Assembly: GCA_035939775.1 (NCBI GenBank)
Contig: DASZFO010000323.1
Span: forward strand, 1-32,153
From: Pirellulales bacterium
Lineage (GTDB): Bacteria; Planctomycetota; Planctomycetia; Pirellulales; DATAWG01
DNA: 32,153 nt
Reading direction: 5' to 3'
Numbering within the stretch: the stretch's first letter is position 1; every line of letters starts with the position of its first letter. The notes beneath the pieces were generated by a model. That model searched no databases, was not told the origin of the DNA, and was given only the letters and a program-made list of their open reading frames with translations. Made by a program: the position numbers and the translations under genes. Below are positions 1-32,153 of the stretch, piece by piece.

Positions 1-1
1 C

Positions 2-1390
2 GTACACGATGAAATCGGCGAGATCAATAAATACGATTTTCGCACCGAATCGAACTACGTCTTCAAGGCCCGCAAGGGGCTCGATGAGGAGATCGTCCGC
101 CAGATCTCCGACATCAAGAACGAGCCGGCCTGGATGCGCGATTTCCGGCTCGAAAGCCTGAAGATCTTCAATTCGAAGCCGATGCCGCGATGGGGCGGGA
201 AAATCGGCATCGACTTTCAGGACATTTACTATTATCTCAAGCCGGCCGAGCACCAGGGGAAGACCTGGGACGACGTGCCCGAGGAGATCAAGAAGACCTT
301 CGATCGGTTGGGCATTCCGGAAGCGGAAAAGAAGTATCTCTCCGGCGTGAAGGCCCAATTCGAGAGCGAAGTCGTCTACGGCTCGCTGCAAGAAGAACTG
401 AGCAAGCAGGGAGTGATCTTCACCGACACGGATTCGGCCGTGCGAGAATATCCCGACTTGGTGCGCGAGTATTTCGCGACGATCATCCCGCCGTCCGACA
501 ACAAATTCGCGGCCTTGAACTCGGCCGTCTGGTCGGGCGGGTCGTTTATCTATGTCCCGAAAGGCGTGAAGATCGAATTCCCACTCCAGGCTTATTTCCG
601 CATCAACGCCGAGAGCATGGGACAATTCGAGCGGACGCTGATCATCGTCGATGAAGGGGCGCAAGTGCATTACGTCGAGGGCTGCACCGCCCCGATGTAC
701 ACCACCGAAAGCCTCCACTCGGCCGTGGTCGAGATCATGGTCAAGAAGCATGCCCGCTGCCGTTACACCACGATCCAGAATTGGGCCAACAACATTTACA
801 ACCTGGTGACCAAGCGCGCGATGGCCTACGAGGGGGCCACAATGGAATGGATCGACGGCAATCTCGGCAGCCATCTGACGATGAAATACCCCTCGGTCTA
901 CATGATGGAACCGGGCGCTCGCGGCGAGATCCTCTCGATCGCGTTCGCCTCGGCCGGGCAGCACCAAGATGCCGGGGCAAAGCTGGTGCACTGTGCTCCA
1001 AACACCTCGGGGCGGATCATCTCCAAGTCGATCTCGAAGAACGGCGGCCGGGCCAGTTATCGCGGGCTCGTGAAAGTCGAGAAGGGGGCCAAGAAGTCGA
1101 AGTCGAACGTCGTGTGCGACGCCCTGATTCTCGATCCCAAGAGCCGCAGCGATACGTACCCTTACATCGAAATCGACGAGCAGGACGTAACCGTGGGCCA
1201 CGAGGCGAGCGTCTCGAGAATCGGCGAAGAGCAATTGTTCTACCTGACCAGCCGCGGCCTTTCGGAGGCCGAGGCCAGCACGATGATCGTCAGCGGCTTC
1301 ATCGAGCCGCTCGTGAGGGAACTGCCGATGGAATACGCCGTCGAAATGAACCGGCTGATCGAATTGCAGATGGAAGGGACAGTGGGTTAA
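2..1390 (+). CDS. sufB: SufB, Fe-S cluster scaffold subunit (5' end cut off)
   Basis: SufB is the central scaffold of the cytosolic SufBCD complex, which assembles Fe-S clusters with the ATPase SufC. The frame is open from base 2 and gives 462 visible residues against about 470 usual for SufB, so only a few N-terminal residues are missing. The start ([20 protein letters not shown]), the middle ([20 protein letters not shown]) and the C-terminal SufBD core ([20 protein letters not shown]) are all typical. An ATG at 134 exists but lies inside the conserved N-terminal region, so it is not the real start. sufD, a Rieske ferredoxin and a SufT-like gene follow on the same strand. sufC is not in the window and probably lies upstream. 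Assignment is secure. Confidence 0.96.
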
Positions 1391-1431
1391 GGGTGCGGAG
1401 CTGGTCCTGTTGCGGTGATGTTTTTATATAG

Positions 1432-1571
1432 CCCAGGCGTTCACGCCTGGGGCCGTCGATCATCCAACCCGTTGTCACCCCTTTAGGGGCTAGGGTCGAC
1501 TTTGAAGCCCCGTGAACGGGGCTAGGAACAAGTCATCGTTTTTTGGGCGATCCCAGGCGTAAACGCCTGGG
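1432..1571. repeat. Cluster of short palindromes between sufB and sufD
   Basis: The 220-bp sufB-sufD gap holds no gene. It carries two copies of a 20-bp palindrome with arms CCCAGGCGT/ACGCCTGGG at 1432-1451 and 1552-1571, differing only in the 2-base centre. Between them is a palindrome with arms AGCCCCGT/ACGGGGCT at 1506-1523 and a weaker CCCCT/AGGGG dyad at 1478-1489. All could form hairpins in the suf mRNA. They resemble the dispersed REP-like palindromes found in many planctomycete genomes. They might stabilise or attenuate the transcript, but no function is shown. Confidence 0.8.
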
Positions 1572-1610
1572 CTACGCAAAAGAGCGCAGCGCATAAAGTA
1601 GCCGGACTCA

Positions 1611-2930
1611 ATGGCCATCTCCTCAACTGCTTCTACTGCGACTGGATTTAGCGCCGCCTCTTTCGCTGCCTTTCTCGAATCGCGCGACGAGCCGGGGTGG
1701 CTTATGGATCAGCGCCGCGCGGCTTGGCAGATGTTCGAATCGCTGCCGATGCCCACGCGGAACGACGAAGAATGGGCGCGCACCGATATTCGGCTTTGCC
1801 GGCTGGATCGGTTTCAGTTGCCCTTGGAGGCCGGCTCCGCGATGTCGATCCCCGACGCTCTCTTGACGCAGGGCGTCGAATTGGCCGGGCGGATGGTTAC
1901 GCTCGACAGTCACTTGGTTTCGGCATCGCTTGATCCAAAGTGGGCCGAGCGCGGCGTGCTGTTCGGCAGCTTGGACGCGCTCGTTGCCGAGCACGGCGAC
2001 CTGATCAAGCCGCACCTGTTTCGCGCGATGGACGCCGACTACGATAAATTCTCGGCGCTGCACGCCGCTTGCTGGTCGGGCGGCACGCTGCTGTACGTTC
2101 CGCGCGGCGTGAAGATCGATAAGCCGTTTCACAACCTTTCAGCGCTTTCGGACGGCGGCGTCGATCTCGGACACATCCTCGTCGTGTTGGAAGAGGGCGC
2201 CGAGGCCACCGTACTTTCCGAGACCGCCGGCGGTAGTCCGACCGGCGCCGGCCTGCACTGCGGCGGGATCGAGCTATTGGTCGGGCCTGAGGCGAAGCTG
2301 CGGTATGTCAATCTGCAAAACTGGGGACACGGAGTTTGGCACTTCGCTCATCAGAAAGGTCTGGTCGATCGTGATGCCGGTTTGCAGTGGACGATCGGCG
2401 CGCTCGGGAGCCGTTTGGCCAAGGTCAATCAGCATGTGGCGTTGGTCGGTCCGGGTGCCGAAACTCAAGTGAACGGCGTGATGTTCACCGAAGGGAAGCA
2501 GCATCTCGCCTACCATACCCTTCAGCACCATGAAGCTCCGTCGTGCCGCAGCGATCTGCTCTACAAGGGCGGTTTGCAAGACAAATCGCGACTCGTGTGG
2601 CGCGGAATGATCAAGGTGGATCGCGACGCCCAGAAAACCGACGGCTATCAGCGCAACGACAACTTGATGCTCTCCGAGGAAGCTCGGGCCGATTCGATTC
2701 CGGGACTCGAGATCGAAGCCGACGACGTGCGCTGCACGCACGGGGCGACCACCGGCCGCGTGGACGACGAGCAAATCTTTTATTGCCGCTGCCGCGGATT
2801 GACGCGAGAGGAGGCGATCCGCACGGTCGTCGTCGGTTTTTTCCAACAAGTGTTCGACCGGATCACGATCGACAGCGTTCGCGAAGCGCTCGGCGAGGCG
2901 ATCAAACGGCGCGTGCGAGAGTTTGAATGA
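1611..2930 (+). CDS. sufD: SufD, Fe-S cluster assembly protein
   Basis: SufD is the SufB paralogue that completes the SufBC2D scaffold complex and takes part in iron acquisition and cluster formation. The product has 439 residues, the usual size. The N-terminal part holds RNDEEWARTDIR, typical of SufD. The beta-helix core has WSGGTLLYVPRGVKIDKPFH. The C-terminal part has CTHGATTGRVDDEQIFYCRC, containing the His region important in SufD, followed by the helical end GLTREEAIRTVVVGFFQQVF. It lies 220 bp after sufB on the same strand, separated by palindromes. The ATG at 1611 gives an N-terminus consistent with the family. No strong ribosome binding site is seen. Confidence 0.95.
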   Translation: MAISSTASTATGFSAASFAAFLESRDEPGWLMDQRRAAWQMFESLPMPTRNDEEWARTDIRLCRLDRFQLPLEAGSAMSIPDALLTQGVELAGRMVTLDSHLVSASLDPKWAERGVLFGSLDALVAEHGDLIKPHLFRAMDADYDKFSALHAACWSGGTLLYVPRGVKIDKPFHNLSALSDGGVDLGHILVVLEEGAEATVLSETAGGSPTGAGLHCGGIELLVGPEAKLRYVNLQNWGHGVWHFAHQKGLVDRDAGLQWTIGALGSRLAKVNQHVALVGPGAETQVNGVMFTEGKQHLAYHTLQHHEAPSCRSDLLYKGGLQDKSRLVWRGMIKVDRDAQKTDGYQRNDNLMLSEEARADSIPGLEIEADDVRCTHGATTGRVDDEQIFYCRCRGLTREEAIRTVVVGFFQQVFDRITIDSVREALGEAIKRRVREFE

Positions 2931-3023
2931 CCTGCGCGCCGCCGCGCACTCCCCGGCGCTGCGACTTGGGTCGCGGCTAAATGGGTGACTTTTTCGTACT
3001 TTGTCCTTCGCACTTGCGTTTCC

Positions 3024-3338
3024 ATGTCCGACTTCGTTCGCGTTGCCAGCACTTTCGAGCTTTCCGATCCTGGCCGGATGCTGGTCGAGGTTGACGATCG
3101 GATGATTGCGCTATTTCACGTCGGTGGAAAGTTTTACGCGATCGACGACGTTTGCACGCACGACGGCGGGCCGCTCGCGGAAGGGGAATTGGAAGGATTT
3201 GCCATTGCTTGCCCGCGACACGGGGCGAAATTCGACATCCGCGACGGCCGAGTCCTTTCGATGCCGGCCACCCAATCGACCGTCGCCCATGAAGTAAAAG
3301 TCGAAGGAACCGACGTTTTCATCCGCGTGATTGAGTAG
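3024..3338 (+). CDS. Rieske [2Fe-2S] ferredoxin
   Basis: This is a small soluble Rieske protein of 104 residues, like the ferredoxin subunit of non-haem oxygenases or the NirD type. The two cluster-binding boxes are visible: C44-T-H46 (CTHDGGPL) and C63-P-R-H66 (CPRHGAKFD). Two Cys and two His ligands bind one [2Fe-2S] cluster, and there is no membrane anchor. The frame is open further upstream to 2985, but MSDFVRVA at 3024 is the normal start for this family. It sits between sufD and a sufT-like gene. Such a ferredoxin within a suf cluster probably supplies electrons for cluster assembly or is itself a client; that role is inferred from position. Confidence 0.92.
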   Translation: MSDFVRVASTFELSDPGRMLVEVDDRMIALFHVGGKFYAIDDVCTHDGGPLAEGELEGFAIACPRHGAKFDIRDGRVLSMPATQSTVAHEVKVEGTDVFIRVIE

Positions 3339-3376
3339 AATGGATTGAGGCGGGCTGCCGGAGCTTCCAATCAAGT

Positions 3377-3428
3377 GTTGGAGTTCAGGCTTTGGCCTGC
3401 GGCGGCAGCCTAAAGCCTGAACTCCAAC
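3377..3428. repeat. Long hairpin ahead of the sufT-like gene
   Basis: An inverted repeat with 17 perfectly paired bases (arm GTTGGAGTTCAGGCTTT at 3377-3393, its complement at 3412-3428) encloses an 18-base centre. It fills most of the gap between the Rieske gene and the sufT-like gene and ends 24 bases before the latter's ribosome binding site. It looks like another dispersed palindromic element. Read-through of the suf transcript would fold it into a stable stem. Confidence 0.8.
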
Positions 3429-3462
3429 GATGCGGTCCTGTCTCTGCCCTTTGAGGTTTTCC

Positions 3463-3777
3463 ATGCCTATCACTGAAGATGCCGTTCGCGAGACCCTTAA
3501 GCAGGTGATCGATCCGGAGTTGTTCATCAACATCATCGACCTGGGGCTGGTCTACACGGTCGCGACCGAGCCGGCCGGCGAGAAGGAAAACGTCAAGATC
3601 GAGATGACGATGACCAGCCCCGCGTGCCCCGCCGGCCCGCAGTTGATCGGCCAGTCGAAGCAAGCGCTCGGCCGGTTGGAGGGGGTCGGCGACGTGGAAG
3701 TGAAGCTCGTGATGATCCCGCCTTGGACCCCCGACCGAATGACCGAAGACGCGCGCGATCAATTGGGGATCTTTTGA
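3463..3777 (+). CDS. sufT: SufT/MIP18-family (DUF59) Fe-S maturation protein
   Basis: The product is 104 residues of the DUF59/MIP18 family, found in SufT and PaaD and involved in maturing Fe-S proteins. Visible family marks are DPELFINIIDLGLVYTV near the N-terminus and MTSPACPAGP with the single conserved Cys. The ATG at 3463 is chosen over an upstream in-frame codon at 3430 because GAGG at 3453-3456 is well spaced and the family start follows at once. As last gene of the sufB-sufD-Rieske-sufT run it fits Fe-S assembly. Its stop lies only 4 bp from the stop of the opposing gene. The symbol rests on context plus family; a plain DUF59 label is the safe alternative. Confidence 0.88.
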   Translation: MPITEDAVRETLKQVIDPELFINIIDLGLVYTVATEPAGEKENVKIEMTMTSPACPAGPQLIGQSKQALGRLEGVGDVEVKLVMIPPWTPDRMTEDARDQLGIF

Positions 3778-3781
3778 AAGG

Positions 3782-5434
3782 CTATTCCGCGTCGAGAATC
3801 TCAATCTTTGCCTGGCCGATGACTTGCGAAACCGGGAGGAAGCAACTGTATGCCGCTTCCCCTTGCAGGCTCGAATCGGTCAGCTTGAGATAGGCGGCCC
3901 CGATGCCGCCCAAGCCGCGTGTCGCGTCGAGCGGTATCCAACGGTCACCGATCCAGACTTCATTCCACATGTGGAAGGCGAAGCCCGGATGGTCATCAAC
4001 GTAAACGAGTCCGATCGCCACGCGCGCCGGAATTCCCCGCGACCGCGCGAGCGCCGCCAGCAGCACGGCGTGTTGAGAGCAAGCTCCCTCGCGGCTGTCG
4101 GCCACTTCGACGGCGGTGGAAAACGCCTTGAGATAGTCCTTGGCGACGACATATTGGTGCACGAATCGTTCGAGCGCCGCGGCTGTCTCCCAGGCATCGG
4201 TCCCTTGGCCTGCCGCCCGTTTCGCCAGCTCCACGATCCGCGGCGCATCGCTCTGCACGAGATTATTCGGCTGGCGGTCGTCATCGGCGGGCGGCCGCTC
4301 GCGGCTCGGGTCGGAAGGTGTGCCACCGCCGGCCGGTAGCGCGGCATCGCCAGGCGCGAAATCAGGGGCCGGTCGGCCAGGGCGGATCGAACGGACGACG
4401 ATCTCCGCGGTGTGAACGTCGATCGGGGTCACGCGCTGCGTGCCGCCGCTGGCAAACACGTGGCTTGGATCCTCCGATTCGAGCCGGACGCGGTATCGCA
4501 CGCGCCGCGTATTCTGAGCGTGATCGAGGGGCCGATCGACGCAGACGATCGTCGAGAGCAAAAGGTCGAACCTGGCCGCCCCGGCTTCCGCCATCGCGAT
4601 CTCGCGCGTCGTGCGGTACGTGACCTGGTGCAAGGCGTCGATCTGCATCTTCAGCACCTCGCCGTCGTGGTTGGTCCACCACACCGAGCGAATGATGTCT
4701 CCTTTGGGAAGCGTCGCCGTCCAGTCGATCCGCAGCAGGTCTTCCGAATGGTCCAACAGCATCGTCGGCTCGTAAGCCGTCGAGACCAGCTCGATCTCGG
4801 CCACTTGATTGAAGCCGAGCATCAACCCCGAAAGCTTGCGCCGCTGGCCGGGCTGCATCGGCTGCCTGGCCAGAGAATGCTCGGTCGCCTTGAATCCGCC
4901 GGCGCCGGCCGGCCAGGGGATCGACGTGCGAAGGGTCTTGCCGGTCGTCATGGTCTGAAACGTGATTTGACCGTCGCGGATTTTCGCTTTGGTGACAATC
5001 GGCTCCTGGCCGGAATTGATCTCCGTCTCGATGCGGAGCGGTTCGCCGTCGAGCGTCTCGATGCCGGTCGATTTGATTTTCTCATCCGTTCGTTGGCCGT
5101 TGCGATTGACGGAGAAGTTCACCTGCTCGTCGATTCGCAGCAGGGGCTTGCCATGATCGACAAGTCGGCTTTCCGAAGTCCATCCATGGCCGACCTTGAC
5201 TCCCTGAATGAACATCGCGAACCACTGCTCTTGCGGATCGCCGTTGACATGAGGCCTCAACGCTTCGCCCGGCATTTCCGATCGCCCGGAAGATTCCGGC
5301 GCTACGGAGATCGGCGGATCGACCGACGATGAACTCGACTCGGCGGGCGAGCACCCGCCGCAAAGCGCAAGGGCCGGGAGCGCCAAGATCGCCATGGCTC
5401 GCGAGGTCGATCGATGAAACCGTGTGAATCGCAT
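3782..5434 (-). CDS. Exported transglutaminase-like protein
   Basis: The product has 550 residues, starting with a hydrophobic segment at about 13-27 that ends in CGGC. Cys28 may be lipidated, though the box is not ideal. The C-terminal part is a transglutaminase/protease-like core: Cys452 in REGACSQH, His488 in FHMWNEVW and Asp503 in IPLDATRG form the expected Cys-His-Asp triad. The stretch from about 40 to 370 is a beta-rich region seen in similar planctomycete proteins. It probably acts outside the cytoplasmic membrane; the substrate is unknown. It is transcribed towards the sufT-like gene, with 4 bp between stop codons. No partner gene is adjacent on its own strand. Confidence 0.85.
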   Translation of the reverse strand: MRFTRFHRSTSRAMAILALPALALCGGCSPAESSSSSVDPPISVAPESSGRSEMPGEALRPHVNGDPQEQWFAMFIQGVKVGHGWTSESRLVDHGKPLLRIDEQVNFSVNRNGQRTDEKIKSTGIETLDGEPLRIETEINSGQEPIVTKAKIRDGQITFQTMTTGKTLRTSIPWPAGAGGFKATEHSLARQPMQPGQRRKLSGLMLGFNQVAEIELVSTAYEPTMLLDHSEDLLRIDWTATLPKGDIIRSVWWTNHDGEVLKMQIDALHQVTYRTTREIAMAEAGAARFDLLLSTIVCVDRPLDHAQNTRRVRYRVRLESEDPSHVFASGGTQRVTPIDVHTAEIVVRSIRPGRPAPDFAPGDAALPAGGGTPSDPSRERPPADDDRQPNNLVQSDAPRIVELAKRAAGQGTDAWETAAALERFVHQYVVAKDYLKAFSTAVEVADSREGACSQHAVLLAALARSRGIPARVAIGLVYVDDHPGFAFHMWNEVWIGDRWIPLDATRGLGGIGAAYLKLTDSSLQGEAAYSCFLPVSQVIGQAKIEILDAE

Positions 5435-6079
5435 CGCGGTTTGTCTCGTTGAGTGGCGTGGCCAAAACGGTCGAGCAATCGGATGGCGGCAGTCGCGCCG
5501 GCCGCGTGTTAGTTTCGCGGCAATGCCCTATCCGTACCCGAAATCCGTCGTCAGGGGCAAGTGGAACATCCGCCGTGGCGGCCCGGCTTTGGACTTGAGA
5601 CCGCAAACGCCCCACCATTCCCATTCGACGGGTTTGGCGCTGGCAAAGTCCCCGCGATCGCGCCGAATTGCCGTCCGGGACAGCGTTTCAGCGATTTCCT
5701 ACCTGGCGAATAGCGGCACGCGGCGCTACGCGATGCTAAACTAACTTGAGTGGGAATAAGCGGCGAAAATCGGTCATCCGGAACCCGATTTCACCGCTTT
5801 GGCGGTTCGCTCCGGCGGGGGAAAGCGGATTTTCCGGCCCTGCCGGGAACCCTGGATGCGGGTTCGAGCAAAGTGCCATTCGGCCGTTCGCCACCCGCGT
5901 AACCGCAACCTAGGGTTGCTCAACGAACGAACCGACGGGATCGACAATTTGAGGTTCAGGGCCGACGGCAAACCGTGACCTAGGTTTTCGACCAAAGGCT
6001 CAGCAAACCGACTTATCGGGCGCTTCGGCCAGCCGGCCACGAAAACGCCCGAGAGTCCAACAGAGATTGAGATTCGCCG
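5435..6079. other. 645-bp divergent intergenic region
   Basis: This stretch separates two divergently transcribed genes and must hold both of their promoters. Open frames here lack recognisable protein character and are shadows of one another. A small dyad GCAACC-TAG-GGTTGC lies at 5905-5919. No convincing -35/-10 pair could be chosen by eye. Confidence 0.5.
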
Positions 6080-6778
6080 ATGGGCTTCTTGAAAAAGATC
6101 TTTCGCAATGTCTTCCGCGATGGAGCGCAGGTTGGAACCACCAGCAGCTTTTCCAAGCTCTCGGAAGAAGAGTTGGAAGCGCATCTCGGCGTCGCCCGCT
6201 ATGGCAACTTCGTCTTGACCGATGCGGTTCGCCCGTCGGCCGATCTGCAAGTCGTGCCGTCGCAGGGCTATCGGCACGACGTGTATTACGACGAAGAGAG
6301 CCGCGCTCGCGTTCCGGTGCTGATGGCTGCCGCTACGCACGACAAGCTCTTTGAAACCTTCATGGACCTCTTGGATCCGCTCGGCTTCGAGGTCGACGTG
6401 GTGCTCGAGACGAGCCACAACCGCGAGAGCCGCGGACACCTCGATCTGTACCGCGAGCACATCGATTTGCCGGTGCTCAAGAGCATCCTCTGGGATTTCG
6501 AGGAGCTGCTGATCAACGATGGCTGCACGGGCATCGCCGTGCTCAATCCGGGCGTGCCGATGGAGGTGCAGTTCGACGAGCACAAGCTGCTCATCGCCTA
6601 CGGCCACGACCTCGAGCCGTTCGAGGACGTGCTGCGCGACCGGCGAATCGCTTGCAACGACAAGATGAAATTCATCACCGAGGCCGAGCACGTCCATTCC
6701 TCGAGCGACCAATTCGCTCAGCAGTTCGAGGAACTGAAGATGCGGCTGGGGATGGATTGCGACTTTGATTGCCAGTAG
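6080..6778 (+). CDS. Conserved hypothetical protein, 232 aa
   Basis: I do not recognise a named domain. The product is soluble, acidic and has no signal peptide or membrane segment. It begins MGFLKKIFRNVF and has a well-formed body (ARYGNFVLTDAVRPSADLQV, then LLDPLGFEVDVVLETSHNRE) with steady GC-rich codon use, so it is clearly a real gene. The middle part (LINDGCTGIAVLNPGVPMEV) followed by VQFDEHKLLIAYG reads like an alpha/beta domain. The C-terminus is helical and charged. It is a single-gene unit, followed at once by a hairpin. Similar proteins are probably widespread in the phylum, but that is from memory and unchecked. Confidence 0.8.
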   Translation: MGFLKKIFRNVFRDGAQVGTTSSFSKLSEEELEAHLGVARYGNFVLTDAVRPSADLQVVPSQGYRHDVYYDEESRARVPVLMAAATHDKLFETFMDLLDPLGFEVDVVLETSHNRESRGHLDLYREHIDLPVLKSILWDFEELLINDGCTGIAVLNPGVPMEVQFDEHKLLIAYGHDLEPFEDVLRDRRIACNDKMKFITEAEHVHSSSDQFAQQFEELKMRLGMDCDFDCQ

Positions 6779-6798
6779 ATGCGGCATCTTGCCGCATC
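6778..6798. terminator. Hairpin between convergent genes
   Basis: A perfect 9-bp stem (GATGCGGCA/TGCCGCATC) with a 3-base loop begins at the last base of the upstream stop codon. It lies in the 51-bp gap between two convergent genes. There is no clear T-tract, so it would be a bidirectional, non-classical terminator. Confidence 0.5.
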
Positions 6799-6829
6799 GA
6801 TTGAAGCAGCGGGACGCCGCTTCCACGCG

Positions 6830-9244
6830 TCAGAACGAATACGCCTTGCCGTCCAGTTCGATCACGACCGGCTCATCGAACGTCATATACTTGGCCACGT
6901 CGCGGCCGAATTTGTCGATCAGCTCGAAATACTCCTTGCTATAGCGCTCGATCTTGATCGGCTGCTTCTCCTGGTCTACGGTCACGGTCGAGTCGATCCA
7001 CTTGTCGCCGCGGCGGTAGAAGACTTTGCGGCCGATTGAGCGGACGTTCTGAACGACCTTGGCGCCTTCCGCGTCGGCCGGTTTGGTTGCCGCGGTTGCT
7101 AGGCTGTCGCCCAGCGGCTGTGCGATGGTAGCGCGGGCCAGAGGGGCGCTTTCCCCCGGCATCAAGCCGCTATCTCTGAAGTAGAATCCGCGGTCGGCGG
7201 ATCGAGCGCCGCCGCCGCGCCCTGCGAAACCACCTCCTGCCGCGCCGCCAGCGTATGTCCCATCGACCGGCGTCGCCGCTTTGAGCAAATGCTCCTTCGC
7301 CTCGCGCTGCTCAACGCCAATCTGCCCCTCGACCTCTTTGAGCAAGTCGAGCCGCCGATCGACTTCCTGGAAGGTAGTGGACACGTCGCGGTTGGCGCCG
7401 TTTTCGTCGGCCATAAACGACGTGTACGGCGTCAGAACGCCGTGCCGCCTTGAGAGAGCAATCAATTCCTTGACCAACTCCTCGTTTCGCCCCTTGAGGT
7501 CGAGTTCGTCGAGGATCTCGCCGATCCGGCGAACGGCCCAGAGCTTTTCGATAAAGGCCGTGCTTTCGTCGTTGCTTTTTTCGACGAGCGTGGCCGGAAA
7601 ATCGAACTTCTCCTCTTTGTCGCCGACGTGCCCCTTCACGACGACCTTGGCAGTTCCAGGATGTTTGTAGCGCCCCACGATCACGAGCTGTTCGCCGGCG
7701 AACAGGTCGTGGGACTCCCTCGGATAAACGCGATTGACTGGCTGGCCCCGTTCGGATGCGCCGCCCTCGATATCCCACTTGATCGAAAGATCGTTCAGCA
7801 CCGGCGCGCTAATGCGATTGTATAGGGCGCTCACGCGCGATTCGATGTTCTCGTTCGGCCGCACATATTCGCTGTCCCCGAAATTCTCGCGGGCCAGCTT
7901 ATCGAGCAGCCGGCTGTTCAGGTCGTATCCCACTCCGAACGTGAAAATCCGGGCATGCACCTTGTTGTATTGCTTCGCGTTTTCGATGATCTTCGACTCA
8001 TTTTGCTCGCCGTCCGTCGGCAATCCGTCGGTGAGGAAGAGCACGAGGCTGGGCCGGCTCGCATCGTGCAATGGAGTGAGCGCCGCCCGAAGCGCCCCAT
8101 CAATGTTCGTGCTGCCGCCGGCGTAGATACCCTCGATGAAGCCCAGAGCCGCTTTCCGCGTCTCATCGTTGAGCTTCTGCAGCTCGGGCTTCCAACTTTC
8201 CACTTCGCTGTCGAAGGCGATCACGTTGAACAGGTCTCCATCGTGCAGATTGTTGAGCACGAACTTCGCAGCTCCCTTGGCCTGCTCGATCTTCTCGCCG
8301 CTCATGCTCCCCGAGCGATCGACCACGAACACGACCGTTTTCTTAGGCTGCTCGTCGCCGGCGGCCTTGATCGCGGGGCTCGCGAGCAAAAGAAAGTAGC
8401 CATCCTCGCTGTCGTTATGGCGATAGCTCAGCACGGTGGCTCCAACTTGTCCCCTGCCGACGTCGTAAAACAGCCGAAAATCACCCGTGGGAATGTTGTT
8501 CTCGGCCTTGTAAGTGACGACGGCATGCTTGTCGTCCGGCCGCTTGATCTCGACGGCATGGCTCGGGCTGTAGACGTTTTTGATCTCGGACTGGCTGTCG
8601 ATGGCCACCTGAAACTTGATCGATTCGACCGGCTGCGACGTGTATTTCGCCGTGCTGAGCGGGAAGAGGAAATCGGTCAGACCGTCGGTCTTCCGACAGA
8701 GCTGCGAATAGCGCAGCGTCACACTTCGCTCGGCGCCGGGCGGCACGGGGAAGACGCTCGTCTTGAATAGGCCCGTGCCCATCCATTCCAGCAAGGCCGG
8801 ATCGCGATTCTTGCGGACGATCTCCTCGTAAAGGTGCCGCGCCTCGGAGGCCGGCATGAGTTTGGCTGGATATTCCTTGCCGTCGATGAGGAGCGTGAGT
8901 TGATCGACGGCACCGTCGTATGGCAATGGAAAGACGAAGCAGACCTCCATCGCCCGGCTGCCGGTGTTTTCGAACGATTGCGACACCTGCACCCGCGCGA
9001 CCTGCTCCTGCAGCTTGACATTCACCTCCAATGCCTTGATTTTGTACGCGCTGTCGGGAATCGGCTGCGGCCGCGGATGCGGATAATAGGGCGGATAGAC
9101 GATGATCGGGCGCGGCAGAATCACCTGCTCGGCCGGATTGACGTTGATCAACACCCCCTGTGCTCGCCCGACGCCGGGAGCAGAAAGGCTGCACAGAACG
9201 ACTAAGCACGACAAAATCGGTAGATGGGGCGAAAGGCGAGACAT
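6830..9244 (-). CDS. Exported VIT and vWA domain protein
   Basis: The product has 804 residues. A signal peptide (about 1-28, hydrophobic ILSCLVVLCSL, cleavage near GRAQG) leads into a Pro/Tyr-rich spacer, then a VIT domain at about 64-195 (SFENTGSRAMEVCFVFPLP). A von Willebrand A domain follows from about 302, with an intact metal site D309-R-S311-G-S313 in VFVVDRSGSMSG. The C-terminal third has a glycine-rich patch (GGAAGGGFAGRGGG) and a short conserved end. The layout matches bacterial inter-alpha-trypsin inhibitor heavy-chain-like proteins, which bind proteins at the cell surface; the partner is unknown. AAGGAGG (plus-strand 9253-9259) lies 8 bases before the ATG and fixes the start. It diverges from the next gene across 292 bp that hold no obvious feature. 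Confidence 0.93.
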   Translation of the reverse strand: MSRLSPHLPILSCLVVLCSLSAPGVGRAQGVLINVNPAEQVILPRPIIVYPPYYPHPRPQPIPDSAYKIKALEVNVKLQEQVARVQVSQSFENTGSRAMEVCFVFPLPYDGAVDQLTLLIDGKEYPAKLMPASEARHLYEEIVRKNRDPALLEWMGTGLFKTSVFPVPPGAERSVTLRYSQLCRKTDGLTDFLFPLSTAKYTSQPVESIKFQVAIDSQSEIKNVYSPSHAVEIKRPDDKHAVVTYKAENNIPTGDFRLFYDVGRGQVGATVLSYRHNDSEDGYFLLLASPAIKAAGDEQPKKTVVFVVDRSGSMSGEKIEQAKGAAKFVLNNLHDGDLFNVIAFDSEVESWKPELQKLNDETRKAALGFIEGIYAGGSTNIDGALRAALTPLHDASRPSLVLFLTDGLPTDGEQNESKIIENAKQYNKVHARIFTFGVGYDLNSRLLDKLARENFGDSEYVRPNENIESRVSALYNRISAPVLNDLSIKWDIEGGASERGQPVNRVYPRESHDLFAGEQLVIVGRYKHPGTAKVVVKGHVGDKEEKFDFPATLVEKSNDESTAFIEKLWAVRRIGEILDELDLKGRNEELVKELIALSRRHGVLTPYTSFMADENGANRDVSTTFQEVDRRLDLLKEVEGQIGVEQREAKEHLLKAATPVDGTYAGGAAGGGFAGRGGGARSADRGFYFRDSGLMPGESAPLARATIAQPLGDSLATAATKPADAEGAKVVQNVRSIGRKVFYRRGDKWIDSTVTVDQEKQPIKIERYSKEYFELIDKFGRDVAKYMTFDEPVVIELDGKAYSF

Positions 9245-9536
9245 GGCGACTGCCTCCTTGGCGAGACGGGAAATTGATGCGGTCTATGTAACTTAGATTC
9301 CGCAGAATCGAAGAAAGTTCCCGGCGTACATACTCGCCGAGAAAAACTCCCCAGATTGGTTGAAAAACAGAAGGAATCCTCGCCGACGCTGGCAGCGTTC
9401 GCCACGATTGATCCGCACTTGCGGAGTTCAGCCGATTCCGGCACACTACCGCCCCCTTCGGCACGCCCAGCGTGCCCTACGGCCTTTCATTCAGTCGAAA
9501 TCGGTCCGGTTCATCACTCCGTATCTCGAGCTGGCC

Positions 9537-10337
9537 ATGCGGCACTTTTGGGTATTGGCAGGCGCGGCTGCCACGGCCATCGGCTGTGCACGGGCGCTCG
9601 ATCGACCGGTCGCGCCGCTGATGCCCGATGCCGGTTTGCCGCAGGTTCAGCAAGGCGAGCCGGCGCCTGCCCCGATCGTGATGCAATACGCTCCGCCAAT
9701 TGGTCCCGGCGCGCCGGCAATCATGCTCTCCGATCCGCTGCGCGTGCCGATCGCGGACCGCGATTACGCCTGGGACCAGCTCGTCGCCGTGGTCGAGGAG
9801 TACTTCAAGGTCGAGCATGAAGAGCGCGTCCGTCTGGCGGGCGACATCTTGACGGAAGGGCGGATCGACACCTACCCGCTCACGGGCGCGACGCTGCTTG
9901 AGCCCTGGCATGGCGATTCGGTCACGTATCGCGACCGGCTGGAGAGCACGCTGCAATCGATCCGCCGCCGCTGCTTTATTCGCGTGATGCCCGAGCAGGC
10001 GAGCTACCTGATCGACTTGGAGGTGTTCAAGGAATTGGAAGATTTGCCGCGGCCGTCGATGTCCACTGCAGGAGCGGCCACGTTCAATACCAGCGCCGCC
10101 GACGATCGAGGCACGCAACCGCTCCCGTCCTTCAGCCAGTTCAGCGGGACCGCGCGCGGCCCGCGGCCGATCAATTGGATTCCGCAGGGGCGCGACGTGA
10201 ATCTAGAGCAGGTGATGCTGGCAAAAATCCAAGCGCGGCTGGCCGTGGCCGTCGTGCCCGCCTTCGCGCCGCCGGCGTTCGCGCCTGGGCCCGTCTTGCC
10301 CGCGCCGGCGCCGGAAGTCATTCCGCGGCCGCAATGA
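9537..10337 (+). CDS. Probable lipoprotein of unknown function
   Basis: The frame is open from 9360, but the ATG at 9537 gives a short signal peptide ending in a lipobox-like TAIGC, with Cys17 as the likely lipidation site; upstream residues are Arg-rich and look non-coding. The mature part of about 250 residues starts with a proline-rich stretch. It then has a compact domain (VAVVEEYFKVEHEERVRLAG, then DRLESTLQSIRRRCFIRVMP) and ends in a Pro/Ala-rich tail. I know no function for it. The domain resembles conserved planctomycete envelope proteins. It diverges from the VIT-vWA gene, and both products are predicted to be exported. Confidence 0.75.
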   Translation: MRHFWVLAGAAATAIGCARALDRPVAPLMPDAGLPQVQQGEPAPAPIVMQYAPPIGPGAPAIMLSDPLRVPIADRDYAWDQLVAVVEEYFKVEHEERVRLAGDILTEGRIDTYPLTGATLLEPWHGDSVTYRDRLESTLQSIRRRCFIRVMPEQASYLIDLEVFKELEDLPRPSMSTAGAATFNTSAADDRGTQPLPSFSQFSGTARGPRPINWIPQGRDVNLEQVMLAKIQARLAVAVVPAFAPPAFAPGPVLPAPAPEVIPRPQ

Positions 10338-10518
10338 GTGCGCGGTCCTCAGGGCCTTGGGCGCTGAATTCCGCCGTATTGCTGATTGCGAATTTGTCGC
10401 GATCCGTATCCAATGGCGATATTCTTTTGACGAATACAACAATGTTGATCGACAAGTGTCGTGCATCGTATCGTCGCGGGCAGTTTCCCCTTCTTGCCAG
10501 ACGCCGAGGGTTCGTGCC

Positions 10519-10761
10519 ATGGAAAACAAATCGACGCTGATGTTCGTGGTCTTGGCACTCTGCGGGACCGCCTGCATTCTTGCTTCAATCGGGGTAGTAA
10601 CCTATCTCTATCACGAGCACGCGGCACAAATTGAACAAGCCAGTGCAAACTCCGAAAAATTCGGGCTCTTTGTGGCGTTTCCTTCAATGGCCGGGTTTGT
10701 GGTCGGCGCCGCCTTGATGGCAACGGGGATCTGGATTGGGCTAAAAGATAAAGCACGGTGA
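10519..10761 (+). CDS. Small two-helix membrane protein, 80 aa
   Basis: Two hydrophobic helices at about 7-29 (FVVLALCGTACILASIGVV) and 49-73 (FVAFPSMAGFVVGAALMATG) flank a short charged loop (HEHAAQIEQASANSEKFG). The frame stays open upstream to 10357, but that part is not protein-like and the ATG at 10519 directly precedes the first helix. Function is unknown. It lies 181 bp after the lipoprotein gene and is convergent with the TIM-barrel gene. Confidence 0.65.
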   Translation: MENKSTLMFVVLALCGTACILASIGVVTYLYHEHAAQIEQASANSEKFGLFVAFPSMAGFVVGAALMATGIWIGLKDKAR

Positions 10762-10778
10762 CCATTGCCAAAAGTCCA

Positions 10779-10831
10779 GACGCCAGTGGCGTCGGGCAGA
10801 TTCGAATCTGAATCCCGAGATTTCAGATTCG
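10779..10831. terminator. Two hairpins in a convergent gap
   Basis: A short stem GACGCC-AGT-GGCGTC sits at 10779-10793. A 10-bp stem with arms at 10803-10812 and 10822-10831 (CGAATCTGAA and its complement) overlaps the last codons of the minus-strand TIM-barrel gene. Placed between converging genes they may end transcription from both sides. No long T-run follows. Confidence 0.5.
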
Positions 10832-11665
10832 CGATTTGAGATCTTCGAGCAACCTGACGGCGCGGCCGATTTCGGCTCTTTGGCGGGCCGGCTCTTGCGG
10901 GATTTCGCGCTCGATCGTGAGCGGGCCCGAGTAGCCGAGGCGGGCGAGCGTGCGGAGGTAGTTGTCGAAGCCGACATCTCCTTCGCCGAGCGGCACTTCC
11001 TGGCCCCATTCCTTGCCCGGCCGGGCGGCCCACTTGGCGTCTTTGCAATGGACGCTCCGCACATAGGGACCGATCACTTCGAGTGCCTCGATTGGATTGC
11101 CGACGCCGTAGAGAATCATGTTCGCCGGGTCGAAGTTCACGAACAGGTTGTTGCGCTCCACGTCGCGGATGAATCGCAGGAGCGCGTCGGCGGGTTCCTG
11201 GCCGGTTTCCAAGTGCAACGATTGGCGGTTGCGGCGGCAATGATCGCAGAGATCGCGAGTGACGGCGAGCACTTCGCCGTAGAGCGGCGCGCCGCGTTCG
11301 TGCGGCACAAAGCCCAGGTGCAGCGCCACCACGTCGCAGTTCAAAAGCCGCGAGAATTCGGCGATTTCCTTCATCTCTGCGAGGCGCGCCGCTCGAGTCG
11401 CCGGAGGCACGAGGCCCACCGTCCGCACGACGGTCGGGATGTCGGCGTAGCTTTCCCCTTCAAAGCCGCCGAAAACGGCCGTGAGCCGAATCCCCAACTC
11501 GCCGAGACGAACGAGAAACCGCCGAGCGTTTTCCGCCGTCCGTGTTTCGCGATGCGGGGCGTGCAATTGAATCGTCGGCACGCCCAACTCGCGGGCGACA
11601 TCGAGTTGAACCCCGAGCCCCGCGTCGATACTGGCAAACACGCCGAGCGGCCACTTCTCGGTCAC
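10823..11665 (-). CDS. Sugar phosphate isomerase/epimerase-type TIM barrel
   Basis: The product is a 280-residue xylose-isomerase-like TIM barrel. Likely metal ligands are visible at strand ends: Glu in LHLETGQE, Asp in NLFVNFDPANMI, His in VRSVHCKDAKW and Glu in PLTIEREIP. The family covers sugar isomerases, epimerases and inositol-catabolism enzymes; the substrate cannot be read from sequence. It starts with GTG, and the GTGA at the junction overlaps the stop of the upstream oxidoreductase by 4 bp, so translation is probably coupled. It is the last gene of a three-gene operon. The pairing with a Gfo/Idh/MocA oxidoreductase suggests joint catabolism of a sugar or polyol. Confidence 0.9.
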   Translation of the reverse strand: MTEKWPLGVFASIDAGLGVQLDVARELGVPTIQLHAPHRETRTAENARRFLVRLGELGIRLTAVFGGFEGESYADIPTVVRTVGLVPPATRAARLAEMKEIAEFSRLLNCDVVALHLGFVPHERGAPLYGEVLAVTRDLCDHCRRNRQSLHLETGQEPADALLRFIRDVERNNLFVNFDPANMILYGVGNPIEALEVIGPYVRSVHCKDAKWAARPGKEWGQEVPLGEGDVGFDNYLRTLARLGYSGPLTIEREIPQEPARQRAEIGRAVRLLEDLKSRI

Positions 11666-13395
11666 ACTTGGTATTCCTTCCGAGTCGTGTCCGGCTTGAT
11701 GTTTTCCGGCGTGGCGTCGTTGTCAATATCGAACCAATCCTTATTGAACTCCAGGCGGGGCTGGCTGGAATTCTGAATCACGGCGTTGCTCACCAGCGCA
11801 ATCACCGCGTCACCCAGGGCAACCTTTGGTGTGCAGCGGGGAAGGTTCTCCGGAGACGGGTTCTTGATGCACCAGCCCCAATGCTCGAGTTCCTCGGTGT
11901 AGCCGCGGCTGATCGGACCAAGTTCCATCGCTGCCTTGCCGACGGGCGCGGCATGGCCGCCGCTTTCGGCCGTGTTCAGCACCGCCGCTCCGGTCTTGTC
12001 CTTGTCCACTTTGATCTTGGTGCTCGTCAAGGTGGCGAAGAGCAGGGCCTCCTGTTCGCGCTCGAGCACGAGCGTGCCCTTGGTGCCCATCACCACTTCG
12101 CCATAATCGCCGAAGCCGTTGCCGTTGATCGACGAATAGGTGACGACGATCTTTTTGTTCGGGTCCGAATCGTACCCCGGCGCCGGGAACTCGAACATGC
12201 AGTAGACATGATCTTCGCAATCGCGATCGAGCGGGAAGAGGCTGCGGCCGCCAATCGCCGTCACGGTCAGCGGCAATGCATGGTGCTGACCAGCTTTTCC
12301 ATTGGCCTCGTGCATCGCGCCGATCAAGAGCCCAGCGGCGTCCAATTGGTGGCTTCCCAGCTCAGCCATCAACCCGCCCCCCGTGCGCTTCCAGAGCCGC
12401 CAACGGATGAGTTCTTCCAGCGGCGACCGCTTGTAGCCACTGGAAAGCGTCTCGTCTTCGTAGCCGTATTTGGCCGCGTCAACGTCCTTGTCGGCGAGTT
12501 GGGCATTGATCTGCGCGATGAGTCTCTCGGCGTCTTCAACCTTTTTTGCGGTTACCTCAGGAGAATTCTTGAGCGCCTTGAGTGTCGCGATTTGGTTTTG
12601 GAGCTTCTTTACATCGGCGGCATTGGTCGGCAGCGGCATCTGCCAACTGTCATGCCCCGGCAAATTGCCGCGGTGCCACTGGGCGCGGATATGGTGGATG
12701 TCGCCGATAATCCCGTGGGCGATAAGCCACTTGGCGTTGTCGTAGAGCACGCTGTAGTTGCGTTGATGGCCGACGGCCAGAATCTTGCCGGTTTCCTTGG
12801 CCGCCCGGCCCATTTCCTTGCACTCATGGATGCTGTGCCCCATCAGCTTCTCCGTGAGCACGTGCTTCCCTTTGCGCATGGCCTGAATCGCCACCGGGGC
12901 ATGCAGGTGCAACGGCAAGGCGATCACTACGGCTTCAACGTTCTTGTCATTGAGCAGATCCATGTAGTCTTTGTCATAGACCGTCACGTGTTTGCGGGCT
13001 TCCGTCTCGTCCTTCCAACTGTACATGGAAATCAGGCCGGGGCGGCGCCCGAGCGCGTCGGGGCTGGAATGATCGCCGTGAAAAGCCCGATGAATGCTGA
13101 AGGGCCGAATGTCGGCAATCGCCACGACGTCGATATACCTTCGCGTTTCGGGAGCGTGCAGTGCGCCAAGCAGCACTTCCCCTTCGTCGCCAACGCCGAT
13201 GAAGCCGACGCGGAGCGGGTCCTTGGGCGGGCCTTCTTTCGCGTAGTCGAAATACATCGCGCCCAGACCGGCGCCGGCGACCGTCACCGCCAGCGTGCTG
13301 CCCAGGAAGCCGCGGCGATTGAACGCGCCATCGCCGCCGATCGCCGTTTCGAAATTATCTTTGCCGATTTCACGTTCTTCGGGAGTGAGGTTCAT
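11662..13395 (-). CDS. Tat-exported Gfo/Idh/MocA family oxidoreductase
   Basis: The product has 577 residues. A Tat signal is clear: N26-R27-R28-G29-F30-L31 followed by a hydrophobic run (STLAVTVAGAGLGAMYF). A Rossmann fold opens with RVGFIGVGDEGEVLLGAL (GxGxxG), and the EKLMG motif stands in for the family's EKP. A charged insertion (about 245-290) follows the NAD domain before GGGLMAELGSHQLDAAGLL of the second domain. It should oxidise a sugar-like substrate with bound NAD(P) outside the cytoplasm. ATG at 13395 is chosen over an open frame to 13656 because AAGGAAG lies 6 bases before it and the Tat motif follows. It overlaps its neighbours by 4 bp at both ends. Confidence 0.93.
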   Translation of the reverse strand: MNLTPEEREIGKDNFETAIGGDGAFNRRGFLGSTLAVTVAGAGLGAMYFDYAKEGPPKDPLRVGFIGVGDEGEVLLGALHAPETRRYIDVVAIADIRPFSIHRAFHGDHSSPDALGRRPGLISMYSWKDETEARKHVTVYDKDYMDLLNDKNVEAVVIALPLHLHAPVAIQAMRKGKHVLTEKLMGHSIHECKEMGRAAKETGKILAVGHQRNYSVLYDNAKWLIAHGIIGDIHHIRAQWHRGNLPGHDSWQMPLPTNAADVKKLQNQIATLKALKNSPEVTAKKVEDAERLIAQINAQLADKDVDAAKYGYEDETLSSGYKRSPLEELIRWRLWKRTGGGLMAELGSHQLDAAGLLIGAMHEANGKAGQHHALPLTVTAIGGRSLFPLDRDCEDHVYCMFEFPAPGYDSDPNKKIVVTYSSINGNGFGDYGEVVMGTKGTLVLEREQEALLFATLTSTKIKVDKDKTGAAVLNTAESGGHAAPVGKAAMELGPISRGYTEELEHWGWCIKNPSPENLPRCTPKVALGDAVIALVSNAVIQNSSQPRLEFNKDWFDIDNDATPENIKPDTTRKEYQV

Positions 13396-14420
13396 GTCTT
13401 GCTTCCTTTTGCCGCGCAACACGGCCTGACGAGAAGATGAATAAAGTAATCCAGCCCGCCCCAACGCCCCACGGCCGTCGTCGCGAGCGCCAGCATGGCG
13501 AACATCTCGATCACTTGGCTGTAAGTCTCCACGGTCCCTGGAATCCAAGGAGGTTGGGAGCAAACGACCGACAACAGAAACGCGGCGCCGGCCAATGCGG
13601 CCAAACGAGTAAAGAGTCCGACAATGAGGCAGCCGCCCGCGACTAGAATCCCCCATGATACCACGGTGTCGATCTTGTGAATCTGAGCCGTGTCGGCCGG
13701 CATTTGGCCGAGCTTGCGTTGATCCGGCGTCAGCAGGTCAATCAGCCGATCGTGGTACAGGTCTTCAATTCCCTTGGCATCGGCTCGCCATTCGGCCGGC
13801 GTTGAGCTGATCACTGCCGAAGTGCCGCTCAGGCCAACCTCGCCGAGCGGATCGTGCGCGACCGCCGTGGCCCGATTCTTCATGAACGGAATCTCATTTC
13901 CGCCGGGGGCCGCCGGCATCGTCTGAGCGCGATAAACCAACTCGCGATAGAGCCGGACATCGTCGCCGTATCCTTTGCTCTCCTTGCTGCCTTTCATCAA
14001 CTCTTCCATTTGCTTGGAAGACTGCTTGAGGATCTCATTGGCCTGCTCTTGCTGTTGCGCGTCCAGCTTGTAGAAGCTAGCGACCGAGTCTTGCTCGGTT
14101 TTCCAATCCTTGTTCACCTCGTTGAGCCAGTCGGCGTAAACGGCCACCGGCTTGCTTGATGGCTCCGCGGCGTCCTTTGTCGCGGTCGGGTCATCACCGG
14201 CCTCTCCAGAATTGGGCGAACCCTTGTCGGCCAGCGGCGTGAGGATCAACCGGTCCCACCCATGAAACTTCGGCAGCATCGCTTGATAACTGTCGGCCAT
14301 TGGTCCCTTGGCCTGCCGCAAGAAGCCTTCGCTGCTCCAATTTGGATCGGCGCGATGCGCCAGTCCTTCTTTGAAGAAATGCCAGCCGATCGCCAGTCGC
14401 AACGCGACCAGCATGACCAT
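13392..14420 (-). CDS. DoxX-like membrane protein with a large insertion
   Basis: The product has 342 residues. The first hydrophobic segment (VMLVALRLAIGWHFFKEGLA) is the usual DoxX opening. The remaining membrane part starts near residue 248 and has three helices (WGILVAGGCLIVGLF, LAALAGAAFLLSVVC, IEMFAMLALATTAV) and a DoxX-like end. Between them lies a soluble insertion of about 230 residues, rich in Gln, Lys and Glu (DAQQQEQANEILKQSSKQME), probably in the periplasm. Typical DoxX proteins have only about 130-180 residues. It is the first gene of the operon with the oxidoreductase and TIM barrel, overlapping the former by 4 bp (ATGA). An electron-transfer role linked to the oxidoreductase is inferred. 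A GGAGGAG sits about 40 bases before the ATG, too far to help. Confidence 0.82.
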   Translation of the reverse strand: MVMLVALRLAIGWHFFKEGLAHRADPNWSSEGFLRQAKGPMADSYQAMLPKFHGWDRLILTPLADKGSPNSGEAGDDPTATKDAAEPSSKPVAVYADWLNEVNKDWKTEQDSVASFYKLDAQQQEQANEILKQSSKQMEELMKGSKESKGYGDDVRLYRELVYRAQTMPAAPGGNEIPFMKNRATAVAHDPLGEVGLSGTSAVISSTPAEWRADAKGIEDLYHDRLIDLLTPDQRKLGQMPADTAQIHKIDTVVSWGILVAGGCLIVGLFTRLAALAGAAFLLSVVCSQPPWIPGTVETYSQVIEMFAMLALATTAVGRWGGLDYFIHLLVRPCCAAKGSKT

Positions 14421-14778
14421 TGTGCCGACACATAATCCAGATCGATTGCAGGCCAGGGGACTCCTCCTGCCCCGCCAAAGACGCGGGGCGAACTGAGCGG
14501 ATGGGCGCTAAGGCGGGCGAACAGCGCCGGCGGCGGCGAGCGGGTTGCTGGCCCGCCTCGTCCGGCAACCCCCTGATTATTGTCGCCGCGACGGCTCTTG
14601 CCAACTGGTTTGCTCCACCATTTACCCGAATTTTCCGGCCACCTCACGTGATTACGGCGGATGCCGTCGTAAAGTTCGGCCGGCGCTATCCGCTTGCGGA
14701 AATCGGCAACGTCCGCCGGCGGCAAGATGGCATGGCCACTCAGGCCAGTGGCCATGGCACCCGCCGACGGCACGCTGC
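14421..14778. other. Intergenic region with hairpin after purN
   Basis: This 358-bp gap between purN and the DoxX operon (both minus strand) holds no convincing gene. A perfect 10-bp stem (CATGGCCACT at 14731-14740, complement at 14747-14756) with a 6-base loop starts 22 bases after the purN stop and could end that transcript, though no T-tract follows. An 8-bp palindrome TCACGTGA lies at about 14646-14653. The promoter of the DoxX operon must lie here or further upstream. Confidence 0.5.
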
Positions 14779-15423
14779 CTACGGCCTGATCTGCACCCGT
14801 CGGCCTTCAATGCGCACGCGGCCTTGGCCAATGAGCCGGAGGGCTTCGGGGTAGGCTTCGCATTCGGCTTGAAACACTCGCTCAGCGAGGGATTCGGCGG
14901 TATCGTCGTCGAGCACGGGAACGGCCCGCTGCAAGAGGATCGGGCCGTGGTCGTAGCGATTGTCCACGAAATGGACCGTGCAGCCACTCAGTTTGGCGCC
15001 GTATTCGAGCACGGCCTCGTGGACCCGGGAGCCGTAAAACCCAGTTCCGCAAAAGGCGGGAATCAATGCCGGGTGGATGTTCAGGATGCGGTTCTCGAAA
15101 TCCGGCGGGATCGCGATCAGCTTGAGGAAACCGCCCATCACGATCAGATCGGGCGAGACCGCGCGGCAGGCGGCAAAAATGGCCAAGCTGAAGGCCTCGA
15201 TCGATTCGAACGCGCGGCGATCGATCGTCTGTGCGGGGATTCTGACGTCGCCGGCGAACTGCAATCCGCGGGCGTTTGGATTGCTGGAGATCACCAGTTC
15301 GATTCGCGCATCGAGCTGCCGCGCGGCGATCTTCTCGATCAAGTTGCGCAGCGTTGTCCCGCCGCCCGAGATCAGCATGACGAGACCAAGCGGGCTGCGG
15401 GGAGGAAATTCTATCGGCGGCAT
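14779..15423 (-). CDS. purN: Phosphoribosylglycinamide formyltransferase
   Basis: PurN transfers a formyl group from 10-formyl-tetrahydrofolate to GAR, the third step of purine synthesis, in the cytosol. The product has 214 residues, close to the usual 190-215. The phosphate-binding loop is ISGGGTTLRNL at about 19-29. Catalytic residues are present: N115 and H117 in ILNIHPALIP and D158 in YDHGPILL. The frame is open to 15519, but MPPIEFPPRSPLGLVMLISG at 15423 fits the family start and the longer N-terminus is Arg/Cys-rich. It stands alone, with a repeat-filled gap upstream. Confidence 0.94.
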   Translation of the reverse strand: MPPIEFPPRSPLGLVMLISGGGTTLRNLIEKIAARQLDARIELVISSNPNARGLQFAGDVRIPAQTIDRRAFESIEAFSLAIFAACRAVSPDLIVMGGFLKLIAIPPDFENRILNIHPALIPAFCGTGFYGSRVHEAVLEYGAKLSGCTVHFVDNRYDHGPILLQRAVPVLDDDTAESLAERVFQAECEAYPEALRLIGQGRVRIEGRRVQIRP

Positions 15424-15868
15424 GGTGTGCTCGATGGGGCATCGCCGCCGAAATATCGTGTCTCGGAAATGCACACGCTTCTTGAGGGCGGCGTCGAGCA
15501 GGGGGCAATTCGCCGGCAATCAACCCCAACGGGGTTGCGCCGACCGCTGCGCGTGACTATGGCGCAACCCCGTTGGGCAACGCCGTTAAGTATTATGCGA
15601 CGGGAAGTACCGCAGATTATCGAGATTTCCAATGTTTTCACGGCATCGCCAGAGTGACTGCTGCTAGCGATTTCAGCGGAATCGCTCGAACAAACACGTA
15701 AGAACCAGCGCCGACTTGACTTACTGAAAATGCTTAACGGGGTTGCCCGTTGGGGTAGGAAGGGAACTGAGAGTTTCCATCTCCCTGGAGGGCGTAGCCC
15801 CGTTGGGGCAATTCTGGAATCGCGCTTCAAGCGTTGCACATGAATCTCCGCGCCATCGGCCCGATCAT
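15424..15868. repeat. Repeat-filled gap between ileS and purN
   Basis: No gene is supported in these 445 bp. A hairpin with a 17-base stem is formed by 15525-15541 and 15561-15577 (the latter GGCGCAACCCCGTTGGG). Related AACGGGGTTGCC and AGCCCCGTTGGGGC elements recur near 15736-15756 and 15795-15811, so the gap is built from one palindromic repeat family. A 142-aa open frame crosses it on the minus strand but is Arg/Ser-rich and repeat-derived. Confidence 0.7.
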
Positions 15869-18800
15869 TTATTTGCTCTTTGCCGAGACGACTTGCACAT
15901 ACAGCGCGGCCTTGTATTCACCGATGGCGATTTCCACCGGCTCGACGCCGGGCAGCGGCTCAAACAACAGTTCGATCGCCAGCGTCTCGCCGCAGATGTA
16001 ATCGGCGAATTCCTTCACCGCGGCTGCGAGTTCTGCCGCGTCAGTGACGATCCCGACGCGGATTCGGTCTGTGTATTTGCAGTTGATGTCCCGGCGTCGA
16101 CCTTGAATCGTATGAACCACCTCGCGGGCTAGACCTTCGGAGATCAGCGCGGGCGTCAAATCTGTCGAAAGCACAACGACGCACGACCGCCCCTGCGCCG
16201 CCGCCCAGCCTGGTTTTGCCTGCAGCCGAACTTGCAAATCATCGCTATCGAGCGCGACCGGGCCGTCGGGCAAGTCAAGCGTCACCAGCCGCTCGGCTTC
16301 CAACCGGGCCAACAGCGCCGCGGCATCCACGCCCGCCAGCGCAGTTTTCAGCGCTGGCAGCCGCTTGCCGAGCCGGGGACCGAGCCGCTTGAGGTCGGGT
16401 AGCACCGTGTAGCTGATATACTGGTCTGCCTTCTCGGTGAATTCCACCTTCTTGACGTTCAACTCTTCTCGCAATAGGGCGGCATGTTCCGCGAGCCAAG
16501 CCTGGTGCGTCTTGTCGGCCAGGATCACTTCGACCTTGGCCAGCGGCTGGCGAATCTTGAGCTTTGCTCCCATGCGGGCCGCGCGGCCTTGCGAGGCGAT
16601 CTCGCGCACTAGGCTCATGCGGGCGGAGAGCAATTCGTCGATGGCCGAGGTCTCGCCGGTCGGGAAATCGCAGAGATGAACGCTTTCCGTCACTCGCGCG
16701 CGGAACGGCGCCACGGCAAGGTTCTGCCACAGCGCCTCGGCCAGAAACGGCACGAAGGGGGCGACGAGCTTGGCCGTGGTGATCAGACATTCGTAAAGGG
16801 TCCAATACGCGTCGCGCTTGTCGCGCGACTGTTTGTCTTCGCTCCAATACCGATCGCGGCTACGGCGGACATACCAGTTCGACAAGGCATCGACAAACTC
16901 CGTAATCCGCCCGCAGGCGGCGAAGTTGTCGTATGCGTCCATTCGCTCGGTCACTGCCGCGGCCGTGCGATGCAACTCGCTGAGCACCCAGCGATCCAGT
17001 TCGCTCCGCTGGCCGATCGGGCGATAGTCCTTCGCGTGGGAGCGAACCATCGGTTCCAGCTCGCCGGCGTCGCCGCTGAGCGACGCGGCTGGATCGAAGC
17101 CGTCGATCGTGGCATAGATCACGAAAAAGCTGTAAACGTGCCAGAGCTTGAGCAGAAACTCGGGAATGCTCTCCTTGATCGCCCGCTCGCTGTAGCGGAT
17201 CGTGGTCCACGGGGGCTGGTTAGCAAAAAAATACCAGCGTAAGGCGTCGCCGCCATAGCGGTCGAAGATCTCCTGCGGCTCCCGGTAATTTCGCTTGCTC
17301 TTCGAAAGTTTGTTGCCATCTTCGCCGAGCATCAGTCCATGCACGATGCAATTCTTGAACGGCAGCGGCAAACCCTTCGTGGGCCAATCGGAGTTGCGCG
17401 AATTGGGATCGCGAAAAAGGAGCGTGGCGATCGCAAGCTGGCTGTAGAACCAGCCGCGTGTTTGGTCGAGGCCCTCGCAAATAAAATCGGCTGGGAATTG
17501 CTCGCGGAATCTCTCGTGTCCCCGATGCGGATAGCCCCATTGGGCGAACGGCATCGCTCCGGAGTCGTACCAGCAGTCGATTACTTCAGGGACGCGCCGC
17601 ATCCGCGTTCCCGGCGAAGCGCCTGGTTGCGCTGATTCGTACGTGATGGCGTCAATATACGGCTTGTGCACTTTAAGATCGCCGTTCAACTCGGGGTTCG
17701 CCTTCTTCGCGGCGTCCCAAACCTCGGTCCCTTGCAGGCCCGGTTTCTTCAGCAACTGGTCGTAGCTGGCGATCGCCTCGGCAAAGCCCGTCGCTTCGCA
17801 AACCCAGATTGGCAGCGGCGTGCCCCAATAGCGCTCGCGCGACAGCGCCCAATCAACATTCGATTCCAAAAAGTTTCCGAATCGCCCGTCGCGAATGTGC
17901 TCGGGCAGCCAATTAATCTGACGATTGTTCTTGAGCATCTCATCTTTGAACGCGGTCGTGCGGATGAACCAACTCTGCCGCGGGTATTGAATCAACGGAT
18001 CCTCTTCCGCGCGCCAGCAGAACGGATATTCGTGCAAATACTGCTCTTGATGGTAGAGCAGCCCGCGATGGCGCAGGTCGCGGGTTATGTCGCGATCAGC
18101 TTCTTTGACCCAGCGGCCTTGAAAGTCGGGAGCTTCAGCGGTGAATTTGCCATCTGGTGCGACCGCGCAGATCAACTGCGGTCCTTGTCCTTCGATGAAT
18201 CGAGCTTGTTCATCTTGAAGCAACTGATAATCCACTTCGCCGAACGCCGGAGCTTCGTGTACTAGCCCCGTGCCGCTTTCGATCGTGACGAACTTGGCCG
18301 CGACAACGCGCCATTGGAGATATTGCCGATCACCGCTCTTGAGCATTCCCAGCTCGTCGCCGCGCCGCGACGGTTTGCCGCTGATTTGGTCAAGTTGCGG
18401 CTGATCGTAATAGCAATCGAACGGCGGCAAGTAGCGGCGGCCGACGAACTCGGTTCCCATGAGCGTACGCTCGATCTTCAGTTCGCGCTTTACCTTCGCC
18501 GCGATGGATTCGACCAGAGCGGAGGCGATCACGAGTCGCTGGTTCGTCTCGGCGTCATAGACGACTGCGTACTCCAATTCCGGATGAACGGCGGCAAACT
18601 GATTGCTTGGCAGCGTCCAAGGGGTGGTAGTCCAGACGAGCAGATTCTCGTCGGTCTTGTTGCCGGCATCGTCCAGCAGTGGAAAGAGCACGTAGACGCT
18701 CGGATCGGCCACCTCGCGATAGCCTTGGCCGACTTCGCCCGCCGACAGGGCTGTGCCTCCTTGCGCCCACCACCAGACAATCTTGTGGCCTTGATACAGC

Positions 18801-19312
18801 AGCCCGCGGTTGAATAGCTCGGCCAACGAGGCCCACACGCTTTCGATGTAACTCTGATGATAAGTGACATACGCCTCGTCGAGCCGAATCCAGAAGCCGA
18901 TCCGCTCGGTCAGCCGCTCCCATTCTTTCATGTAGCGCCAGACGCTCTGCTGGCACTTCTGGATAAACGGCTCCACTCCGTAGGCCTCGATCTCTTCCTT
19001 CGAATGGATGCCGAGTTCCTTGCAGACCTCGACCTCGACCGGCAGCCCGTGCGTGTCCCAGCCGGCCTTCCGCTCGCAGAGGAAGCCGCGCATCGTGCGA
19101 TAGCGTGGGAAAAGGTCTTTGATCGCTCGCCCGAGACAATGGCCGGGGTGCGGCATGCCGTTGGCGGTCGGCGGGCCTTCGTAGAAGACAAATCGCGGCC
19201 GGCCTGCCCGCTGGAGCAGCGATTTTTCGTAGATCTTTCCCTCTTTCCAGAAGCAGCCGATTTCCGCCTCCAGTGCCGGGAAACTCACATTGCTCTCGAC
19301 GGGTCGAAACAT
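15869..19312 (-). CDS. ileS: Isoleucyl-tRNA synthetase, type 2 (eukaryote-like)
   Basis: IleRS charges tRNA-Ile in the cytosol. The product has 1147 residues. The class I signature is in [20 protein letters not shown], with H55-P-G-H58, and KLSKSK near residue 665 is the KMSKS loop. The PPTANG form, the [15 protein letters not shown] editing-domain entry and the C-terminal [20 protein letters not shown] are marks of the type-2 enzyme shared with eukaryotes and some bacteria; type-1 enzymes usually end in a zinc motif, which I do not see here. Type-2 enzymes are as a rule less sensitive to mupirocin. The start at 19312 ([12 protein letters not shown]) matches the family better than the open frame to 19378. 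Confidence 0.95.
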
Positions 19313-19390
19313 GAAGACATCACGGAGGGGCCAGGCCAGCGATGAATGCCGAGCCTGACAGTTTAGCAATGCCGCCACGGCAAGACTACA

Positions 19391-19593
19391 GGGAGGCGGA
19401 GGGATCGGAAGTCGGAGGTCGGAGAGCGGAGGTCAGATTGTTGGCGCCGTAGGGTGTGTCAAGCGAAGCGCAGACGCACCGCGTCTCGCGGCAGCCATAT
19501 CCAATCGCAGGCCCCGGTGCGTCTTCGCAGACTTGACGCATCCTACGACCTCCGCCCTCCGACTTCGGATCGTTGTTCTCCGATCTCCGGCCT
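19391..19593. repeat. Nested inverted repeats between ileS and the dehydrogenase gene
   Basis: An imperfect stem is formed by 19448-19481 (starting CGTAGGGTGTGTCAAG, ending GACGCACCG) and 19515-19547, with small mismatches near the middle. Around it lies a second, looser inverted pair of GGAGGTCGGAG-type purine-rich sequence at about 19391-19436 and its pyrimidine-rich counterpart at about 19549-19593. The whole gap is one large fold-back structure upstream of ileS and downstream of the dehydrogenase gene. No gene lies in it. Confidence 0.7.
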
Positions 19594-20619
19594 CTAATCC
19601 GCATCAACCATCGCCTTGATCACACCAGTCTCGGGCAGCGTGTATGCCGGAAAATCGGCGGCCAGCGCGGCGAAGTTGGTGCGATGCGTGATCCACGGAT
19701 TGGTGTCGATTTGGCCGTCTTCGATCAGGCGGATAATTCGCCGGAAATCGTCGGCCAGCGCATTACGCGAGGCGTAGACGGCCAGCTCGCGCGTGTGCAA
19801 GAGCGGATCGGAAAAGGAAACCTCCCCAGGCGTAATGCCGACCAAGATCAGCTTTCCACTATGGCCGACGAACTGAAACGCCGCGGCCATCGATTTGGCG
19901 CTGCCGGTCGCGTCGAACACGACGGTCGGCAGCGTTCCGCCGCCGATCTCTTCGAGCTTTCGCAACTCCGATCCGTCGCCCGTGGATTGAATCGTATTCT
20001 CGATGCCCATCGACCGGCGGCAGAATTCAAGCCGCTGGGCGTTAAGATCGAGCACGGTGATGCGTGCGCCGGTGACCTTGACAAATTCGAGCACCGACAA
20101 TCCAATCGGGCCGGCCCCTATCACCAGCACGTGCTCATCGCGCCGCGGACCGGCCCGATCTACGGCGTGGCAGCCGATCCCGAGCGTCTCGACGAGCGCG
20201 AGCTGTTCGAGCGTTAGCTTGTTGGATGGGTGCAGCTTGCGGGCCGGCACGAGGATTCGCGCGCGCATTCCGCCGTCGGTATGCACGCCCAACACCTTGA
20301 GATTCTGACAGCAATTGGTCCGCCCTTGCCGGCAGGCGTAGCACGATTGGCAGTTGATATACGGTTCGACGGAACAGCGATCTCCCGGCTTGACGTTGGC
20401 CACTTGTGGGCCGACCGCCAACACCTCGACTCCCAATTCGTGTCCTGGAATCCGCGGGTAGCTGAAGAAAGGAAACTTGCCAAGGTAGCAAGCGATGTCG
20501 GTGCCGCAGATTCCCACGCGATGGACGCGAACCAGTGCCTCTTCGGGACCGGGCGCGGCAAGCTCGTCGATCTGAATCGCGGCGAACCGGCCCGGTTTTT
20601 CGAGAAGAATGGCCTGCAT
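19594..20619 (-). CDS. Zinc-dependent alcohol/polyol dehydrogenase
   Basis: The product is a 341-residue medium-chain dehydrogenase/reductase. Catalytic zinc ligands fit C38, H60 and E61 (GICGTD, PRIPGHELG). The structural zinc site is C90, C93, C96 and C104. The NAD-binding Rossmann motif is VIGAGPIGLSVLEF, and an acidic residue soon after (VLDLNAQR) favours NAD over NADP. The substrate is probably a sugar alcohol or threonine-like compound, but cannot be fixed. The ATG at 20619 lies only 2 bases from a 79-bp palindromic repeat that fills the gap to the preceding gene on the same strand, leaving no room for a normal ribosome binding site. Confidence 0.92.
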   Translation of the reverse strand: MQAILLEKPGRFAAIQIDELAAPGPEEALVRVHRVGICGTDIACYLGKFPFFSYPRIPGHELGVEVLAVGPQVANVKPGDRCSVEPYINCQSCYACRQGRTNCCQNLKVLGVHTDGGMRARILVPARKLHPSNKLTLEQLALVETLGIGCHAVDRAGPRRDEHVLVIGAGPIGLSVLEFVKVTGARITVLDLNAQRLEFCRRSMGIENTIQSTGDGSELRKLEEIGGGTLPTVVFDATGSAKSMAAAFQFVGHSGKLILVGITPGEVSFSDPLLHTRELAVYASRNALADDFRRIIRLIEDGQIDTNPWITHRTNFAALAADFPAYTLPETGVIKAMVDAD

Positions 20620-20621
20620 TC

Positions 20622-20700
20622 GAGAACCGCCGGGGACTGTCCCCTTTTGTGGAGTCTTCGTAACAAAAGGGGACTGTCCCCCTCTCCGCAGGCGGTTCTC
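20622..20700. repeat. 79-bp palindromic repeat, copy 1
   Basis: Outer arms GAGAACCGCC (20622-20631) and GGCGGTTCTC (20691-20700) enclose two copies of the palindrome GGGGACTGTCCCC (20632-20644 and 20669-20681). The sequences CCCCTTTTGT and ACAAAAGGGG also pair. The element can fold almost end to end. A second copy at 26193-26271 differs at only 3 of 79 positions. It fills the gap between the secreted-protein gene and the dehydrogenase gene. The structure is like REP/BIME elements moved by RAYT-type Y1 transposases, which is an inference. Confidence 0.85.
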
Positions 20701-20709
20701 GGACAGGTT

Positions 20710-21324
20710 CTACGGCGTCAGCTTCACCGTCAGGTTCTTCACTGCGTTATCGCTCTTGTCGGTGAACCGCATGCAGCCGCCCCAGTCGATTTTCTCATTC
20801 ACGATTTTGAATACGACCACGTTCGTTCCCTTGTTGAGTGTGATATTGTTGGCGGTGTCTTGGTCCTTGTCGACAGGGCGGGCCGTTTCGTTCTTGAGCA
20901 CCTCTTTGCCGTTAAGATAAACCTTGGCCTGATCGTCGCTACCCATCTTGAGGTTCAAATCCTTCATCTCGTCGTCGGCGACGAGATAGGCGACGGCGTA
21001 GGCCGTGCTGTCTTCGGTTTGTTGGCCCAAAATGGCGTTGAAATTGATCACATGGTCTCCGGCATCGATCGGCTTCCAGGTGAGTTCGAGATCGCCGATC
21101 TTCGCCTTCTCGTCCGCCTTCGGTTTCAGATTAGCCTCGCCGGAGATAAATTCCTTGCCCAGAGCGTCCGTGCCGCTGACGTTTTCACCGTTGGGAATCG
21201 GCGCCAGCACGAGCCAATTTCGGATGAACCCGTCGTCGTCGGGTTTGAACGCGTCGTCGGCTCGCGCTGCGCCGGCCAACAGAACTATCAACCCGATCGC
21301 GACCGATGGCTTGAACTTCAACAT
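20710..21324 (-). CDS. Secreted beta-rich protein of unknown function
   Basis: The product has 204 residues with a signal peptide (MLKFKPSVAIGLIVLLAGAA, cleavage near ARA-DD at about 23). The mature part opens with FIRNWLVLAPIPNG and ends in a beta-strand-rich domain (VYLNGKEVLKNE, LNKGTNVVVFKI) that reads like a carbohydrate-binding jelly roll. I do not know its function. A strong site GGGAGGAG (plus-strand 21331-21338) lies 6 bases before the ATG and fixes the start. The dehydrogenase gene follows on the same strand across the 79-bp repeat, so the two may share a transcript. Confidence 0.8.
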   Translation of the reverse strand: MLKFKPSVAIGLIVLLAGAARADDAFKPDDDGFIRNWLVLAPIPNGENVSGTDALGKEFISGEANLKPKADEKAKIGDLELTWKPIDAGDHVINFNAILGQQTEDSTAYAVAYLVADDEMKDLNLKMGSDDQAKVYLNGKEVLKNETARPVDKDQDTANNITLNKGTNVVVFKIVNEKIDWGGCMRFTDKSDNAVKNLTVKLTP

Positions 21325-21551
21325 GGCGAACTCCTCCCGTGATGGAATGGCGAAATCCGAATGACGAATGTCTTAAGGAATGACGAAGCTCGAATCACGA
21401 ATCGCAGACGCAAGGCGACTCATTGGCGCAGCCGATCGACCGTCTTGCTCCGCCGTTAGGCACTCATCATCGGAAGCTGACCGCTGCTGGCGGTCATTCT
21501 CGTACAGCTTGCAGCGGGAGTCAAGCAACCGCTTGCAATTTGAAGGGCGAA

Positions 21552-21914
21552 CTACTGTTTCAATAAGCCCAGCTTGGCGAAGAGCGGTTGAGGCTGATAG
21601 GCATTCTGGCGCAGGGTTGCCATGATATTTTGGCAGTTCCAGAAGCGAAGCCGACCGATCACGGCGTTTCGGCAGGCGGCCATGACTTGAGGGGCGCGAC
21701 CCTTTCGGACCCGGCTATGATCCTCGCCAAAGCTGACATCGCGCACGTAATGCAAGCGATTTTCAATGCCCCAGTGGCCGCGCCAGCAAGCCATCGTCCA
21801 AGCCGCCGAGGCCCGCGAGCGGTTCAAACTGGTGATCGCGTCATCGATTTCCGTCGTCGATTTGCCGTTGCGGACGGTAGTCGGAACGCGACGGCAACCC
21901 GGGCTAACTGGTGG
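21552..21914 (-). pseudogene. ISAs1-type transposase, C-terminal remnant
   Basis: The frame ends in the typical C-terminal part of ISAs1-family DDE transposases: RGHWGIENRLHYVRDVSFGE, then DHSRVRKGRAPQVMAACRNA. Just upstream, GKSTTEIDDAITSLNRSRAS continues the family signature, so homology reaches back to about 21885. A full transposase is about 370-400 residues; only the last 110 or so remain. The frame begins right after a TGA that also ends a short MQTEP leader peptide in the same frame. It is a dead fragment marking past mobile-element activity. The 227 bp between it and the secreted-protein gene hold nothing I can name. Confidence 0.85.
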
Positions 21915-21936
21915 TCAGCGGCGTTTGCGTTTCAGC

Positions 21937-21990
21937 GGCTCGGTCTGCATGGCCGCATTATCCACGCCAGGGCGCAGCCGGAGCAAGGGA
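21937..21990 (-). repeat. Leader repeat copy A
   Basis: This is one of four ~54-bp repeats in the same direction. Read on the minus strand it has a GC-rich part, then GGATAATGCGGCC and a start codon at 21950. Here it encodes MQTEPLKRKRR and then TGA, where a Trp codon (TGG) would be expected in intact relatives. The next 237 bp up to the 182-aa gene (21991-22227) hold nothing recognisable. Confidence 0.75.
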
Positions 21991-22227
21991 TTCTGCCGGC
22001 CGCGGCGGTCGGCTAAGTCAGGCCGCCGAATTCCGTCTAAATGTCAGCCAACAACTGCTCAATGATTGGTGCGGGAATCCGGTCTTTCGCGCCTCTCGAA
22101 TACCAGCCCCCTTCGTACCATCGCACCCAATCATCGGGACTTCGAGCGGGTTCGTCGCTCAGCCGGTGCACAGCTTAGGACTTCGCGATCGCCTGTTCCG
22201 CAAACCGAGGAGGCCGGATAGTCCGTC

Positions 22228-22776
22228 TTATGCGGTTTTCAAATTCAGCAGCTCGTTGATGAATCCGTCGTCCAAAATCGGATAGAACGTCTGGACATGG
22301 AGATAAAGCACTCCGTTACGGTCGCGACCTTCCAGGATCGCAAGGCACTTCGTGTGGCTTCGACCGGCCTTGCTTTGATCCCCCTTTGTGAACTTGACTC
22401 GGCCGATCTTTTCCACATACACCTCGACATCAAACAGAGCGCCAACTTTCGCCGTTACTTTCTTTCGGGACCCTGCGGAGAGAGATCGCAAGGCACTTTT
22501 GCCAGCGGACTTCTGCAACATCAGCCACAGCGCGTTCACCATGTCTTCGAGCATGTAAAACTTCGATTTGTAGGTGACGGCCTTCTTGAAGTCGTCAAAC
22601 GTTTGGCCCTTCTTATACGGTTCTGGCCGCGTCCCGTGCAGGTGGGCTGTGGTGGCATGGGCCATCGGCGCGTGGCCCGCAGACTTTCGCTTCGACTTGA
22701 GCTTCTGGGCTGGAAAGCCCCGGCACGTGCGAAGAATCTCCCGTAACTGCGATTTCGTCAGGTTATCAAGGTCCAT
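22228..22776 (-). CDS. Basic protein of unknown function, 182 aa
   Basis: The product is very basic at the N-terminus (LKSKRKSAGHA) and has no signal peptide or membrane segment. A helical middle (FKKAVTYKSKFYMLEDMVNA) leads to a beta-rich C-terminal part (FDVEVYVEKIGRVKFTKGD) and a closing VLYLHVQTFYPILDDG. The last motif, an aromatic-rich strand with His and Thr near the end, recalls the ends of small BECR-fold RNase toxin domains, but this is a weak resemblance. I do not recognise a family. It lies in the accessory region downstream of the membrane peptidase on the same strand. Confidence 0.6.
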   Translation of the reverse strand: MDLDNLTKSQLREILRTCRGFPAQKLKSKRKSAGHAPMAHATTAHLHGTRPEPYKKGQTFDDFKKAVTYKSKFYMLEDMVNALWLMLQKSAGKSALRSLSAGSRKKVTAKVGALFDVEVYVEKIGRVKFTKGDQSKAGRSHTKCLAILEGRDRNGVLYLHVQTFYPILDDGFINELLNLKTA

Positions 22777-23027
22777 CTGCGCCTCTCGGCAATCGACTTG
22801 CGTGCGTCATTCGCCCACGACTCGCCCTCAGAAAGTTTCCACGGGCGGATGATGCAACACAAGTTCGGCGGATCACTCAGTTCGACAAGGAGTTGTCCTA
22901 TCCAGCATGCCACAATTGCTGGAGGCTGGCGAGAGTCGATTGGACGATCCATCTCTGTTGCCGCTGCCACCGGCGAAAGTGGCGGCACATTCCGCGCTGA
23001 GATATCATTCGCCTCACGACGATTCAT
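22758..23027 (-). CDS. Possible small protein, 89 aa (doubtful)
   Basis: A frame starting with ATG at 23027 overlaps the start of the 182-aa gene by 19 bp. The second half (LVELSDPPNLCCIIRPWKLS) reads more like protein than the first. Opposing plus-strand frames cover the same bases. I keep it as a weak candidate because it would link the peptidase and the 182-aa gene in one direction. No family is recognised. Confidence 0.25.
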   Translation of the reverse strand: MNRREANDISARNVPPLSPVAAATEMDRPIDSRQPPAIVACWIGQLLVELSDPPNLCCIIRPWKLSEGESWANDARKSIAERRRWTLIT

Positions 23028-23180
23028 ACGCGATTCCCGAAGGACACAATCCTCGCGGTGGAAACGGGGCTACGATCGCATCGACGATCGAGTGGAAGCT
23101 CGTCGGCAACCGTTTAACGGCAAGCAAGTCAACGAGAATAGCGCCGAGCACGAACGCCTAGTTCGGGCGGCTGTCGAGCT

Positions 23181-24167
23181 TCAGGGGACTGAATTTCCTG
23201 ATGTGTACCGCTTGAACATTCGGGGAATGCCGCTGTCCGAATCCACGTCGGCGAACGTCACCGGCACGAGTCTGTGCACTTCGTCAATCACGTTGAAGTG
23301 GAGGTGCGGCAACATGCTCAGGCCTATGTTGCCGCTGGCGGCGATCACGTCTCCCTGATGCACCCGCTGGCCCGGCTGAACGTAGCTTTCGCCCTGCCGC
23401 AGATGGAGATAGCAGCCCAATCTCCCGTCGCCTTGATCGACCGTGATGAGGTCGTTCTCCGTATTCCGGCCGTTTCCGTCGTGCGTCACGTCCACATACG
23501 CCACGGTGCCGCCACGGGCTGCACAGACATCCGACCCGACCTGCCTCGCGAAGTCGTAGGCGAATTCTTCCCAATCGCGGTGACTCACGATGGCCCGACT
23601 GCCCTGAATGCAAAGCCGTGTCACGCCGCCGGGCCAGGGAAGCCGATACGGCGAGCTGGTGGCCAGCGGATAGCGGTCAAGATCATGCGGCCCTGTGAAG
23701 AGGAAGAACATCGTGGCGAAAAGCAGCATCGCCATCGCTGATACGCCGAGCGCAATCTTGCAACAGCACTCGGCCCAAAGCTGTGGTCGACGGTGTCCGA
23801 ACCAATAAGCGGCCTGACCGGCGAGGCCGCCGGCGATCGAGCCGACCGACGCTTCGACCAGCAGGGAAAGCCGTCCTCCCAAGCTGATCTCAAGGGCCAG
23901 CCAGGCACACAAGCTGAAACACCAGACGAGGAGACCGAAAAACGCCGCTCGCAACAGGACCAATACAACGTTTTCCGCTGTCTCTCCTCGCATCCGACGA
24001 ACGAAACGATAGGCGATCGCAACGCATGCGCTGGACACGACAATTATACCACCGGTTTGCGGACTCCAAACCGCGTCGCCGTACCAAGCAGGCGCTGAGC
24101 CAGCAATCGCAAACAGCCCGATCCAAATCCAAACCTGGATTACATTGAATGAGGCGATTTGCTCCAT
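23181..24167 (-). CDS. Membrane-anchored M23 metallopeptidase
   Basis: The product has 328 residues. The first 160 hold about five hydrophobic helices (for instance FFGLLVWCFSLCAWLALEI and SAMAMLLFATMFFLFTG). The second half is a LytM/M23 zinc peptidase domain: zinc ligands fit H196 and D205 in SHRDWEEFAYDFA and H290 in LPHLHFNV, with H288 and H255 as catalytic His. Family members cut peptide cross-links of peptidoglycan or other Gly-rich peptides, here presumably on the outer face of the membrane. The ligand set looks complete, so an active enzyme is likely. It sits among small unknown genes in a region rich in repeats. Confidence 0.85.
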   Translation of the reverse strand: MEQIASFNVIQVWIWIGLFAIAGSAPAWYGDAVWSPQTGGIIVVSSACVAIAYRFVRRMRGETAENVVLVLLRAAFFGLLVWCFSLCAWLALEISLGGRLSLLVEASVGSIAGGLAGQAAYWFGHRRPQLWAECCCKIALGVSAMAMLLFATMFFLFTGPHDLDRYPLATSSPYRLPWPGGVTRLCIQGSRAIVSHRDWEEFAYDFARQVGSDVCAARGGTVAYVDVTHDGNGRNTENDLITVDQGDGRLGCYLHLRQGESYVQPGQRVHQGDVIAASGNIGLSMLPHLHFNVIDEVHRLVPVTFADVDSDSGIPRMFKRYTSGNSVP

Positions 24168-24304
24168 AATCCCTTCAGCCTCGGGACGAGATGCACTGAA
24201 CTTGCGTCAGATTCTGCTCAACCGCCGCCGGTTGGTCACGCGACCATCGCGCAGTCCACGGGTGCGTCGCGGCGCCGCTGAACTTGCCAATCGCCTTTCG
24301 CGGC

Positions 24305-24478
24305 CTATCGGACGAGCGAAACAAGAAACGAGAATATCTCCTCACGGTCGCGCTCTTGGCGAATACGCTCTTGCTCCTGCCACTCCCGCAGCATCGGCAG
24401 GCAAACGCCGCATTGCACCGCAACGATCGTCACGACCGCGAACAGCATCCGCAGGCTGAATCGAAATCCAGGCTTCAT
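24305..24478 (-). CDS. Small membrane protein of the FSLRxL type, 57 aa
   Basis: The ATG at 24478 opens MKPGFRFSLRMLFAVVTIVA, a basic start with F-x-F-S-L-R-x-L followed by one membrane helix, then a charged helical tail (LREWQEQERIRQERDREEIF). This start is a pattern I know from many small planctomycete proteins of unknown function. The frame is open upstream to 24568, but that part is not typical. It probably sits in the membrane with a short charged tail. It follows a decayed gene whose intact form would have the same FSLRxL motif. Confidence 0.55.
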   Translation of the reverse strand: MKPGFRFSLRMLFAVVTIVAVQCGVCLPMLREWQEQERIRQERDREEIFSFLVSLVR

Positions 24479-24518
24479 GGTCGCGATCCCTTGTCGGGCC
24501 ATGCCGCAAGCTGGAGCG

Positions 24519-24713
24519 CTATGGGCAGTCCGATAGCAATGAAAGCCCAAAGGGCGTGAACAATACATCGGCCCAGCGTATCTGCCCTGAATCGCCGCTG
24601 CCGATTCGGAAACGGAGCAATCGTGGAAACGAACCGATCATGCCCACCATTCTAACAGATCTGTCAGACTGAATTGAAACCGGCGGCTCGGCTGTTGGCG
24701 GCTCGGTTTGCAT
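24519..24713 (-). pseudogene. Decayed MQTEP/FSLR small-protein gene
   Basis: The ATG at 24713 lies inside leader repeat copy B. The first frame gives MQTEPPTAEPPVSIQSD and runs to 64 residues. From the eleventh codon on, another frame reads RRFQFSLTDLLEWW, which matches the expected Arg-rich start and F-Q-F-S-L motif of the family. A frameshift therefore seems to have broken it. Further on, a third frame holds a membrane-like stretch (ALWAFIAIGLPIALQLAAW). I read this as a remnant of a small membrane-protein gene. Confidence 0.55.
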
Positions 24714-24753
24714 GGCCGCATTATCCCCGACCGCGGGCGGCCGGAGCAAGGGA
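24700..24753 (-). repeat. Leader repeat copy B
   Basis: This copy contains the 5' end of the decayed small-protein gene, with its start codon at 24713. It shares nearly all positions with copies A and C, including GGATAATGCGGCCATGCAAA on the minus strand. The GATAAT just before the start codon could serve as a -10 element. Confidence 0.75.
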
Positions 24754-24876
24754 GACGCGGGGGCCGGAGATTCCAGGGGGCGCGACACTCCTTATCGTTC
24801 GCCGAGCGACCGCGCCTTTGACATATCTATAAGAAGGCGTGACGGTCACCCGCATTAACCCGTTCAGGTGGCTCGA

Positions 24877-25389
24877 TTAGTCCGAGGAATGAATGGCATA
24901 GACGCCTACAGCCTTGCCCCGGAACACCGTAGCTTTTTCGTGGCGCAAGCCGATCTTTTCCGCCACCCTAATCGAGCGGACATTCTTGGCATCAATGAGG
25001 GCAATCAGTCGGCGCAGCGAGAGTTGCCCCAGCGCGTGATCGCGAACGGCCCGCGCTGCCTCAGTGGCCAGTCCTTGCCCCCAGCAGTCGCGTGCGAGTC
25101 GATAGCCGATTTCAATCTCGCGCAGTCCATCCACGTCCTCGAACAATGTAAGACCGCAATACCCAATCACCGCATTGCTGGGCCTGTAGACCACAGCCCA
25201 CAGGCCGAAGCCCCATTTCTGGTAGTAGTCCTCAAGACATCCCTTGAGCCACTTTTCAACCCACTCACGCGGCTTCGGCCCCTGACCAAACCGCATCACC
25301 TCCGGATCTCCAAACACGGCCGCGATCGCGTCAAGGTCAGCGACGTGGAAGTGCCGCAGGATGGTCCTTTCCGTTTCGGCGATAAGCAT
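24877..25389 (-). CDS. GNAT family N-acetyltransferase (RimJ/RimL-like)
   Basis: The product has 170 residues, the right length for a single GNAT domain. It starts ETERTILRHFHVADLDAIAA, has the acetyl-CoA-binding strand and loop (EIEIGYRLARDCWGQGLATE, with the Q-x-x-G-x-G/A type signature as RDCWGQGLA) and the downstream IDAKNVRSIRVAEKIGLRHE, typical of RimJ/RimL-like enzymes. It acetylates an amino group of a protein or small molecule; the substrate is unknown. ATG at 25389 (MLIAETERTIL) fits the family better than the open frame to 25434. It is bounded on both sides by leader repeats (copies C and B). Confidence 0.9.
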   Translation of the reverse strand: MLIAETERTILRHFHVADLDAIAAVFGDPEVMRFGQGPKPREWVEKWLKGCLEDYYQKWGFGLWAVVYRPSNAVIGYCGLTLFEDVDGLREIEIGYRLARDCWGQGLATEAARAVRDHALGQLSLRRLIALIDAKNVRSIRVAEKIGLRHEKATVFRGKAVGVYAIHSSD

Positions 25390-25479
25390 GGAACGAGTCG
25401 GATGGGTAAACTTACGTCGCCACGTGAGTCGCACGCAATACGATTAATCGGTTTGCGCTGCACCGGCTAAGCATTGGGC

Positions 25480-25533
25480 GTCTCGGTTTGCATGGCGGCA
25501 TCATCCCCGACCGCGGGCAGCCGGGGCAAGCGA
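25480..25533 (-). repeat. Leader repeat copy C
   Basis: On the minus strand this copy encodes MQTETPNA and then TAG, with the start codon at 25493. It ends 91 bases upstream of the acetyltransferase start. The leader therefore survives without the rest of its gene. Confidence 0.75.
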
Positions 25534-25554
25534 TGCTTCGGCCCGGCCATCCTT

Positions 25555-25878
25555 CTATGTCCTGTCCAACCAATGGCGCAGCTTACCGTAGAAATGGCCG
25601 GGGGTTTCGCCTTCGATTCGCTCGCAGTCGCCAAAGCGCTCGATCCGGCGTTCAACCTCGGCCCATCCATGAGGCGTGCGCTTCAAATGGTCAATGAACA
25701 TCTGCAAATGAGTTAACTTTTCCTCGATCAAGTCTTCCGCGGAAAGGGTCTCCTGTCGGCTTCTAAACAGCAGCGTTGCCTCCAGGTCTTCATGCTTCAT
25801 TTTGCGATTTGGGTGCATTTTGCTCCTACAGTCGGTCAGATTGGACTCATTCAGGGCATTATATCGGATCGCACCCAT
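25555..25878 (-). CDS. Hypothetical protein, up to 107 aa
   Basis: The frame starts with ATG at 25878; ATGs at 25818 and 25800 are also possible, and the part after 25800 (KHEDLEATLLFRSRQETLSA) looks most protein-like. The product is mainly helical and charged (EKLTHLQMFIDHLKRTPHGW, then AEVERRIERFGDCERIEGE). There is no membrane segment or known motif. Leader repeat copy D lies about 20 bases upstream. Function unknown. Confidence 0.5.
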   Translation of the reverse strand: MGAIRYNALNESNLTDCRSKMHPNRKMKHEDLEATLLFRSRQETLSAEDLIEEKLTHLQMFIDHLKRTPHGWAEVERRIERFGDCERIEGETPGHFYGKLRHWLDRT

Positions 25879-25896
25879 TCGTGCGCCGATTTGGGC

Positions 25897-25947
25897 GCAT
25901 CGCTTTGCTTAGCCACATTATTCTCGACCGCCGGCGGCCGGACCAAG
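25897..25947 (-). repeat. Leader repeat copy D (degenerate)
   Basis: This copy is about 51 bp and clearly related to copies A-C over GACCGCCGGCGGCCGGACCA, but its start codon has changed (minus strand GTGGCTAAGCAAAGC in place of GCGGCCATGCAAACC). It can no longer begin the MQTEP peptide. The 245 bp between it and the 79-bp repeat at 26193 hold nothing recognisable. Confidence 0.65.
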
Positions 25948-26192
25948 CCTGCCAGAAGCCAGCGAATTCGAGTCGCTCTCGGTGGGCGCGACGGCCGTTC
26001 GCCTTGCTCGAATGAGCTGATCGGACGTCACAGCCGCGATCCTGGCCGCTGCGGATGCTGAGCGCGACTTGATTCGAACGCCTGGACTGCGTTCGTAATC
26101 GGCGGAATGGGAGGTTAATCTACGTCGTGGGTGCCGCGCCGGCCGCAGACAAAGCGCCGCATCTTCATGCAGGACCGACTTAGAGCATATCC

Positions 26193-26271
26193 GAGAACCG
26201 CCGGGGACTGTCCCCTTTTGTGGAGTCTTCGGAGCAAAAGGGGACTGTCCCCCTCTCCTCAGGCGGTTCTC
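26193..26271. repeat. 79-bp palindromic repeat, copy 2
   Basis: This is the second copy of the element at 20622-20700, with the same outer arms and two GGGGACTGTCCCC palindromes and 3 differences over 79 bases. It ends 12 bases before the start codon of the broken HAF-repeat gene, so both copies lie directly upstream of a start codon. Confidence 0.85.
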
Positions 26272-26283
26272 GGATAGGCTCTT

Positions 26284-26728
26284 ATGAAATCGACCACACT
26301 GCTGTTTGCCCTCTTGCATTGCTGGATTTTGCGTCGGCTGCCTGCTTTGCGGCCACTTACACCATTACCGATCTGGGAACGCTGGGTGGAATCAAAAATG
26401 AAGGCTTCGACATCAACGCGAACCGTCGAGTGGTGGGTGCGTCCGCCCCAACCGGCAATTTCCCGCCGCACGCGTTTCTAGATGACGGCACGATTCACGA
26501 TCTCGGAACGCTCGGGGGCACCTTTAGCACCGGCTAAGGCATCAACGCCTTGTTGGCTACTCTATTAACGACATCGGCCAAATCACTGGGGATGGCTTGA
26601 TCGGTGGAACGACACACGCCTTTCTGCTGACCCCGGTGCCGGAGCCGAGCACATTGTTGCTCGCCGCGTTAGGCATGGTCGGCCTGTTCGGCTACGTGCG
26701 TCGGAAGCGACTCCGCCAGCCGGCTTGA
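26284..26728 (+). pseudogene. Broken HAF-repeat protein with PEP-CTERM tail
   Basis: Three frames must be joined to read this gene. The ATG at 26284 gives the start of a signal peptide (MKSTTLLFALL). Another frame continues ALLDFASAACFAATYTITDL and two HAF repeats (TDLGTLGG twice, with PPHAFLDDG) up to a TAA at 26535, where TAT or TAC for Tyr is expected. The third frame, from about 26552, reads GYSINDIGQITGDGLIGGTT and HAFLLTPVPEPSTLLLAAL, then a membrane helix and the basic end RRKRLRQ, ending at 26728. The VPEPST motif is the PEP-CTERM sorting signal used by the exosortase/archaeosortase system. Two frameshifts and one nonsense codon make it a dead gene. Confidence 0.85.
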
Positions 26729-26771
26729 TCGCGGCGTATCTTCGGGCGGGATTCTCTTCGTCCCACGGTTG

Positions 26772-27077
26772 ATGCGGCCGGACGGCAACGTCTTCGCAGA
26801 TCTCGGATTCCCGGACGCCGAGGAGTATATGGCGAAATCGAAAATTGCCGTGCAAATCTTCAAGATCATTAAGAACCGCCGATTGACTCAAGCCGCGGTG
26901 GGCAAGCTGCTTGGCATCACTCAGCCAAGTGTCTCTGCTTTCTTGAACGGCCGGCTTGATGGGTTTTCGACCGAGCGGCTGTTCCGCTTTCTCAATGCGC
27001 TGGGTTGCGACGTGCGAATTACCGTCTCGCGCCCGCATCCGAAGAGCCCCGGCCACGTTGAGGTGATGGCCGGTTAA
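26772..27077 (+). CDS. XRE-family antitoxin-like regulator (orphan)
   Basis: The product has 101 residues. A helix-turn-helix is clear (RRLTQAAVGKLLGITQPSVS, then AFLNGRLDGFSTERLFRFLN). The N-terminal NVFADLGFPDAEEYMAKSKI is typical of a family usually encoded right after a RelE/HigB-like toxin gene. Here the 44 bases upstream and the gene before them (the broken HAF gene) leave no room for a toxin, so it stands alone. It probably binds DNA. The TTG just before the ATG is less likely as the start. Confidence 0.88.
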   Translation: MRPDGNVFADLGFPDAEEYMAKSKIAVQIFKIIKNRRLTQAAVGKLLGITQPSVSAFLNGRLDGFSTERLFRFLNALGCDVRITVSRPHPKSPGHVEVMAG

Positions 27078-27308
27078 CGCGCGGCCCTCGGCCGATCTCG
27101 GCGAAGAGCGCGGCGCAAATCAACTCGAACCCGCGGCGCTCTTCCCCAGCCGCTACGATCGGATTCTTGGGTGCGAATGTTTTCCCGCGCTTATTCGTTC
27201 GCCGATGCTCACATGGATGGTGCGCAGGTGTAGGGGCAGCGTCTCGCCGCCTCTTAGGAATTGGCGAGTTGCCGCAGCAACTTGGGCAATGGCACAGCAC
27301 GACTGCCG

Positions 27309-27333
27309 TGTTAGAATGTAACGGAAATTCCGT
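27309..27333 (+). promoter_or_regulatory. Possible promoter and operator before the T6SS fusion gene
   Basis: TG-T-TAGAAT at 27309-27317 looks like an extended -10 element; no good -35 is seen. The palindrome ACGGAA-A-TTCCGT at 27321-27333 covers the expected transcription start and could be an operator. It lies in the 326-bp gap 27078-27403, which otherwise holds no gene I can support. Confidence 0.35.
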
Positions 27334-27403
27334 TCGGGCATGGCGGTCGGCGGGGTGCTGTCAGGCGCAATAACGAACACCTTTAGTCGGCGGACAGGTC
27401 AAC

Positions 27404-30400
27404 GTGCCCTACGAATCTTCCTTCGGCAATCTCCCGTCAGACGGGGCGAAGCGCGCGCCGGGCGGCCCGGAGACTCCATTTCGGATTGCGGTACTCGCTG
27501 ATTTCAGCGGCCGGCAGGGGCGCGAAGCGCCAGCAGCCGGCGACGAATTGCTTGCCCGCAAGCCGCTCAAAGTCGCGCACGAGTCGCTCGACGACGTGAT
27601 CGAGTCGGTGTCGCCGAAGCTGGAATACTCCGTAGCCGGCGGAGACGTTGCCGTTTTGTTGGAGTTTTCCGAGTTCGACGACTTTCAACCCGATCCGGTC
27701 GCGCGACAGGTCGATCGCGTCTCAGATTTGGACGACGAAGGCGCGACGGCCTTGATGCGCGGGATTATGCACCATCCCCAGTATCAGGCGCTCGAATCGA
27801 CTTGGCGCGGGCTGGAGTGGCTGCTGCGTCGAGTGCAAAAGAGCGATCGCATTCAGGTCATCCTATTCGATATTACGGCCGAGGAATTGGCCGCCGATCT
27901 GACGGCGAGCGACGATCTCAACGCGACGGCGATCCATCGACTCGTGGTCGAAAAGTCGGCCGAAGCGCCCGATGGTCAGCCGTGGGCCGTGATCGTCGGG
28001 AATTACGCGTTCGAGGAAACAACGGCCCACGCGGAGTTGCTCGGGCGAATGGCGAAGATCGCCGCTCGCTGCGGCGCCCCGTTCTTAGCTGCCGCAACTC
28101 CGATTGCGGTGCAAGAAGGTTACGAAGTGCCGGCGGATGGCAGGGAAGCGTGGAAGGCGCTCGGAGCGCTCTACGAAGCGGCATACGCCGGGCTGGCGGT
28201 TCCAGGCTTCTTGCTTCGCCCGCCGTTTGGGGAGAACTATCGGCCGGCCGAGTCGTTTCGCTTCGAGGAATTCTCCGGCGCTCCGGAAGGATATCTGTGG
28301 GGTAATCCGGCCTTCGCATGCGCCGGTTTGTTGGCGCTCGGCTACATGAAGTCCGGCTGGGGATTCGAGCCGGGGCAAACGCTCGCGCTCGACAACATCC
28401 CGATGCACTCGTATCGCGATTCGGACGGCGAGGCAGTCGCAGTTTGCGCCGAAGGGAAGTTCACTTCCTCGACCAGCCAAGAACTTGTGAAGCGGGGCCT
28501 GATGCCGCTCTTGGCCGTGCGCGGCCGCGACTCGATCGAGCTAGCTTGCATTCGGCCGCTTGCGCTTGAGATGAACGTGCTCAATGGGAGGTGGCAAGGT
28601 GGACAGGGAGGCCCTCCGCCGACGTCGGGTTTGCCGAAGGTCGGCGTCGGGATGATGTCGAAGGGGCAAACCTCCGGTCGCGCGGCGCCGAGTCGCGAGG
28701 GTCCCGCGTTTGTGTCGGCGTCGCCCGCTCCGCGCGCTCGGCAGGCCGATCCGGAGGTCGATCCGGAGCTGGCCGCGCTCTTGGCCGGCGACGAAGTGCC
28801 GAGCGACGACGGAGGTGGCGAATCAGCTTCGCCTGTCGAAGAATCACCAGACGAAGCGCCCCCGCCGGAAAATGGCAATGCCGATGCAGGCTTGGACCCC
28901 GAATTGGCCGCACTCCTGGGAGGCGATGCTGCTTCGCTCGAACAGCCACCAGCGGATGAGCCGATGCCGGAATTGGATCCCGAGTTGGCCGCCTTGCTCG
29001 GCGAGTCCGGCGGCGGTGAGACTCCACCGTCAGACACGGCCCCGACTGAAGAACTCGACCCGGAGCTTGCGGCGCTCCTAGGCGAAACGCCGGCAGCGCC
29101 CGCAACCGAGGAAACCGAACTTGATCCAGAGCTGGCTGCATTATTGGGAGATACACCGGCGGCAGAAGAAACGGACGAACACATGCCAGACCCGACAACG
29201 TCCGGCGACCAGCTCGATCCCGAATTGGCGGCCCTGTTAGGCGATCAACCCGCTGCTGAGCAAGAGTCCGCCGCCGAGGAACTTGATCCGGAACTGGCGG
29301 CGCTCTTGGGCGGATCGGCGGCGGGGAGCGATTCTCCGACTGCCGAGCCGGAGCCTGCGCCTGACAATGAACCCTCCCCGTATGACGAATCGCCTCCCGC
29401 CGACGAGCCGGCTGCCTCTCCTCCCTCAATCGACGAAACGGATTCTGAAATGGCCACTATCACCGACGATCGTCCCGACCTGGATCGTGAAGAGGATTCT
29501 TCCGCTCCGTCGGCAACAAGGAGTGCAAGCGCTATGGCGCAAGATCTCGACAGCCTGATCCAACAGGTGCAAGAAGTCTCGAAATACGGCGTGCCCGGCT
29601 CGGGCTCGCCGCCGGTGATCGACTTCAAATCGCTGCTCGCGCCAATCTCGGACGACGAGCCGGCCGGCGGCGGAGTGCCGTTCGACGTGCGCGAGCAGCT
29701 CGAACAGGCCCGCAAGGAGGTGAACCCCGACGCCTTCGCCCCGGACGATCCGATGCGTCCGGAGGATTTTGTCAAGGCCGATTGGAACGGCGTCATTGCC
29801 TTGACGCAGGAGACGCTCCGCGGCACGTCGAAGAACCTGCTCGTCGCCGCGCGGTTGCTCGAAGCGCTCACCAAGAAACACGGCTTCGCCGGGCTTCGCG
29901 ACGGCTTTCATCTTATGCGGCTGCTCGTCGATATCTGCTGGGACCGGCTCGATCCGCCGCTCGAGGACGAGGATATGGAAGTGCGGGCCGCCCCATTCAA
30001 TTGGCTCGACGATCCGGATCGTGCGGCCGTCTTCCCGCATTCGATCCGCGCCGTTCCGCTGCTTGCCGCCGACGGGAATCAATTCAGTTGGCAACAATGG
30101 CAGCAATCGCAAGGGGGCGGTGCGATGCAGGAGTTGGTCGATAAAGTCATCCTCGCCGCTCCCCGCGACCGCTGCCAGACAGCGGTCGATAACCTCTCTC
30201 AGGCCCAGCAGGAGCTGCGGTTCCTGATGCAGTCGCTCACGGAGAAGATGGGTGCCGAGGCGCCTGGCTTCACCTCCATCCGTCCCGCCGTGGTCGATTG
30301 CTTCAAACTGGCTCAGCAAATCCTGCAAAAAAAGGGACCGGCCCCAAGCGCCGGCGGAGCGGATGAAGCTGCCGAGACGGGCACGGTCAGCGACGGCGCC

Positions 30401-30661
30401 GGCGGCACGATGGTCGTCGTGGCCAAACCCCGCATGTCCACGCGCGAAGACATTTACCACGAACTCGCCACCGCCGCCGCCGCCCTGGAGCGGCTCGAGC
30501 CGCATAGCCCGGTGCCGTTCCTCGTCCGCCGAGCCGTCGAACTCGGAGCACTCCCCTTCCCGCTCCTGATGCAGGAACTAATCCGCGACGCCAACGTGCT
30601 CTCGGAAATGAACCGCGAACTGGGCATCAAGCAGCGGCAAGAGGTGAGCGAGATTGGTTGA
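27404..30661 (+). CDS. Type VI secretion sheath (TssB-TssC)-linker-TssA fusion protein
   Basis: The product has 1085 residues and a GTG start. Residues about 25-110 look like TssB (PFRIAVLADFSGR, then EFSEFDDFQPD). Residues about 115-397 match TssC: IMHHPQYQALESTWRGLEWL, FLAAATPI, LWGNPAFACAGLLALGYMKS and GLMPLLAVRGRDSIELACIR. This part is shorter than a normal TssC of about 490 residues and ends at VLNGRW. A Pro/Glu/Asp/Ala-rich linker (about 398-737) carries seven DPELAALL motifs. From about 738 a TssA/ImpA N-terminal domain begins (VIDFKSLLAPISDDEPAGG) and goes on with FHLMRLLVDICWDRLDPP to the end. TssB and TssC form the contractile sheath; TssA caps it during assembly. No TssE, F, G, K, L, M, Hcp or VgrG gene is visible nearby. 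Confidence 0.85.
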   Translation: MPYESSFGNLPSDGAKRAPGGPETPFRIAVLADFSGRQGREAPAAGDELLARKPLKVAHESLDDVIESVSPKLEYSVAGGDVAVLLEFSEFDDFQPDPVARQVDRVSDLDDEGATALMRGIMHHPQYQALESTWRGLEWLLRRVQKSDRIQVILFDITAEELAADLTASDDLNATAIHRLVVEKSAEAPDGQPWAVIVGNYAFEETTAHAELLGRMAKIAARCGAPFLAAATPIAVQEGYEVPADGREAWKALGALYEAAYAGLAVPGFLLRPPFGENYRPAESFRFEEFSGAPEGYLWGNPAFACAGLLALGYMKSGWGFEPGQTLALDNIPMHSYRDSDGEAVAVCAEGKFTSSTSQELVKRGLMPLLAVRGRDSIELACIRPLALEMNVLNGRWQGGQGGPPPTSGLPKVGVGMMSKGQTSGRAAPSREGPAFVSASPAPRARQADPEVDPELAALLAGDEVPSDDGGGESASPVEESPDEAPPPENGNADAGLDPELAALLGGDAASLEQPPADEPMPELDPELAALLGESGGGETPPSDTAPTEELDPELAALLGETPAAPATEETELDPELAALLGDTPAAEETDEHMPDPTTSGDQLDPELAALLGDQPAAEQESAAEELDPELAALLGGSAAGSDSPTAEPEPAPDNEPSPYDESPPADEPAASPPSIDETDSEMATITDDRPDLDREEDSSAPSATRSASAMAQDLDSLIQQVQEVSKYGVPGSGSPPVIDFKSLLAPISDDEPAGGGVPFDVREQLEQARKEVNPDAFAPDDPMRPEDFVKADWNGVIALTQETLRGTSKNLLVAARLLEALTKKHGFAGLRDGFHLMRLLVDICWDRLDPPLEDEDMEVRAAPFNWLDDPDRAAVFPHSIRAVPLLAADGNQFSWQQWQQSQGGGAMQELVDKVILAAPRDRCQTAVDNLSQAQQELRFLMQSLTEKMGAEAPGFTSIRPAVVDCFKLAQQILQKKGPAPSAGGADEAAETGTVSDGAGGTMVVVAKPRMSTREDIYHELATAAAALERLEPHSPVPFLVRRAVELGALPFPLLMQELIRDANVLSEMNRELGIKQRQEVSEIG
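28757..29311 (+). repeat. Seven-copy DPELAALL motif in the linker of the T6SS fusion protein
   Basis: Seven copies of a 10-residue unit close to LDPELAALLG begin at residues 452 to 627. They are separated by 15-40 residues of acidic, proline-rich sequence. The DNA of the copies differs at most third positions (for example CTCTTG, CTCCTG, TTGCTC and TTATTG all for Leu-Leu) while the peptide hardly changes. The unit would form a short amphipathic helix and may be a docking site repeated along a flexible tether. Confidence 0.85.
29518..29536 (+). promoter_or_regulatory. Possible internal translation start for TssA
   Basis: AAGGAG at 29518-29523 lies 10 bases before an in-frame ATG at 29534 (residue 711, MAQDLDSLIQQVQEVSKYG). 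Starting there gives a 375-residue protein holding just the TssA/ImpA domain, a normal size for TssA. Most genes in this window lack so clear a site, and the main start of this gene (GTG at 27404) has none. Confidence 0.45.
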
Positions 30662-30693
30662 CATATTGATGTCTCTAGCGTATGCTTTGATGT
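30658..30693 (+). promoter_or_regulatory. vapBC promoter with overlapping operator
   Basis: TTGACA (30658-30663), a 17-base spacer and TATGCT (30681-30686) form a sigma-70-type promoter. Only 7 bases separate the -10 element from the vapB ATG at 30694, so transcription should start at or next to the start codon and the mRNA would be leaderless. The dyad GACAT-ATTG-ATGTC (30660-30673) overlaps the -35 element and would suit binding by VapB, which commonly represses its own operon. Confidence 0.6.
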
Positions 30694-30945
30694 ATGAGAA
30701 CGACCGTCCGACTTGACGACCAGCTTCTGAGTGCCGCCAAGAAAACTGCCGCCGAAACCGGGCGAACATTGACCACGGTTATCGAAGACGCTCTTCGCCA
30801 GTCTCTGGCGAAGAGCAAGACCGCGAACAAGCCCGCTCGCTTCAGGCTTCCTGTCCTCGATTTGGGCGAGACGATGCCCGGCGTCGATCTCGATAACTCG
30901 GCCGCCCTTCTGGATCTAATGGAAGCCGGCGATGGTCCTGTTTGA
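30694..30945 (+). CDS. vapB: VapB-type antitoxin (ribbon-helix-helix)
   Basis: The product has 83 residues. The N-terminal half is a ribbon-helix-helix DNA-binding domain (MRTTVRLDDQLLSAAKKTAA, then ETGRTLTTVIEDALRQSL). The C-terminal half (FRLPVLDLGETMPGVDLDNS) is the part that would cover the toxin's active site. It overlaps the vapC gene by 14 bp, the usual layout for the pair. It lies 32 bases after the T6SS fusion gene but has its own promoter. No ribosome binding site precedes the ATG, in line with a leaderless message. Confidence 0.9.
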   Translation: MRTTVRLDDQLLSAAKKTAAETGRTLTTVIEDALRQSLAKSKTANKPARFRLPVLDLGETMPGVDLDNSAALLDLMEAGDGPV

Positions 30946-31366
30946 CGTCAACGTATTGATCTACGCGACCCGCAAGCAGTCGGCCGACCATAAACGCTAC
31001 CACGCGTGGCTAGAACAGCTAGTCGATGGCGATGGGGCATTCGCCATCAGCGATCTCGTGCTCAGCGGCTATTTGCGGATCGTCACCAATCCCAAGGTCT
31101 TTGCCAAACCTGCCAGGCTTAGCGACGCCATCGAAGTTTGCGATCGAATCCGCGGACGGCCCAATTGCGTGGCGGTGCAGCCGGGTCCACGCCATTGGGA
31201 CATCTTCCTCGATCTTTGTCGCCGGGCGAGCGCTCGCGGGAATCTTGTTCCCGATGCCTTTCTGGCAGCGCTGGCCATCGAATCTGGCAGCGAGTGGCTC
31301 ACGACCGACCGCGACTACGCCCGCTTTCCCGGCCTCCGCTGGCGACACCCGCTCGCCGAGCGTTAG
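30932..31366 (+). CDS. vapC: VapC-type PIN-domain toxin
   Basis: The product is a 144-residue PIN-domain ribonuclease toxin. It opens with MVLFDVNVLIYATRKQSADH, with Asp5 as first metal ligand, has the VLSGYLRIVTNPKVF element typical of one VapC subfamily, and ends with VPDAFLAALAIE (Asp108) and TTDRDYARFPGL (Asp126, Asp128). The usual acidic residue in the second element is Gly here (LSGYL), which I recall as common in this subfamily. VapC toxins cut tRNA or rRNA when free of VapB. The ATG at 30932 lies within the end of vapB. Confidence 0.92.
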   Translation: MVLFDVNVLIYATRKQSADHKRYHAWLEQLVDGDGAFAISDLVLSGYLRIVTNPKVFAKPARLSDAIEVCDRIRGRPNCVAVQPGPRHWDIFLDLCRRASARGNLVPDAFLAALAIESGSEWLTTDRDYARFPGLRWRHPLAER

Positions 31367-31433
31367 AAGATCGCCGGCTTGTAATCGATTGGGAAGAATA
31401 TGACCCTTTTTCTTTTCCGGGAACGACGACAAA

Positions 31434-31885
31434 ATGGGATGGAATGAAATCACGACGCAGGCCAACGCTGATTCGCTCATGGAGGTTTTTGGGGCTTCCA
31501 TGACTCGTGCATCCGAGAGGCGCACCTTTGGACGAACCACTGGGTTTCTCCCGAGTTCTTTATGTCGTGCGGGGCCAACAGTAAGATTCGAGTTTTAGTT
31601 CAGCGGCAGTTCAAGAACCCATCGGCAATAGAACTTTTCTTTGAGCATGTCATTCGATTCAACCTCGTTCCCTCACCGGAGAACTATGACTCGATTATCT
31701 TGGCCGCAGCACTCCTAGTTCAAGACGGCAGCATCTTTTGGTCCCCCGAAGGCGATTGGAGTCCCGAGAAACCGAATAAGGATGAATTCACATGGGTGTC
31801 CGCGAGGAAACTTCGCTGGCGTGAAGTGGACTGGCTTGGCGACGAACTCCGCTACGGACCGGGACAAATTGGGGGCAATTCGTAA
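31434..31885 (+). pseudogene. Hypothetical protein gene broken by a one-base frameshift
   Basis: The first frame starts at ATG 31434 (MGWNEITTQANADSLMEVFG). The frame that ends at 31885 is open from just before the break and reads GFHDSCIREAHLWTNHWVSP, followed by NLVPSPENYDSIILAAALLV and WVSARKLRWREVDWLGDELR. Joining them at the run TTTTTGGGG (31486-31494) with one added G gives a continuous product of about 150 residues. The second part alone could start at ATG 31562 (107 aa), but the protein-like sequence begins before that codon. I know no function. A sequencing or assembly error in the run is as likely as a true mutation. Confidence 0.6.
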
Positions 31886-32005
31886 GCGTCCGGGCTCCGG
31901 AGAAGCGCACGGTGTATGGCAATTATCTATGGCGCGATAGCTGCGTAGATTGTACAACTTAGGCAACAGCGGTTTCGACTTTGTTTCTGCAAGGAGGAAT
32001 CATCA

Positions 32006-32153
32006 TGGACCGATTGCCCAAGTTGGATCGGGAAGCGTATCGCGAGCGGATGCGTGCGGAGGTGGATCGGGTACTGAAAGAAGTGGCGGATGCCATCGAC
32101 GAAGCGCCGCGGGGCCGAGTGATTCGCGACAGTGAGGAGCGGGCTCGGGACGC
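32006..32153 (+). CDS. Start of an unknown gene cut by the window end
   Basis: AAGGAGG at 31992-31998, 7 bases before the ATG at 32006, is the strongest plus-strand ribosome binding site in the window. The visible 49 residues are charged and helical (MDRLPKLDREAYRERMRAEV, then DRVLKEVADAIDEAPRGRVI). Such a start, with an E-x-x-x-R-D ending near residue 48, reminds me of the N-terminal helix of some planctomycete transposases, but the assignment is weak. An overlapping frame from 31950 is a shadow. The 120 bp between the broken gene and this one hold only the binding site. Confidence 0.6.

Follow-up and report, generated by a model that had tools for sequence, protein, structure and literature searches.

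There is debate over how TssA keeps hold of the growing T6SS sheath and feeds it, with the cap and the baseplate as the competing sites. One gene of a Pirellulales bacterium places TssB-like, TssC-like and TssA-like sequence in a single chain, and this raises the question of whether its product is a sheath subunit that wears a cap domain or a TssA that carries a sheath-like module. The gene lies in the window, a stretch of 32,153 nucleotides that constitutes contig C323 of G000 (DASZFO010000323.1). The G000 assembly is a draft of 384 contigs with 96% completeness, and a second tssA is therefore possible elsewhere in the genome.

The gene and its TssA half

The frame starts with GTG, encodes 1,085 amino acids and contains no internal stops (Table 1). 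A preliminary description made from the sequence alone had recognized TssB-like, TssC-like and TssA/ImpA-like parts in one frame, and all three were recovered with Pfam above the respective cut-offs: T6SS_VipA with 46.8 bits (cut-off 24), VipB with 157.6 bits (cut-off 27) and ImpA_N (PF06812) with 83.9 bits (cut-off 26.9). NCBIfam models of all three proteins also gave matches, above the cut-off for TssA and below it for TssB and TssC, and we regard the identity of the protein, a TssA plus a module of the family termed TssBC-f below, as close to certain. The gene lies away from the genome's remaining T6SS genes and is flanked by a helix-turn-helix gene and a VapBC-like pair. A sigma-54 promoter upstream of it was considered by eye, found no support and was dropped.

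Table 1. Positions of the fusion gene and its parts in the window
Feature	Position	Strand	Basis
Complete fusion gene: TssBC-like module, acidic repeat linker, TssA (GTG start to end of stop codon)	27404..30661	+	frame, Pfam, NCBIfam; also open in 4 other genomes
TssB/VipA-like part (residues 23–109)	27470..27730	+	Pfam, alignment, predicted structure
TssC/VipB N-terminal part, no VipB_2 (residues 104–400 by structure; Pfam 113–378)	27713..28603	+	Pfam, structure comparison
Acidic, proline- and alanine-rich linker, predicted disordered (residues 401–737)	28604..29614	+	composition, AlphaFold model
DPELAALL copy 1 (residues 453–460)	28760..28783	+	
DPELAALL copy 2 (residues 498–505)	28895..28918	+	
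DPELAALL copy 3 (residues 525–532)	28976..28999	+	
DPELAALL copy 4 (residues 552–559)	29057..29080	+	
DPELAALL copy 5 (residues 574–581)	29123..29146	+	
DPELAALL copy 6 (residues 605–612)	29216..29239	+	
DPELAALL copy 7 (residues 628–635)	29285..29308	+	
AAGGAG, Shine-Dalgarno-like, 10 nt upstream of junction ATG	29518..29523	+	start-site scoring
Junction ATG (Met711), candidate start of free TssA (375 aa)	29534..29536	+	Met at junction in 5/5 fusions
TssA Nt1 domain, ImpA_N region (residues 745–869)	29636..30010	+	Pfam; TssA1-B Nt1 structure 6hs5
TssA C-terminal ring domain (residues 1014–1078), EPHSP at 1032–1036	30443..30637	+	6h8f/6hs6 match

Judged by its sequence, the second half of the protein is a complete TssA1-B-type TssA. 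The NCBIfam TssA equivalog TIGR03363 matched residues 739–1074 over model positions 1–353 of 353, with 195.2 bits against a cut-off of 160.85, and PDB sequence matches at the end of the fusion were to the Nt1 domain of TssA1-B (6hs5) and to its C-terminal domain (6h8f). The motif EP(H/Q)SP is a signature of the TssA1-B C-terminal domain (PMC6232143), and it is present in the fusion as EPHSP. In the full-length AlphaFold model the TssBC module and the disordered linker are well resolved, whereas the TssA half, covered by few sequences, was predicted at low confidence (mean pLDDT 56). The fusion shares with TssA1-B (B. cenocepacia TssA; 6hs5, 6hs6, 6h8f; PMC6232143) both the Nt1 (ImpA_N) domain and the C-terminal ring domain with its signature, whereas the approximately 710 added N-terminal residues, comprising the TssBC-like module and the linker, belong to the fusion alone. 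There is a precedent for joining a TssA-like ring domain to another tail part in T4 gp6, a proposed TssF-TssA-like fusion (PMC4969574); there, however, the partner is TssF-like, and here it is sheath-like.

The sheath-like module and its family

The middle of the fusion matched TssC chains in sequence searches of the PDB. An AlphaFold2 prediction for the TssBC-like module (39 relatives) reached a pLDDT of 91 and a pTM of 0.92, and residues 104–400 of the model aligned with residues 68–399 of TssC1 (5n8n_B) with a Z score of 30 (295 residues, 3.1 Å). Compared with TssB/VipA and TssC/VipB (3j9g, 5n8n), the module has a TssB-like start and a fold in common over the N-terminal two thirds of TssC. 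It differs in being one chain without VipB_2 or the TssB N-terminal linker, in belonging to a separate clade and in scoring below the equivalog cut-offs for both proteins (TssB, TIGR03358, 44.5 bits against 97.25; TssC, TIGR03355, 153.8 bits against 271.5). The early end of the TssC part, previously placed near residue 397, is real: VipB_2 (PF18945), the C-terminal domain of TssC, is absent from the fusion by Pfam, though present in the ordinary TssC of the same genome. The C-terminal helices and the N-terminal linker strand of TssB have no clear counterpart in the TssB-like part, and no counterpart of the TssB N-terminal segment RPRVQITYDVET was found in the alignment. Real sheath subunits are linked via N- and C-terminal linkers of their inner domains (PMC5797969), so a module without VipB_2 and the TssB N-terminal linker is not expected to interlock in the manner of a sheath subunit.

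In the single-chain sheaths of phage and extracellular contractile systems (gp18, pyocin, PVC), TssB- and TssC-like parts are likewise joined in a single polypeptide, but the fusion belongs to a T6SS that has its own two-protein sheath. Single-chain phage and eCIS sheaths aligned with the predicted module over residues ~21–400 with Z scores of 13–17. Several of these alignments end short of the C-terminal part of those sheaths, and 9qgl_4A aligned over 20–290 of 383 residues, statements that concern the ranges of structural alignment only. In the tree, canonical TssC proteins from the same genomes formed one clade (support 100), and all truncated single-chain TssB-TssC proteins, including the fusions, fell on the opposite side (100); decay of the local tssC is thus not the origin of the module.

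We use TssBC-f as a name for proteins in which a TssB-like part is followed by the VipB N-terminal domain in one chain, with no VipB_2 and in a clade apart from TssC, a definition that takes in the sheath-like half of the fusion. A pattern scan of GTDB genomes yielded 122 relatives, from which 80 loci were kept; one of them was a fusion, and the others encoded TssB-TssC chains, mostly of ~510 aa. The hosts were Acidobacteriota, Desulfobacterota/Deltaproteobacteria MAGs, Gammaproteobacteria, a few other phyla and Planctomycetota, including Rhodopirellula sp. JC639. VipB_2 was absent in all four examples scanned with Pfam. The Desulfobacterota genes lie within T6SS operons (tssE-F-G-clpV-..-TssBC-f-..-vgrG), and those of Acidobacteriota are often solitary, for example adjoining gidA-parA-parB. 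TssF was present in 49 of the 50 genomes checked with a TssBC-f gene, the exception being a small (2.3 Mb) assembly, which indicates that the family goes with the T6SS even where the gene is an orphan. For comparison, 57 of 197 Pirellulales genomes had any match to the fusion protein, and TssK was found in 11 of 20 relatives. Many Pirellulales genomes with a T6SS have no TssBC-f, so the module is not essential to the T6SS in general.

As far as sequence can tell, TssBC-f is an old paralogue family distinct from the sheath TssC and present in several phyla. Searches of the open-licence literature turned up neither a TssB-TssC-TssA fusion nor the family of truncated TssB-TssC proteins; the fusion is apparently undescribed, as apparently is the widespread family of T6SS partners to which its sheath-like half belongs.

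Fusions in related genomes and the repeat linker

The T6SS core genes sought in this genome (tssE, F, G, K, L, M and hcp) were all found on other contigs. Contig C257 carries tssB (190 aa), tssC with VipB_2 (491 aa), three copies of hcp, tagJ/impE, tssE, tssF and tssG; clpV is on contig C292 and tssK-tssL-tssM on contig C232. A third TssC-like gene, on contig C122, encodes a 517-aa TssB-TssC fusion without TssA. The only ImpA_N match detected in the genome was the fusion itself.

The same domain order, for which a search of planctomycete genomes had been suggested, was found in four other Pirellulales genomes. The survey covered 197 genomes of the order, of which five carry the fusion (G000, G001, G015, G031 and G006), and its spread beyond the order was gauged by one pattern-based GTDB scan that is blind to G006-like sequences. 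The five genomes span four genera and three families; G001 is of the same family as G000, and G015 and G031 belong to one genus. All the frames are open, at 1,116 aa in G001, 1,161 in G015, 1,225 in G031 (JALHLM010000396.1) and 1,517 in G006. On the single contig of G006 the fusion takes the place of tssA in a same-strand series (fusion-tssB-tssC-hcp-tagJ-tssE-tssF-tssG-clpV), with tssK, tssL and a short tssM further on, and G004 has a plain tssA in the first place, where G006 has the fusion. In G001 and G006, too, the fusion was the only protein found with an ImpA_N domain. G015 and G031 each encode this domain once more, in a free tssA, which in G015 lies on a contig that bears a second T6SS. 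The five fusions formed one clade in the tree of TssA halves (97/96) and in that of TssBC halves (99, quick trees). The dN/dS between the window and G001 was 0.18–0.20 in module, linker and TssA, and between G015 and G031 it was 0.07 in the module, 0.19 in the linker and 0.04 in TssA. Common ancestry of both halves together with low dN/dS indicates that the fusion is old and maintained by purifying selection.

The long acidic linker that had been noticed between TssC and TssA was borne out, at residues about 400–737; it is composed of 23% D+E and 3% K+R and is predicted to be disordered. Two features had escaped the preliminary description, the seven copies of DPELAALL in this linker and a possible internal start at its junction with TssA. 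The copies are irregularly spaced, and the shuffling control gave none in 20,000 shuffles. A DNA tandem repeat was considered as their origin and rejected, no underlying DNA repeat having been found. The copies show 4.86 third-position differences per eight codons, where 4.82 are expected for two random synonymous encodings, and no amino-acid changes; the codons have diverged as random synonymous ones while the peptide stayed the same, which argues that the peptide is selected.

The linker of G001 has nine DPELAALL copies, those of G015 and G031 have a mixture of DDDLAxLL and DLDAMLASLG forms, and that of G006 has an EVDxGLAxRMA repeat, possibly related to DPELAALL. Four free TssBC-f proteins (G042, G051, G053 and G174), which form the sister clade of the fusions (support 95), end exactly in DPELAALLADL, and the two motif forms were confined to the fusions and to the motif-tailed TssBC-f among the 587,105 residues encoded by the fetched loci. 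The motif tail is therefore probably older than the fusion, which probably arose, to judge from these sequences, by the joining of a TssBC-f that already had the motif tail to a tssA. As to its role, the motif probably serves as a docking peptide, putatively for another T6SS protein. A likeness of the motif to the FliM EIDALL peptide, judged by eye, was unsupported and was dropped.

How the fusion may act

The explanation we prefer, and to which we give about an even chance, is that the fusion is a T6SS TssA subunit with a polymerization-incompetent sheath-like module tethered to its N terminus by a long flexible linker. The C-terminal domains of TssA1-B form large rings with the Nt1 domains at the periphery (PMC6232143), and those of the fusion would form a ring in the same way, to which numerous sheath-like modules would be flexibly tethered. 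The Nt1 domain of TssA docks on the sheath and has been proposed as a recruiter of TssBC (PMC11106082). As imperfect mimics, the modules may touch incoming TssBC subunits or the end of the sheath, and such extra, weak and multivalent contacts would help to start or follow sheath growth while the modules stay outside the lattice. An internal start may also supply module-free TssA, in which case rings could be mixed. Either the distal cap or the baseplate/spike end may be the site of action.

That internal start is central to a tenable but somewhat doubtful account, in which the gene has two products, the full fusion and a free 375-aa TssA from Met711, so that only some ring subunits carry the module; this would fit either location. 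A Met followed by A[SQ] stands at the junction in all fusions, 34 residues upstream of ImpA_N in the window, and the predicted structure restarts there, the first helix after the disordered linker beginning at residue 712 of the full-length AlphaFold model. The junction ATG of the window has the best Shine-Dalgarno-like score among 23 in-frame ATGs, and those of G001, G015 and G031 are best or tied best, but that of G006 is unremarkable (0.20). Naively combined over the four distinct genes, the chance is ~3e-5, a value to be read in light of the fact that the junction Met was picked after looking and that the acidic coding sequence is GA-rich. Use of Shine-Dalgarno sequences may moreover be weak in planctomycetes, and the Met may be merely the fossil start of the ancestral tssA; it is either this or a working internal start.

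It is rather unlikely that the module connects the first sheath ring to VgrG (or the baseplate) as an adaptor that the fusion would bring to TssA during baseplate priming. A vgrG lies within 3.2 kb of TssBC-f in 14 of the 80 loci, and clpV-..-TssBC-f-..-vgrG is a frequent arrangement; this proximity speaks for the spike/baseplate end and not for the distal cap. The G001 fusion is divergent to a vgrG, and P. aeruginosa TssA1 binds VgrG1a, TssK1 and TssF1 (PMC4969574). Most TssBC-f genes are, however, away from vgrG, the G006 fusion sits in a tssA-tssB-tssC group with no vgrG seen adjoining, and vgrG neighborhoods generally gather accessory and effector genes.

An improbable alternative is a disassembly platform, in which the linker motif recruits ClpV or TagJ and the unfoldase thus reaches the sheath end by way of the TssA ring. 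TssA1 has been found together with ClpV1 (PMC4969574), and tagJ and clpV are both present here. ELAALL resembles the helix EFASLL of P. aeruginosa TssC1 (PMC4239648), a likeness that is only a lead: the resemblance is a short hydrophobic pattern, and the ClpV-binding motif of TssC is LLDEII rather than EFASLL, with LLDQVI in the genome's own TssC.

The proposal of the preliminary description, a true sheath subunit that places a cap domain on each sheath unit, agrees with the predicted sheath fold but has very little left in its favor: the interlocking parts, VipB_2 and the N-terminal linker, are missing, the genome has separate and full tssB and tssC genes, and the module comes from a different clade, a paralogue family older than the sheath TssC. 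An artifact or a decaying gene fusion, which the isolated position of the gene in a draft genome might suggest, is scarcely credible given intact frames in five genomes, the single clade that the fusions form, dN/dS of 0.04–0.20 and a conserved motif. We favor the reverse of the sheath-subunit proposal, a TssA carrying a sheath-like module. The further suggestion that the protein does another job is possible for its sheath half only; the TssA half appears to serve this T6SS as its working TssA.

Profile searches lump TssBC-f with TssC, so the number of sheath genes in a genome that carries this family can be misjudged. A natural TssA that bears a sheath-like and apparently non-interlocking domain is a ready-made experiment on the cap-versus-baseplate question. 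More broadly, and at somewhat less than an even chance, we suggest that TssBC-f is a T6SS component which is widespread across several phyla and has gone undescribed, a sheath mimic that would control the place or time of sheath initiation, arrest or capping; in Pirellulales it became fused to TssA, which hints at its site, and these bacteria may make both the fusion and a free TssA from one gene.

Truncated single-chain TssB-TssC proteins

TssB-TssC in a single chain without VipB_2 (PF18945), the C-terminal domain of ordinary sheath TssC, is widespread across several phyla in T6SS-bearing genomes, and the genes are often orphans (80 loci, L083-L162). These proteins apparently lack a family model of their own. 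In several Acidobacteriota, gidA-parA-parB comes immediately after the truncated gene (L119-L124, L137, L142); this slot is a conserved site, unexplained for a T6SS gene.

Coordinates of the features discussed (G000 is the window's own genome; the L084, L161, L063 and L163 rows are given by locus)
Feature	Position	Remarks
Truncated TssB-TssC, example	L084:7998-9572	
Truncated TssB-TssC, example	L161:7872-9539	
Truncated TssB-TssC of G000	L006:1511-3064	contig C122
Helix-turn-helix protein, small	window 26769-27077	same strand as fusion, just upstream; HigA/XRE-like, judged by eye
VapB-like antitoxin frame	window 30694-30945	directly behind fusion gene
PIN-domain toxin	window 30932-31366	PF01850, E 1.8e-13
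Short TssM-like protein	L063:4024-5925	
Short TssM-like protein	L163:7391-9325	

Neighbors of the fusion gene

The VapB-like frame overlaps the PIN-domain frame (pair, window 30694-31366). With the helix-turn-helix gene upstream and this pair behind, the fusion is therefore flanked by two toxin-antitoxin-like genes.

Other T6SS components

The T6SS cluster of G000 carries three diverged tandem hcp genes (L005:8010-9958); G001 and G006, Pirellulales genomes with the same fusion, likewise have three each. The TssM-like proteins of the L063 and L163 systems are short (633-644 aa) and match only IcmF-related_N, which suggests that the membrane complex is reduced.
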